Of a DNA stretch of 52,870 bases, positions 1-52,870 are shown one piece after another. The stretch lies in contig JAUREI010000006.1 of NCBI GenBank assembly GCA_030827515.1, positions 1-52,870 on the forward strand. The letters are read 5' to 3'. Under the pieces are notes generated by a model. That model saw only the letters and a list, made by a program, of their open reading frames with translations, was not told the origin of the DNA and searched no databases. Within the stretch, counting starts at the first letter, position 1. Each line of letters starts with the position of its first letter. The translations under genes and the position numbers were made by a program. The DNA comes from Prosthecobacter sp. (GTDB lineage: Bacteria > Verrucomicrobiota > Verrucomicrobiia > Verrucomicrobiales > Verrucomicrobiaceae).

Positions 1-62
1 ACGGCCACGGCGCGGGGCGACTGCATGGAAGATTATGTATCAACACGGTACAGGAAGCCATG

Positions 63-139
63 TGGCGCACCCCTCAGGATTCGAACCTGAAACCTTCTGA
101 TCCGTAGTCAGATGCTCTAATCCGTTGAGCTAGGGGTGC
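63..139 (-). tRNA. tRNA-Arg(ACG)
   Basis: The minus strand folds as a full cloverleaf. The acceptor arms are GCACCCC (139-133) and GGGGTGC (73-67). The anticodon stem is TCTGA/TCAGA around the loop CTACGGA, giving anticodon ACG, and the T arm carries GGTTCGAATCC. A genomically encoded CCA follows the discriminator G (65-63). ACG, read as ICG after deamination, decodes CGU, CGC and CGA arginine codons, which suits the CGC-rich genes around it. A strong putative promoter lies 47 bases upstream. Confidence 0.96.
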
Positions 140-185
140 TAGGATCCGCGGTGCGGATTCAGCACGGTTTCGCGTGCGAAAGGGT

Positions 186-213
186 AGCTTAGCGGGGCTG
201 AAGGATTTGTCAA
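186..213 (-). promoter_or_regulatory. Putative sigma70-type promoter of tRNA-Arg
   Basis: On the minus strand a perfect TTGACA (213-208) is followed by a 16-base spacer and TAAGCT (191-186). The predicted start would leave a leader of about 40 bases before the mature tRNA. That leader contains two small hairpins: GCACG/CGTGC arms within 162-177 and ATCCGC/GCGGAT arms at 144-158. Bases 140-295 otherwise hold no gene. Confidence 0.7.
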
Positions 214-295
214 ACCGACAGACGCAAAAGTTTGCGGGGGGTCGACTCGCAGCTGAAACGGCGGCTTCCCCCGGACCTTGTTGTTGCAAAAGAAC

Positions 296-1072
296 CTACA
301 TGTTCCGGTTCTCCGCGGCCAGCTGGCGCAAGCCGGTGCTGAGCAGGCGCCAATCGGAACCGTGGAAGAGCAGGGCTGCCCCCTCGCGCTGGCATTGGTG
401 AGCGTGCTCGCGGTCGAAGCAGGTGGCGACCCAGCCTTTGCCGGAGGCGGTGGAGGCTTCGCGCAGGCGCTGCTGGGCCGCGGTGACCTCGGCATGGCGC
501 ACTTGGCCCGCGAGACCGAGGCTGCAACTGTAGTCGCCCGGGCCGAGCATGAGGAAGTCGATGCCAGGCACGGCGGCGATGGCTGCCGCCTGTTCAAGGG
601 CGGCCGGGCTCTCGATTTGGGCGATGAGGAAGGTCTCGGCATTGGCCTGTGCCACATACTCGGCGGCGGGGGTCAGGCCGAAGGGGTTGTCTGGGCCGAT
701 GCCGTCGAGGCCGCGTTCGCCAAGCGGCGGGAACTTTGCCCAGCGCACGATTTCAGCCGCCTCGGCGGCGGACTCGCAGCGCGGATACATGATGCCGCGA
801 GCCCCCGCTTCCAGCAGGCGGGCCATGCGGGCGAACTCGCCCTTGCCAGGACGGGCGACGATGTCGGCGGCACCGCCGGCTCGGGCCGCGCGAATCAGTT
901 CGGCGGCGCTCTCGACACTGAGGCGCTGGTGTTCCAGGTCGAGCCAGATGGCGTCGAAGCCGAGGTGGGCGACGAATTCCGCCACGGTGGGATCGGCGAG
1001 GCGGACGGCGACGCCGTGGGCGGCCTGGCCGTTGCGCAGGCAGGCGAGGACTTGGCTGGGGCGGACGGGCAT
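296..1072 (-). CDS. HpcH/HpaI-family aldolase/citrate lyase-like protein
   Basis: This 258-residue protein has the length and layout of class II HpcH/HpaI aldolases, TIM-barrel enzymes that cleave 2-keto-3-deoxy acids to pyruvate or a keto acid plus an aldehyde with a divalent metal. Visible family marks are WLDLEHQ near residue 45, the metal/pyruvate-binding region ARGIMYPRCESAAEA near 95, and KFPPLGERGLDG just after it. Members include 2,4-dihydroxyhept-2-ene-1,7-dioate and 2-keto-3-deoxy-L-rhamnonate aldolases. The sequence alone does not fix the substrate, and no pathway partner lies beside it. It follows mfd on the same strand after 53 bases that contain a GC hairpin, so read-through from mfd is possible. 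Confidence 0.88.
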   Translation of the reverse strand: MPVRPSQVLACLRNGQAAHGVAVRLADPTVAEFVAHLGFDAIWLDLEHQRLSVESAAELIRAARAGGAADIVARPGKGEFARMARLLEAGARGIMYPRCESAAEAAEIVRWAKFPPLGERGLDGIGPDNPFGLTPAAEYVAQANAETFLIAQIESPAALEQAAAIAAVPGIDFLMLGPGDYSCSLGLAGQVRHAEVTAAQQRLREASTASGKGWVATCFDREHAHQCQREGAALLFHGSDWRLLSTGLRQLAAENRNM

Positions 1073-1106
1073 GGCGGCAGTGTCGCGAAATCGCCGAAGT
1101 TGACAA

Positions 1107-1124
1107 GCCCGGCCCGCGCCGGGC
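1107..1124 (-). terminator. GC hairpin just after the mfd stop codon
   Basis: GCCCGG (1107-1112) and CCGGGC (1119-1124) form a compact GC stem immediately downstream of the mfd stop on the minus strand. The following bases are only weakly T-rich (TTGTCAACTT), so this may be an attenuating hairpin rather than a strong intrinsic terminator. Confidence 0.4.
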
Positions 1125-1125
1125 C

Positions 1126-4100
1126 TCAGAGGGTGCGCAGCAGGCGCAGGGTTTCCTCAAGCTGCTTGTGGCCGAGACGCTCGCTGAGGCGCGGGAATTT
1201 TCCTCCCAGCATGACCAGCTGGCCGTGGCGGGTGAGCATCAGTTTCCGGTCCTTGATTTCGACCGCGGTGATCCCGGCATGGGCGGCCGCGAGGCGGATG
1301 GCGGCACAGGTGAGCAGATTGCGCACGGCGTGCGGCAGGCGATCCCCGAACTGGTCGCGCCACTGCGTCTCCAGTTCGTCGAGCTCGCGGCGTGTCATCA
1401 CCTCGCCGAGCTGGCGGTAGGCGGTGATTCGCAGGCGTGCATCCTCGATGAAGGCGGCGGGCAGGAAGGCCGGGGTGGCGCCGGGCAGGCCGTCGAGATG
1501 GGCCTCGCTCTGCACGAGGAAGTCGGCGCGCAGGCCGACCTCGACCGGACGCGGCACGCGCCGGCCCTGCAGGCGCGCGACGCTCTGCTTGAGCATCTGG
1601 CAGTACATATCGAAGCCGACCGCGGCGATGTGGCCGCTCTGTTCGGTGCCCAGCAGATTACCGGCCCCGCGGATCTCGAGGTCGCGCAGGGCGATTTTAA
1701 ATCCGCTGCCCAGCCCGGTGTACTGCTGAATGGCGTTGACGCGCTTGCGCGCGTCGCCGGCGGTGACCGCTTCACGCGGCAACATCAGGTAGGCGTGCGC
1801 GAGCGCGCCGCCGCGCCCGACCCGGCCGCGCAACTGATACAGGTCGGCCAGGCCGAAGCGGTCGGCGCGATCAATGAGGATGGTGTTGGCGTTGGGGATG
1901 TCGACCCCGCTTTCAATGATCGTGGTGCACACAAGCACATCCGCATGGCCGTCGACGAAGGTGTGCATGACATCCTCCAGCAGTTCCTCATCCATCTGGC
2001 CGTGGCCGGTGATGACGCGGGCGCGTGGGCACAGCTCGCGGATGCGCTGGGCGACCTTCTCGATGGTCATGACCCGGTTGTGCAGGAAGAAGACCTGGCC
2101 ACCGCGGTCAAGCTCGGCGTCGATGGCCTGGCGAATGACGCGCTCGTCATAGGGACAGACGATCGTCTGCACGGCCTGCTTGCACGGTGGCGGGGTTTCG
2201 ATCGTGCTCATGTCGCGCATGCCCATCAGGCCCAGGTAGAGGGTGCGCGGGATGGGGGTGGCGCTGAGCGTGAGCACGTCGACGAGACGGAACAACTCCT
2301 TGAAGCGCTCCTTGTGGCGAACGCCGAAACGCTGTTCCTCATCGATGACGACGAGGCCGAGGTCCTTGAACTGGACGTCCTTGGAGATGACTCGGTGGGT
2401 GCCGACAACGATGTCGACACTGCCGTCGCGCAGGCCGGCCAGGATGGACTTTTCCCGCCTCCTGGGTGTCAGACGGCAGAGCATCTCGACGGTGACGGGG
2501 AACTCGCTCATGCGCTCGCGCAGGGTGCTCCAGTGCTGCCGGGCGAGGACGGTGGTGGGCACCAGGATGGCGGCCTGCTTGCCGCCCATGACCGCCTTGA
2601 AGGCGGCGCGGATCGCGACCTCGGTCTTGCCGAAGCCAACGTCGGCGCAGAGCAGGCGGTCCATGGGCCGGTCCGACTCCATGTCGCGCTTGATCTCCTC
2701 GACGCAGCGCAGTTGGTCGGGGGTCTCGTGATAGAGAAAGGAATCCTCGAACTCCGCCTGCCATTTCGAGTCGGGCGGATGCGAGCAGCCCTTCAGGCTG
2801 CGGCGTTCGGCGCTGATGCTGAGCATGCGGGCGGCAAAGGCCTCCACGCTTTTTTCGGCGCTTCGGCGGGTCTTTTGCCAGGCGCCGCCGCCCAGCTTGC
2901 TGAGCGCCGGCGCACGGCCGCCGATGCCGACATAGCGGCTGACCTGATGGGCCTGTGCCGCAGGCACGAAGAACCTGGCACCCTCGGCGTAATTCAGCAC
3001 GAGGACTTCCTCGCTGCGGCCACCGACCGTGCGCTGTTCGAGTCCGCCGTACCGTGCGACCCCGTGCTCGGCGTGCACGACAATGTCGCCGCTGTTCAGG
3101 TCGCGCAGAATGTCGCGCGCCTTGCGCAGCATCTCGGGGTCGTCGAGCTTGGAGCCGCGCACGCGCCGCACGGGGGCATGGCGGCCGAAAATTTCGGCGC
3201 CGCTCAGGACTGCCAGACGGGCCAACGGCAGGGTGAAGCCGCGGTACAGCAGGCCGAGTGCGGTCTCCAGAGGCCCGGTTTTCAGACCGGGCACCAGCTC
3301 GGTGAAACGGTCGCGCTCGGCCTCGTTGGCGAAAACGACCACCACCCGCCAGCCATCCTCGCGCCACTCGCGCACCTGGCGGGCGAGCTGATCGCGCCGC
3401 GTCTCGTTGAGAACGAAGTCGGAGGCGTCAAAGACGCCGAGCGGGTTGGCGTGAATGGCGGTGGTGAAGTCTTCGGAGGCACCCGCGGCCGGATGGCTGG
3501 CGACGCGTGCGACGGCGGGCAGGCCGGCATCGGTCCCGATTTCAACCACGAGGTCGTCGGGGCGCAGGTGATCGCGCACGCGGCCGGTGGCTTCCGCATC
3601 ATCGGCCTGCAGAAGGACATCGACGTGGTCCATGCGCCGCACGGAGGCCTGATGATGAAGGTCAAAGGCGCGGATCGACTCAATGCAGTCGTCGAACCAT
3701 TCGACGCGCAGAGGTTCCTCGGCGTGCCAGGGAAAGAGGTCGACGATGCCGCCGCGGCGGGCGAACTGGCCGCGTTCGGCAACCACGGGCACCCGTTCGC
3801 AGCCGGCGAGTTCGAGTTCGGCGAGGAAGGTTTCCAGCGGCAGCTCCGCGCCGGGTTCGAGACGCCTCCGACGGCTCGAGAGACGGGTGGCATCCGGGGC
3901 CTCCTCCTCCAGGCTGTCGACGCAGAGCAGCAGCGCGCGCGGCGCCCCGGCCTCCTGCCAGCGGGCGAGGGCGGCGATCCGTTCCGCGGCGAGGTCGGGG
4001 TCCGGCAGGGCGGCGTCCACCGGCAGGCCCAGGCGCGGACAGAACAGCGCCGCTGTTCCCCAGACGCCAAGCCCGGTCAGCAGGGCCTCTTGCGTGCGGG

Positions 4101-4335
4101 CATCGGGGCAGAGCAAGCAGACGCGCCGGCCGGGTGTGCGCCGTTCAAGCACTTCCAGCACGACGGCGGCGGCGAAGGCGAAGGCCTCGGGGGTGACATG
4201 CTCCAAACGCAGCGTGTCGCTGGTCACGTGGGGGGTGAGGGCATCGGCGGCGGAGGTTACCAGGGTGTGCAACACCTCCCGCCCGCGATCGGGGGCGGTT
4301 GGCGCGGGCTTGTCCTGAAGCGCTGCCTTGTCCAA
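1126..4335 (-). CDS. mfd: Transcription-repair coupling factor Mfd
   Basis: Mfd removes RNA polymerase stalled at DNA lesions and recruits UvrA for nucleotide excision repair. At 1069 residues it is somewhat shorter than the E. coli protein (about 1150). In order: a UvrB-like N-terminal part; a CarD-like RNA-polymerase-interaction domain (SGDIVVHAEHGVARYGG); a RecG-like translocase with Walker A DVGFGKTEVA, Walker B VIDEEQRFG, SATPIPRTL and the arginine-bearing RGRVGRGG; and a C-terminal TRCF domain. The chosen start is TTG (4335-4333). It is uncertain because no ATG occurs close by and no clear ribosome-binding site precedes it. It is divergent from the exported TPR gene at 4449. Confidence 0.97.
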   Translation of the reverse strand: MDKAALQDKPAPTAPDRGREVLHTLVTSAADALTPHVTSDTLRLEHVTPEAFAFAAAVVLEVLERRTPGRRVCLLCPDARTQEALLTGLGVWGTAALFCPRLGLPVDAALPDPDLAAERIAALARWQEAGAPRALLLCVDSLEEEAPDATRLSSRRRRLEPGAELPLETFLAELELAGCERVPVVAERGQFARRGGIVDLFPWHAEEPLRVEWFDDCIESIRAFDLHHQASVRRMDHVDVLLQADDAEATGRVRDHLRPDDLVVEIGTDAGLPAVARVASHPAAGASEDFTTAIHANPLGVFDASDFVLNETRRDQLARQVREWREDGWRVVVVFANEAERDRFTELVPGLKTGPLETALGLLYRGFTLPLARLAVLSGAEIFGRHAPVRRVRGSKLDDPEMLRKARDILRDLNSGDIVVHAEHGVARYGGLEQRTVGGRSEEVLVLNYAEGARFFVPAAQAHQVSRYVGIGGRAPALSKLGGGAWQKTRRSAEKSVEAFAARMLSISAERRSLKGCSHPPDSKWQAEFEDSFLYHETPDQLRCVEEIKRDMESDRPMDRLLCADVGFGKTEVAIRAAFKAVMGGKQAAILVPTTVLARQHWSTLRERMSEFPVTVEMLCRLTPRRREKSILAGLRDGSVDIVVGTHRVISKDVQFKDLGLVVIDEEQRFGVRHKERFKELFRLVDVLTLSATPIPRTLYLGLMGMRDMSTIETPPPCKQAVQTIVCPYDERVIRQAIDAELDRGGQVFFLHNRVMTIEKVAQRIRELCPRARVITGHGQMDEELLEDVMHTFVDGHADVLVCTTIIESGVDIPNANTILIDRADRFGLADLYQLRGRVGRGGALAHAYLMLPREAVTAGDARKRVNAIQQYTGLGSGFKIALRDLEIRGAGNLLGTEQSGHIAAVGFDMYCQMLKQSVARLQGRRVPRPVEVGLRADFLVQSEAHLDGLPGATPAFLPAAFIEDARLRITAYRQLGEVMTRRELDELETQWRDQFGDRLPHAVRNLLTCAAIRLAAAHAGITAVEIKDRKLMLTRHGQLVMLGGKFPRLSERLGHKQLEETLRLLRTL

Positions 4336-4434
4336 GAGGGAGAAGGGAACGTGCCGCTTCGGCGCCGGGGTGCGACGATTATTTTCCGGCTTGAGTTCGC
4401 GGCATTTTTCTGATGCAATGGCGGCGATTTCAAC

Positions 4435-4440
4435 AGGAGG
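4435..4440 (+). promoter_or_regulatory. Strong Shine-Dalgarno (AGGAGG)
   Basis: AGGAGG sits 8 bases before the ATG at 4449. It decides the start of the following gene over an upstream in-frame start at 4413. It stands out because most genes in this window show no such clear site. Confidence 0.85.
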
Positions 4441-4448
4441 AGATTCTC

Positions 4449-4967
4449 ATGAAAACACGATGTTTGGTGAGTGGGTTGGTGGCGGGATGGTTGCTGGTGG
4501 GTGCGGCCGGTGCTGCGGATGACACGCAGGTCCTCTTTCAGATGGGGCGGGCGGCTTTCTACAAAGGCGATTTCGAGCAGGCTCATGAACTGCTCCGGCA
4601 GGTTGAGGCGCGTCAACCCAACCATTTTGAGACCAAGGCACTGCTGGCGCAGATTCGCGCCCAGATGAAGCCCGGGTCAGGCTTGCTGAAAAAGACCTAT
4701 GCCGGCGTGAACCTGCAGAAGGTCGAGTTCGCCGAGGTCACCCTCGAGGAGGCCGTGCAGGCCCTGCGCGTGCTAGCCAGGAATGCCACGGAAGGCCGGG
4801 TGAGCCCAAACTTCATCATCAAGGGCGAGGACTTGAGAAACAAGGTCGTCAGCCTGCATCTGGAGGGCATTCCGCTTAGCGAGGCGATCGAGTATCTCGC
4901 GCGCCTGAGCGGGGCTCGTCCGGTCTATGAGGCCCACGCCGTCGTGTTCCAGCCCGCGGCGGGTTAG
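4449..4967 (+). CDS. Exported TPR protein with secretin-N-like domain
   Basis: A 172-residue protein. Residues 1-22 form a signal peptide ending in GAAGAAD, and residues 25-65 look like one TPR pair (MGRAAFYKGDFEQAHELLRQ). Residues 85-172 have the pattern of the small secretin/TonB N-terminal (STN/N0) fold: VEFAEVTLEEAVQALRVLA, then VVSLHLEGIPLSEAIEYLARLSG. Such proteins in this phylum are exported and of unknown role, perhaps periplasmic parts of pilus or secretion systems, but no secretion genes lie next to it. The start is set by a strong AGGAGG. It is convergent with cysN. The function assignment is inference from fold pattern only. Confidence 0.8.
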   Translation: MKTRCLVSGLVAGWLLVGAAGAADDTQVLFQMGRAAFYKGDFEQAHELLRQVEARQPNHFETKALLAQIRAQMKPGSGLLKKTYAGVNLQKVEFAEVTLEEAVQALRVLARNATEGRVSPNFIIKGEDLRNKVVSLHLEGIPLSEAIEYLARLSGARPVYEAHAVVFQPAAG

Positions 4968-5021
4968 ACCGGTGGCAAGTGCCGCGGAGGTCCGGGGTGT
5001 GGAGGCCCTGGCTCCGTGGCT

Positions 5022-6392
5022 TCAGATCGCGGCGGCGGCGTCTTCGAAATCGTCCTCGGCAACCGACTTGAGGATCATGCCGGCGGCGACGGTGTTGTTG
5101 GTCTGCTCGTCAACGAGGATGAAGCTGCCGGTGATGCGGTTTTCGGCGTAGGCATCGAAGAAGACGGGCGTGGCGCAGCGGATGCGCACGCAGCCGATGT
5201 CGTTCAGGGCGAACTCCTGGCTGTCCTGGCTCTTCTCCAGGGTGCTGATGTTCACCTTGTAGAGGACGTCGGTGACGATGGCGCGCACGTCGTTGGTGGT
5301 GTGGCGCAGGTGGAAGCGGCTGCGCGGCTTGAGCGGCTTCTTGTCGCTGAACCAGCAGATCATGGCGTCGAACTCCTGCTCGGTGTGCACGGGTTCGCTG
5401 GCCTTGACGATCATGCCGCCGCGGCTGGTGTCGATCTCGTCGGCGACAGTCAGGCTGTAGCTAAGCTGGGGAATGGCCTCCTCCTGCGGGCCGGCGAAGG
5501 TGTGGATGCCGGTGATGCGGGTCTTCATGCCCGAGGGCAGGACGCTGACCTCGTCGCCGACACGGAAGGTGCCGCTGGCCATGCGACCGGCGAAGCCGCG
5601 GTAGTCATGCAGGTTGCCGAGCTTGGGGTCCTCGGCGTCGGAGATCGGGCGAATGACCCACTGGACGGGAAAGCGCGCCTTGTCGGCGGCGGTTTCGGCC
5701 CGCACCTGCACAGTCTCGAGATGTTCCAGCAGGCTCGGGCCGTCGTACCAGTCCGTGTGGGGGGAGCGATCGACAACGTTGTCGCCGTTGAGGGCACTGA
5801 TCGGGATGGGGCGGATGTTCGGCGTGTGCTCCAACCCCTTGGCGAAGGCCATGTAGTCGGCGACGATTTTCGTGTAGGTGTCCTCGTCGAAGTCGACGAG
5901 GTCCATCTTGTTCACCGCCAGGACGATCTGGCTGATGCGCAGCAGGCTAGCCAGGTAAGTGTGGCGCATCGTCTGCTCGATGACGCCGAGGCGGGCATCG
6001 ATGAGGATGATGGCGAGGTCGGCGGTCGAGGCGCCGGTGACCATGTTGCGGGTGTACTGGATGTGCCCCGGCGTGTCGGCGATGATGAACTTGCGTTTCG
6101 GCGTTGCGAAGTAGCGGTAGGCCACGTCGATGGTGATGCCCTGTTCGCGCTCGGCACGCAGGCCGTCGGTCAGCAGGGCCAGGTTGACGTGGGCGTCGCC
6201 GCGGCGCTTGGAGGATTCCTCGACGGCAAGCAACTGGTCTTCAAAGATGGACTTCGAGTCATACAGCAGGCGGCCAATGAGCGTGCTTTTGCCATCGTCC
6301 ACGGACCCGGCCGTGGTGAAGCGCAGCAGGGAGGATTCGGCGGCGTCGACGACGGGAGCCGGGTTGGGGAAATCGGAGATCGGGGATGACAT
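5022..6392 (-). CDS. cysN: Sulfate adenylyltransferase subunit 1 (GTPase), CysN
   Basis: CysN is the regulatory GTPase of ATP sulfurylase: GTP hydrolysis drives formation of adenosine 5'-phosphosulfate (APS) from sulfate and ATP by CysD. The 456-residue protein has the translation-factor G domain: P-loop AGSVDDGKST at 28-37, GITID at 85-89, DTPGH at 106-110 and NKMD at 161-164, followed by beta-barrel domains. It ends there, so it is a plain CysN and not a CysNC fusion with APS kinase. It is the last gene of cysH-cysD-cysN, 42 bases after cysD. Its first codons lie in a short direct repeat, which makes the start slightly uncertain. Confidence 0.97.
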   Translation of the reverse strand: MSSPISDFPNPAPVVDAAESSLLRFTTAGSVDDGKSTLIGRLLYDSKSIFEDQLLAVEESSKRRGDAHVNLALLTDGLRAEREQGITIDVAYRYFATPKRKFIIADTPGHIQYTRNMVTGASTADLAIILIDARLGVIEQTMRHTYLASLLRISQIVLAVNKMDLVDFDEDTYTKIVADYMAFAKGLEHTPNIRPIPISALNGDNVVDRSPHTDWYDGPSLLEHLETVQVRAETAADKARFPVQWVIRPISDAEDPKLGNLHDYRGFAGRMASGTFRVGDEVSVLPSGMKTRITGIHTFAGPQEEAIPQLSYSLTVADEIDTSRGGMIVKASEPVHTEQEFDAMICWFSDKKPLKPRSRFHLRHTTNDVRAIVTDVLYKVNISTLEKSQDSQEFALNDIGCVRIRCATPVFFDAYAENRITGSFILVDEQTNNTVAAGMILKSVAEDDFEDAAAAI

Positions 6393-6408
6393 GAAAGATG
6401 GGGGATCA
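6378..6408. repeat. Short direct repeat overlapping the cysN start
   Basis: Two 12-base copies, GATCGGGGATGA (6378-6389) and GATGGGGGATCA (6397-6408), match at 10 of 12 positions and lie 19 bases apart. A third weaker match (GAGATGG) follows. They span the cysN start codon and the short cysD-cysN spacer. The pattern resembles low-complexity filler more than a regulatory site. Confidence 0.45.
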
Positions 6409-6434
6409 GAGATGGAACATCGAAGGTGGCGGTC

Positions 6435-7343
6435 TCAAAAATACCCTTCCTTCTTGCGGTCCTCCATGGCGGTTTCGGAGCGCTTGTCGTCGGCGCGGGT
6501 GCCACGCTCGGTCTGTCGGGCGGCGGCCACTTCGGCAATGATCTCATCCAGGGTGGCGGCGGTGCTTGCCACGGCGCCGGTGCAGGTGGCATCGCCGACG
6601 GTGCGGAAGCGAATGACGCGCTCGGCCACACGCGGCTTCTCCTCGTCCAGCAGGGGGATGAAACCGGTCTCGGCATCCAGCAGCTGGCCGTGGCGCTCGA
6701 TGATGCGGCGGGTGTGGCTGAAGTAGAGGCTGGGCAGGGGGATGTTTTCCTGGCGGATATACTGCCAGACGTCCATTTCCGTCCAGTTGCTGAGCGGGAA
6801 GACGCGGAAGTGCTCGCCGAAGTGCTTGCGGCCGTTGAAGATGTTCCACAGTTCGGGTCGCTGATTCTTGGGGTCCCATTGGCCGAACTCGTCGCGGTGG
6901 CTGAAGAAGCGCTCCTTGGCGCGTGCCTTTTCCTCGTCGCGGCGGCCGCCGCCGAGGCAGGCGTCAAACTGGTGTTCCTCAACCGTGTCAAGCAGGGTGA
7001 CGGTTTGCAGCTTGTTGCGGCTGGCGTAGGGGCCCTTCTCCTCCTGGACGCGGCCGTCGTCGATGCTTTTCTGCACGCTGCCGACGACGAGTTGGGCGCC
7101 GATCTCCTCGACGAACCAGTCGCGGTAGGTCATTGCCTCGGGAAAATTGTGTCCCGTGTCGACATGCAGCAGCTTGAAGGGCATTTTTGCCGGGTGGAAG
7201 GCCTTGCGGGCCATCCAGGCCATGACAATCGAGTCCTTGCCGCCGGAGAAGAGCAGGGCGGGATTGGAGAACTGGGCGGCGGTTTCGCGCAGGACGTAGA
7301 TGGCCTCGGACTCGAGAAATTGCAGGTGCGTGATGGCGGACAT
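6435..7343 (-). CDS. cysD: Sulfate adenylyltransferase subunit 2, CysD
   Basis: CysD is the catalytic subunit of ATP sulfurylase, using ATP and sulfate to make APS together with CysN. The 302-residue length is typical. The adenine-nucleotide alpha-hydrolase PP-loop is intact (FSGGKDSIV, residues 32-40). Other family blocks are HVDTGHNFPE, CLGGGRRDEEKARAKER, PLSNWTEMDVWQYI and ERVIRFRTVGDATCTGA. It lies between cysH (29-base gap) and cysN (42-base gap) and is almost surely cotranscribed with both. The product acts in the cytoplasm as a CysDN heterodimer. Confidence 0.98.
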   Translation of the reverse strand: MSAITHLQFLESEAIYVLRETAAQFSNPALLFSGGKDSIVMAWMARKAFHPAKMPFKLLHVDTGHNFPEAMTYRDWFVEEIGAQLVVGSVQKSIDDGRVQEEKGPYASRNKLQTVTLLDTVEEHQFDACLGGGRRDEEKARAKERFFSHRDEFGQWDPKNQRPELWNIFNGRKHFGEHFRVFPLSNWTEMDVWQYIRQENIPLPSLYFSHTRRIIERHGQLLDAETGFIPLLDEEKPRVAERVIRFRTVGDATCTGAVASTAATLDEIIAEVAAARQTERGTRADDKRSETAMEDRKKEGYF

Positions 7344-7372
7344 GTCGGGAACAGGGAATCTTTGGTGCAGAA

Positions 7373-8023
7373 TCAGGCTTTGTCAGTCACCAGTTTGGCG
7401 TGAAGGCCGCACTCATGTTTTTCGTCGCCCTTGGCCGGATCGTAATAAGTCAGCTCGTTGGGCAGACCGTGCTCGGCAAGATAGGCCTCCAGGTCGGCCG
7501 GGGTCCAGTCGAGGATGGGGTTGACCTTCAGACAGCGAAACTTGGCGTCCCACATGACCGGCTTGAGGGTGGCCGCTCGCTGCGGGTTTTGCTCGCGGCG
7601 CAGGGCGGTGATCCAGACGGCAGGGGCCAGTTTGGTCATGCCGCGCTCGAACGGTTCCAGTTTCATGATGCGGCTGAACGACTCAACCCGCTCGACCTCG
7701 TCCGGCATCGGCACCTGGCCGCCGTTGACGGCGAGCCAGTGGGCGCTGGTCATGCGCGGGAGATAGGGCTTGAGGTTCAGGCCCAGGCGGGTCCGGCAGG
7801 CTTCGGCGAAGCGGTAGGTTTCCGGCAGATTGGTGCCATGATCGACCCAGAGCACCGGCACGTCCGGGCTCAGCGAAGCGGTCAGGTGCAGGATGACCGC
7901 TTCATACGGGCGGAAATTGGTGGTTACCACAGCGGGCCCTTGCTCGAGCGCCCATGCCAGAATGTCCTGGGGAGAGGCCGTCTGAAAGCGGTCGTTGAGG
8001 GGTTGCAATTCGGCGTCGGTCAT
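7373..8023 (-). CDS. cysH: Phosphoadenylyl-sulfate reductase family protein, CysH
   Basis: CysH reduces activated sulfate to sulfite using thioredoxin or glutaredoxin. In this 216-residue protein the catalytic cysteine is present in the C-terminal ECGLH (Cys205), with ALRREQ near 146 and KVNPILDW near 170. It has only three cysteines and lacks the CC...CxxC set that binds the 4Fe-4S cluster of APS reductases, so by family rules it should use PAPS. Yet no APS kinase (cysC) is in the operon. The nucleotide-binding loop reads TTNFRPYEAVILHL instead of the usual TSFG-type loop, placing it in a divergent subfamily. It is the first gene of cysHDN, with a palindrome in the likely promoter. Confidence 0.92.
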   Translation of the reverse strand: MTDAELQPLNDRFQTASPQDILAWALEQGPAVVTTNFRPYEAVILHLTASLSPDVPVLWVDHGTNLPETYRFAEACRTRLGLNLKPYLPRMTSAHWLAVNGGQVPMPDEVERVESFSRIMKLEPFERGMTKLAPAVWITALRREQNPQRAATLKPVMWDAKFRCLKVNPILDWTPADLEAYLAEHGLPNELTYYDPAKGDEKHECGLHAKLVTDKA

Positions 8024-8053
8024 TAAAAACCCTATTCTTGATAAATTAACTAT

Positions 8054-8069
8054 GCAATCGCGAAATTGC
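8054..8069. promoter_or_regulatory. Palindrome in the cysH promoter region
   Basis: GCAAT-N6-ATTGC is an exact inverted repeat in an A+T-rich island between cysH and opcA. Read on the minus strand it sits between a TTGCGC-like -35 and a TAGTTA/TTAATT-like -10, the usual place for a repressor operator. It may control the sulfate operon. The bound protein is unknown. Confidence 0.45.
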
Positions 8070-8139
8070 GCAAAAAAACGCTCCCTGTTTCCGGAAAAGT
8101 ACGGCTTTACTCGCCGGGGTGTGACCTTAGGGTGTTGGG

Positions 8140-9204
8140 ATGTCGCTCCCCGATGACACTCTCTCCCGCCTCGGAGCCGAGGTGGCGCTGCCGAAGATCG
8201 ATCGCGCGCTCAAGGACTTGTGGGCCGACGACGAGACAAAGACCCGGGCGTCCCTGATCAATTTCGCCATCTACAGCGAGGATCCCGACGCCTTGCAGGC
8301 GAATGTCGAGCGACTGGACCAGATCACTGCTGAGCATGCCTGCCGGGCGCTGCTGATTCTTTGTCTGCCGGAGGCGGGGCCGCCACGGGCGCGCGCCTGG
8401 ATCAATGCCCTGTGCCGTCCCTACCAGGGGCGCCAGGAGGTCTGCAGCGAACACCTCTCCTTTCTGCTCGAGGGCGGCGATGCCGCCCAGGTGCAGAACA
8501 TCGTCTTTGCCCATCTCGACGCCGATCTGCCCCTCATCGTCTGGTGGCAGGGTGGGCTGACCCAGAATTTTGAGGAACGGCTCTACAGCCGCATCGGCAC
8601 GCTCATTGTCGACAGCAGTTCGTGGGCGGACCCGCGCGCGGAATTCGCCCGTCTGGCCGCGGTGCGCGCGGACCGCAGCGCCAGCTTCGATGTGCGCGAC
8701 CTGAGTTGGACGCGCAGTCATTTTCTGCGCACCGCACTCGCCGCCAGCTTCCAGGACACCAATGCCCGCCGACTGTTGCCGCTGGTGGAGACGGTTGAAA
8801 TCAACCATGCGCGGGGCCAGCGCTGCGCCGCCCTGCTGCTGGCGGGTTGGATCGCCCACCGCATGGGGGCGCAACTGGTGGCGAATGCCAAAGAACTCGA
8901 GTTCGTCAGGCCGGACGGTGGGCTTCTGCGCGCCCGACTGGCGGAACATGGCACTGAGGGTTGCGCGCTGCAGGAGCTCAAGCTAGCCGGACCCGGGTTA
9001 AGCGTGCAAATCACGCGCGACGGCGCCTCGGCCTTTGTCCATGTTTGTGCCGACTGCGAGGGCCATGCCCATGAGGAGATCCTGCCAGCCGACGTGGTTG
9101 GCGAGGCCGAACTCATCGCCGAGCAGCTCAGTCGTGCCGGTGGTGGAACCCACTATGCCTCGGTGCTGCCACTGATGGAGGACTTGCTGGCGCGCGCCGG
9201 TTGA
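8140..9204 (+). CDS. opcA: OpcA-like glucose-6-phosphate dehydrogenase assembly protein
   Basis: This 354-residue protein matches the OpcA family, which activates glucose-6-phosphate dehydrogenase by promoting its active oligomer (best known in cyanobacteria and actinobacteria). Family marks are DLPLIVWWQGG near 130, RIGTLIVDSSSW near 150, DLSWTRSHFLR near 187, and the C-terminal part with AALLLAGWIAHRMG. No zwf is in the window, so its partner must be encoded elsewhere. It is divergent from cysH over a 116-base A+T-rich promoter region and convergent with moaE, with only 7 bases between stop codons and a terminator running into moaE. Confidence 0.88.
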   Translation: MSLPDDTLSRLGAEVALPKIDRALKDLWADDETKTRASLINFAIYSEDPDALQANVERLDQITAEHACRALLILCLPEAGPPRARAWINALCRPYQGRQEVCSEHLSFLLEGGDAAQVQNIVFAHLDADLPLIVWWQGGLTQNFEERLYSRIGTLIVDSSSWADPRAEFARLAAVRADRSASFDVRDLSWTRSHFLRTALAASFQDTNARRLLPLVETVEINHARGQRCAALLLAGWIAHRMGAQLVANAKELEFVRPDGGLLRARLAEHGTEGCALQELKLAGPGLSVQITRDGASAFVHVCADCEGHAHEEILPADVVGEAELIAEQLSRAGGGTHYASVLPLMEDLLARAG

Positions 9205-9205
9205 G

Positions 9206-9232
9206 AACCGGTCAGGCGAAGACCGGTTTTTT
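9206..9232 (+). terminator. Intrinsic terminator of opcA inside the moaE 3' end
   Basis: AACCGGTC (9206-9213) and GACCGGTT (9221-9228) form a perfect 8-bp stem followed by a run of T (9227-9232). On the other strand the same bases are the last moaE codons, and the T run is the two AAA codons of the conserved Lys-Lys. An overlapping alternative stem, CCGGTT/AACCGG (9197-9211), covers the opcA stop. Confidence 0.75.
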
Positions 9233-9586
9233 CCAGATGGGCACGCGCGTCTTGATTTCGGCGAGGTAATGCCGGCAGAGTTCGAAGGCTGCGGCGCTGT
9301 GACGCGTGCGCACGCGGATCAGGATGGAGGGCTCACCTGCGGCGACGAACCCCAGCCGGTGCTGGATGAAGACTTCATGGTCCTCCCGGCTGCTGCGGGT
9401 GGTGGCGACCAGTTCCGCCAGTTGCTTTTCCGCCATCGGCAGGTAGGCGCTGTACTCAATGCCGGAGATGGGGCGGCCGTTCTCGAGCTCACGCACGACG
9501 CCGAGAAATCGCGCCTCGGCACCGAGGCCGGGACTGAAGGTCGGCGTGGCGTCCGGGATGGGATCGGGGGCGAGAAGGAAGTCCAA
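9212..9586 (-). CDS. moaE: Molybdopterin synthase catalytic subunit MoaE
   Basis: MoaE converts cyclic pyranopterin monophosphate to molybdopterin, taking sulfur from thiocarboxylated MoaD. The 124-residue protein shows the family signature: FLGVVRELENGRPISGIEYSAY, MAEKQLAELV, HRLGFVAAGEPSILIRV, HSAAAFELC, and the C-terminal VPIWKKPVFA with catalytic-site Lys119/Lys120. It is slightly shorter than the E. coli protein (about 150). No moaD or other moa gene is adjacent, so this looks like an isolated cofactor gene. Its last codons double as the opcA terminator. Confidence 0.95.
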   Translation of the reverse strand: MDFLLAPDPIPDATPTFSPGLGAEARFLGVVRELENGRPISGIEYSAYLPMAEKQLAELVATTRSSREDHEVFIQHRLGFVAAGEPSILIRVRTRHSAAAFELCRHYLAEIKTRVPIWKKPVFA

Positions 9587-9642
9587 GGCGGGCTATCCAA
9601 GACCGATCAGCGCCCCGCGCAAGCCGTTCCTTGCGCCTTGTG

Positions 9643-9670
9643 TTGACAGCCGCACCCCTGACGCTAGTTT
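9643..9670 (+). promoter_or_regulatory. Putative promoter of the CPLC-protein/TonB-receptor cassette
   Basis: A perfect TTGACA (9643-9648) is followed by a 16-base spacer and TAGTTT (9665-9670). The ATG at 9678 lies only 8 bases after the -10, so transcription would begin at or next to the start codon. This suggests a leaderless mRNA, in keeping with the absence of a Shine-Dalgarno sequence. Confidence 0.6.
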
Positions 9671-9677
9671 TGCCCGA

Positions 9678-10088
9678 ATGCCCGGCCGCGCCCCTTCCAC
9701 CTACCTGGTTCCGCTCATGCGCGGACTGTTGGTTGCGGCGCTTTGTCTCTCCCTGGGCATTCAATGGGCCCTGCTGCAGAGTGTGGCCTGGACGGGCATG
9801 CTGATTTCCTGGTCGCAGGAGGTTTCCCTGGTCGAGGCGGTGAAAAACACCTTTGACGGCGAGCATCCCTGCCCGCTTTGCAAGGCCGTTGAGTCCGGTC
9901 GCAAGGAGACGCCGAAATCGGCATCCACCAAGCCAGTCAGGCTCGACGCGGTGCTTGTCTCCACGGTCCGGTTGGTGGCTCCGGTGGCGCAGCCCTTTGC
10001 GCATGCCGCCTGGCGGGGAGTCCCCGCGGATGGCCATCCCGGAACGCGACATCGGCCGCCAAGAGGTGGATTGACGGTGCTTGTTTGA
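9678..10088 (+). CDS. Small membrane-anchored protein with a CPLC motif
   Basis: I do not recognise a named family. The 136-residue protein has one N-terminal hydrophobic segment (residues 14-31, RGLLVAALCLSLGIQWAL), then FDGEHPCPLCKAVESGRKE near residues 61-79, and a basic, low-complexity tail. A short anchored protein with a CxxC next to a TonB receptor and a PepSY protein recalls DUF2946-like proteins of copper/iron uptake loci. Metal or heme binding by the CPLC site is inference. The ATG at 9678 fits the promoter spacing; Met14 (9717) is an alternative. Its stop overlaps upstream frames of the TonB receptor gene, whose likely start is at 10196. Confidence 0.65.
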   Translation: MPGRAPSTYLVPLMRGLLVAALCLSLGIQWALLQSVAWTGMLISWSQEVSLVEAVKNTFDGEHPCPLCKAVESGRKETPKSASTKPVRLDAVLVSTVRLVAPVAQPFAHAAWRGVPADGHPGTRHRPPRGGLTVLV

Positions 10089-10195
10089 ATGGCCCGTGCC
10101 CGGTCGGCACGAGCCGATCCGTCGTTGGGTGTGCCCTGCAGTTGCACCCCTCCTCCCTCAACCGGAGACCGGCCGTGCCGGCTCCACCCCTGCCC

Positions 10196-12340
10196 ATGAA
10201 ACCGTTTCTTTGCCTCTGGCCCTTCGCGGGCCTCCTGACCTTCACCTCTCTGTCGGCGCAGACTGCCGCCCCGTCTTCCACCCTGCCTGAAGTCCTGGTC
10301 ACCGCGCGCCCCCCCGATCCTTCGCGCACCGTTCCCAGCCTGGAAACCCGCCGCCAGGAACTCCTCGCCAGCACCCCCGGAGGCGTTGCCGTCGTGGATG
10401 CCGAGGATTACAAGCGAGGTCGATCCACCACCCTCAAGGATGCCCTCGATTTCGCGCCTGGCGTCTTCATTCAGCCGCGTTTTGGCGCGGAGGAGAGCCG
10501 GGTGTCCATCCGTGGCTCCGGCATTCAGCGCACCTTCCATGGCCGCGGCCTGAAACTCATGCAGGATGGTTCGCCGCTTAACCTTGCCGATGGGGGTTTT
10601 GACATGCAGGCCGTCGAGCCGCTGTCCGCCCGCTACATCGAGGTGTTCCGTGGCGCCAATGCCCTGCAGTTTGGCTCGACCACCCTCGGCGGCGCCATCA
10701 ACTTCGTTTCACTGACCGGCCATGAGGCCGCTTCGCTGCAGGCGCGTTTTGAGGCCGGCAGCTTCGGCAGTTATCGCGGGCAGCTCAGTTCGGGCGGCGT
10801 GTTTGGCGATTCCGATGTCTATGCCAGCTACAGCTACAACGAGACCAACGGCTACCGCGACCACGCCCGCCAGGACAGCCAGCGCGTCTTCGCCAACTTC
10901 GGACAGCGCTTGAGCGAGAGCGTGGAGACGCGTTTCTACGTCACCTATGTGCGGACCGACTCACAGTTGCCGGGCAGCCTGACCCTGCGCCAGCTGGAGC
11001 GGCGTCCGGACATGGCGAATCCCGGCAATGTCCGGTTCAACCAAAAGCGCGATTTTGAGCTGTTCCGGCTCGCCAATCGCACGGTGTGGTCCGACGACAT
11101 CCATCGGCTGACACTGAGCACCTTCTGGTCTTGGAAGGATCTTGACCACCCGCTGATCTCCTTCGGCCCCGGCTTCCGTCTCGGGCCGGGCGTGATCGAC
11201 CAGCTCAGCAACGATCTCGGCATGGACCTGCGCTACGATTCGCTTGCCGACCTCGCCGGCCACCGCAACCAGTTCACGGTCGGCCTCGGCCATGTTTACG
11301 GGCTCACTCAGGACAACCGCTTCGCCAACGTGCTCGGCCAGCGCGGCGGTCGCACGGCGGAGAACCAGCTGACGGCCACCAACCTTGACCTTTACGTCCA
11401 GGACACCTTTCACCTGACCGACACGCTCGCCGTCGTTCTTGGTGCTCAGGGCAGCTACGCCGACCGCGACTTCGACGAGCAGCGCCGCTTCGGCTCCGAC
11501 AACAGCGACCGTCAGGAGTACTGGGGCTTCAGTCCAAAGCTTGGACTGCTCTGGGACGCCGCGCCTGAGGTGCAGTTCTTTGCCAATCTCAGCCGCAGCT
11601 TCGAGCCGCCGTCGTTCGGCGAGCTTACCGCACTCGGCGGCACGCCGGGACTCATAGATCTCCAGGCGCAGCGGGGCACCAGTCTGGAAATCGGCACGCG
11701 CGGCAGCCACGGTCGCGTGCGCTGGGACGTCGCCTGGTACTACACTTGGCTGGACAACGAGCTTTTTGCCCTCGGTGTGCCGGGGGTCAGCGCCACCCAG
11801 ACCGTCAACGCCGGACGCACGATCCGTCATGGTGTCGAGGCACTGCTCGACTTCGATTTGGTGCGCGGCTTGTTCACCTCCGAGCGTCCCGATGCCGCCG
11901 GCAGGCAGGGAACGGAAGCGGGGCGTGCCGGCGACCGTCTGTTCCTGCGCCAGTTTTACCTCTTCAACGACTTCCACTTCGACGGCGACCCCGTCTTCGC
12001 GAACAACGAGTTGCCCGGCATACCGCGTCACTTCTACCGCGCCGAACTGCTCTATGAACATCCCAGCGGCTTCTATGCCGGACCGAACGTCGAGTGGGCG
12101 CCGCAGAGTTACTTTGTCGATCTGGCCAACACTCTGGAGGCCGACGGCTACGCTCTGCTGGGCTTCAAGCTCGGCTACCGAACCCGGAAGGGCCTGTCTT
12201 TCTTCGTCGAGGCGAAGAACCTGACCGATGCCACCTACGCGGCCACGACCGGGGTCGTGACCACAGCCACGCCGGCGAGTGCCGTCTTTTTCCCGGGTGA
12301 CGGCCGCGCGCTGTTTGCCGGCATCGAATGGAAATGGTGA
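10196..12340 (+). CDS. TonB-dependent outer-membrane receptor
   Basis: A 714-residue TonB-dependent receptor, which moves iron chelates, other metals or small organics across the outer membrane using TonB energy. It has a signal peptide (residues 1-21, ending SLSAQ) and a TonB box-like LPEVLVTA near 30. A plug domain follows (TTLKDALDFAPGVFIQPRFG, then VSIRGSGIQRTFHGRG), then a 22-strand-type barrel of aromatic, alternating strands ending in the terminal strand FAGIEWKW. Plug and barrel resemble the FecA/siderophore class more than the SusC class. No SusD gene is present. The start at 10196 was chosen because it directly precedes the signal peptide. The PepSY gene follows closely. Confidence 0.93.
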   Translation: MKPFLCLWPFAGLLTFTSLSAQTAAPSSTLPEVLVTARPPDPSRTVPSLETRRQELLASTPGGVAVVDAEDYKRGRSTTLKDALDFAPGVFIQPRFGAEESRVSIRGSGIQRTFHGRGLKLMQDGSPLNLADGGFDMQAVEPLSARYIEVFRGANALQFGSTTLGGAINFVSLTGHEAASLQARFEAGSFGSYRGQLSSGGVFGDSDVYASYSYNETNGYRDHARQDSQRVFANFGQRLSESVETRFYVTYVRTDSQLPGSLTLRQLERRPDMANPGNVRFNQKRDFELFRLANRTVWSDDIHRLTLSTFWSWKDLDHPLISFGPGFRLGPGVIDQLSNDLGMDLRYDSLADLAGHRNQFTVGLGHVYGLTQDNRFANVLGQRGGRTAENQLTATNLDLYVQDTFHLTDTLAVVLGAQGSYADRDFDEQRRFGSDNSDRQEYWGFSPKLGLLWDAAPEVQFFANLSRSFEPPSFGELTALGGTPGLIDLQAQRGTSLEIGTRGSHGRVRWDVAWYYTWLDNELFALGVPGVSATQTVNAGRTIRHGVEALLDFDLVRGLFTSERPDAAGRQGTEAGRAGDRLFLRQFYLFNDFHFDGDPVFANNELPGIPRHFYRAELLYEHPSGFYAGPNVEWAPQSYFVDLANTLEADGYALLGFKLGYRTRKGLSFFVEAKNLTDATYAATTGVVTTATPASAVFFPGDGRALFAGIEWKW

Positions 12341-12390
12341 TCCCGCCGCCTCTGCCGGCCCTGTGCCGGCGGCTGCTTCCTATGCCCCTC

Positions 12391-13101
12391 ATGAACAAAC
12401 AGACCCTTCGCAAGGCCCACCGCTGGCTCGGCCTCGTCTTCAGCCTCAGCATCCTGATGGCCGCCGGCAGCGGCGTCATCCACAATGTCATGACCCGCAC
12501 CCAGTCACCGCCACCGCCGGCCCTGCCGAGCGGGGCGCTCGACGTTGCGCCGATCCGTCTCGGGGTCGCAGACGCCGTGGCCAGGCTGCCTGCTGATGCG
12601 CAGGCGGTCAGTGCCGTCAACGTCCGCGGCATCGGCGGCCGGCCCTGGTATCAGATCTATCCGCAGGGCGGCGGCCCGGCGCAGTACGTCAGTGCCGAGG
12701 ACGGCCGGGTCGATCCCGCCCAGGATGAGGCCTACGCCGCCCAGATCGCCTCCGCCTTCCTCGGTGGCGCGAAGGTACGCAAGGTTGCCTTTCTGACCGC
12801 CTTTGACACTGAGTATCTGAACATCTTCCGACTCCTGCCGGTTTATCGCTTCGAGCTTGATGACGCCCTTCACACCCGCGTTTACGTCTCCACGGCCACC
12901 GGCAGCGTCACGCGTCACACGGACGACAATCGCCAGTTTGAGGCGCGGATTTTCACCAATTTCCACAAGCTTGGATTCATCCCCGACAAGAACCTGCGCG
13001 ATCTCGTCCTGACGGCTCTGACCGGGGCCACCTGTGTGGTTGCCCTGCTCGGAGTTGCCCTGTTCTTCGCCACTCGGCCGCGTAAAAAATCCAATTCCTG
13101 A
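12391..13101 (+). CDS. PepSY-associated transmembrane protein
   Basis: This 236-residue protein begins with an amphipathic RKAHRWLGLVFSLSILMAAGSG helix, the hallmark first membrane segment of PepSY-TM proteins. It has a periplasmic region with two PepSY-like halves (residues about 55-195) and ends with a second membrane segment (VLTALTGATCVVALLGVALFF) and a basic tail. Homologues beside TonB receptors are linked with ferric-reductase or siderophore-release functions in the inner membrane; that role is inferred from context here. It starts 50 bases after the receptor. Met at 12382 is an alternative start. Confidence 0.85.
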   Translation: MNKQTLRKAHRWLGLVFSLSILMAAGSGVIHNVMTRTQSPPPPALPSGALDVAPIRLGVADAVARLPADAQAVSAVNVRGIGGRPWYQIYPQGGGPAQYVSAEDGRVDPAQDEAYAAQIASAFLGGAKVRKVAFLTAFDTEYLNIFRLLPVYRFELDDALHTRVYVSTATGSVTRHTDDNRQFEARIFTNFHKLGFIPDKNLRDLVLTALTGATCVVALLGVALFFATRPRKKSNS

Positions 13102-13160
13102 TTGCCTGCAGAGGCTTTGAAGAGTTATGTCGTGCCTCGCCGTGTTTTGCGGTTGAGCCC

Positions 13161-14267
13161 ATGAGAAAAACCCCCGTCGAGCAATCCCGACTCATCGCCG
13201 ACGTCATTTTGCACGTGCGGAGCGGACGAGCGACTTCCCGTCGTGGACTGGCGAATGAAATGGGGCTGTCGCCCTCGACGACCGGCTTATATGTGGACAT
13301 GCTGCTGGCCGGCAACCTACTCGTGGAGGACGGACTCGAACAGGGACCGGTGGGTCGCCCGAAGCGCCGGCTTGGCACGGTGCCGGAAGCCGGCTGGTTT
13401 GCCGGGGTCGAATTCCATGCCGGACGGGTTCAGGCGGTGAGGGTGGATTTTTCCGGTCGGCACGCACATACCCTTCAGCGGCCACTTCCGGCCGGAAGTG
13501 GCCGTGACCGGGTGCGGCAGGAACTGGCTGCAGCAGTGCGCGCCCTCGCCGCCACCGCGCCGGGTCGACTGCTGGGGATTGGCGTTGGGGCCCCCGGAGT
13601 TGTCGATCCCGTGCGAGGCATCGGTTTGCAATATGATTTCATTCACGATTGGCGCGACGTCCCCGTGGCGGCCCCGCTGGCGGTGGATTTTGGTGTGCCG
13701 GTGACCCTTGAGAACAACCTTCGCGTCATCGCCCTTGCCGAGCGCTGGTTTGGCGGCGGCCGTGACCTAGATGACTATGTCGTGCTCGGTCCCCGGCGTG
13801 GATTCGGGGTCGCCATCATGCATCGTGGCAGCCTTTTCAGCGGTGCCCACCAGGCGGCGGGCGAGGTCGGCAACTGGGCCTGGCCGGGCGGTGGAGAAAT
13901 GCATGACGCCCTGTCCGCGCCCGCCGTTTGGAGGCGGCTTGCTGGCGTCGATGGGCCGGCGCCGGAGGAATTGCACGTTGCCCTCGCTGCGCTGGCGGAT
14001 CAGCCGGCCGGCCATGAGGTGGCGACTGATTTTGCACGGGTCATCGGTTGGCTGCAGCTCCTGCTCGATACCGAGGTGTTTTTCCTGCACGGGCCGTTGA
14101 CCGCCCTGGGGGCCGGTTTCTGGAACGAGGTGGCGGCCCAGGCTACGGTTCTCATGCCGCGGCTGCGCGGGCGGCTGCCGCGCATCCTGGTGTCCGATCT
14201 CGATGATGCCGCCGGGGCGCTCGGGGCGGCCAGTCTGGCCATGGAGAGCTGGCAGCCGGCGGTCTGA
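13161..14267 (+). CDS. ROK-family (NagC/XylR-like) transcriptional regulator, kinase site degenerate
   Basis: A 368-residue ROK protein with an N-terminal winged helix-turn-helix (residues 8-60, SRRGLANEMGLSPSTTGLYVDMLL) and a C-terminal sugar-kinase fold. GIGVGAPGVVDPVRG near 138 and LENNLRVIALAERWFGG near 180 are ROK blocks. The usual DxGxT phosphate loop is replaced by VEFHAGRVQAV, the catalytic ENDAN reads ENNLR, and the CxCGxxGC zinc motif is absent. Phosphorylation is therefore unlikely, and a pure sugar-sensing repressor is the best reading. Its target may be the aldo/keto reductase 53 bases downstream, though nothing in the sequence proves it. Confidence 0.88.
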   Translation: MRKTPVEQSRLIADVILHVRSGRATSRRGLANEMGLSPSTTGLYVDMLLAGNLLVEDGLEQGPVGRPKRRLGTVPEAGWFAGVEFHAGRVQAVRVDFSGRHAHTLQRPLPAGSGRDRVRQELAAAVRALAATAPGRLLGIGVGAPGVVDPVRGIGLQYDFIHDWRDVPVAAPLAVDFGVPVTLENNLRVIALAERWFGGGRDLDDYVVLGPRRGFGVAIMHRGSLFSGAHQAAGEVGNWAWPGGGEMHDALSAPAVWRRLAGVDGPAPEELHVALAALADQPAGHEVATDFARVIGWLQLLLDTEVFFLHGPLTALGAGFWNEVAAQATVLMPRLRGRLPRILVSDLDDAAGALGAASLAMESWQPAV

Positions 14268-14320
14268 GTCCACTGGAGGCCTGGACTTGAACGCGGCGTT
14301 GTCCCGGCCATGCTGTGGCC

Positions 14321-15361
14321 ATGGAACGCAGACGACTCGGCCGCAGCGGCCTCGTGGTGACAGATCTTTGCATGGGCACGATGACCTTTGGTCTTCAGGC
14401 CGATGAGGCGGAATCCTTTGCCATTCTGGATCGCGCCTACGACGCCGGCATCGACTTCTATGACGCCGCGGAGATGTATCCGGTGCCACCGAGCGCGGAA
14501 CGCTTCGGGATCACGGAGGAAATTGTCGGCCGCTGGCTGCGGACCAAGCCGCGCGGACAGGTCATCCTCGCCACCAAGGTGACCGGGCCCGGGCACGGCT
14601 GGTTTCGACCGCCGGTGCGTGGTGGGTTCACCGCCCTGGACCGTCGCCAGATCCGTCAGGCCTGCGACGACAGCCTCCGTCGGCTGCAAACCGACTACAT
14701 CGACCTGTATCAAACTCACTGGCCGGACCACGGCATGCGCCAGGAGGACACCCTTGCCGCCCTCACCGAGTTGGTGAACGAGGGCAAGGTGCGCGCGATT
14801 GGCTGCAGCAATGAGACGAGCTGGGGTCTGATGAAGAACCTCTGGGCCTCGGAAAAGCACGGCCTGACGCGCTTTGACACGGTGCAGAACAATTTCTCGA
14901 TCATCAACCGCCGCTGCGAAAACGAACTGGCCCAGGTCTGCCGCATGGAGGGCGTTAGCCTGTTGCCCTACTCGCCGCTCGGCGGTGGCGTCCTCGCCGG
15001 CAAGTATCAGGACGGCGCCCTGCCGGACGGTGCCCGTTTCAGCGATTACCTGCGCGGCGGTGGTGAACGCCAGCAGCGCATGGCGCGCCGCTTTGTCAAT
15101 GCGCGCACCCTGGCGACCGTTGAACGTCTGCAGGCCATTGCCGGCGATCTCGGTGTCAGCGTCGCCGCCCTCGCCCTTGCCTGGAGCCGCCAGCACGACT
15201 TTGTCGCCTCGACCATCTTCGGTGCCACGACGGTCGCGCAACTCGAGGAAAACCTGCGCGCTGCCGACCTGATCCTGGATGACGCCACCCTGCGGCGGAT
15301 TGACGCCATCGAGGAGGAAATGCCCAACCCGATGACCGAGGACGGCCTGCGCCGGCTCTGA
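14321..15361 (+). CDS. Aldo/keto reductase, Tas-like
   Basis: A 346-residue NAD(P)H-dependent oxidoreductase of the TIM-barrel AKR superfamily, closest in layout to E. coli Tas. The catalytic tetrad is in place: Asp48 and Tyr53 (YDAAEMYP), Lys86 (ATKVTG) and His133 (YQTHWPDHG). The nucleotide-binding end has [15 protein letters not shown]. The family reduces carbonyls of sugars, aldehydes or ketosteroids, and the substrate cannot be told here. It follows the ROK regulator closely, so a sugar-related role controlled by that regulator is plausible. The ATG at 14321 is preferred over a GTG two codons upstream. Confidence 0.92.
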
Positions 15362-15378
15362 GGGGCCACGGCGGAGGC

Positions 15379-15407
15379 TTGACCCGGCCGGGCATCCGCT
15401 TTAGAGC
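15379..15407 (+). promoter_or_regulatory. Putative fabI promoter
   Basis: TTGACC (15379-15384), a 17-base spacer and TAGAGC (15402-15407) lie just before fabI. The ATG at 15417 follows the -10 by 9 bases, giving a leader of only a few bases and no Shine-Dalgarno sequence. Confidence 0.5.
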
Positions 15408-15416
15408 ATTCGGACC

Positions 15417-16193
15417 ATGAGTGCTAAACCTCTCGAAGGAAAGACCGCCCTAGTTTTCGGAGTCGCCAACAAGCGCAGCATTGCCTGGGCCATCGCCCAG
15501 GCCTGGGCCGAGGCCGGTGCCAAGCTGATTTTCAACTACCAGGGAGAGCGCCTGAAGGAGAATGTCGAGGATCTGGCCGGCACCTTTGGTTCCGACACCC
15601 CGCTCTTTCCCTGCGACGTCACCAAGGACGAGGAGGTCGATGTCTTTTTCGACAAAGTCGCCGCGCTCACGCCGAAGGTGGATCTCCTGCTGCACAGCAT
15701 TGCCTTTGCGCCCAAGGAGGCGCTGGAGGGGGATTTCCTCAACACCAGCCGCGACGCCTACCTGACCGCCCACAACATCAGCGCCTACTCGCTGGTCCAT
15801 CTCGCCCGCAAGGCCGCGCCGCTGATGACCGACGGCGGCAGCATCATCGCGATGAGTTACTACGGCGCTGAGAAGGTCGTGCCGCACTACAACGTCATGG
15901 GCGTTGCCAAGGCCAGCCTTGAGGCCAGCACCCGCTATCTGGCCTACGACCTCGGCAAAAAGAAGATCCGCGTCAACTGCATCAGTGCCGGCCCGGTCAA
16001 CACCCTTGCCGCGCGCGGCATCGCAGGTTTCGGCTCGATGCTCAAGCACTATGACGAGCATGCACCGCTGGGTCGCTCCTGCGAACCTAAGGAACTCGGC
16101 GCCACCGGCGTCTTCCTTGCCAGCGATGGCGCGGCGTCGATCACCGGCCAGGTGATTTACGTCGACGGTGGCTACCAGATCATGGGCATGTGA
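15417..16193 (+). CDS. fabI: Enoyl-[acyl-carrier-protein] reductase (NADH), FabI
   Basis: FabI performs the last reduction of each fatty acid elongation cycle, trans-2-enoyl-ACP to acyl-ACP. The 258-residue protein is a classical FabI short-chain dehydrogenase. The cofactor motif is GVANKRSIAWAIAQ (15-28), and the active site includes Tyr149, Tyr158 and Lys165 in the Tyr-X6-Lys spacing (YNVMGVAK). The LHSIAFAPK block is at 92-100 and the C-terminus reads ITGQVIYVDGGYQIMGM. It is preceded by its own putative promoter and looks monocistronic. Confidence 0.98.
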   Translation: MSAKPLEGKTALVFGVANKRSIAWAIAQAWAEAGAKLIFNYQGERLKENVEDLAGTFGSDTPLFPCDVTKDEEVDVFFDKVAALTPKVDLLLHSIAFAPKEALEGDFLNTSRDAYLTAHNISAYSLVHLARKAAPLMTDGGSIIAMSYYGAEKVVPHYNVMGVAKASLEASTRYLAYDLGKKKIRVNCISAGPVNTLAARGIAGFGSMLKHYDEHAPLGRSCEPKELGATGVFLASDGAASITGQVIYVDGGYQIMGM

Positions 16194-16402
16194 TCTGGGA
16201 TGGGGAGTTCCAGGTTTAAAGTTTAAGGTTTTGAGTTTCAGAGAGTGGCCGGTGGCGGTTTTGCCGCCTGCGGTCACCTGTTTTTGCAGCCCAGCGGAAG
16301 GACAGAACATCTAACGCGGAATGGCCAATGTCCAAGTTTGGGAATTGGAGGGAAATTGGGCCTAGCTTATTGGCTGTTGGGCCTTCGGCTTGAAATCCCA
16401 GT
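16194..16402. other. Gene-free 209-base stretch with low-complexity repeats
   Basis: This is the longest intergenic stretch and is visibly richer in A and T than its flanks. It holds GTTTAAA and GTTTAAG in tandem (16214-16227), then related words (TTTTGAGTTT), and a run reading GGCCAATGTCCAAG followed by GGGAATTGGAGGG (16323-16352). I find no open frame with coding character, no tRNA and no clear terminator for fabI or the S41 protease gene. Confidence 0.6.
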
Positions 16403-17770
16403 TCAGGGTTTCTGCGCCGGTGGCTCGTTGGCGGGCGGCAGCGCGGATGGCTCGCCCGCGTTGAAGGCGCCGAACACCAACACCCCCTTGAGGGCATCCG
16501 CCGCTCGTTCCAACTGGCGGTCCCCCAGCGAGGCGATTTCGATGGCCGCCGCCTCTCCGGTGCCATGACGCAGGCGCCAGCGCGCCACCTTCTGTTCCTC
16601 GTCCGGAGTCAGGCCGGAGACGATGTCCGGGGTGACGCCGTGTTCGTGAATGGTGCGGTGGCTTGGCGTGTAGTACTTCGCCGTGGTCAGGCGCATGGCG
16701 GCGCCGTTCTTCATCGGCAGGATGCTTTGCACGGAGCCCTTGCCAAAGCTGGTGGTGCCAACGACGAGGGCGCGCTTGAGATCCTGTAGGGCGCCGGCGA
16801 CGATTTCCGCGGCGCTGGCGCTGGCGTGGTTGATGAGCACCGCCACCGGGAATCGTCGGGGCGGGCGGCCGTCGCGCATGGGGGTGCGGTAGGGAGGCGG
16901 GTTTTGCGCGGCGAATCGGCCTTCCGTGGTCACTACGACCGTGCCCTCGGGCAGAAATTCGCCGCACACGGCGACCGCGCTGTCGAGCAGTCCGCCGGGA
17001 TTGTTGCGCACGTCGAGAACGAGGGCCTGCAACCCGGCCTTCTCCAGTTCATCGAGGGCGGCAGCCAGGTCTCGGGCGGTGGACTGGGTGAACTGGGACA
17101 GGCGCACGTAGCCGATCTTGGCGCTGCCTGCCAGCTTGGGCGTCAGCAGCATGGCATCGTGCACGGAGGTCTCGGTCAGTGCCTCGCGGGCGAGGCGGAA
17201 TTCCAGGAACTGGCGGGTGCCGGGGCGGCGCAGGGTCAGGCGAACCTCTTCGCCGGCGCGCCCTTCCAGCAGTTGCATGGCCTCGGCGACGCCGACACTG
17301 TCGGCGAGCACCTCGTTGATTCGCACGATTTGGTCGCCGGCGAGAACCCCGGCGCGGCCGGCCGGGCCATCCTCCCGAACACTGATGAGGGTCAGCACGC
17401 CCTCGCGCAGCGCAACGGTGATGCCCACCCCTTCCGAGGTGTCGCTCTGCTCACGCTGCAGATCCTCAAAGAGGGTGCGTCCCATGTATTCACAATGCGG
17501 ATCGAGGCGGCGCAGCATGCCCTCCAGGGCACCCTCCACCAATTCGGTGAAGGTGACCCGCGATTCATCCACGTAATTCTGGCGGATCATCTCCATCGCC
17601 CGGGTCAGCAGTTCGATTTGGCGGTAGGCGTCCGCGGGAGGTGGCGCCTTGGCGGCGGTGGCAGCGGGGGGCTGAGACGGTGCGGCTGCAGCCTGCTCGG
17701 CGGCCGGTGCCGAACGCAGAAGGATCAATAGGCTGACGGCCAGGAACGGGCGCATGACGGCAGTTTGCAT
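16403..17770 (-). CDS. S41-family C-terminal processing peptidase (CtpA/Prc-like)
   Basis: A 455-residue exported serine protease that trims C-termini of envelope proteins. It has a signal peptide (residues 1-24), a helical N-terminal part, a PDZ domain (about 113-190, SEGVGITVALREGVLTLISV) and the S41 core. The catalytic Ser lies in NHASASAAEIVAG (Ser317/Ser319) and the general-base Lys is Lys344 in TSFGKGSVQ. DVRNNPGG and HEHGVTPDI are further family blocks. The C-terminus is Ala/Pro-rich. The gene lies downstream of the pseudokinase on the same strand with 39 bases between them, so the two may be cotranscribed. Met6 (17755) is an alternative start. Confidence 0.94.
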   Translation of the reverse strand: MQTAVMRPFLAVSLLILLRSAPAAEQAAAAPSQPPAATAAKAPPPADAYRQIELLTRAMEMIRQNYVDESRVTFTELVEGALEGMLRRLDPHCEYMGRTLFEDLQREQSDTSEGVGITVALREGVLTLISVREDGPAGRAGVLAGDQIVRINEVLADSVGVAEAMQLLEGRAGEEVRLTLRRPGTRQFLEFRLAREALTETSVHDAMLLTPKLAGSAKIGYVRLSQFTQSTARDLAAALDELEKAGLQALVLDVRNNPGGLLDSAVAVCGEFLPEGTVVVTTEGRFAAQNPPPYRTPMRDGRPPRRFPVAVLINHASASAAEIVAGALQDLKRALVVGTTSFGKGSVQSILPMKNGAAMRLTTAKYYTPSHRTIHEHGVTPDIVSGLTPDEEQKVARWRLRHGTGEAAAIEIASLGDRQLERAADALKGVLVFGAFNAGEPSALPPANEPPAQKP

Positions 17771-17809
17771 CAGGTATGTGCCGAGGAAACCGGAAAATGC
17801 ACGCCGGCT

Positions 17810-19162
17810 TCAGGGCGGTGATGAGCCGTTGGGCTGCAGTCTTGCGCGCGCGTCGCGGTAGTTTTGACGGAGATCGCGCAAGCCTTCCGGCAGTCCGGGC
17901 TCGTCCGTATCCGGGGGTTCGGCTCCGTCCCGCAGCAGGGCAAGTTCGCGCTGAAGATACGGCAGCACATCGAGTTTGACCTGGTTGAGCGCCGTTTGTG
18001 CCGCAGCCTGGACCGACTGAACATAGAGTGTGCGCAGTTCTTCAAGCGGCGACGGTGGCAAAGGCACGGGCTTGACCGTTGGAGCCTGCTGGGACAGTGC
18101 CGGCACAGGCGGAAGAGCCCCCATCACGGCAGCGGGAATGGGCGGTTCGGCGGGCTCCACCGCGCCTGCCGGGTGGGGTGGGAGCGCGCCCGGGCGTTCC
18201 ACGGCCTGCTCAATGACGATGCGGTCCTTGAAATAGTACAGCAGCAGCAGACTGGCGACACTGACGACGGTGATGGTCAGGTGCAGTCCCACCTTCAGGC
18301 AGTCCCATAGCAGGGCGTCCAAGCGTTGCAAGAGGCTGGGTCCCGGACGGCACCTGGGAGCCGGTGGGGGGGGCGGTTTCGAGGGCCGTGCCGCGGCGGC
18401 GGGAGCCGGTGGCGCGGAGCCCTTTCGCCCTTCTTGCAAGGCTTCAATCAGCGCGGTTCGGACCGCACCGGCATCGGCGAGGGGTTGGGAAGCCTGCGGA
18501 TCCAAGCAGCGTCGCAGCACCAGGGCAAACGGAGGCGGCAGATCGCGTGAAACCCGGCCTCCCCTTTCCGGCTCCTGACCAGTGAAGAGGACATGCAGGG
18601 TGCGGCCGAGGTCCTGCAAATCGTCTTGCAGGTTGCCCGAGTTTGCCAGCAGCCAGGTGCGTTCCCCGCTGGCATTCAACGCCATGCCGGCTCCTGTGAG
18701 TTTGAGTTGTCCCGCACTCCCCAAGATCACGGTGCGCGGGTTCAGGCAGCCGTGCACCAATCCGTGCGCATGGAGCGCCTGCAGGGCTTCGCAGAGCTGC
18801 AGGGCCGGCCCATAGGCTTGTTTTGGTGTCAGGCGCCCGGCCGCCACCACCTCCGCCAGGGGCACCCCCTCGGCGTGTTCGGTGATCAGGTACAGCGGAC
18901 CGCCGGCCATGCGCCCGCAGTCATACACCGCCGTCAACAGGGGATGCTGCAGCCGCGCGCGCTGGCGGAAGCGCTCCAGCACGGATTCTTCCGCCTCCGG
19001 CTCGCGCAAGATGCGAATGCGGACGAGTCGGTCGAGGGTCTTCTGGCGCGCCAGATACACGGCGCTGTCGCCACCCGAATTGAGACGGCGAAGGACTTCA
19101 AACGCCGGCATTCTCGCCGCCAAGTCGCGGAGGGATGGATAAGCCGGGTGGGGGTCGGTCAT
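17810..19162 (-). CDS. Membrane-anchored protein-kinase-like protein (predicted pseudokinase)
   Basis: A 450-residue protein whose first 245 residues follow the Hanks-type kinase fold: glycine-loop-like LRRLNSGGDSAVYLAR (25-39), LYLITEHAEGVPLAEVV (90-106) and LHAHGLVHGCLNPRTVIL (130-147). The key residues are altered. The HRDLKP loop reads HGCLNP (catalytic Asp replaced by Cys139, Lys by Asn141), the DFG site reads TGAG (156-159), and the VAIK lysine position reads RIRI. A Pro-rich linker, one membrane segment (about 291-311) and a periplasmic Pro-rich/helical tail follow. Enzymatic activity is unlikely, and a scaffold or sensor role is inferred. The start at 19162 was chosen because the kinase homology begins just after it; longer frames run into the cysI promoter. 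Confidence 0.85.
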   Translation of the reverse strand: MTDPHPAYPSLRDLAARMPAFEVLRRLNSGGDSAVYLARQKTLDRLVRIRILREPEAEESVLERFRQRARLQHPLLTAVYDCGRMAGGPLYLITEHAEGVPLAEVVAAGRLTPKQAYGPALQLCEALQALHAHGLVHGCLNPRTVILGSAGQLKLTGAGMALNASGERTWLLANSGNLQDDLQDLGRTLHVLFTGQEPERGGRVSRDLPPPFALVLRRCLDPQASQPLADAGAVRTALIEALQEGRKGSAPPAPAAAARPSKPPPPPAPRCRPGPSLLQRLDALLWDCLKVGLHLTITVVSVASLLLLYYFKDRIVIEQAVERPGALPPHPAGAVEPAEPPIPAAVMGALPPVPALSQQAPTVKPVPLPPSPLEELRTLYVQSVQAAAQTALNQVKLDVLPYLQRELALLRDGAEPPDTDEPGLPEGLRDLRQNYRDARARLQPNGSSPP

Positions 19163-19245
19163 GGAGATCGGCGGGAGCCGGGATGGGATGGCCCAACGTC
19201 GCGCATCGCCCGGCGTGTTCAAGGGCGGGAGTCGAGCCAAGAAGA

Positions 19246-19270
19246 ATTGTCTATTTTGTATATCGACAAT
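19246..19270. promoter_or_regulatory. Inverted repeat upstream of cysI
   Basis: ATTGTC (19246-19251) and GACAAT (19265-19270) are exact inverted repeats 13 bases apart. A nested TTGT/ACAA pair lies at 19256-19269. They sit in a markedly A+T-rich island between the divergent pseudokinase and cysI genes, about 15 bases before the putative cysI -35. This is a typical position for an activator or shared operator. The regulator is unknown. Confidence 0.5.
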
Positions 19271-19283
19271 ATCAATTTTCTTC

Positions 19284-19312
19284 TTTACCTTTGCGCGACG
19301 GGCGGATAGGTT
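19284..19312 (+). promoter_or_regulatory. Putative cysI promoter
   Basis: TTTACC (19284-19289), a 17-base spacer and TAGGTT (19307-19312) precede cysI. The expected leader is about 35 bases. The -10 has the TAGnnT form seen before other genes in this window. Confidence 0.5.
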
Positions 19313-19355
19313 GCAAAGCAAGAATCGCGTTTTTACCCCTTCGCCCCATCGTTCC

Positions 19356-21152
19356 ATGAGCAAAGCCTCCGTAGAAGACATCAAACTCGCCTCCGCCGGC
19401 CTCCGCGGCCAGCTTGCCGAGTATTTCGCCGACACCAGCACGCCGAACATCCCGGAAGACGCCAACATCCTGCTCAAGCACCACGGTTCCTACATGCAGG
19501 ACGACCGCGACCGCCGCGCTCAGCTCGTCAAGGAGAAGAAGGACAAGGCCTGGAGCTTCATGATCCGCAGCAAGATGCCCGGTGGACGCATCTCCGCGGC
19601 GCAGTGGCTGATCCATGACGACCTCTGCACCAAGGCGATGGGCAACATGCGCCTGACCAATCGCCAGGGCATTCAGCTGCACGGGGTACTCAAGGGCGGC
19701 CTCAAGGAGGTCATCCAGCAGGTCTGCCACAGTGGTCTCTCCACCATGGGTGCCTGCGGTGACGTGGTGCGCAACACCATGGGCCCCGCCGCTCCAATCA
19801 AGGACGAGGTGCGCGCCGACAGCCAGCGCCTGACGGAGGAGATCAGCCAGCGCTTTCTCTGGCGCAGCAGTGCCTACGCCGACATCTGGCTTGATGGCGA
19901 GAAGATCGAGCCGAACTGGATCCATGATCCGGAGCCGGATGCAGCGGTGCGCGCCGCGACACGGGCCGCGGAGGGCGATGACCCGATCTACGGCAAGCTG
20001 TACCTGCCGCGCAAATTCAAGATCGGCGTCGCCATCCAGCCCTGCAACGACGTCGACCTGTTTTCGCAGGACGTGGGTTTTGTGCCGCACGTCGTCGATG
20101 GCACGGTCGAAGGCTACACCATCACGGTCGGTGGCGGCTTCGGCATGAGCCACGGCCAGCTTGCCACCCGTCCCTTCCTGGCCCAGCCGCTGCTGTATGT
20201 GAAGCGCGCCCACGTGGTTGACGCCTGCGAGGCCATCGTCAGCACCCAGCGTGACCACGGCAACCGCACTGAGCGCAAGAATGCCCGTCTCAAGTACACC
20301 GTGCAAAGCATGGGGCTGGACGGTTTCCGCGCCGAAGTCGTGCGTCGCCTGCCCGGCATCGAAACCTTCCCGCCCAAGCCCCTGCACTTCGACACGGTCG
20401 AGGATGATCTTGGCTGGCACGAGCAGGGTGACGGCAAGCTGTACTGCGCCGTTTATGTCAACATGGGCCGCATCGCCGACCGCGAGGACGGACCCCAGTA
20501 CCGCAGCGCCTTCGCCGAGATCGCCCGCGAACTGGATCTGCCTTTCATCGTCACGCCGAACACCAACCTCATCATCGCCGAGGTGGCTCCGGAACAGAAA
20601 GACCGGATGGATGCCATCCTCGCCAAGCACGGCGTGGTGCACGCCAATGACGCCGGCTTCACCCGCGCCCGCAAGGTCGCCCACGCCTGCGTCGCCCTGC
20701 CGACCTGCGGCCTGGCTCTGAGCGAGTCGGAACGCGCGCTGCCGGGCTTCATGGACCAGATCGACGCCAGCCTGCGCGAACTCGGGCTGGAAAACGAGCC
20801 GATCCTTTTCCGCATGACCGGCTGTCCGAACGGCTGCGGCCGTCCCTACAACGCCGATTTTGGTTTTGTCGGTCGCGCCCCCAACAAGTGGGCGATGTTC
20901 GTCGGTGGCAGCATCCGGGGCGACCGTCTCGCCGGTCTTGAATTCAAGTCGGTCACGGGCGACGAAATCCCCGCCCGGGTGCGCAGCTTCCTGGAAGCCT
21001 TCAAGGAAGGCCGCCAGGATGGTGAAATCTTTGCCGACTGGTTTGCCCGCACCCGCAAGCTCGGAGAGGCGCCGACGCCCGAACAGTTCCATGTCGAACT
21101 CGCCGAGCGCGCCGCGCGTCTTGCCGGGCAGAAGGCCCCGGAAGCGGGTTGA
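19356..21152 (+). CDS. cysI: Sulfite reductase hemoprotein (CysI/nitrite-sulfite reductase family)
   Basis: This siroheme/4Fe-4S enzyme reduces sulfite to sulfide by six electrons, completing the route begun by CysDN and CysH. The 598-residue protein has two ferredoxin-like half domains and the cofactor cysteines Cys445 and Cys451 (CVALPTC) and Cys490 and Cys494 (CPNGC). MTGCPNGCGRPYNADFGFVGRAPNKW is the classic siroheme block, split here by family convention at the cysteines. Homology to nitrite reductases is close, but clustering elsewhere with cysHDN and TCGLALSESERALPG favour sulfite. No CysJ flavoprotein is adjacent, so ferredoxin or another donor may serve. The start at 19356 begins the conserved sequence; an in-frame upstream ATG at 19161 would run through the promoter. 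A perfect terminator follows. Confidence 0.94.
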   Translation: MSKASVEDIKLASAGLRGQLAEYFADTSTPNIPEDANILLKHHGSYMQDDRDRRAQLVKEKKDKAWSFMIRSKMPGGRISAAQWLIHDDLCTKAMGNMRLTNRQGIQLHGVLKGGLKEVIQQVCHSGLSTMGACGDVVRNTMGPAAPIKDEVRADSQRLTEEISQRFLWRSSAYADIWLDGEKIEPNWIHDPEPDAAVRAATRAAEGDDPIYGKLYLPRKFKIGVAIQPCNDVDLFSQDVGFVPHVVDGTVEGYTITVGGGFGMSHGQLATRPFLAQPLLYVKRAHVVDACEAIVSTQRDHGNRTERKNARLKYTVQSMGLDGFRAEVVRRLPGIETFPPKPLHFDTVEDDLGWHEQGDGKLYCAVYVNMGRIADREDGPQYRSAFAEIARELDLPFIVTPNTNLIIAEVAPEQKDRMDAILAKHGVVHANDAGFTRARKVAHACVALPTCGLALSESERALPGFMDQIDASLRELGLENEPILFRMTGCPNGCGRPYNADFGFVGRAPNKWAMFVGGSIRGDRLAGLEFKSVTGDEIPARVRSFLEAFKEGRQDGEIFADWFARTRKLGEAPTPEQFHVELAERAARLAGQKAPEAG

Positions 21153-21177
21153 AGCCTGCCCAGGGAGTTTTCCTTCA

Positions 21178-21207
21178 CCCGCAGGGCGCCAGCCCTGCGG
21201 GTTTTTT
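21178..21207 (+). terminator. Rho-independent terminator of cysI
   Basis: A 10-bp perfect stem, CCCGCAGGGC (21178-21187) with GCCCTGCGGG (21192-21201), has a GCCA loop and is followed by six T (21202-21207). It lies 25 bases after the cysI stop codon. It is the clearest intrinsic terminator in the window. Confidence 0.95.
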
Positions 21208-21212
21208 GCGAT

Positions 21213-21713
21213 TCAGGAAGTCCAGGCCTGGAACAGCCGGCTCATCATCCAGGCGCAGCCCAGCCAGAGACCCAGCAGCAGGCTGACCAGGGCGGAAAGG
21301 ATCAGGGCCAGCAGCAGGAAACGCAGGCAGGTGTCGCGCCGAACCTCGCCGCTGCGGCCGGCCTGCCAGGCTTGCAGGAGGCGCAGGTTGCGGCGGTTCG
21401 ACTTGAAGAAGGCACTCACCACGGGTCCGCCGGCGGGCAGGAAGTCGAACAGGGCGTTGAGCAGCAGGTTGCCGCCCATGCGCAGCAGCACGGACAGACT
21501 GACGCCGCAGCGAACGGCCTCCACCAGGATGAGCAGGCCTCCTCCCGAGGCGAGCGCGCTGCCCAGGCCGGGGAAGAGCGCCAGCAACGGGTCGAGGCCA
21601 ATTTTGAAGTTCGTGCCCGGGATGCGCAGCCAGTCGTCGAGCCAGCGGGCGAGATAGCTTGCCACCGCCGCCTTTTCCTCGGCGTCGGGTGACGGGTCAA
21701 ACGATTCAGGCAT
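21213..21713 (-). CDS. DUF4112 membrane protein
   Basis: A 166-residue protein matching DUF4112, a widespread family of unknown function. Its signature is visible: LDDWLRIPGTNFKIGLDPLLALFPGLG (about 24-50), then GVSLSVLLRMGGNLLLNALFDFLPAGGPVVSAFFKSNRRNLRLL. Hydrophobic stretches near residues 50-65 and at the C-terminus (LRFLLLALILSALVSLLLGLWLG) suggest an inner-membrane protein. It begins at 21713, at a Met just before the soluble N-terminal helix, and is divergent from glpD with 91 bases between. No function is proposed. Confidence 0.88.
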   Translation of the reverse strand: MPESFDPSPDAEEKAAVASYLARWLDDWLRIPGTNFKIGLDPLLALFPGLGSALASGGGLLILVEAVRCGVSLSVLLRMGGNLLLNALFDFLPAGGPVVSAFFKSNRRNLRLLQAWQAGRSGEVRRDTCLRFLLLALILSALVSLLLGLWLGCAWMMSRLFQAWTS

Positions 21714-21804
21714 GAATGAAAATAACCCCAAACGGCCTGCATGCCAGCGCCGCATTCCCGGCTCGCCATGGACCGGGCGACTGCGCTAGGCTGGGTTTTA
21801 ATCC

Positions 21805-23379
21805 ATGGATGCCATCCCCTTCCGACGCGAATGTCATCTTGACCGCCTCGCTTCGGGGGAGGCCTTTGACATCGCCATCATCGGCGGGGGTGCCTCCGGT
21901 TTGGGGGCCGCGCTGGATGCCGCCTCGCGCGGGCACTCGGTGCTGCTGGTCGAGCAGTCCGACTTCGCCAAGGGAACCTCCAGCCGCAGCACCAAACTGG
22001 TTCACGGCGGCGTGCGCTATCTGAAGCAGGGCAACGTCGCCCTCGTCCTGGAGGCCCTGCGCGAGCGCGGGCTGCTCTGCCGGAATGCGCCGCACCTGGT
22101 GCACAGCCTGCCCTTCGTCATCCCCAGCTACCACTGGTGGGAGGGCCCCTTCTACGGCATTGGACTGAAGGTGTATGACGGCCTCGCAGGCCGGCTTGGG
22201 CTCGAACCTTCGCGCTGGCTGACCCGTGAGAATGTGCTGGAGCTGCTGCCCAACCTCGAGCGGGAGGGACTCGGAGGCGGCATCATCTATCATGACGGCC
22301 AGTTCGATGACGCCCGGTTGGCCGTCAATCTCGCGCAGACCGCCGCCGAACACGGTGCCGTCATGCTCAACCATCTGCGCTGCGATGGCCTGCTCAAGGA
22401 AAACGGTCACGTCTGCGGCCTGCGCCTGGTCGATGAGGAGGGCGGGCTTGAATTCGAAGTCCGCGCACGCGCCGTCATCAATGCCACCGGGGTGTTTGCC
22501 GACGCCGTGCGCGCGCTTGACGAACCGGAGGCTCCGCCCCTGCTGAGCCCAAGCCAGGGCATTCATCTGGTTCTGCCCGCCGACTTCCTGCCCGGCAACA
22601 CCGCCGTGATGATTCCGAAGACCGATGACGGTCGGGTGCTTTTTGCCGTGCCCTGGCACGGCCGGCTGGTGGTCGGCACCACCGACACGCCGGTGAAGCG
22701 CCCCGTTCTCGAGCCGCGTGCCCTGCCCGAGGAGATCGACTTCTTGTTCAACCAGATCACCCGCTACCTGACCCGCGACCCCTCGCGCCATGACGTGTTG
22801 AGCGTCTTCGCGGGCCTGCGTCCGCTCATCAAGGCCGGCGCCGAGTCCCCCGCCGCGCTTTCGCGCGACCACCTCATTTCGATCTCCGCATCCGGCCTGA
22901 TCACCCTGGGCGGCGGCAAATGGACCACCTACCGCAAGATGGCCGAGGATGTGGTCGATCATGCCGAGATGGTGGGCGGGCTTGAGCAGCGGGCCTGCAT
23001 CACCCGGGACTTGCCCGTGCATGGCGCCGGGGGAGCCCCGGCGGACGAGGGGTCGCATCTGCGCGTCTATGGCGCCGATGCCGCCGGCATTCGCTCGCTG
23101 GCCGCGTTGGCGCCGGCACTGGGGGCACGCCTGCACCCGCGGCTGGAGTTTTTGGAAGCCGAGGTCATTTGGCACGTCCGCCAGGAGATGGCGCGCACGG
23201 TCGAGGACGTCCTGGCCAGGCGCACGCGCGCCCTGCTGCTTGATGCCGGCGCATCCCTCGAGGCGGCACCCCGGGTGGCCGAACTGCTCGCCGCCGAACT
23301 GGGTCGCGACGCTTCCTGGCAGGCGCACCAGGTGCGCCTCTTCCATCACCTCGCGCTGGGTTATCTTCTGGACGCTTGA
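21805..23379 (+). CDS. glpD: Aerobic glycerol-3-phosphate dehydrogenase, GlpD
   Basis: GlpD oxidises sn-glycerol-3-phosphate to dihydroxyacetone phosphate with FAD at the inner membrane, passing electrons to quinone. The 524-residue protein has the FAD-binding IIGGGASGLGAALDAASRG near residue 28. Family blocks GTSSRSTKLVHGGVRYL and YHDGQFDDARL follow, with VPWHGRLVVGTTDTP near 285, FAGLRPL and GGGKWTTYRKMAEDV, and the C-terminal helical DAO_C domain. Length is normal. It is probably part of glycerol or lipid turnover. Its neighbour is a lipid desaturase, but the two genes are convergent and share a palindrome over their stops. Confidence 0.96.
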   Translation: MDAIPFRRECHLDRLASGEAFDIAIIGGGASGLGAALDAASRGHSVLLVEQSDFAKGTSSRSTKLVHGGVRYLKQGNVALVLEALRERGLLCRNAPHLVHSLPFVIPSYHWWEGPFYGIGLKVYDGLAGRLGLEPSRWLTRENVLELLPNLEREGLGGGIIYHDGQFDDARLAVNLAQTAAEHGAVMLNHLRCDGLLKENGHVCGLRLVDEEGGLEFEVRARAVINATGVFADAVRALDEPEAPPLLSPSQGIHLVLPADFLPGNTAVMIPKTDDGRVLFAVPWHGRLVVGTTDTPVKRPVLEPRALPEEIDFLFNQITRYLTRDPSRHDVLSVFAGLRPLIKAGAESPAALSRDHLISISASGLITLGGGKWTTYRKMAEDVVDHAEMVGGLEQRACITRDLPVHGAGGAPADEGSHLRVYGADAAGIRSLAALAPALGARLHPRLEFLEAEVIWHVRQEMARTVEDVLARRTRALLLDAGASLEAAPRVAELLAAELGRDASWQAHQVRLFHHLALGYLLDA

Positions 23380-23389
23380 CCGTCGGTCA
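23377..23389. terminator. Palindrome spanning the stop codons of glpD and the desaturase gene
   Basis: The 13-base TGACCGTCGGTCA is a perfect inverted repeat around a single T. Its left end is the glpD TGA and its right end is the TGA of the convergent desaturase gene. It has no T run, so any termination role would be bidirectional and weak. Confidence 0.4.
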
Positions 23390-24433
23390 GGCTGCGGCTT
23401 CGTCCTGACGCTGCAGGTGTTTCAGGTGGCCGAAGTCGACCAGCTTGCGGGATTGCTCGTCCCACAGGCGCAGGGACAGGCACTTCAGGCTGCTCAGCAG
23501 GGTGATGGGTTTGACCTGCTGGAACATCGGATGGGAGTGATGGCAGCGTTCCAGGTTGTAGTTCGGGATGCGCGAACTCAGGTGGTGAACGTGATGGTAG
23601 CCGATGTTGCCGGTGAACCATTGCAGGATTTTCGGCAGCTTGTAGAACGAACTGCCCTCCAGTGCCGCGGTCGTGTAGTCCCAGGAATCGCGCTTTTCCC
23701 AGTAGGTGTCCTCGTACTGGTGCTGCACATAGAACATCCAGATGCCCGAGGCACCGGCGACCATCGTCACCGGCAGCTGGATCATGAGGTAGGCCTTCCA
23801 GCCGATCAGCCAGCAGGCTCCGCCCACCATGGCGGCCAGGGCGAGGTTCATCCAGAGCACCGACCTGCGGTCCTTGCCCTTGGCGGCCGATGAGGGGAAG
23901 CGCTGGTAAATCAGGAACATGCCAAGCGGGGCAATCACGAAAAGAACGATGGGATTGCGCGCGAGACGGTAGGCGAATTTCTTCCAGCGCGAGGCTTCCA
24001 GGTATTCCTGCACGGTGAGCGTCCAGATGTCGCCCTCGCCGCGGCGGTCGAGATCGCCCGAGGTGGCGTGGTGAACCGAGTGTTGCCAGCGCCAGTGGCC
24101 GTAGGGCGTGAAGGTCAGCATGCCGGTGATGAACCCGAGCAGGTCATTGGCGCGCTTGGAGCGGAAAAAGGAACCGTGACCGCAGTCGTGGAAGATGATG
24201 AACAACCGCACCACCAGCAGACCGGCGACCACCGACAGGGCCAGGGTCAGTGCGTAGGAGACCTCCAGGCTCCGCCACATGAGATACCAGAGAACGAGGT
24301 AGGGGACGAGGGTGTTGGCGACCTGCCACAGCGAACGCGGCAGCGAGGGCACCGCATACTGGGCGATGATGGCCTTCCACTCGGCGATGCCGGGCTGGGA
24401 CTTCTCTTCGGGGGTGGGCTGGGCGCTGGGCAT
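23387..24433 (-). CDS. Membrane fatty acid desaturase
   Basis: A 348-residue integral-membrane desaturase of the acyl-lipid (Delta12/omega-type) class, which introduces a double bond into membrane lipid acyl chains using a di-iron centre, O2 and ferredoxin or cytochrome electrons. The three histidine boxes are intact: HDCGH (82-86), HSVHH (118-122) and HHVHH (280-284), with four hydrophobic segments between them. The motif YGHWRWQHSVHH is typical of bacterial Delta12-like desaturases. The exact double-bond position is not predictable. It is convergent with glpD with a 7-base gap. Its 163-base upstream region holds no gene. Confidence 0.92.
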   Translation of the reverse strand: MPSAQPTPEEKSQPGIAEWKAIIAQYAVPSLPRSLWQVANTLVPYLVLWYLMWRSLEVSYALTLALSVVAGLLVVRLFIIFHDCGHGSFFRSKRANDLLGFITGMLTFTPYGHWRWQHSVHHATSGDLDRRGEGDIWTLTVQEYLEASRWKKFAYRLARNPIVLFVIAPLGMFLIYQRFPSSAAKGKDRRSVLWMNLALAAMVGGACWLIGWKAYLMIQLPVTMVAGASGIWMFYVQHQYEDTYWEKRDSWDYTTAALEGSSFYKLPKILQWFTGNIGYHHVHHLSSRIPNYNLERCHHSHPMFQQVKPITLLSSLKCLSLRLWDEQSRKLVDFGHLKHLQRQDEAAA

Positions 24434-24596
24434 GGTTGAGATGTTGGCGACGGTAAAACGTTAATCTACACGCCTTTCGTGCGATGCACAATTTGGCAAA
24501 TATGCCGGTTTTGGCAGAGGGTAAGCCGTTTTTGGTCCACTTTCGACCGTGAAGGGTTCAATCATTGACCACGGGATTGCGGGCAGGCAACCACCT

Positions 24597-25793
24597 TCAA
24601 GGCGGGAGTTCGGATCCCCCCAGCCAGATGCGCCGGACCTTCAACTGCCGGTTGAGCAGCAGCAGATCGGCGCGTTTGCCCGGCTCCAGACTGCCGGTGT
24701 CACGGTCGATGCCGACGCGTTCGGCCGGGGTCAGCGAGGCCATGCGCACGACCTCGTGCAGAGGCGCGCCACTGGCCCGGAGCATGACCCTCACCATGTG
24801 GTCCATGCCCATGACCGAACTGGCCAGGCTGCCATTGGGCGCCCAGCCGACCCTGCCGTCGCTGTCAAACCAGCTGCCATCCCCCTCCGGACCAAAGCGA
24901 TAGCGGCCGGGCGGCAGGTCGAGCGCGCGGTTGGCGTCGGTGACCAGGCAGAGCCGCTGCGGCCCCTTCATTCGCCAGGCGAATCGCAGCAACTCGGGTG
25001 CCAGATGACAGCCATCGGCGATGACCTCCGTGCTCATCTCTTTTTCCGCGAGGACAAACTCGGCCATGCTGCCGCGCATGGGCACGCCGAGGCGCTGGCG
25101 CACCGAGGGCACCGAACTCATGGCGCACCAGAAGTGGTCGACATGACGCATGCCGGCCTTGAAAGCCGCGACCATCTCCGGCCAGCTGGCATTCGAGTGG
25201 CCGCAGGTGACCAGGCAGCGTTTGCGCCGGGCCGCATGGTAGAAATCCTGCGCGCCTGGCAGCTCGGCGGCGCAGGTGGCAATGCGGACCAATCCGTCGG
25301 CAAAGTAGCGGGCATACTCCCCGGGCCGAGGTTCGCGCCGGCCTTCGACACTGTGGCAGCCAACTTTGTCGGCCGCGAAGTAGGGGCCGTAAAGATGGAC
25401 GCCGGCAATGCGCGCGCCATCGGCGGCCGACCAAGCCTTTTGCACGGCCGCGCAGGCTCTGAGCATCGCACGGATCTGTGCGGGGGCGCCCGTCGTGGTG
25501 GTTGGGAAGAGGGTCGTTGTGCCGTGGCGGGCATGGGCACGGCAGGCTGTTCTCACGGCCGCCGCCGTGCCGTCCATGAAGTCGGCACCGTTGCCACCAT
25601 GCACGTGCAGATCCACGAATCCCGGTGCCAGAAGATGGTCGCGGGCATCGACGACTTGGGCTTCCTTTGGCCAGCGTTTGCGGGTTCGGCCGACCCATTC
25701 CAGCCGGCCGTCGCGGCAGAGCACGGCGCCGTCGTCGAGGATGCGGTCGGGCAGGACGACGCGGGCGCCGGCGAGGACAAGCAGGGAGTTCAT
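24597..25793 (-). CDS. NagA-like amidohydrolase (N-acetylglucosamine-6-phosphate deacetylase family), metal-site variant
   Basis: A 398-residue amidohydrolase with the NagA layout: DLHVHGGNGADFMDG (61-75), TCGHSNASWPEM (196-207, His199), HVDHFWCAMS (217-226, His220), VIADGCHLAPE (257-266, His263) and VTDA with Asp286. In NagA the motif HLEGP supplies the catalytic-metal Glu; here it reads HLYGP, with Tyr135 in that place. Either metal use differs or the substrate does, so the textbook deacetylation of GlcNAc-6-P is not assured. The gene follows the sulfatase by 5 bases, clearly one operon, and lies divergent from a NagB-like gene, so amino-sugar catabolism is the best context. Confidence 0.88.
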   Translation of the reverse strand: MNSLLVLAGARVVLPDRILDDGAVLCRDGRLEWVGRTRKRWPKEAQVVDARDHLLAPGFVDLHVHGGNGADFMDGTAAAVRTACRAHARHGTTTLFPTTTTGAPAQIRAMLRACAAVQKAWSAADGARIAGVHLYGPYFAADKVGCHSVEGRREPRPGEYARYFADGLVRIATCAAELPGAQDFYHAARRKRCLVTCGHSNASWPEMVAAFKAGMRHVDHFWCAMSSVPSVRQRLGVPMRGSMAEFVLAEKEMSTEVIADGCHLAPELLRFAWRMKGPQRLCLVTDANRALDLPPGRYRFGPEGDGSWFDSDGRVGWAPNGSLASSVMGMDHMVRVMLRASGAPLHEVVRMASLTPAERVGIDRDTGSLEPGKRADLLLLNRQLKVRRIWLGGSELPP

Positions 25794-25798
25794 CGAAG

Positions 25799-27178
25799 TC
25801 AGTAGTCGCGGAACGGACCCCGCGGTTCGGTGGCGTCCATGGCGGCACGCCAGGCAGCGAATTTCCCGCGCATCATCTCCAGCACCTCGGGCTTTTCACT
25901 CGACAGGTCGCGGGTTTCCCCGGGATCGCTGAGCAGGTCGTACAGTCCCTTGCCCTTGGCGGAATCGAGCCACTTCCAGTGGCCAACGCGCGCGGCCCGG
26001 TCGCTGCGGCGCTGCCAGAACATCTCCGTGCGCGGCGACGGCTGGTCGCCGCGAAGCACCGGCAGCATGTCGAAACCGTCGAGGTCGAGGTCCTTCGGGG
26101 CGGTGGTGCCGGCTGCGGCCAGCAGGGTGGGCAGGATTTCCAGGGAGGTGAGGAATTCGTCGGTGACCCTGCCTGCCGGCACGCGACCCGGCCAGGCAAG
26201 CAGGAAGGGCACGCGCAGGCCGCCCTCCCACATCGTCGACTTGGAGCCTTTCAGGGGCGCGTTGCCGCCGTTGCCGCTGCCGCCGTTGTCGGAGAGGAAC
26301 AGGAAGATCGTGTTCTCGGTCTGTCCGGCCTGCGCCACCGCCTCCATGACCGCCCCGATCGCCTCGTCCATGCAGGCGACCGCACCGTAGTAGCCGGCCA
26401 GTTTTTCGTCCTTCACCTTGTCGCGGAAGCGCGCCTTGTAGGCTTCCGGGGCCTGCACGCCCGGTTTCTGGCCGCCGTTGTCCTCGGCGAGGGTCGAGGC
26501 ACCGTGCGGCGCGTTGAAGGGCAGGTAGAGGAAAAAGGGTTTTCGGCCGGCGTGCTCGTTGACAAAATAGAGGGCCTCGCGGCGGAAGACCTCGGTCACG
26601 TAGGTGCCCTTGTCCTCCTCGGTGCGGACGTTGCCGCGGAAGAGCGAGGGAATGCCGTAGCGCTCGTGGGTGTAGTAGTCGATGCCGTTGTTGCCGTGCC
26701 CGTAAAAGAAGTCGAAGCCGCGCTGCAGCGGCAGGTAGCGCTTTGCCTGGCCCATGTCCCACTTGCCGACGACGCCACATGCATAGCCGGCCGCCTTCAG
26801 CAGGTTACCGAGGGTGCGTTCCTTCGGATCAAGGCCGAGCGTCATTTCCGGGGACACCGCGTATTCCTCCTTGGTGAAGCGGTGACCGTAATTGACCAGG
26901 TCGTTGCGCACCATGTCGTAAAGGCCGTTGCGTTGCGGGTATCGCCCGGTGAGCAAGCTGCTGCGCGAGGGGGTGCAGGCGGGCCAGGTGACGTAGAACT
27001 GCGTGGCCCGCACGCCCGCCGCCGCGAGCCGGTCGAGGTTGGGGGTCTGGATCGGTTTCAGACCCATGCAGCCGAGATCCGGCCAGCCCTGGTCGTCGCT
27101 GACGATGAGGACGATGTTCGGCGGGGCGGCCGCCAGCGAGGCGGTGGCCAGAAGGCAGGTCAGGAGGCGCACGATCAT
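25799..27178 (-). CDS. Exported formylglycine-dependent sulfatase
   Basis: A 459-residue sulfatase with a signal peptide (1-18) and the metal-binding SDDQGWPDLG (27-36). The activation motif is C-T-P-S-R (Cys68-Arg72), in which the Cys becomes formylglycine. GKWDMG and FLSDNGG near residue 285 are further active-site blocks. Such enzymes cleave sulfate esters from glycans, and the amino-sugar genes around it suggest a sulfated hexosamine substrate; this is inference. An anaerobic or aerobic maturase is not in the window. It heads the sulfatase-nagA-like operon and is divergent from the NagB-like fusion gene over 113 bases. The released sulfate could feed the same sulfur pool as CysDN, though no regulatory link is visible. 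Confidence 0.93.
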   Translation of the reverse strand: MIVRLLTCLLATASLAAAPPNIVLIVSDDQGWPDLGCMGLKPIQTPNLDRLAAAGVRATQFYVTWPACTPSRSSLLTGRYPQRNGLYDMVRNDLVNYGHRFTKEEYAVSPEMTLGLDPKERTLGNLLKAAGYACGVVGKWDMGQAKRYLPLQRGFDFFYGHGNNGIDYYTHERYGIPSLFRGNVRTEEDKGTYVTEVFRREALYFVNEHAGRKPFFLYLPFNAPHGASTLAEDNGGQKPGVQAPEAYKARFRDKVKDEKLAGYYGAVACMDEAIGAVMEAVAQAGQTENTIFLFLSDNGGSGNGGNAPLKGSKSTMWEGGLRVPFLLAWPGRVPAGRVTDEFLTSLEILPTLLAAAGTTAPKDLDLDGFDMLPVLRGDQPSPRTEMFWQRRSDRAARVGHWKWLDSAKGKGLYDLLSDPGETRDLSSEKPEVLEMMRGKFAAWRAAMDATEPRGPFRDY

Positions 27179-27291
27179 GAAGCGAGGGAACGGCGGGCAA
27201 GGAGGGGAAATTGCGCTCCGAAGCCCGCCTGTGTTCTACGTCCTTGACGGAAACCCTGCATGCGTTCCGTTGGTGTCTCCAACCCAACGCC

Positions 27292-29181
27292 ATGTCACGC
27301 CGCCCGCCCAACGAAGCCTTCGAGAAGATTCCCACCCAGATTTTCCCCGATTCCGCCGCCGCCGCCAAGGCGCTGGCCGCGGAGGTGCGGGGGCTCATCG
27401 AGGAGCGTGCCGCGCAGGGCAAAAATGCCGTGCTCGGCATGGCCACGGGTTCGACGCCGGTGCCCTTCTACCGCGAGTTGATCCGCCTGCACAAGGAGGA
27501 GGGCCTCAGCTTCAAGAATGTCATCACCTTCAATCTCGACGAGTACTACGGCCTCGGCTCGGACCATCCGGAGAGCTATGCCTGCTTCATGCGCGAGCAG
27601 TTGTTCGATCACATCGACATCCCCAAGGCCAACATCCACATTCCCAGCGGCACGGTGCCGGGCGACCAGGTTTTTGCCCACTGCCGGGAATACGAGGAGA
27701 GGATGGAGGCCGCCGGTGGCATTGACCTGCAGATTCTCGGCATCGGCCGAACGGGTCACATCGGCTTCAACGAACCCGGGTCCAGCCGCGACTCCCTGAC
27801 GCGCCGCATCACGCTGGACCGTGTCACCCGCCAGGACGCCGCCGCAGACTTCCGCGGCGAGGAAAACGTGCCGCACTTCGCCATCACCATGGGCGTCGGC
27901 ACCATTCTGCGCGGCAAGAAGCTGGTGCTCATGGCCTGGGGCGGAAACAAGGCCGGCATGGTCGCCAAGGCGGTGGAAGGTCCGGTCAGCGAGGCCATCT
28001 CCGCCTCCTTCCTGCAGGATCATCCGGCCGCGCGCTTTTTCATCGACAACGGTGCCGCGCGCGAGTTGACCCGGATCAAGTTGCCTTGGCTGGTCGGGCC
28101 GGTGTCGTGGACGCCCCGCGAGACCCGCCGTGCCGTTTGCTGGCAGGCCTTCCAGACCAAGCGTCCGGTGCTCAAGCTCACGGATGAGCACTACAACGAG
28201 CACGGTCTCAGCGACCTGCTTTCCGAGCAGGGACCGGCCTACCAGCTCAACATTCGCATTTTCAACCAGCTCCAACACACGATCACCGGCTGGCCAGGCG
28301 GCAAGCCGAACGAGGATGACACCTATCGTCCTGAGCGCGCCAGCCCCTACCCCAAGCGCGTGCTGATCTTTAGCCCGGAACCGCAGGATGCCGTCGTCGC
28401 CATGGGCGCGACGCTGGAGCGCCTTGTCGAGCAGGGTCATGAGGTCCGCCTGGTGGCGCTGACCAGCGGCAACCTGCGCGTGCCGGACAGCGAGGTTGAC
28501 AAGTTTGCCGGCACCCTTCAGGAGCTGGCCGGTGTCCTCGAGGAGGGCGTGGCCTGGCAGCGCCAGACCGCCTATGCCCGTGAAATCCTGCGCCTGCTCG
28601 AAGAGAAGGGCGAGTTCGGCGAGGATCCGCCGCCCGTCCGGCAGATCAAGTCGCTCGTCCTGCGCGGCGAGTTGCGCGACGCCGCGCAGGCCTGCAACCT
28701 GTCACACGACCAGCTCACCTTCCTTGACCTGCCGTTTTACGAGCAGGGTCGCTATCGCCGCTTCCGCAGCGGCAAGGCCGACATCGACCAGGTCGCCGCG
28801 CTGCTGTGCGAGGTGAGGCCGCATCAAATCTACACCACGGGTGACGCCGCCGATCCAAGCAGCGTTGCCGGCATTGGCTTCCGCATCCTTCAGGCGGCGC
28901 TCAAGTCCTGCGCGGGCGAGGAATGGGCCGGCACCTGCAGCCTCTGGCTCTACCGCGGCAAGGAGAAGGCGCTGGAACCGCATGAGATTGACATGGCCGT
29001 GCCGCTCAGCCCGATGCAGCTGGAACGCAAGGCGCGCGCCTTGTCCCGCTATGGTTCGCTGTCGACGTTAGAACTCGCCGCACCGGAGACCAACCGCGAG
29101 AACGCCCGCGCCTACGACGCCCTTGGTCTCGCCGAGTATGAGGCGATCGAGTGCTTCCAGCGCTGGGGCCGTGCCGGCTGA
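27292..29181 (+). CDS. Glucosamine-6-phosphate deaminase-like protein fused to a PIG-L/LmbE-like domain
   Basis: A 629-residue two-domain protein. Residues about 10-265 are a NagB-type sugar isomerase domain with GMATGSTPVPFY (49-60), NLDEYYGL (81-88, Asp83) and GRTGHIGFNEPGSS (152-165, His156, Glu161). The NagB catalytic VDGH reads RTGH, so Asp is Thr154. Residues about 355-620 follow the LmbE/PIG-L fold, but the metal motif PHPDD reads PEPQD (362-366), and the later HxxH region reads DPSSVAG, so the zinc ligands look lost. The same two-domain architecture is known from Bacteroides (BT_0258-like). The gene is divergent from the sulfatase gene. The start at 27292 precedes the conserved sequence; longer starts do not. 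Confidence 0.88.
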   Translation: MSRRPPNEAFEKIPTQIFPDSAAAAKALAAEVRGLIEERAAQGKNAVLGMATGSTPVPFYRELIRLHKEEGLSFKNVITFNLDEYYGLGSDHPESYACFMREQLFDHIDIPKANIHIPSGTVPGDQVFAHCREYEERMEAAGGIDLQILGIGRTGHIGFNEPGSSRDSLTRRITLDRVTRQDAAADFRGEENVPHFAITMGVGTILRGKKLVLMAWGGNKAGMVAKAVEGPVSEAISASFLQDHPAARFFIDNGAARELTRIKLPWLVGPVSWTPRETRRAVCWQAFQTKRPVLKLTDEHYNEHGLSDLLSEQGPAYQLNIRIFNQLQHTITGWPGGKPNEDDTYRPERASPYPKRVLIFSPEPQDAVVAMGATLERLVEQGHEVRLVALTSGNLRVPDSEVDKFAGTLQELAGVLEEGVAWQRQTAYAREILRLLEEKGEFGEDPPPVRQIKSLVLRGELRDAAQACNLSHDQLTFLDLPFYEQGRYRRFRSGKADIDQVAALLCEVRPHQIYTTGDAADPSSVAGIGFRILQAALKSCAGEEWAGTCSLWLYRGKEKALEPHEIDMAVPLSPMQLERKARALSRYGSLSTLELAAPETNRENARAYDALGLAEYEAIECFQRWGRAG

Positions 29182-29192
29182 TGGAAAGCCGG

Positions 29193-29591
29193 TCACTCTC
29201 CTGGGCGAACGGCGACGACCTCAATCTCGTATTTGAGCGTTGGCGGCAGGCAGTTCGTGATCGTCGTGCGCGCCGGGTAGGGTGCGGCGAAGGTCTCGCG
29301 GTAGAGTCGGTTGAACTCGGCCAGGTCGGCCGCATCGCGCACGTAGTTTCGCGTCTGCACGACATGATCGAGGCCACAGCCGGCGGCTGCCAGCACCTTG
29401 CGGATATTGTCGAGGCTGCGTCGAAATTCGCCCTCAAAGCTGTCCTGAACGATCTGTCCCTCGGCATCCACCGAGGCCTGGCCGGAGACAAAGACAAGGT
29501 CGCCGACGACGACGCAGGGGCTGAAAGGCAGGTGCGACGTGGGTGTGTCGGGCAGCTGGGGATGGGTGACGCGTGGCATGGCGGCAGTCAT
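29193..29591 (-). CDS. RidA/YjgF-family protein
   Basis: A 132-residue Rid-family protein. RidA hydrolyses reactive enamine/imine intermediates, such as 2-aminoacrylate, to keto acids. Visible blocks are VVVGDLVFVSGQASVDAEG, RRSLDNIRKVLAAAGCGLDHVVQTRNYVRD (split by convention) and the C-terminal PARTTITNCLP with the substrate-binding Arg, then YEIEVVAVR. Context (end of a minus-strand series, next to an amino-sugar deaminase-like gene) would suit scavenging of imines from amino sugars. It follows the DUF1501 gene by 35 bases. Met at 29579 is an alternative start giving 128 residues. Confidence 0.9.
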   Translation of the reverse strand: MTAAMPRVTHPQLPDTPTSHLPFSPCVVVGDLVFVSGQASVDAEGQIVQDSFEGEFRRSLDNIRKVLAAAGCGLDHVVQTRNYVRDAADLAEFNRLYRETFAAPYPARTTITNCLPPTLKYEIEVVAVRPGE

Positions 29592-29626
29592 CGGGCCGCC
29601 TGCCCACACCGTCAAGCCGGGTGCCG

Positions 29627-31048
29627 TCAGGCGATCAACTCCGGGATCGGCCGTCCATGGTCGACCAGCGGTGTCGGCCGGCCGTTGAAGTCCTTGATGG
29701 TGATCTTGGACGCGTCGATGCCGAGGTGGTGGTAGATCGTCGACAGGAAATCGCCGGGGGCACACGGGCGCTCGGTGACGTCCTCGCCGCGCTTGTCGGT
29801 GGCGCCGATGACCTGCCCGGTTCGGATGCCGCCACCGGCCCAGATGTTGGAGAAGGCGCGCGGCCAATGGTCGCGGCCAGGCTGCAGGGTGCCGGCGGCG
29901 GCGCTGGCGTTGCCGGCACCGGTGCTGCGGTCAAAGCTGATTTTCGGCGTGCGGCCGAACTCGCCGGTGACGACGACCAGCACGCGCTTGGAGAGACCTC
30001 GCGCGTAGATGTCCTCAATGAGGGCGGCGACCGCGCGGTCGTAGTTCGGCATGCGGAAGCGCAGGGCCTCAAACTGGTGATGGTTGACGGCGTGATCGTC
30101 CCAGTTGTTGACGCGCCCGCAGAGCGGCCCGTTGAGACTGCTGGTGACGATCTCGACGCCCGCCTCGACAAGGCGGCGGGCGAGCAGCAACTGCTGGCCC
30201 CAGCGGTTGCGGCCGTAGCGGTCACGTGTGGCCGCATCCTCCTTGCCGAGGTCGAAGGCGTCGCGCGTGCGCGGGTTGGTGAGCAGGGTGGCGGCCTGGG
30301 CCTCAAAGGCGTCGAGCGCGCCCAGCTCGCCCTCGCGGTCGAAGGCACGCTCCATGCGGTCGAGGCTCTTGCGCAGGGCCAGGCGCTCGCTCAGGCGGCG
30401 CGTCTCGGCCTCGTCGCCGAGGCCGATGTTGGGAACCTGAAAATTCGGCCGGCTCGGATCGTCGCTGACCGAGAAGGGCGCATAGGCGTCGCCCAGATAG
30501 GCGGGACTGGAATACTCGGGCGAGGCGGGCGGGACGCCGATGTAGTTCGGCAGCGGGTTGGCGCGTCCGCCGGCGCGCTCGCGCAGGTAGTGCGCCACTG
30601 ACATCCAGTCGGGCAGGCGCGGTTTCGGTTTGTCGCGCGTGTCGGGGTCGCCGGAAAACATCTGCATCGTGCCGGCCGGGTGTCCGCCCGCGGTCTGGTG
30701 CATGGAACGCAGGACGGTGAACTTGTCGGCGATGCGTGCCTGGAGCGGCATGAGTTCGGTGAAGCGCAGGCCCGGCACCTTGGTGGCGATCGTTTTGAAG
30801 GGACCGCGGTACTCACTGCCGATGTCGGGCTTGGGATCGTAGGAATCGACGTGCGAGAGGCCGCCGGGCAGCCAGACCATGATGACCGCCGTGCGTTCCC
30901 CCGGGGGCTTGAGCGCATTTTCCGCGCGCAGGCGCATCAGGCCGGGCAGGCCGAGCGAGGCGAAGCCGGTGAGCCCGATCTGCATGAAGGCGCGCCGCGT
31001 GGCAAGCGGACCGGCGCAGCGGGTGGGCGAAAGGGCGGGGAGGGACAT
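29627..31048 (-). CDS. DUF1501 protein with Tat-like signal
   Basis: A 473-residue DUF1501 protein, a sulfatase/alkaline-phosphatase-like family almost confined to Planctomycetes and Verrucomicrobia and of unknown reaction. The N-terminus has twin arginines (Arg18-Arg19) before MQIGLTGFASLGLPGLMRL, suggesting Tat export. Signature blocks are VIMVWLPGGLSHVDSYDPKP, the HQTAGGHPAGTMQMFSGDP-like HP region, WDDHAVNHHQFEALRFRMP, VVTGEFGRTP and GRDHWPRAFSNIWAGGGI. DUF1501 genes nearly always pair with DUF1549/DUF1553 genes, and this series contains one three genes upstream. The start at 31048 lies 10 bases after the WD40 gene, so the two are cotranscribed. Confidence 0.94.
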   Translation of the reverse strand: MSLPALSPTRCAGPLATRRAFMQIGLTGFASLGLPGLMRLRAENALKPPGERTAVIMVWLPGGLSHVDSYDPKPDIGSEYRGPFKTIATKVPGLRFTELMPLQARIADKFTVLRSMHQTAGGHPAGTMQMFSGDPDTRDKPKPRLPDWMSVAHYLRERAGGRANPLPNYIGVPPASPEYSSPAYLGDAYAPFSVSDDPSRPNFQVPNIGLGDEAETRRLSERLALRKSLDRMERAFDREGELGALDAFEAQAATLLTNPRTRDAFDLGKEDAATRDRYGRNRWGQQLLLARRLVEAGVEIVTSSLNGPLCGRVNNWDDHAVNHHQFEALRFRMPNYDRAVAALIEDIYARGLSKRVLVVVTGEFGRTPKISFDRSTGAGNASAAAGTLQPGRDHWPRAFSNIWAGGGIRTGQVIGATDKRGEDVTERPCAPGDFLSTIYHHLGIDASKITIKDFNGRPTPLVDHGRPIPELIA

Positions 31049-31058
31049 GCGGGACAAT

Positions 31059-33362
31059 CTACGGACGCCGGGCGGACGCTTTATCGGCGGAGGCGGCTTC
31101 GAAGACGGCGAGTTCCTTGCCATCGCTGCCACTCCAGACGCGCAGACGGCTGTCCTCGCCGCCGGCAACGAGCCACGCACCATCGGCGCTGCCGGCTGCG
31201 GCCTGCTGAAAGTCGGGCAGGCCGGCAAGAGCGCGGACCTCCGCACCCTCGTCAGTGACGATGCGCACACGGTTGTCGCCGGCCGAGGTGAGGATGCGAT
31301 TGCCGGCACCAAGGAACTGCAGCGAGGTCAGTTCCTTGGTCCAGCCTTCGATCTTCTTTTTGCGCTCGCCCGCGAGCAGGTCCCAAACCAGCACCACGCC
31401 GTCGGCACCGGCACTGGCCAGCACGCGGCCGTCGGCCCGAAAGCCCAGGCCGGCTACGTAGTGCGTGTGGCCTTCAAAAACTCTCAGGATCTTGCCGTCG
31501 GCGACGACACTGACCTTGGCCATCTTGTCGGCTGCCCCGGAGGCGAGTTGCCTGCCATCGGGCGAGAACGCCAGGCTGAGCACGGTGTCGTCGTGCCGGT
31601 CCTTCCAGGTCTGCAGCAGCCTGCCATCGGCGGGTGCAAACAGATGGAGGTCACCGCCGCGGGACAGTTCGCCACCGCCGGTGGCGAGCATCCTGCCGTC
31701 CGGGCTGAAGGCGAGGGCGTTGACGCGATCCACCAACAACTCGGGTGCAGCCTCGCCGCCAAGGGTGCGCTCAAGGCGCCAGCGCGGCCTGCCTCCGGTT
31801 TGCAGCCTGCGCACGGCCAGGAAGGCGCCGTCGGCGGCGGCCTGCAATTCCAAGCCGGTCTCACCGGAGGCTTCCTCAATCAGGCGGCCCGTGGCCGTGG
31901 CCCACACGCGCAGGGTGCCGTCGGCAAACAGGGCGGCGAGGCGCCGGCCATCCGGCGAGAAGGCGTTGGCGGTTGGCACCGGGTCGGACGCGGGTTTTGC
32001 CAGGGCGGCCAGGTAAGTGGCGGCCGCGTCCTGGGCTTTTTTCGCCGCTTCCGCCGCGCCGCGTGCGGCGGCAAGGCGTTTGGCGTTGTCCGTCTTGGCC
32101 CGGGTGATGCGCTGCACCTCCTCCTCGGCGTCGCGGCGGTTGCTTTCGGCGGCTTCGACCGCGGCACGCGCGGAATCGGCGTTGGTCTGGGCGGTGAGGC
32201 GTTTGTCCTCGAGGTCCTTGATCTCCTTCAGTCGCGCCGGGTCGGCGCGTGCGGCCGGTGGTTCGGCGGCGAGCTTGGCCTCGGCCTCGGCAAGCGCCTT
32301 GGAGGCCTCCTCCAGCTTGGCGGTTGCCGGCGGCACGGCCTTTTGCTTTTCCGGCACCGCCTTGGTCATGGCGGTGATGGCCTCGCGCGCCTTTTTGAGC
32401 AATTCGTCGAGGGCCTTGTCCTGGGCTTCGATGCGGGTCACCTCGGTTTTCTGGAAGGTCTCTTCGAGGCCCTGCGCTTCGCGCGTCCATTGCAGTTCAG
32501 CGCTGCGCCGTTGGGTTGCCAGTGTGCCACGGAGTTCCAGTGCAACCTTGCCCGTTGGCCGGTCCCAGAGCCGCACCGCGCCGTCGCTGCAGCCGCTCGC
32601 AAGCTGTTTGCCGTCGGGCGACAGCGCCGCCTGTCCGACTGTCGTCACCTTGGCGGCGGCGGCGAGTTTGCGGACCAGATCTGGATCGGCCGGGGCAACC
32701 GCTTTGGCGGCGGTGGCAGCGGCGGGTTCCAGACGCCAGAGCTTCACCTCACGGAAGCTGCCGCTGGCCAGTTGTGCGCCGTCGGGGCTGAAGGCAAGGG
32801 CTTGCACCAGCGCACGGTGGGCACCGCCGGCGCCGAGGGCGGGATCCATGAGTTCGGCGGCCAGTTCCTGGGTGGCGAGATCATAGACGAAGAGTCGGTT
32901 GCCGCGCCCGCAGGCGGCGTAGCGGCCATCGCGGGTGAGGGCAACCGCATAAATGGGCTGGACTCCCGGAGCGGGCGCCTGCCAGGCGACGACGCGTTCC
33001 TCGCGCTTGGTGGCCTTCGCGCCCTGGTCGATCCAGCGTTCGAGCAGGGCGATCTCCTCGTCGGTCAGTTTCACCGCGCCGGACTTGTTGTTGGCGGGTG
33101 GCATCTCGTAATCCTGGAGATGGCGCGCAGCGATGACGACGAGGCTGTCGGCACCCTTGCCGGGGATGAGCGCCGTGCCGGCCTCGCCACCCTGGCGCAT
33201 GAGCTCCGGGGTCTCCATGTTGAGGTCGGCCTTGGTCGTCGTCTTGTTGTGGCAGACGATGCAGTTGGCCTTCAAAAAGGGGAAGATGTCCCGGTAATAC
33301 TCGAGCTCCGCCGCGGCGGCGGGGGCGGTGAGCAACAGGGTGAAGAGCGCGGAACGGTGCAT
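31059..33362 (-). CDS. Exported cytochrome c-WD40 protein with coiled-coil insertion
   Basis: A 767-residue protein. Residues 1-18 are a signal peptide. A planctomycete-type cytochrome c domain follows, with heme motif CIVCH (Cys34, Cys37, His38) and the distal MPPANNKSG region. Then come WD40 repeats: FSPDGAQLASG, LSPDGKQLASG, FSPDGRRLAAL, FSPDGRMLATG, FSPDGRQLASG, FRADGRVLASAG and others, about ten blades. After the third or fourth repeat a helical coiled coil of roughly 130 residues (Ala/Glu/Lys-rich, about residues 285-420) interrupts the propeller. It is a periplasmic or surface scaffold that could carry an electron; the partner is unknown. The start at 33362 was picked for the signal peptide. 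It sits between the PPC-domain and DUF1501 genes. Confidence 0.92.
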   Translation of the reverse strand: MHRSALFTLLLTAPAAAAELEYYRDIFPFLKANCIVCHNKTTTKADLNMETPELMRQGGEAGTALIPGKGADSLVVIAARHLQDYEMPPANNKSGAVKLTDEEIALLERWIDQGAKATKREERVVAWQAPAPGVQPIYAVALTRDGRYAACGRGNRLFVYDLATQELAAELMDPALGAGGAHRALVQALAFSPDGAQLASGSFREVKLWRLEPAAATAAKAVAPADPDLVRKLAAAAKVTTVGQAALSPDGKQLASGCSDGAVRLWDRPTGKVALELRGTLATQRRSAELQWTREAQGLEETFQKTEVTRIEAQDKALDELLKKAREAITAMTKAVPEKQKAVPPATAKLEEASKALAEAEAKLAAEPPAARADPARLKEIKDLEDKRLTAQTNADSARAAVEAAESNRRDAEEEVQRITRAKTDNAKRLAAARGAAEAAKKAQDAAATYLAALAKPASDPVPTANAFSPDGRRLAALFADGTLRVWATATGRLIEEASGETGLELQAAADGAFLAVRRLQTGGRPRWRLERTLGGEAAPELLVDRVNALAFSPDGRMLATGGGELSRGGDLHLFAPADGRLLQTWKDRHDDTVLSLAFSPDGRQLASGAADKMAKVSVVADGKILRVFEGHTHYVAGLGFRADGRVLASAGADGVVLVWDLLAGERKKKIEGWTKELTSLQFLGAGNRILTSAGDNRVRIVTDEGAEVRALAGLPDFQQAAAGSADGAWLVAGGEDSRLRVWSGSDGKELAVFEAASADKASARRP

Positions 33363-33476
33363 GGTCAGGCACAGACTACGCACCGGCACAGCCCGGCTCT
33401 TCAGTCTTTCCTTTGCGCTGGCGGGCAGTCTCAGGGGCATGGCGGGTTTGCCGGTGAGCGCAAGACGGGACAAGGC

Positions 33477-35675
33477 TCACTTCGCCGCAGTGGCCGGCGC
33501 AGCTTCAAGCACGCGCAAACGGATGGGCTGCGACACGAGAATATCGACCGTATCCTTGGGTTCGGCGGCGCTGGACACCGCCTTCATGCGGCTGGCGGCG
33601 GCTGCCATGGCCGCCTCGGCCTGCTTCTGTTTTTCGGCGGCGGTCTTGGCGGCGGCGGCATCGGTGGCGGCAAGCTGCTGGGCGGCGGCAGCCGCTGCGG
33701 CCAGCCGTTCCTCGGCCTTCTTCTGCTCGGCTTCGGCGAGCGGCAGGGCGGCGGGATTGTAGCGGTACTTGCTGACGGCGCTTCCGTACAGCGCCAGAGT
33801 GTGTTCACCGGGTGTCGTCTTCAGCGCGGCGAGATCGAGCACCAGTTCGGCGGTTTCCGCCTTGATGGGGATCTCCAGCTCCTTGAGGGCGGTGAAGCCA
33901 TCGCCCTGTCCCTTCAGCTTGATCGTCGCCCCGGTGAAGTCGTTGCGCCAGGTCAGTCGCAGCGGGATTTTCAGAGTTTCGCCGGCGCGCGCCTCGAAGA
34001 CCTTGTCCTCGGCCAGGGCGACGGTCAGCGGCGCCTCCTCGGAGTCGGTGACCGAGACCGGGAAATCAGCGAGCAGGCGCGGGGCAGGGATCTCCTGCTT
34101 GGCGTCCTTGACCGGCCATTCCATGCTGGCGAGCCGGCAGGGGCGGCTGACCTCGGCGTTGCCGATGACGGCATGGCCGCGCAGTTGCGCCTGGCTGAAG
34201 CCGCGCGGCGCGTTGACGTCGGCCGTCAGCACGAGATGACCGACGCTCTTGCCCTTGCCGATGCGCAGGCCGGTGGCGCGCACGCCGGGGGGCAGGTTGT
34301 CGGCCTCGATTTCAATGGGTCCGTCAAAGCCGTCCCGGCGCTGGACGACGACCTCGAACAGGCGGGCATCGCCCCGGCGCAGGGCGGCCGGTTTCGAGAG
34401 TGCGGCACGGTCGCCGTTGCGCAGGGTCATATGCACGGCCCACGCGGCGAGGGAAAAGTCGGGCGCGGCGCGACGAATGACGAGGCGATAGATGTTGCCG
34501 GGCTCGTTGCGCGTGCCGCCGAAGAGGTCACGCACCTGCAGGCGGTAGGTGCCGTCCGCCTTGATTTCGAAGGAACCGTTGACGTCGGGGGAACCGGCGT
34601 TGTAGGGCGGGCCGTCATAGGAGTAGCCGTTGCTGGAAACCTTCATCGGCGGAGCGATGTCGTGAAGTTCGGCGACATCGGTCAGCTTTTCGCCGTCGGC
34701 CGTCTTCTCGACCTGCTGAACGAGCACGAAGGGATCGGTGTTCAGGCCAAGACGTTCGGAGGCAACCTCCACCCACCAGACCTCGCCCTTCTTGGCGGCG
34801 AACTCATAGGTGTCGACATCGGCTGCCGGGAAGAAACTGCCGGCGAGGTCGCAGGGCAGGGTGATCTTCTGGGCTTCGGAAGCGGTATGGTTCGGCTCGT
34901 TCTCGGCAAGAGCGGCGCGCTCCGGCAGGCCGACGGGCGGCCACGACATGGCGCTGACCGTCTGCGTGCGCGCCTGCACCGGCGGCGTCGCGTCGGTGGC
35001 GGCTTCCTGCACGGCGAGGCGGTAGAAATGGCGTTCGCCACCCTGATAGGTGAGGTCATGCACCTTGATGACATAGGTGCCGTCGGCCGGCGGGGTGAAA
35101 TCGAGTGGCCCACCGGTGCGGTTGACCTTGAGATCGCGACCTTCGGCGTCGGCAAGGGCAAGCACGGGGGTCAGGCGGGAATCCAGGCCGACCGCGGCGC
35201 AGTCGATGACCAGGAGGCGGTCCTTGGCGGCCTGGAAGCGGTAGTAGTCAACCGCGCGCCGGGTCATCGTCGCATTGCAGACCGAACCGACCTTCAACTC
35301 CAGCGCGGTCTCAAGGCTGTTGTTGGGCTTGGCGCGGATGATCTCGGACAGGGGGCCGACACTGAAGGCTCGCGCCGAGGAGACTCCGAGGCGGCAGAGC
35401 ACACGCGCATCATGCACGCCTGCGGGAGCATCGGCGGCGATGTCGACGAGGAACTTGTTCTCGTTGCCCGGGACGGGACGGGCCTGCAGGTGCGGGCTGG
35501 AGAAGACCAGGGCCTGGACCTCCTCAAGGTGTTCGCCAGTGAGGGTCACCTCGACCGTCGAGCCGGCCTGGCCGCCCATGGGTTGCAGGGTGAGCAGGCG
35601 CGGCAGCGGCAGCGTGACCTGCTGGGCGAAGGCGGGCGCGGCGAGCAGCAGAAGGCAGAGAACGCGAAGGGTCAT
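33477..35675 (-). CDS. Exported PPC/IPT-domain protein with helical hairpin
   Basis: A 732-residue exported protein: signal peptide (1-17, ending APAFAQ), an IPT/TIG-like domain (about 25-105, MGGQAGSTVEVTLTGEHLEEV), and two bacterial pre-peptidase C-terminal (PPC) beta domains (about 110-215, VDYYRFQAAKDRLLVIDCAA; about 250-390, DVDTYEFAAKKGEVWWVEV). Further Ig-like sheets follow. Near the C-terminus an Ala/Glu/Lys/Gln-rich coiled coil (about 640-700) is inserted before the last strand VDILVSQPIRLRV. It is a typical companion of DUF1549/DUF1501 genes and has no recognisable catalytic site. Adhesion or assembly is the likely role, by inference. Start chosen for the signal peptide. Confidence 0.9.
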   Translation of the reverse strand: MTLRVLCLLLLAAPAFAQQVTLPLPRLLTLQPMGGQAGSTVEVTLTGEHLEEVQALVFSSPHLQARPVPGNENKFLVDIAADAPAGVHDARVLCRLGVSSARAFSVGPLSEIIRAKPNNSLETALELKVGSVCNATMTRRAVDYYRFQAAKDRLLVIDCAAVGLDSRLTPVLALADAEGRDLKVNRTGGPLDFTPPADGTYVIKVHDLTYQGGERHFYRLAVQEAATDATPPVQARTQTVSAMSWPPVGLPERAALAENEPNHTASEAQKITLPCDLAGSFFPAADVDTYEFAAKKGEVWWVEVASERLGLNTDPFVLVQQVEKTADGEKLTDVAELHDIAPPMKVSSNGYSYDGPPYNAGSPDVNGSFEIKADGTYRLQVRDLFGGTRNEPGNIYRLVIRRAAPDFSLAAWAVHMTLRNGDRAALSKPAALRRGDARLFEVVVQRRDGFDGPIEIEADNLPPGVRATGLRIGKGKSVGHLVLTADVNAPRGFSQAQLRGHAVIGNAEVSRPCRLASMEWPVKDAKQEIPAPRLLADFPVSVTDSEEAPLTVALAEDKVFEARAGETLKIPLRLTWRNDFTGATIKLKGQGDGFTALKELEIPIKAETAELVLDLAALKTTPGEHTLALYGSAVSKYRYNPAALPLAEAEQKKAEERLAAAAAAAQQLAATDAAAAKTAAEKQKQAEAAMAAAASRMKAVSSAAEPKDTVDILVSQPIRLRVLEAAPATAAK

Positions 35676-35751
35676 GACCGCAAACCTACGCAACTGGCAG
35701 GCCCGTCCGTTCAAAGCCGCGCCGATTCAGCCATGCGCCAGTCATGAATCC

Positions 35752-37962
35752 TCAGTGATTGAAGAGGAACTCCTTGGTGTTGACCAGGGCCCAGATGAGA
35801 TCCTCGTAGCCCTGGCGGCGCGCCTGCTGGGAGTCGAGAGGTTTGCCGGTGCTGTCGGTGCGCGGTTTGGCCAAATGCGCCTCGGCCAGACGCACTTCCT
35901 CGGCCTCCGGTTCACGGGCATAGGCGGCGAGGTAGAGTTCGCGGATGCGTTTGGGCTCGGGCATTTCAGCCTTGCTCAGGGTCTCGGCGCGGCCCCCGGC
36001 TGCCGTCAGCTTGGTCTTGACGTCGGCGGCGTTCATGAGGTGCAGGCTCTGCGCGAGACTGGCGGTCTGCACGCGTTCGCACTCGCAGACGCTGGCGCCC
36101 TCGGGCCGGCCGAAGACCTTCAGGAAGGGCGAGGCGCGGTTGTAGCTGTTGTCGGGCAGCGACACCGCGCGCGTGCCGGCGGGCAGGTCGGCAAAATCGG
36201 ATTTTGAGCCGGCAACGCCGTCGATGCTGTCAAGCAGGACCTCGGCGGTCAGGCGCTTCGGGTAGTAGCGTGAGAAATTCTGGGTGTCGGCGAGGTTGTG
36301 TTCGTTCGGTTCGGAGCCCAGTTGGTAGGAGTGGCTTTGCACGATCTGGCGAACCAGATCCTTGAGGTCGAAGCCGCTGCTGACAAAATGAGCGGCCAGG
36401 GCGTCCAGCAACTCCGGGTTGCTCTCCGGATTGCTGTCGCGGATGTCGTCCTCGGGTTCAATGAGACCGCGCTTGAAAAAGTGCTTCCAGTAGCGGTTGA
36501 CCAGAGAGCGCGCAAAGAAGGGGTTGGAAGGGTCGCCCATCCAGTCGGCGAGCCGTAGGCGCGGATCTTCATCCGGGGGAATGTCGAGCGTCGGCTGGCC
36601 CAGGGCGGCCGGACGCACCGGCTCGCGCGTCTTCTTGTTTTCGATCTGGGCGATGCCGCGCTTGTGGAAGATGAGGTCCTCGTTGGCGACCGCGGTCGGC
36701 TTGCGGCCGATCTGGCTGAAGAAGGCGGCGAAGCTGTAGTAGTCGTGCTGGCTCCAGCGCTCGAAGGGATGGTGATGGCACTGGGCGCAGTTCATGCGCA
36801 CGCCGAGGAAGAGCTGGGCGACATCCTCCAACTGCTGCACGGGTTCCTTGACGCGCTTGTACCATGCCACCGGCGGGTTGGCGACGATGGTGCCGGTGGA
36901 GGCGAGAATCTGGCGGACGATCTGGTCGTAGGGTGTGTTGGCCAGCAGGCTGTCGCGCATCCAGGCATGGAAGGCGAAGTTGGCGGTGATGTCGGCGGCG
37001 GCGTCACGCTTGTTCTTGAGCAGGGCGGTCCACTTGTTGGCAAACCAGTCGGCGTAGTCCGGGCTGGCGAGCAGGGTGTTGGTGAGGCGGGCGCGCTTGT
37101 CGGGCTCGCGGCTGGCGAGGAAGGCCTGCGTTTCCTCAAGCGTCGGCAGGCGGCCGGCGAGGTCGAGGCTGACCCGGCGCAGGAAGGTGGAGTCATCGCA
37201 GAGCGCCGAGGGAGGGATGCCGAGGCGCTTCAGATTGGCGAAGACATGCCGGTCGATGAAGTTTTTTTCCGGTGGCAGCGACTCGACCGGCGCGCCGAGG
37301 GGAATGGCGGCGCGGAAGACGGTGACCCGGCCGGAGTAGCGGACCATGACGGCGACGTTGCCCGGAAGGTCGAGGGTTCGCACCAGACCGTGTTCATCCG
37401 CCTCGGCCATGGCCTTGTCATTCGCTTCATACAGCGCCCTGCGGGTGACGTCGCGCGTGCTGCCGTCGCTGTAGCGGGCGGTGACCTTGAGCTGGCGGCT
37501 TGCCCCGGGGGCCAGAGGGGCCTCGGCGGGCTCGACTTCGAGGCTGGAAAGCACCGGATCCTCCGGCTGGCCGTAGGGCATGCCGGCACTGATCCAGCGT
37601 ACCAGGGCGTCGTATTCCTCGGAGCCGGGGTCCAGCTTCTTGCCGCCGCCGTGGGGCACGAGATTGGCGGCTTTCAGCACGAGCAGGCTCTGCTCGGGCG
37701 CCGGCGGGAACACGCGGCGGCCCTTGGCTTCCTTGACGATGTGCTCGTAGTCCTCCTGCGGCTCGAAGCCGAGCAACGACAGGCGGAAGCCGCGCTGGCC
37801 GACGTCGGCCTTGGCATGGCAGGCCCCGGAATTGCAGTCGGCCTTGGTCAGGATGGGAACGATGTCGTTGACGAAGTGCGGCGGCGGGCGCGTCGCCTCC
37901 GCCGCGCCGCCCGGGGCGGTGGCGAGGATCAGCAGGGCTGCGGCGCGGAGGGCCAGTCTCAT
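35752..37962 (-). CDS. DUF1549/DUF1553 cytochrome-like protein with Big_2 domain
   Basis: A 736-residue exported protein: signal peptide (1-21), an N-terminal cytochrome-c-like domain with CNSGACH (Cys43, Cys48, His49; a CX4CH spacing), a bacterial Ig-like Big_2 segment (about 135-230, YSDGSTRDVTRRALYEAND), DUF1549 (about 238-450) holding a canonical CAQCH followed by HHPFERWSQHDYYSFAAFF, and DUF1553 (about 465-730, NPFFARSLVNRYWKHFFKRGL). The family is unique to the PVC group and its reaction is unknown. The mature protein could bind two hemes. It is the second gene of the minus-strand series, 56 bases after the dehydrogenase gene and 76 before the PPC gene. Confidence 0.95.
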   Translation of the reverse strand: MRLALRAAALLILATAPGGAAEATRPPPHFVNDIVPILTKADCNSGACHAKADVGQRGFRLSLLGFEPQEDYEHIVKEAKGRRVFPPAPEQSLLVLKAANLVPHGGGKKLDPGSEEYDALVRWISAGMPYGQPEDPVLSSLEVEPAEAPLAPGASRQLKVTARYSDGSTRDVTRRALYEANDKAMAEADEHGLVRTLDLPGNVAVMVRYSGRVTVFRAAIPLGAPVESLPPEKNFIDRHVFANLKRLGIPPSALCDDSTFLRRVSLDLAGRLPTLEETQAFLASREPDKRARLTNTLLASPDYADWFANKWTALLKNKRDAAADITANFAFHAWMRDSLLANTPYDQIVRQILASTGTIVANPPVAWYKRVKEPVQQLEDVAQLFLGVRMNCAQCHHHPFERWSQHDYYSFAAFFSQIGRKPTAVANEDLIFHKRGIAQIENKKTREPVRPAALGQPTLDIPPDEDPRLRLADWMGDPSNPFFARSLVNRYWKHFFKRGLIEPEDDIRDSNPESNPELLDALAAHFVSSGFDLKDLVRQIVQSHSYQLGSEPNEHNLADTQNFSRYYPKRLTAEVLLDSIDGVAGSKSDFADLPAGTRAVSLPDNSYNRASPFLKVFGRPEGASVCECERVQTASLAQSLHLMNAADVKTKLTAAGGRAETLSKAEMPEPKRIRELYLAAYAREPEAEEVRLAEAHLAKPRTDSTGKPLDSQQARRQGYEDLIWALVNTKEFLFNH

Positions 37963-38018
37963 GAGTGGCAGTCATACGGCGCCCACGTGCCGGTTTTCGC
38001 AGCCCGTCGCCGGACCAC

Positions 38019-40823
38019 CTACTTCAGCGTCCGCAGGAAGGCCAGGGTGTCGGCGAATTCCTGCGGCTTGAGAAGGAGGTTCATGGGCGGCATTGGGCTG
38101 ATGGGCGTGGCGGTGTAGCCTTCGGCCAGAGTGGCGTTCGGGTTGATGAGGCTTTCGAGGAGATAGGCCTCGTCTTTTCGACCGGCGATGCCGTCGAGCG
38201 CGGGACCGACGGCGCTGCCCTGGCCTTTGAGAATGTGGCAGTTTTTGCAGGCGGCCACGGGATGCTCCCAGAAGATCTTTTCTCCGCGTTTGGCATCGCC
38301 AGCGAGCTTGCTGGCATCGTCTTCGTTTTCGAGGATGAGCTCGCAGAGCTTCACGTCGTCGAAGTAGATGTCGCCCTTGCCGACGTGGAGGAGGTTGATG
38401 CTGGCTTTCGGGCGGTCCTTGCTGTTGAAGACGACTTCCACTTCGGTCCAGTCCTGGTCGCGGCTGATTTTCGGCGAGGTCTCGGCACGACCGATGTGGT
38501 CGTTGAGGCTGGCTTTGCCGCGGAAGGCATGCGTTTTGATCCAGGCGCTGAGTCGGTAGTCGGTGTTCGGCTTCAGCGCGACATCGGCGAAGGAGCTGGT
38601 GTCGGCGTCGTCGCGGGTGATGCAGCGCATGGCGCGTTTGCCGCTGTGGACCATCTTGGGATCGGTGACGAAACCCCACTGTGCGCCCTTGTTGCCGGGG
38701 CGGTTGCCGTAGTCGCGCTGTTGCCACGTTTTGGCGATGGGTTCTTCAAAGCCGGGGTTGGGCAGCAGATTGGGGCCTTCTTTGTAATTCAGGGCCTTGT
38801 GCTTCTTCCCGAGCATCTTCGCGGCCTCGGCGAGCCATTCGTCGTTTTTGACGACAGGATCGCTGGCGAGCTTTTTGACGAGTGTTTGGATTTCCGGCGT
38901 GGTGGGAAAGTCGGAGAGCTTCACGAACGCGGCGAGGCGTGTGTTCAAATCGGGATCGGAGATGACACCGGAGCCGAAGAAGAGGTCCTGCGCGGCTTTG
39001 TCCGCACCGAGAGCGCGGATGGCGTTGCGGCGAACTCTAGGATCAAGTGAGATCAAGCCTGATTGGTGAGTTTTTGCATCTAATCTTCCAAGTCCATGAA
39101 GTGTCCAAAGGGCATGGATGGCGGCGGTGCCTCCGCCGTTGTAGGAAGCTACCATCTTGAGTCCTTCGATCCCTTTTTCATCTGCTGCACTTCCTTTGTC
39201 TTCTATTGCTGCCCTTTGAGCAGCCAATGATGAAGCGAGCTTTGATGAGTGAATCGAAGGCCCCAGGTCTCTTGGATTCGTTCCCTTCGCCACAATCCGG
39301 TAGATTCGCCCACGGCTGTGATCGCGCAGCTCATTCTCATGCGCACCGCCGACGCCGGTGGTCGCCACGAAGCCGCCGCGTTCTTTGCTGGGTGTGGGGT
39401 TGTGCTGAATGATGAAGTTTTCGAAATCCGCCACCCACACCGCGCCATCGGGGCCGACCTCGGCATGCACGGGGCTGTTCCATTCATCGCTGCTGGCGTA
39501 GAGGTTGAAGGCATCGAGCGCCTTGTAGCCAGCACCGTCGGTCTGCACGTCCATGAGGGACACGACCTTCATCGTGGGCTCGCAGACCATGGCCATGCCT
39601 TGGAAGCGTTTCGGGAGCGCATCGCTGAAGATGAAATTCGAACCTGCGGCTGCGGTGTAGCCACCGAAGACATCCACCTGGCGGAAGTTTGGCGTGATGG
39701 TGTGGCAGGTATCGACTTCGTTGATTTTCTTCGCGGTCATGCCGCGTGAGCCTTCCGCGTAGGCGGTGGCGGGGATGCCGCCGAAGAAGATGGGCGCGCC
39801 ATTCGCGGTGCCGCCGAATTGATCGCCCGCGTCATTGTAGCTGTGGCCCCACGCGTTGTTGGTGAACTGATGCAGGAACTCCAAAGCACTGCCGTCCGGC
39901 TTGAAGCGATACGTTCCCATGGCGAACTGGTGCTTTTTTCCACCGACGAGGCCCTCGATGCCGCTGTAGCCGACACAGCCGTAGATCCAGTTGTCGAAGC
40001 CGTAGTGCAGGTTGCTGGCCTGCGCGTGGGTGTCGCGGATGCCCCAGCAGTCGATGATGACCTCGCGCTTGTCGGCTTTGTCATCGCCATTCGTGTCTTC
40101 GAGGTAAATGAACTGCGGCGGTGCGGCCACGATGATGCCTTTGCGGGCGAAAACGATGCCGGTTGGCAGATTGAGCTTGTCGGCGAAGACGGTGAACTTG
40201 TCCGCTTTGCCATCTCCATCGGTGTCCTCACAGATTTTGACACTGTCCTGGCCCTCGTGGCTGTCGGTGATGCCGTGCGGGTAGTCGCGAGTCTCCACCA
40301 CCCAGCAGCGTCCGCGTTCATCCCAGGCGAAGGCGATGGGTTTGGCGATGTCGGGTTCGGCGGCGAACAGTTTCAGTTCGAGATCGGCCGGCACCTGGGT
40401 GCGCTCCATGCTTCCCTTGGGCGAAAACGGATGCTGGAAGGTGAGCGGTTCCGGACGCTTTTCATAGTTGGCCACCTGCGGGTGCTTCTCGCGTCTCTCC
40501 GGTTCGCGCTGGGCGATAAAAGCTTCGTAGGCAGCCTTGCGCCCAGGGGTGAGTCTGGAAAGAATGTGCGCTTTCAGGTCGGATGGGTCGGACCTTGCGG
40601 ACAAGTCGGACGGCGTCAGTGTCAGGTCATAGACCGCCTGCACGGGTTCTTTGGCGTAGTCAAACCAGATGGCGTCCCGGCCGAGGTCGCGCATGGCGCC
40701 GTGCAGGGGCCCGGAGGTGTTCTGTTCAGTGCCATCGACATCGAGGTAAAGGATGCGCACGGGAGCGGCCTGGCAGGTGGCAACAAGGGTAAGGGCGATG
40801 AAAAGGCAGCGCGGCGGGCTCAT
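38019..40823 (-). CDS. PVC-type membrane-bound dehydrogenase with CBM-like and cytochrome c domains
   Basis: A 934-residue exported protein. After a signal peptide (1-19) and a short stub resembling the start of a ThuA domain (about 21-60) comes the PVC dehydrogenase beta-propeller (PADLELKLFAAEPDIAKPIAFAWDERG from about 155, DTDGDGKADKFTVFADKLNLPTG; both given as family blocks). A HEAT-like stretch (about 560-660), a CBM4/9-like beta sandwich (about 690-830, NLLPNPGFEEP to IYFDDVKLCEL) and a heme domain with CKNCH (about 858-862) follow. The likely role is oxidation of a sugar-like substrate outside the cytoplasm with electrons leaving through the heme. Oddities: the ThuA-like part is truncated at a short tandem repeat, and about 39061-39300 is only half G+C. 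Confidence 0.9.
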   Translation of the reverse strand: MSPPRCLFIALTLVATCQAAPVRILYLDVDGTEQNTSGPLHGAMRDLGRDAIWFDYAKEPVQAVYDLTLTPSDLSARSDPSDLKAHILSRLTPGRKAAYEAFIAQREPERREKHPQVANYEKRPEPLTFQHPFSPKGSMERTQVPADLELKLFAAEPDIAKPIAFAWDERGRCWVVETRDYPHGITDSHEGQDSVKICEDTDGDGKADKFTVFADKLNLPTGIVFARKGIIVAAPPQFIYLEDTNGDDKADKREVIIDCWGIRDTHAQASNLHYGFDNWIYGCVGYSGIEGLVGGKKHQFAMGTYRFKPDGSALEFLHQFTNNAWGHSYNDAGDQFGGTANGAPIFFGGIPATAYAEGSRGMTAKKINEVDTCHTITPNFRQVDVFGGYTAAAGSNFIFSDALPKRFQGMAMVCEPTMKVVSLMDVQTDGAGYKALDAFNLYASSDEWNSPVHAEVGPDGAVWVADFENFIIQHNPTPSKERGGFVATTGVGGAHENELRDHSRGRIYRIVAKGTNPRDLGPSIHSSKLASSLAAQRAAIEDKGSAADEKGIEGLKMVASYNGGGTAAIHALWTLHGLGRLDAKTHQSGLISLDPRVRRNAIRALGADKAAQDLFFGSGVISDPDLNTRLAAFVKLSDFPTTPEIQTLVKKLASDPVVKNDEWLAEAAKMLGKKHKALNYKEGPNLLPNPGFEEPIAKTWQQRDYGNRPGNKGAQWGFVTDPKMVHSGKRAMRCITRDDADTSSFADVALKPNTDYRLSAWIKTHAFRGKASLNDHIGRAETSPKISRDQDWTEVEVVFNSKDRPKASINLLHVGKGDIYFDDVKLCELILENEDDASKLAGDAKRGEKIFWEHPVAACKNCHILKGQGSAVGPALDGIAGRKDEAYLLESLINPNATLAEGYTATPISPMPPMNLLLKPQEFADTLAFLRTLK
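40577..40611. repeat. Imperfect 8-10-base tandem repeat inside the dehydrogenase gene
   Basis: Four consecutive units share the core GTCGGA or GCGGA: 40577-40584, 40585-40594, 40595-40602 and 40603-40611. In the protein they encode residues about 71-84 (PSDLSARSDPSDL), exactly where the ThuA-like N-terminal domain breaks off. Confidence 0.6.
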
Positions 40824-40932
40824 GGTGGTTGAGCCACAATGAACGTGTGCCGCAAGAGATGTGCTCGGACAAGGATTGTAAAAAATCGGACGCGGATCTT
40901 GCCGGTGTCATGGCCTTGCGGCAGGTTGAAGC

Positions 40933-41676
40933 GTGGAAACGCCGACCGATCGCCGCGCCCGTTTTTTCCGCCGCATGGCGCCGGAGAGCCAGTTTTATCA
41001 ATTGTTCAACCACCTGCCGCGCGTCTCCTTCTTCGCCAAGGACGCCACATTCCGAATGGTGGCGGCGAACCGGCATTTCGTCGAGAGGCTTGGGTTTGCC
41101 TCGGAAACCGAAATCCTCGGGCGCGATGATTTTGAATTGTTCCCTGCGCGTCTCGCGGAGAACTTTCGCCGCGATGACGAGGAGGTGCTGCGCACCGGCC
41201 AGCCGAAGCTGGGCATCGTCGAACTGTTCTTCAACCGGCAGGGCATCCCCGACTGGTTTGTCACCCACAAGCTGCCGGTGTTTGACCGCCGTGGCATGGT
41301 GATCGGTGTCATGGGGTTGGTGCGCGCCCACGGGGGTGCCCCGGACGAGGTGCACACGCACCGCCAGATTGAGCGCGCGGTCGAGCACATCCGCACGCAT
41401 TTCCGCCAGCGGGTCACCGTGCCCGAACTGGCCGCGATGGCCTGCCTGTCGCCGCGCCAGTTGCATCGCAAGTTTGTCGAGGCCTTCGGCATGAGCCCGC
41501 AGGCGGTGATCCTCAAGGTGCGCATCCAGGCCGCCTGCGAGCTTCTCGCCGATCCCGACCGCTCCGTGGGCGAGATCGCGAGCGAGGTCGGCTTTGCCGA
41601 CCAGAGTTCGTTCACCCAGCACTTCCAGAAGCACCTCGGCCTGACACCGCTGAAGTACCGTCGTCAGTTCCGCTGA
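40933..41676 (+). CDS. PAS-domain AraC-family transcriptional regulator
   Basis: A 247-residue regulator with an N-terminal PAS domain (about 18-130: YQLFNHLPRVSFFAKDATFRMVAAN, LGRDDFELFPARLAENF, WFVTHKLPVFDRRG) and a C-terminal AraC double helix-turn-helix (about 147-245: VTVPELAAMACLSPRQLHRKF, VGEIASEVGFADQSSFTQHFQKHLGLTP). PAS-AraC proteins of this type are common beside carbohydrate genes in Verrucomicrobia. It is divergent from the dehydrogenase gene (109 bases) and 48 bases before the DUF1080 gene, so control of one or both is likely by position. The start is a GTG at 40933; an ATG at 40975 is an alternative that still keeps the PAS domain. Confidence 0.9.
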   Translation: METPTDRRARFFRRMAPESQFYQLFNHLPRVSFFAKDATFRMVAANRHFVERLGFASETEILGRDDFELFPARLAENFRRDDEEVLRTGQPKLGIVELFFNRQGIPDWFVTHKLPVFDRRGMVIGVMGLVRAHGGAPDEVHTHRQIERAVEHIRTHFRQRVTVPELAAMACLSPRQLHRKFVEAFGMSPQAVILKVRIQAACELLADPDRSVGEIASEVGFADQSSFTQHFQKHLGLTPLKYRRQFR

Positions 41677-41724
41677 AACGACTTCGCGGGCGAGAGGTGG
41701 CCGACGTTCCGCGTTGGTTCCTTC

Positions 41725-42456
41725 ATGCCTGCGCGTTTTTTCCGCCCGACCCTGTTGTCCGCCCTCGTCCTCGCCGCATCCGCCGCGGCAGAGCCCGCCG
41801 TGGGCTGGGTGGATCTTTTCAACGGCCGTGACCTGAGCGGCTGGGTGGACGTCAACACAAGTCCGGAGACCTGGAAGGTGCGCGACGGACTGCTTGTCTG
41901 CAGCGGCCTGCCCATCGGGGTCATGCGCAGCGAGAAGACCTATGAAAACTTCCTCCTGCACATCGAGTGGCGACACATGCAGCCCGGTGGCAATTCCGGC
42001 GTTTTCATCTGGAGCGAGGGCCAGCCTGCCCCCGGCCGGCCGTTGCCCAAGGGCTTGGAGGTTCAGATGCTGGAACTGCAGTACCCGCTGCTCAACCGCG
42101 AGAAGGACGGGTCACCCCGCCATCCGGGGTATGTCTCCGGCGAACTTTTTGGCGCCAACGGGCTCGAAGTGATCCCGGACAATCCGCGCGGGAAGCGCAG
42201 CATGTCGTGGGAGATGCGCTGCCGGGGCGCGGGTGAGTGGAACACCTATGATGTCGTCGCGGTGGACGGCGTGGTGAAACTGGCGATCAACGGCAAATTC
42301 GTCAACGGCGTCAGCCAGGCGACCGTGCGCAAGGGTTACCTGTGCCTGGAGTCGGAGGGGGCGGAGATTCACTTCCGCAACATCCGCCTGCTTGAGCTGC
42401 CGGGGGGACGCGCGACGCCGGAACAGACGGCACCGACCGTTCCCGCGCAGCGTTGA
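41725..42456 (+). CDS. DUF1080 (3-keto-disaccharide hydrolase-like) exported protein
   Basis: A 243-residue protein with a signal peptide (1-22, ending SAAAEP) and the concanavalin-like DUF1080 fold. Signature blocks are [13 protein letters not shown] (32-44), [30 protein letters not shown] and the C-terminal [20 protein letters not shown]. Members have been assigned as 3-keto-disaccharide hydrolases or general glycan-binding/lyase proteins, often next to dehydrogenases that make 3-keto sugars. That makes a partnership with the dehydrogenase at 38019-40823 attractive, though inferred. It sits directly behind the PAS-AraC gene on the same strand and is convergent with the ceramidase-like gene. 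Confidence 0.93.
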
Positions 42457-42465
42457 GCACCGGGA

Positions 42466-43905
42466 TCAATCCACGGGCCGCAGCTCGTTGGCGAGATCCA
42501 GGACGGCGTTCATGAGCTTCACGGCCGCCTGCGGCTCGACATTGTTGGTTCCCGGCCAGGTTTCGTAGCCGCCCAGCTCGAAATGGCGCGGCGTTGGCAT
42601 GTAGCCGTAGTAGCCATGGGCGAGCTCAACCATGAAGGACTTGGCGAAGGGGCTGCGCTGTTTGAATTCCAGCCCGGTCTCGGCAAACGTTTCGCAGGGT
42701 GAACTGGCAATGCAGATGTCGCCCAGACGCAGCACCTGCACGGGAAACTTCGTCTCCGGACTTGGCTGGGCCAGCTTGAGAAGGCGGGTGGCATAGGCGT
42801 AGGGCAGGTCGGCCTTGCCCTGGATGCGAGGCGTTGTGGCTGCGGTTTTTTCGGCCCAGGCGATGCGTTCCGGCTCGAGTGTGCGCCACTTGACGTCGAG
42901 CTCGCGGTAGCGCGCGGCCAGGGGGGCCCGCGCCTGCCATTCAAGGCCGGCCAGGGCACCGTGCACCTTTTCGGCCACGTCTTCGGCGACGTGGCGCATC
43001 TGCTCGTAGGGCGCTTTGGCCGCGCGCGGCGCGCGGAAGTCGATGTTGTTGATGTCGCCGCTGGTGCCGTTGGCCATCATGGCGACAAAGGCCGGGTCGT
43101 CGCCGGCCTGGGCTACGCGCCGCTGCAGCGCGGCGCAATAGTAGCCGTAGTAGTCGGCCGAGACATGGCCGGAGCCGACCCCGCCGACGTAGTGCAGCGA
43201 GTAGGCGGAATACAGTGCGATGAGGCGGCCGCCCGGCTCGCGCAGCGCGAGGAAGCTGACCTCGGGATCGATCGGGCCGGCGGGTTCCACCAGATTCGGG
43301 CTGCCGCTGGGCGGATTCATTTTGACGCGGTCGATCTGGCCAAACGGGTTTGGCGGCGCGGTACCGTCCTTCATGAACCAGCGGCGGTTGTGGACGTGTT
43401 CGGGCACGTTCACCCGGCCAAACGCGATCTCGGCGGGGCGGAGCAGATGGAGCGCGCGGCGCACGCCGTCGGCGATGCGCCGGGCGGCAAAGCGCTGGTA
43501 GGGATTCAGCTCCATGTCGGAGACGTAGCTGCGCGGCCAGGTGCTGATGGCATTGGTCGCCGAATGGGTGTGCGTGCCGGAAATCAGCACGTGGGCTGCC
43601 GGGATGCCGGTTTCCTCCTCAATCAGCCGGCGCGCTTCCAGCGAAACGCTGCGGTGCAGGCCGAGCAGGTCGCAGACCACCAGGGCCAGACGGGTCCTGC
43701 CATCGTCGAGCACGAGACAGCGGGCATGCAATTCATCGTGGATGTGGGTGGCGGGGAAGGGCAGAAAGCCGCCGACCACTTCGCCGCCCAGTTCGGGGGT
43801 GATGTTGCTGGTGGCGGCGCCGGCCCTGAGGGCGGCCTTGGGCGTTTCAGCCGCGGGCAAAAGGGCGACAAACAGAAGGAAAAACAGCAGGCGCATTTGC
43901 TTCAT
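42466..43905 (-). CDS. Neutral/alkaline ceramidase-like exported hydrolase
   Basis: A 479-residue exported protein matching the N-terminal catalytic domain of neutral/alkaline non-lysosomal ceramidases, zinc amidases that split ceramide to sphingosine and fatty acid. It has a signal peptide (about 1-17) and LRAGAATSNITPELGGEV. A metal site GTHTHSATN lies near 107-115, LHYVGG near 235, and MANGTSGDINN near 275 at the place of the catalytic-serine region. The C-terminal Ig-like domain of true ceramidases is absent. Many homologues in PVC bacteria act on unknown amides or esters, so the substrate is open. The ATG at 43905 was chosen; a GTG two codons upstream and an ATG at 43896 are possible. 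Confidence 0.85.
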   Translation of the reverse strand: MKQMRLLFFLLFVALLPAAETPKAALRAGAATSNITPELGGEVVGGFLPFPATHIHDELHARCLVLDDGRTRLALVVCDLLGLHRSVSLEARRLIEEETGIPAAHVLISGTHTHSATNAISTWPRSYVSDMELNPYQRFAARRIADGVRRALHLLRPAEIAFGRVNVPEHVHNRRWFMKDGTAPPNPFGQIDRVKMNPPSGSPNLVEPAGPIDPEVSFLALREPGGRLIALYSAYSLHYVGGVGSGHVSADYYGYYCAALQRRVAQAGDDPAFVAMMANGTSGDINNIDFRAPRAAKAPYEQMRHVAEDVAEKVHGALAGLEWQARAPLAARYRELDVKWRTLEPERIAWAEKTAATTPRIQGKADLPYAYATRLLKLAQPSPETKFPVQVLRLGDICIASSPCETFAETGLEFKQRSPFAKSFMVELAHGYYGYMPTPRHFELGGYETWPGTNNVEPQAAVKLMNAVLDLANELRPVD

Positions 43906-43952
43906 ACTCACCGCAGCCGGTCGCTGTTGCCGCGACGCCGGAATCCCCCATC

Positions 43953-43972
43953 GAAAAATTAGTTAATTTTTC
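43953..43972. promoter_or_regulatory. A+T-rich 20-base perfect palindrome
   Basis: Two 9-base arms, GAAAAATTA (43953-43961) and TAATTTTTC (43964-43972), flank a central GT. It is a perfect inverted repeat between the divergent ceramidase-like gene and rppH, in an A+T-rich island within a G+C-rich region. It could be an operator for one or both genes. Confidence 0.5.
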
Positions 43973-44024
43973 TTAACTTTTGGCGTAAAGGGATGCAAAC
44001 TGCTGCAACTTGGACTAACAGCGC

Positions 44025-44519
44025 ATGACCCCCGCCTTGCCGCCATCCCTGCCCATCGTTTACCGCCCCAACGTCGCCGCCATCCTGACTGACTCCCAGG
44101 ACCGCATCTTCATTGCCGAGCGCGTCAACATCCCGGGTGCCTGGCAGTTTCCGCAGGGTGGCATTGATGACGGGGAGGATGCCACCACGGCGATGTTCCG
44201 GGAATTGGCCGAGGAGATCGGTGTTCGCCGCGAGCAGGCGGAAATCCTCGAACAGCGCGGTGGCTACCGGTATGCCTTTCCGAAGCCGAGGCTGAAGTAC
44301 GGCATCTACGGCGGCCAGGAGCAGACCTATTTTCGCATGCGCTTCCTCGGCCGCGACGAGGACATCAATCTCGATGCCACCCATCGCGAGTTCGCGCAGT
44401 GGCGCTGGATTCGCCCCGAGGAGTTCGGCATGCAGTGGGTGCCGGCCTTCAAGCGCGGTGTATACCGCCAAGTGTTTCTCGATTTCTTCGGTCTGGCGCT
44501 GGAAAACCCGCAGGGCTGA
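44025..44519 (+). CDS. rppH: RNA pyrophosphohydrolase-like Nudix protein
   Basis: A 164-residue Nudix hydrolase closely matching RppH, which removes pyrophosphate from the 5' end of triphosphorylated mRNA and so starts decay. It shows YRPNVAAILTD (13-23), IPGAWQFPQGGIDDGED, the full Nudix box over residues 45-67 with REL.EE.G spacing, and the RppH-type C-terminal part (YFRMRFLG, FAQWRWIRPEEF, FKRGVYRQVFLDF). Length equals that of typical RppH proteins. Diadenosine polyphosphate hydrolysis is the alternative activity in this subfamily. It starts a probable operon with the anchored protein and rlmN. Confidence 0.92.
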   Translation: MTPALPPSLPIVYRPNVAAILTDSQDRIFIAERVNIPGAWQFPQGGIDDGEDATTAMFRELAEEIGVRREQAEILEQRGGYRYAFPKPRLKYGIYGGQEQTYFRMRFLGRDEDINLDATHREFAQWRWIRPEEFGMQWVPAFKRGVYRQVFLDFFGLALENPQG

Positions 44520-44557
44520 TTCCACCTGCCCGGCGTCTGGGTCTGAGTTTGCTTTCG

Positions 44558-45865
44558 ATGCTTCCGCCGGTTCGCCCAACACCCTGCCGCTTTGTTCCAG
44601 TCGGCCGAGGCTCCTGTGCCCTGCTGGTGCCTCTGGGCGTCGTCCTGCTGGTGCTCTGCCTGGTCGCCTGGCGCTTCTGGCACGACACGCCGCGCGAGTC
44701 CGATGAAGACCTGCGCCTGCCCGCCTCGGATACGACGCCACCCCCGACCCATGCGTCGCCGCTGAAACTGCGCGCCTTTTTGGAGGCTGTGCGTCCGGTG
44801 CAGCAGCTGTCCCTGCGGGCGCTGCCACCGACCGAGTGGGACACACCCTCCCTGTCGGCGCATGTCCGCGCGAACGGCACCGCGCTCGACAACCTGCGCG
44901 ACCTGCTGGAGGACGCTGACTGGCATCCCCGACATGCCGCATGGTTTGTCACCGACCACAGCGGCCATGAAGCCTGGCCGCATGTCATTTTCCTGCTGCA
45001 GGCGCAGGCGGCTTATCTGGGGCGTCGCGGCGAGGAGGCGGAAGCCTTCACCGCCGCCATCGACCTTGCGGAATTGTCGCGCCGCATCCTCGAGTTGACT
45101 GCCTGGCCGGGCTACGTCTGGCGCGCCCAGGATCTGGGGGCCGGCGCCGCCCAGACCCTGGCTGAACTGTTGCGGCAGACCCGTCTCGATGCCGCCACCC
45201 TGGCAGGCTTCCAGGAGCAGTTCACCCGCTGTGAACCCGCCACCGAGCTGATGCGACAGCACTGTGCCGCCATCTACCTGCACGAGAAAAAGTGCCTGCT
45301 TGGCGAGCAAAGCGGCGAGCCCAGGGAAACTCTGCCCCCCGGAGTGCCGCTGCCGCGGGCGGGACGTCTCACCTTCAAGGTCAACGCCACCCTGGCCCTT
45401 GTCGCCCGGGCCTGCCGGGACTTGCGCGACGAATTTTCGCGTCCGGCCTACACTTCCGCCGGTGGTTTTCTGGCCTCCCTGCCGAATGGTCGCCCCGCCC
45501 GTTTCTACGATCCCAACCGCGACGGCATCGCCTGGTTCAACGAGCGTCTCGGCGGTCTGCGCCAGCTCGCCGATCGCCACGCCCTGGCTCTGGCACGGCA
45601 CAGTTTGGTGCGCGTACTCTTCGGCGTGCGCCGCCATGCCGTCGAACGCGGTCGCCTGCCGGCCTCACTCGCCGAATTGGTGCCCGCCCAGCTGAGTGCC
45701 GTGCCGGTGGACCCCTTCACGGGGGAACCGCTCGTGTTTGACCCCGTGCGCGGTCTGATCTACTCGGCCGGGGCCGACTGCCTGTCGGCCAACGGCCGCA
45801 CCGGCCAGCCGCCGTTGAGCGACGACAATGAGCCGACGGTCATGGTGGGCCGGGTCGGCGACTGA
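44558..45865 (+). CDS. Membrane-anchored hypothetical protein
   Basis: I do not recognise a named family. The 435-residue protein has one N-terminal membrane segment (about residues 22-40, ALLVPLGVVLLVLCLVAW), then a long, mostly helical exported region. It ends with FGVRRHAVERGRLPASLAELVP, VPVDPFTGEPLVFDPVRGLIYSAG and GADC. This tail (a processed-length clause, DPFTGEPL, YSAGxD) recurs in exported hypothetical proteins and pseudopilin-like proteins of Verrucomicrobia and Planctomycetes. The start at 44558 directly precedes the anchor. It lies between rppH and rlmN on one strand with gaps of 38 and 39 bases. A functional link to RNA metabolism is not evident. Confidence 0.75.
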   Translation: MLPPVRPTPCRFVPVGRGSCALLVPLGVVLLVLCLVAWRFWHDTPRESDEDLRLPASDTTPPPTHASPLKLRAFLEAVRPVQQLSLRALPPTEWDTPSLSAHVRANGTALDNLRDLLEDADWHPRHAAWFVTDHSGHEAWPHVIFLLQAQAAYLGRRGEEAEAFTAAIDLAELSRRILELTAWPGYVWRAQDLGAGAAQTLAELLRQTRLDAATLAGFQEQFTRCEPATELMRQHCAAIYLHEKKCLLGEQSGEPRETLPPGVPLPRAGRLTFKVNATLALVARACRDLRDEFSRPAYTSAGGFLASLPNGRPARFYDPNRDGIAWFNERLGGLRQLADRHALALARHSLVRVLFGVRRHAVERGRLPASLAELVPAQLSAVPVDPFTGEPLVFDPVRGLIYSAGADCLSANGRTGQPPLSDDNEPTVMVGRVGD

Positions 45866-45904
45866 AGCGCTGGCGCCGCGTCCGGTTTTGGGGCAGGGTG
45901 GCGT

Positions 45905-46975
45905 GTGCCGACCTCCCTGCATGACCTGGACTTTGATGAGCTGCGCGCGCGGCTTGTTGCCGACGGCCTGCGTCCGGCGCACGCAGCGACGCTTTGGAAC
46001 CTCCTGCAGTTTCGTGCCGAAACGGATCCCGCCGCCCATGCCGGCCTGCCGCCGCCGTTGCGCCGCTGGCTGGAAGCCGGTCTAGGCGGCGAGTTGTTCC
46101 TCGACCTGCCCGCAGTCGCCAGCCTGGTGCCGAGTGGCGACGGCCTGACACGCAAGTACCTGCTTCGTCTCGCCGACGGTCAGGAGATCGAGACGGTGGT
46201 CATGGGCTACACCGGCCGCCACACCGCCTGCATCAGCACGCAGGCTGGCTGCGCCATGGGATGCGTGTTCTGCGCCACCGGCCAGATGGGGTTTGTCCGG
46301 CACCTGCGACCGGGAGAAATCGTCGCCCAGGTGTTGCATGCGCGCCGGGTGCTCGCCGCCGAGGGCGCGCGCCTGCGCAATCTTGTGCTCATGGGCATGG
46401 GCGAGCCGCTGCACAATTACGACAACGTGATGAAGGCGCTGACCCTCATCAGCGACACCCGCGGCAGCAACATCGGACCGGCCAGGATCAGCATCAGCAC
46501 CGTCGGGGTCGTGCCCGGCATCCGTCGACTTGCCGAGGAGGGCCGGCCCTACAATCTCGCGGTCAGCCTGCATGGCAGCAGCGACGAGGAGCGCGCCGCC
46601 CTCATCCCGGCCAACCAGCGCTGGCCGCTGGCTGAATTGATCGGCGCCTGCCGTTTCTACGGAGAGCGCACCGGCCGCAAGATTTTCTTTGCCTGGACCC
46701 TCATTGCCGGTGTCAACGACACCCCCGACCACGCCCGCCGGGTGGCCGCCCTGCTGCAGGGCCTCGATGCCCATGTCAACCTCATCCCGCTGAACGAAAC
46801 TACCGGTTATGCCGGGCGCGAGAGCGCGGAGGCGTCGGCGGGGGTTTTTCATGGCCTCATCCAGGAGGCAGGCATCCCCTGCACGATCCGCCAGAAGCGC
46901 GGCATCGACGTCGCCGCCGGCTGCGGCCAGCTCAAGGCCGAGCGCCGCCGGCCGGAGCGGCTGGCGGCGTCCTGA
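45905..46975 (+). CDS. rlmN: 23S rRNA/tRNA adenine-C2 methyltransferase RlmN
   Basis: RlmN is a radical-SAM enzyme that methylates C2 of A2503 in 23S rRNA and A37 of some tRNAs. The 356-residue protein has the iron-sulfur motif CAMGCVFC (Cys116, Cys120, Cys123), the two mechanism cysteines Cys109 (TACISTQ) and Cys340 (AAGCGQL), and MGMGEPLHNYDNV near 167. A2503 contacts include VSLHGSSDEERAALIPAN. The set of two extra cysteines supports true RlmN/Cfr chemistry rather than another radical-SAM protein. The start is GTG at 45905. The last 44 bases overlap the 3' end of the acetyltransferase gene on the other strand. Confidence 0.95.
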   Translation: MPTSLHDLDFDELRARLVADGLRPAHAATLWNLLQFRAETDPAAHAGLPPPLRRWLEAGLGGELFLDLPAVASLVPSGDGLTRKYLLRLADGQEIETVVMGYTGRHTACISTQAGCAMGCVFCATGQMGFVRHLRPGEIVAQVLHARRVLAAEGARLRNLVLMGMGEPLHNYDNVMKALTLISDTRGSNIGPARISISTVGVVPGIRRLAEEGRPYNLAVSLHGSSDEERAALIPANQRWPLAELIGACRFYGERTGRKIFFAWTLIAGVNDTPDHARRVAALLQGLDAHVNLIPLNETTGYAGRESAEASAGVFHGLIQEAGIPCTIRQKRGIDVAAGCGQLKAERRRPERLAAS

Positions 46976-47579
46976 CGGGGTCGCTGCCCCCGACGCCGCG
47001 CACCCGAGCCAGTGCCTGTCGCAGACTGCCGGCCGCACGGGAATCGGGAAGCAGCGATTCGTCGAGCGGCAAGCGCATGAGCCAGTGGCGCTGGCGTTCC
47101 TCGGCCGTCGCACCGAGCGCGTCCCACCAAGCGCGCATGGCCAGGTTGTCATTCAGCACGTGACCGACCAACCGGCGAATGCCGAGCGAGCGTGCATGCT
47201 CCCACAGCACCGCCTGCAGCCAGGTGGCAACGCCGCGGCCCTGGAATTCATCAGCCACGGTGATCGACATTTCCGCGGTCTCCGGATCGTCCGCCAGCCG
47301 CCAAAACGAGGCACCGCCGACCCCCGGCAGGTCGGCGCGACCGCGATGCAACGCCGCCCAGGCGACATGATCCTGCTGGTCGGGCGAGCAAAGGGCCTCG
47401 ATCAGCCGGGGGTTGACCGTGCGCGCCCGGGTCCAGAAACGAAAGTAGGCGGACTCGGGCGACAAGCGCCGGATGGCTTCGGCGATTCGATCGCGGTCGG
47501 CCGGGATGATCACCCGCAGACGCAACGGCGTGCCATCGCGCAGTTCGATGTCGAAGACCTGGCCGGGATCAAAGCTCAC
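46932..47579 (-). CDS. GNAT-family N-acetyltransferase
   Basis: A 215-residue acetyltransferase. The GNAT acetyl-CoA site is visible as ITVADEFQGRGVATWLQAVLWEHA (about 108-131; the Q/RxxGxG/A element is QGRGVA), followed by GHVLNDNLAMRAWWDALG. The N-terminal LRVIIPADRDRIAEAIRRLSPESAYFRFW resembles domains found fused to protein acetyltransferases of the Pat/AcuA group, but no cyclic-nucleotide or ligase domain is attached. The substrate is unknown. It is convergent with and overlaps rlmN by 44 bases. The extra C-terminal residues coded in the overlap are Pro/Ala/Gly-rich and may be dispensable. It lies 35 bases downstream of the DUF2339 gene on the same strand. Confidence 0.87.
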   Translation of the reverse strand: MSFDPGQVFDIELRDGTPLRLRVIIPADRDRIAEAIRRLSPESAYFRFWTRARTVNPRLIEALCSPDQQDHVAWAALHRGRADLPGVGGASFWRLADDPETAEMSITVADEFQGRGVATWLQAVLWEHARSLGIRRLVGHVLNDNLAMRAWWDALGATAEERQRHWLMRLPLDESLLPDSRAAGSLRQALARVRGVGGSDPVRTPPAAPAGGARP

Positions 47580-47614
47580 CCGGCCTCAGTCGTCCCGGTG
47601 ACGATGATTGCAAG

Positions 47615-50600
47615 TCAGCTGTCGTTGCCGAGGACGCGCTGGTACAGGTAGGACACCGCCAGCGCCACCAGGGCAACCCCGACCAGGGCGCCCACCCGCC
47701 AGCCACTGTCGATGCGGGAGAGGTCGTGCAGAAACAGTTTCAGAACCGTGGCGCCGAGCAGGCCGATGCCGGCGTAGCGCGTGTTCGCATGGCGTTTCCG
47801 CAGGCCGAGCACCAGCAGGCCGAACGCAAACAGGGCCCAGGCCAGGCTGTAGGTCATGTCGCGGGCGAGGTGACCGCTGAAGTCGAAAACGCTGGAGCGG
47901 CCACCCGGTGCGGTGAACGCGTCGGCAATCTCAAGGTTGAGCAGCAGAAAGAGCAGGATGCCACCGAGGCAGCGGAACAGCCCGCGCAAGTCGACCCAAT
48001 CCCAGCGGTGTCCCGCCGGGCGCAGCCAGGAGGCGGCGAGGAAGAGGGCGAGGGCGGTCAGGCCGTAGGCATAGAGCTGCCAGTTGAGGAATGGCAGGTT
48101 GCCACGCACCTGGTAGATGAGCACTGCCGGGTTCAGCGCCAGCCGGACAAAGGCGGCCACCAGCAGGACGGCGCCGGTGCCGCGCAGGCCGGCGTGCGGC
48201 ACGCGGCCGAACAGCCAGCAGAGCGCGGCGCCTTCCAAGGCCCAGCCGAGGGTCAGCCAATGCTTGTCGAACTGGAGCGGGAAAATCAGGGTCACGAAGA
48301 AGAGCGTCGTGCCTCCAAGCCAGGCGAGCTGGCTCAGGCGGGCCGGGTTGTCGGGGGTGTGTCGCTGTTGCACAAACCTGAAGCCGGCGGCCGGCAGCAG
48401 CGCGAAGGCGGCCGGCAACAGCCCCATCATGTCGTTCGGCCAGACCCGCACGACCAGCTGATGGACGAGGCCAAAGGTGCCGAGGCTGGCAGCCGCGGCG
48501 GTGATCCAGGGAAGGGGCTGCGTCGCACAGAGTTGGCGGAAGACGAGGGGGACGGCGCTGAACACGCCGAGGAAGCCAAGCTGCCAGAGGAGGGCAGTCG
48601 GGGCGAGTTCGGTTCCGAAGCTCTGACGCAGCCACGTGGCCTGCAGCGCCAGCACGCCGGCCAGCGCTGCCGGTGCCAGCACCATGGCGCCGCCCGCCCG
48701 CACCAGGCCGAGCAGGAAAAGGGTCAGCGCCAGGGCCATGGCAAAAACCGGCGAAGGATCAGGAAGGTGCAGCTTGCCGGAGGCGACCACGAGCAGCAGG
48801 AAGGGCAGGAGGGCCGAACTCGCCGGCAGCAGGGACACCCCCTCGGCTTCCGGGAAGCGACGCCCCAGGCGATGACCCGCCAGGGCGAAGACGATGGCAC
48901 AGGCCCCCACCAGTGTCAGGAACAGACCGAGGGGTGGCATGTCGGAACCGGAACCGTCGAACAGCCAGAGAGCGATGGTCGCCAGGGTCAGCACCAGGGC
49001 CGCGAGCACGGGCAGCAGGGCACCGGTGACCCAGGCGAGACCGATGACCAGCAGGTCGGCCAGAAGCAGGGCAGGCCAGAGTGCCAAACCGGGTTCGGGC
49101 AGATGGAACACCGGCAGCAGCAGCAGGACCACGGACAGCAGGGGCAGCCAGCCGGCCAGTGGCACCGGCTGACGGCCCTGCAGCCAGGCGGCATAGCCGC
49201 CATGCAGGACACCGAACACCAGATACAGGCCGAGGGCCGGCAGCAGCAGGTCATTCGTCAGGTGGTGCTGGGTCCAGAAGGCGAGGTGAAAGAAGGTCAG
49301 GCTTGCCACCACAGTTTGTGAACCGCGAAGCCGCGGCTTCCAGGCGGTGACCGCGAGAGCCATCGCATTCAGGCCGAGGACCAGTCCATACAGGACCAGA
49401 GGACGGTTGGTGATCGTCGACACATTCAGCCACAGGAACGCCGTCATCAGGCCGAGCAGCGCCAGGCCGAGCGCGGCGCCTGCCGGGGCCAGGCGGGTTT
49501 CACCCCTGCGACGCATGAGTTCCGCCGCCAGCGTGAACAACAGGGCGAAGCCCAGGAGCACTGCAATGGGCACCCAGGTGGCCGCCCCCTCGCCATAATG
49601 GGAACTGCGGAAGAAGCGAATCAGCCAGCCCAGTTGCAGCAGTCCCGTGCCAATGGCTGCAAACGGTGCCAGATGCGGCCAGCTCCGCCGTCGCGCCACC
49701 GCCAGCACGCCGAGATCCAACAGAGCGACGTAGCTGAAGAGAGCGAACGGCGCGTCTTCACCGGTGGAGCAGAGCACGGGCGTCAGGAAACCGCCGAGCA
49801 TGCCCAGCACGGCGATCACCTGCGCCTGCCGGCGCACCGCCAGCGTGAAGGCGATCGCGGTCACCGCCGACAGAAAGGCGAAGGTCACGCCCTGCAGGTG
49901 GAAGGGGGGGATCCGCCAGAGGGCATGGGCGGCGAAGGCGACCCCGTAGAGGGCGACGACGCCGGTCGCGCACAGGGTCTGGGCGAGGGTCGTCTGGCGC
50001 GGGTTGCGATGCATGCGAAGGCCCGCGCCGATCAACCCGGCGCCGACGGCCAGACCACTCCAGGTGCGCATCGCCGGGGAAATCCAGCCGCGATCCAGGC
50101 TGAGTTTGACGAAGAAGAGGATGCCCAGGAACAGCATCAGCCCGCCAACCCAGGCGAACAGCTTGGCCCCCATGAACTGTTCGATGCTCAGGGCAGGCTT
50201 AGCGGGCGGGGGCGTCTCGACAGGGAAGACGCTGGTCGGCAGCGGAGGCGGTTGCCTCACGGGAAGGGGCGCGGCTGGGTGCTCGGGCAGGGGCGGAGGC
50301 GAGATCGCAGGCGGGGTGGGTGCGGCAGCGGGGGGAGCTTCAGTGGTGGCGACCCGCGGGGGTTCTGGTGAGGTGACCGGAACGGGGGCTGACAGGGGCG
50401 TGGCTGCGGGGGGCGTGGCGGGCTCCCCGGCTCGGAGGGATCGAGGTGGTGCCGACCCCCAGGCCTGTCGGCCCGCTTCTTCCAGGTCGGCGATGCGGCG
50501 CACAAGCCGCTGCTCACGGTCCAGCGCCAGCACCTGCTGTTCACGGAGTCGACCGACTTCCTCGGCGAGCGTCCTGCTGCGTGCTGCCGCTCGGCGGGCC

Positions 50601-50671
50601 GTGACCAGGGCAATGAAAGGCAGGGCCAGAAAACCCAACACCAGCAAAAGGAAGAGGAATTCACCAAGCAT
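47615..50671 (-). CDS. DUF2339 large polytopic membrane protein
   Basis: A 1018-residue protein of DUF2339, a family of unknown function. Residues 1-25 form a first membrane helix. A coiled coil (about 28-68, RRAAARSRTLAEEVGRLREQQVLALDREQR region) and a Pro-rich linker (about 75-165) follow. Then comes the DUF2339 core, starting IEQFMGAKLFAWVGGLMLFLGILFFVKLSLDRGWISP and containing roughly two dozen hydrophobic helices rich in Leu, Ala and Trp. There are no charged catalytic motifs. The cytoplasmic coiled coil could mediate oligomerisation. It is divergent from xylB across 151 bases and is followed by the acetyltransferase gene. Confidence 0.92.
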   Translation of the reverse strand: MLGEFLFLLLVLGFLALPFIALVTARRAAARSRTLAEEVGRLREQQVLALDREQRLVRRIADLEEAGRQAWGSAPPRSLRAGEPATPPAATPLSAPVPVTSPEPPRVATTEAPPAAAPTPPAISPPPLPEHPAAPLPVRQPPPLPTSVFPVETPPPAKPALSIEQFMGAKLFAWVGGLMLFLGILFFVKLSLDRGWISPAMRTWSGLAVGAGLIGAGLRMHRNPRQTTLAQTLCATGVVALYGVAFAAHALWRIPPFHLQGVTFAFLSAVTAIAFTLAVRRQAQVIAVLGMLGGFLTPVLCSTGEDAPFALFSYVALLDLGVLAVARRRSWPHLAPFAAIGTGLLQLGWLIRFFRSSHYGEGAATWVPIAVLLGFALLFTLAAELMRRRGETRLAPAGAALGLALLGLMTAFLWLNVSTITNRPLVLYGLVLGLNAMALAVTAWKPRLRGSQTVVASLTFFHLAFWTQHHLTNDLLLPALGLYLVFGVLHGGYAAWLQGRQPVPLAGWLPLLSVVLLLLPVFHLPEPGLALWPALLLADLLVIGLAWVTGALLPVLAALVLTLATIALWLFDGSGSDMPPLGLFLTLVGACAIVFALAGHRLGRRFPEAEGVSLLPASSALLPFLLLVVASGKLHLPDPSPVFAMALALTLFLLGLVRAGGAMVLAPAALAGVLALQATWLRQSFGTELAPTALLWQLGFLGVFSAVPLVFRQLCATQPLPWITAAAASLGTFGLVHQLVVRVWPNDMMGLLPAAFALLPAAGFRFVQQRHTPDNPARLSQLAWLGGTTLFFVTLIFPLQFDKHWLTLGWALEGAALCWLFGRVPHAGLRGTGAVLLVAAFVRLALNPAVLIYQVRGNLPFLNWQLYAYGLTALALFLAASWLRPAGHRWDWVDLRGLFRCLGGILLFLLLNLEIADAFTAPGGRSSVFDFSGHLARDMTYSLAWALFAFGLLVLGLRKRHANTRYAGIGLLGATVLKLFLHDLSRIDSGWRVGALVGVALVALAVSYLYQRVLGNDS

Positions 50672-50768
50672 GGCGCCAGTGTCTCAGGATTCCCCCCTCG
50701 CGGAAATCGATAAATGCGCCCCGGGCATTGAGAAAATGCATGAAGTCATCCTCATGACGCTTTCTCGT

Positions 50769-50798
50769 TTGCCGATGCCCCGCAGGCACCGCTAGGAT
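50769..50798 (+). promoter_or_regulatory. Possible xylB promoter
   Basis: TTGCCG (50769-50774), an 18-base spacer and TAGGAT (50793-50798) precede xylB by 24 bases. The -10 fits the TAGnnT pattern seen elsewhere in the window, but the -35 is weak. The rest of 50672-50822 shows no gene. Confidence 0.3.
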
Positions 50799-50822
50799 GC
50801 CGGACAACAATCCCATCCATCT

Positions 50823-52322
50823 ATGTATTTCCTCGGCATCGACAGCGGCACCCAGAGCAGCAAGGCCATCGTCCTCGACCTCGACAGCGGTGCCATTCTG
50901 GCTTCCGGCCACAGTGCCTATGACCTGATCGACGCCTTGCCGCCCGGGCACCTTGAGCAGCACCCACAGGCCTGGGTGGATGCCGTCCGTGACTGCGTGC
51001 GCCAGTGCCTGGATCAGCTCGGGGAGGAACGTTCGAGAATTGCCGGCATCGGCGTGAGCGGCCAGCAGCACGGCCTTGTCGCCCTCGATGCCGGCGACCA
51101 GCCGGTGCGGCCGGCGAAGCTCTGGTGCGACACCTCGACGCAGGCGCAGTGCGAGGAGATCGCTCATCACTTCGGCGGTCAGCCCGGTGTCATCGCCCTT
51201 GCCGGCAACGCCATGCTGCCCGGTTACACGATCCCGAAGCTGCTCTGGATGAAACAGCGCGAGCCGGAAAACTTTGCCCGCACGACCTCCATCCTGCTGC
51301 CGCACGACTACCTGAATTTCTGGCTCACCGGCGTCAAGCGCATGGAATACGGCGATGCCTCCGGCATGGGCATTCTCGACGTGCGCACGCGCACCTGGTG
51401 CCGTGAGCTTTGCGACTACATCGATCCGCGCGTGCTTTCGATGCTGCCGCAGCTCGGATCCTCGCTTGCCGTGCACGGTCGCATCCACCCCGACCTGGCG
51501 GCGGAATGGGGGCTTTCGACCGACGTCATTGTCAGTGCCGGCGGCGGCGACAACATGATGGGCGCCATCGGCACCGGCAACATCAAGCCCGGGGTCATCA
51601 CCGCCAGCTTCGGCACCAGTGGCACGCTCTACGGTGTCGCCGACAGCCCGGTCGTTGACGGTCAGGGCGAGGTGGCGGCCTTCTGCGACAGCACCGACCA
51701 GTGGCTGCCGCTCGTCTGCACGATGAACGTCACCGTCGTCACCGAGCAGGTGCGCGAGATGTTCGGCTGGGACTTGAAGCAGCTGGAGGCCGCGGTCGCC
51801 AGCGCCCCGGCCGGCGCCGACGGCGTCACCTTCCTGCCTTACCTGAATGGCGAGCGCACCCCGAACCTGCCCAACGGCAGCGGCGTGCTTCACGGTTTGA
51901 GAACCACCAACCTGACGCCGGCCCACCTCGCCCGCGCGGCGGTCGAGGGCGCCACGCTCGGCCTCGCCTACGGCCTCAAGCGCTTCCGCGACCTCGGCAT
52001 GAATCCCTCCGAGATCCGCCTCACCGGCGGCGGCAGCAAGAGCGGCGTCTGGCGCCAGATTGCCGCCGACTGCTTCAATGCCGAGGTCGTCACCCTCAGC
52101 ACCAGCGAGGGCGCCGCGCTCGGCGCCGCCATCCAGGCCGCGTATGCGCGCGCCAATGAAAAGACCGAGACGACGAGCTACGACGAACTCTGTGCCCGCC
52201 TCGTCCGCCTCGACGAGGCGACCCGCTGCAAACCCGATCCTGCGAAAGCCGCCCTCTACGCCGCCCAGCTCGAGCGCCAGAGCGACCTCACCGGCCGGCT
52301 CCATCAGACGGGCTGGCTGTGA
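50823..52322 (+). CDS. xylB: Xylulokinase XylB
   Basis: XylB phosphorylates D-xylulose to xylulose-5-phosphate, feeding the pentose phosphate pathway. The 499-residue FGGY kinase shows the nucleotide-phosphate loop LGIDSGTQSSKAIVLD (4-19, Asp7) and VSGQQHGLVALD (78-89). LWCDTSTQAQ follows at 100-109, then the catalytic Asp243 in SAGGGDNMMGAIGTG, and the adenosine-site block LTGGGSKSGVWRQIAAD. HG in SGQQHG and WCD are typical of xylulokinases rather than glycerol kinases. No xylose isomerase (xylA) is beside it. It is convergent with ftsY, with a small hairpin over the two stop codons. Confidence 0.95.
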   Translation: MYFLGIDSGTQSSKAIVLDLDSGAILASGHSAYDLIDALPPGHLEQHPQAWVDAVRDCVRQCLDQLGEERSRIAGIGVSGQQHGLVALDAGDQPVRPAKLWCDTSTQAQCEEIAHHFGGQPGVIALAGNAMLPGYTIPKLLWMKQREPENFARTTSILLPHDYLNFWLTGVKRMEYGDASGMGILDVRTRTWCRELCDYIDPRVLSMLPQLGSSLAVHGRIHPDLAAEWGLSTDVIVSAGGGDNMMGAIGTGNIKPGVITASFGTSGTLYGVADSPVVDGQGEVAAFCDSTDQWLPLVCTMNVTVVTEQVREMFGWDLKQLEAAVASAPAGADGVTFLPYLNGERTPNLPNGSGVLHGLRTTNLTPAHLARAAVEGATLGLAYGLKRFRDLGMNPSEIRLTGGGSKSGVWRQIAADCFNAEVVTLSTSEGAALGAAIQAAYARANEKTETTSYDELCARLVRLDEATRCKPDPAKAALYAAQLERQSDLTGRLHQTGWL

Positions 52323-52333
52323 GCCGCCTCACA
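52318..52333. terminator. Hairpin over the xylB and ftsY stop codons
   Basis: TGTGAG (52318-52323) and CTCACA (52328-52333) form a 6-bp stem with a CCGC loop. The stop codons of both convergent genes lie inside the arms. There is no T run on either strand, so termination strength is doubtful. Confidence 0.4.
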
Positions 52334-52870
52334 GCAATTCCGCCACGAACCGGCCAGGATCGAAGGGCTGGAAGTCCTCGGCTTTTTCGCCGAGGCCGAT
52401 GAAGCGGGTGGGGATGCCGAGTTCCTGCTGGATGGCGACGAGCACGCCGCCCTTGCCACTGCCGTCGAGCTTGGTGACGATGACGCCGGTCAGCGGGATG
52501 GCCTTGTGAAATTCGCGCGCCTGCTGCAGGGCGTTGGCGCCGGTGGTGGCGTCGACGACGAGCAGGACTTCATGGGGCGACTCCGGATCCTTGCGACCGA
52601 GAATGCGTCGCACCTTCTTCAGTTCCTCCATGAGGTTGTGCTTGGTGTGCAGGCGGCCGGCGGTGTCGCAAATCAGGTAGTCGGCGCCGGTGCGGCAGGC
52701 GAGGTCGTAGGCCTCAAAGCAGACCGCGGCCGGATCGCCGTTGGGCGGGCCCTTGACCATGGGGATGTTGAGTCGCTGCGACCACACTTCCAGCTGCTCG
52801 ACCGCCGCCGCGCGGAAGGTGTCGGCCGCGGCCAGCACGACCTTCTGTCCGCTGTCGTGCAGGAGCTTGG
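52329..52870 (-). CDS. ftsY: Signal recognition particle receptor FtsY (3' part)
   Basis: This is the C-terminal 179 codons or so of FtsY, the membrane-associated GTPase that docks SRP-ribosome complexes at the translocon. The gene continues beyond the window at 52870: codons for KLLHDSGQKVVLAAADTFRAAA run in from the edge (shown in part here). G-domain blocks present are AAADTFRAAAVEQL (G2), DTAGRLHTKHNLMEELKKV (G3), TKLDGSGKGG (G4) and the C-terminal GLGEKAEDFQPFDPGRFV (G5 and membrane-binding end). The P-loop is outside the window. QPFDPGRFV identifies FtsY rather than Ffh. An internal GTG at 52838 is not the start. Confidence 0.95.
   Translation of the reverse strand, partial: KLLHDSGQKVVLAAADTFRAAAVEQLEVWSQRLNIPMVKGPPNGDPAAVCFEAYDLACRTGADYLICDTAGRLHTKHNLMEELKKVRRILGRKDPESPHEVLLVVDATTGANALQQAREFHKAIPLTGVIVTKLDGSGKGGVLVAIQQELGIPTRFIGLGEKAEDFQPFDPGRFVAELL

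Follow-up and report, generated by a model that had tools for sequence, protein, structure and literature searches.

The window, by which we mean the whole 52,870-nucleotide stretch of Prosthecobacter sp. DNA analysed here, carries a fused gene whose product consists of a NagB-like half joined by a linker to a PIG-L/LmbE-like half (Table 1). The protein scores 759.8 bits against NF002557/PRK02122 over residues 7-625 (cut-off 384) and thus belongs to that family. In the N-terminal half, residues 19-237 match the glucosamine-6-phosphate isomerase family above its curated cut-off, and the NagB equivalog model TIGR00502 is matched with 249.9 bits (cut-off 236.9). Pfam PIG-L (PF02585) covers residues 358-519 of the C-terminal half with 39.5 bits (gathering cut-off 28.2). 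The boundary of this part was set at residue 355, which places position 28360, the start of codon 357, two codons inside it.

Table 1. Coordinates in the window of the fused gene, its parts and motifs, and other genes of the stretch.
Feature	Position	Strand	Description
Fused NagB-PIG-L gene	27292..29181	+	ATG at 27292, stop ends at 29181; 629 aa
NagB half, residues 1-260	27292..28071	+	D83, H156 and E161 kept
Linker, residues 261-354	28072..28353	+	TITGWPGGKP; strongly conserved in E-type and H-type
PIG-L/LmbE half, residues 355-629	28354..29178	+	catalytic site altered
PEPQD (362-366), replacing PHPDD	28375..28389	+	E363 for His ligand, Q365 for base, D366 ligand kept
DPSSVAG (521-527), replacing DPHGTHR	28852..28872	+	S523 and A526 for the two His
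NagA-like protein	24597..25793	-	215.7 bits, just below the nagA cut-off of 225.65
Planctomycete-cytochrome/WD40, PPC-domain and DUF1549/DUF1553 proteins in a row	31059..37962	-	

In the NagA-like protein of the window, the conserved HxEGPF motif reads HLYGPY, so that Tyr replaces the Glu that is a metal ligand in NagA. The Tyr recurs in three relatives (L211-L213; 63-72% identity), and 26 more distant NagA-like relatives (L214-L239) have Glu at this position. A conserved pairing of the fusion with the neighbouring NagA-like and sulfatase genes is not supported, because in genome G017 the NagA-like/sulfatase pair lies on a different contig from the fused gene.

The catalytic site of LmbE-type proteins consists of an HXD1D2 motif and a distant His, with D1 serving as the base, as set out in a review (PMC4101496). 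The window protein, in which SPEPQDA occupies residues 361-367, lacks this motif. Measured against the rule as given there, both His ligands are gone (E363 and A526) and the base has become Q365, whereas D2 is kept as D366. Profile alignment further places S523 opposite His110 of Bacillus cereus BshB (His144 of MshB) and L457 opposite BshB Arg53 (MshB Arg68). The earlier note had read PEPQD and DPSSVAG correctly, but its statement that all recognizable zinc ligands were lost goes too far: the changes affect two of the three ligands, the base and two positions that bind substrate, but D366 remains. As judged from sequence, loss of deacetylase chemistry from the PIG-L half is well supported. D366 and E363 might nonetheless bind a metal.

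Chance, base error and assembly error are ruled out as the source of the altered motif, because all 29 same-genus relatives in the first set have it, and it also recurs across the order and the class. Below, E-type denotes the altered PIG-L site of the Verrucomicrobiota clade, and H-type a site reading SPHPDDD and DPHGTH. In a sample of the window's order, 169 of 189 genomes have a relative; in 111 of them, by hand count, the match reaches into the PIG-L half, and all 78 motifs read among these show the same general kind of alteration. At class level we found 18 E-type and 5 H-type loci, as well as 7 further H-type genes; one genome (G253) has both, as E-type L103 and H-type L311. The 80 named loci comprise 28 of E-type and 52 of H-type. 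By record titles, E-type rows are Verrucomicrobiota and H-type rows are Bacteroidota and allied phyla. Viral contigs gave 109 pattern matches, none of them a relative.

For site scoring, a full-length set was assembled that leaves out L001-L005, L096-L102 and L206-L239 (paralogues, duplicates and NagA loci) as well as rows with fewer than 300 aligned residues. Merging identical rows reduced 260 to 248, and four short rows were dropped. The resulting 244 distinct sequences, unevenly sampled in that one genus supplies many rows, divide into 118 with both sites kept, 116 with the PIG-L site lost, 10 with the NagB site lost and none with both lost. The 116 consist of 114 E-type rows, L252, which is an independent loss on another branch, and L200, whose status reflects an alignment gap and which was excluded from the tree and the E-type set. 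L252 (genome G824) is an H-type relative that reads SPHPADD and DPHGTYR; a second copy is present in the same genome.

A tree of 56 representatives, computed without the motif columns by a quick method (LG+G4, unrooted), groups all 25 E-type rows together to the same side of a branch whose SH-aLRT is 100. The PIG-L label requires two changes on this tree, the second being L252, and NagB loss requires three. E-type forms a single ancient clade within Verrucomicrobiota, with members in at least two orders, and we infer that the H form is ancestral because other LmbE enzymes carry it. The idea of a domain that died within the family is not supported in the sense of a recent or local event: a single ancient branch holds all E-type representatives, which share a near-invariant Glu and further E-type-specific positions, and recent decay is ruled out by the tree, these positions and the dN/dS values given below.

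Two side observations concern individual E-type records. Genome G008, from the same genus as the window, has two E-type copies (L010 and L051) with 84% and 70% identity to that of the window. Two metagenome-assembled records titled Akkermansia muciniphila (L126 and L136) carry E-type fusions; the species label of L126 looks wrong, because its genome is 6.2 Mb.

When PHPDD conservation is scored by clade, as had been proposed, the motif is kept in H-type, but in the E-type clade Glu replaces the His in 113 of 114 rows (Asp in the other), or in 48 of 49 once the rows are thinned at 75% identity. At positions 365 and 526 the residue varies freely among E-type rows, and Asp stands at 366 in 103 of the 116 PIG-L-lost rows. 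Six further positions (R450, Y488, R489, F491, E565 and D609) are conserved in E-type and not in H-type. The two halves differ in how tightly they are held: by mean top frequency, E-type exceeds H-type in the NagB half (0.714 versus 0.660) and falls below it in the PIG-L half (0.568 versus 0.657).

Purifying selection on the PIG-L half is strong, with dN/dS of 0.007-0.18 in the 30 closest pairs. These pairs are quoted because the medians over all 209 (0.16 for PIG-L, 0.10 for NagB) include near-saturated ones; dN/dS is higher in the PIG-L half than in the NagB half in 168 of the 209, a list with some repeated pairs where the same assembly stands under two records. The expectation that the fold would be retained is likewise borne out at the level of prediction. 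The AlphaFold model of the window protein has a pLDDT of 90.5, and that of an H-type protein from Hymenobacter (L160) is also confident (88.6). The predicted PIG-L half matches GalB, BshB (Z = 22.3), diacetylchitobiose deacetylase and MshB with Z scores of 17.9-22.4, as expected for an LmbE fold. With the predicted fold kept and the sequence under purifying selection, the PIG-L half therefore appears to have a job other than deacetylation, and the fact that an acidic residue is fixed where the ligand used to be modestly favours binding over a plain scaffold.

The NagB half matches solved NagB structures well, including E. coli NagB (1dea, Z = 37.6) and 2bkv (Z = 37.5). D83, H156 and E161 correspond to what we take to be Asp72, His143 and Glu148 of the E. 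coli enzyme. The window protein has this catalytic set, as do all 116 PIG-L-lost rows. These residues suggest that it is a glucosamine-6-phosphate deaminase; against this counts the position of E. coli Arg172, presumably a phosphate ligand, which is not Arg in the window's NagB subfamily.

The opposite loss also occurs. The ten NagB-lost sequences, among them Bacteroides, Prevotella, Marinilabiliaceae and Chlorobiota records, have other residues in place of the Asp72 and/or His143 equivalents (Y, M, S or N for the former, N or Q for the latter), with PHPDDD and DPHGTH kept. Two further named records, from B. finegoldii (L318) and Parabacteroides distasonis (L319), have lost the NagB site likewise. 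Most sampled Bacteroidota relatives keep both sites. The Bacteroides relatives with PHPDD that the earlier note mentioned do exist (L202 and L205, together with L318 and L319), but they are not simply the intact form, as their NagB residues are lost. These four fusions adjoin amidohydrolase or nagA genes, and the two annotated records among them are labelled glucosamine-6-phosphate deaminase.

Within the window's order, two families (f2 and f6) have a NagB without a PIG-L domain in 11 of 11 loci inspected. These standalone NagBs show 59-65% identity to the NagB half of the window, with which they have in common IGRTGHIGFNEPG (one has GA) and a TRxDAxxxF stretch. Purified Akkermansia muciniphila NagB (Amuc_1822) deaminates GlcN-6-P and is not activated by GlcNAc-6-P (PMC5902328). 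This enzyme is probably one of the standalone relatives. The forward primer given there matches, with one mismatch, upstream of the NagB gene in two loci of genus g12 (f2); since the primer match and the gene lie in different frames, the identification of Amuc_1822 with the g12 protein is suggestive only.

Other proteins may supply the deacetylation. The window's genome has four other PIG-L matches, three of which combine HPDD, HYDD or HQDD with HPDH or HDTH; the fourth has HPDD, its second motif not being found by the pattern used. One of the four, a separate LmbE-type protein (G000:C172:24249-25130), has SHQDDLE and HDTH, and its group lies just downstream of many E-type genes. Without correction for kinship, a gene of this group is present in the flank of 10 of the 28 named E-type loci (clustering had found 8) versus none of the 52 H-type loci. 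By hand measurement, likewise uncorrected, such a gene and the fusion share a strand and are no more than 1.5 kb apart in 14 of the 18 E-type genomes found at class level beyond the window's family; among H-only genomes, one of ten has it within 1.6 kb. Adjacency is frequent in Opitutales; in the window's own family, the gene is not adjacent to the fusion.

In a phylum sample of 387 genomes, with kinship ignored, the LmbE-type gene occurs in every one of the 25 E-type genomes, in 8 of 10 H-only genomes and in 77 of 352 with neither; the gene is thus not specific to E-type, because most H-only genomes also have one. Hand counts in the order sample, again ignoring kinship, find it in 70 of 111 genomes with the fusion (52 of 54 in the window's family, 18 of 57 elsewhere), as against 20 of 78 genomes that have no fused gene. 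Of the 49 named genomes, 20 of 28 with E-type have it versus none of the 21 others, kinship once more set aside. Recent duplication was rejected as its origin: the window's PIG-L half has no significant BLAST match to it (best E = 0.75), and H-type PIG-L domains match it weakly (best E = 6e-4).

NagA is the other candidate. Four of the eight named E-type genomes that lack the LmbE-type gene have a NagA above the curated cut-off, and four have neither. Across all 28, four have NagA only, one has both, 19 have LmbE only and four have neither; the two genes tend to exclude each other (Fisher p = 0.015, kinship ignored). NagA-like matches at E ≤ 1e-30 are more widespread (19 of 28 E-type, 5 of 15 both-intact and 2 of 6 NagB-lost genomes). 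A simple rule that E-type genomes have NagA is only partly supported, as the curated cut-off is exceeded in 5 of 28.

In several Opitutales loci, a conserved protein of ~480 residues (L138:9000-10454) is often found between the fusion and the LmbE gene. It gave no Pfam match and no PDB match; its DxGGS and NDGE motifs suggest that it is possibly an ASKHA/ROK sugar kinase. Kinase, deacetylase and deaminase would then form a GlcNAc route with putative substrates.

We consider it fairly probable that the window protein is a deaminase with a maintained pseudo-deacetylase domain, its PIG-L half no longer hydrolysing and deacetylation taking place in trans. The ancestor would probably have been bifunctional, with the PIG-L half deacetylating an N-acetylglucosamine-type substrate, plausibly GlcNAc-6-P, and the NagB half converting GlcN-6-P to fructose-6-P and ammonia. 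A rebuilding of the PIG-L site took place in one ancient Verrucomicrobiota clade, its His giving way to a near-invariant Glu and the base and the last His ligand becoming free to drift. The domain may have been kept because it binds some ligand or partner by which the NagB half is controlled or organized, and its present role would be that of a sensor, dock or scaffold. Deacetylation itself could be carried out by the separate intact LmbE-type protein, often encoded adjacent to the fusion, or by NagA; the genes are present, and their activity is presumed. A more specific form of this idea, which we put forward tentatively and with low expectation, is that the PIG-L half is a pseudoenzyme partner that docks or senses for the separate LmbE-type deacetylase, or senses GlcNAc-6-P, and so links deacetylation in trans with the deaminase half. 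If this were true, the family would amount to a natural experiment on a bifunctional enzyme that retires either half, never both.

That the PIG-L half is only a structural prop for oligomerization or stability, with neither ligand nor partner, is rather unlikely. The conservation of linker and fold in both E-type and H-type would fit, as would the ability of f2 and f6 to manage with a NagB of the same subfamily that has no PIG-L domain. However, a prop would hardly require that a Glu be conserved where the ligand once stood when nearby parts of the site drift, and the several fixed E-type-specific positions exceed its needs. We regard as improbable a re-tooling of the site for different chemistry, hinted at by the hydratase GalB, which has the same fold. 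GalB (5cgz), tied with BshB, ranks with the top fold matches for the PIG-L half, and E363, R450, Y488, R489, F491 and E565 are newly fixed positions, but 365, 366 and 526 vary in E-type, unlike a shared new catalytic set, and GalB is not found by sequence at E ≤ 10.

The remaining two readings carry little weight. A decaying relic on its way to loss would be consistent with the looser PIG-L half of E-type and with the f2 and f6 loci that have no such domain; low dN/dS, already unfavourable to it, the fixed Glu and the spread over at least two orders make it very doubtful. Retained deacetylase activity, with Glu and Asp as ligands, is scarcely credible: E363 and D366 are both acidic, and most PIG-L-lost rows keep the Asp, yet there is no third ligand, base or oxyanion-side His, and the MshB Arg68 equivalent is Leu in the window. 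The preferred reading remains a deaminase bearing a maintained, non-hydrolysing PIG-L domain.

A family in which a different half is retired in each phylum, with none of 244 sequences having lost both, offers a clean setting for asking why dead enzyme domains are kept. It also presents an annotation problem, as Bacteroides and Parabacteroides records are labelled glucosamine-6-phosphate deaminase without the deaminase residues, and it would be unsafe to label E-type members as deacetylases. As a deacetylase other than NagA that would serve amino-sugar use in Verrucomicrobiota, the separate LmbE-type protein is a candidate. We found no open-access description of the E-type site, the reciprocal loss or the NagB-PIG-L fusion, most subscription papers lying outside the search; 'bt0258' appeared only as a table entry in the open-access paper searched.

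The NagB-PIG-L fusion is already known as an annotated family, and its H-type members (Bacteroidota and some Opitutaceae-like genomes) have the same halves and linker as the window protein, with a full-length identity of about 44-56%. SPHPDDD and DPHGTH are present in these members and absent from the window and its clade. BshB and MshB (Z = 17.9-18.3 for the latter) have the fold of the PIG-L half and possess HXDD and His, in contrast to EXQD and no His in the window. GalB resembles this half by fold only (Z = 22.4), with no sequence match to the window at E ≤ 10, and provides a precedent for another reaction. The deaminase Amuc_1822 (PMC5902328) compares with the standalone NagBs of the order's small-genome family, with which it is presumably identical; these share the window's active-site signature but, unlike the window, have no PIG-L half. 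The four Bacteroides/Parabacteroides fusions have the same architecture with one half altered, as in the window. There, however, the altered half is NagB and the PIG-L residues are kept, the reverse of the arrangement in the window.
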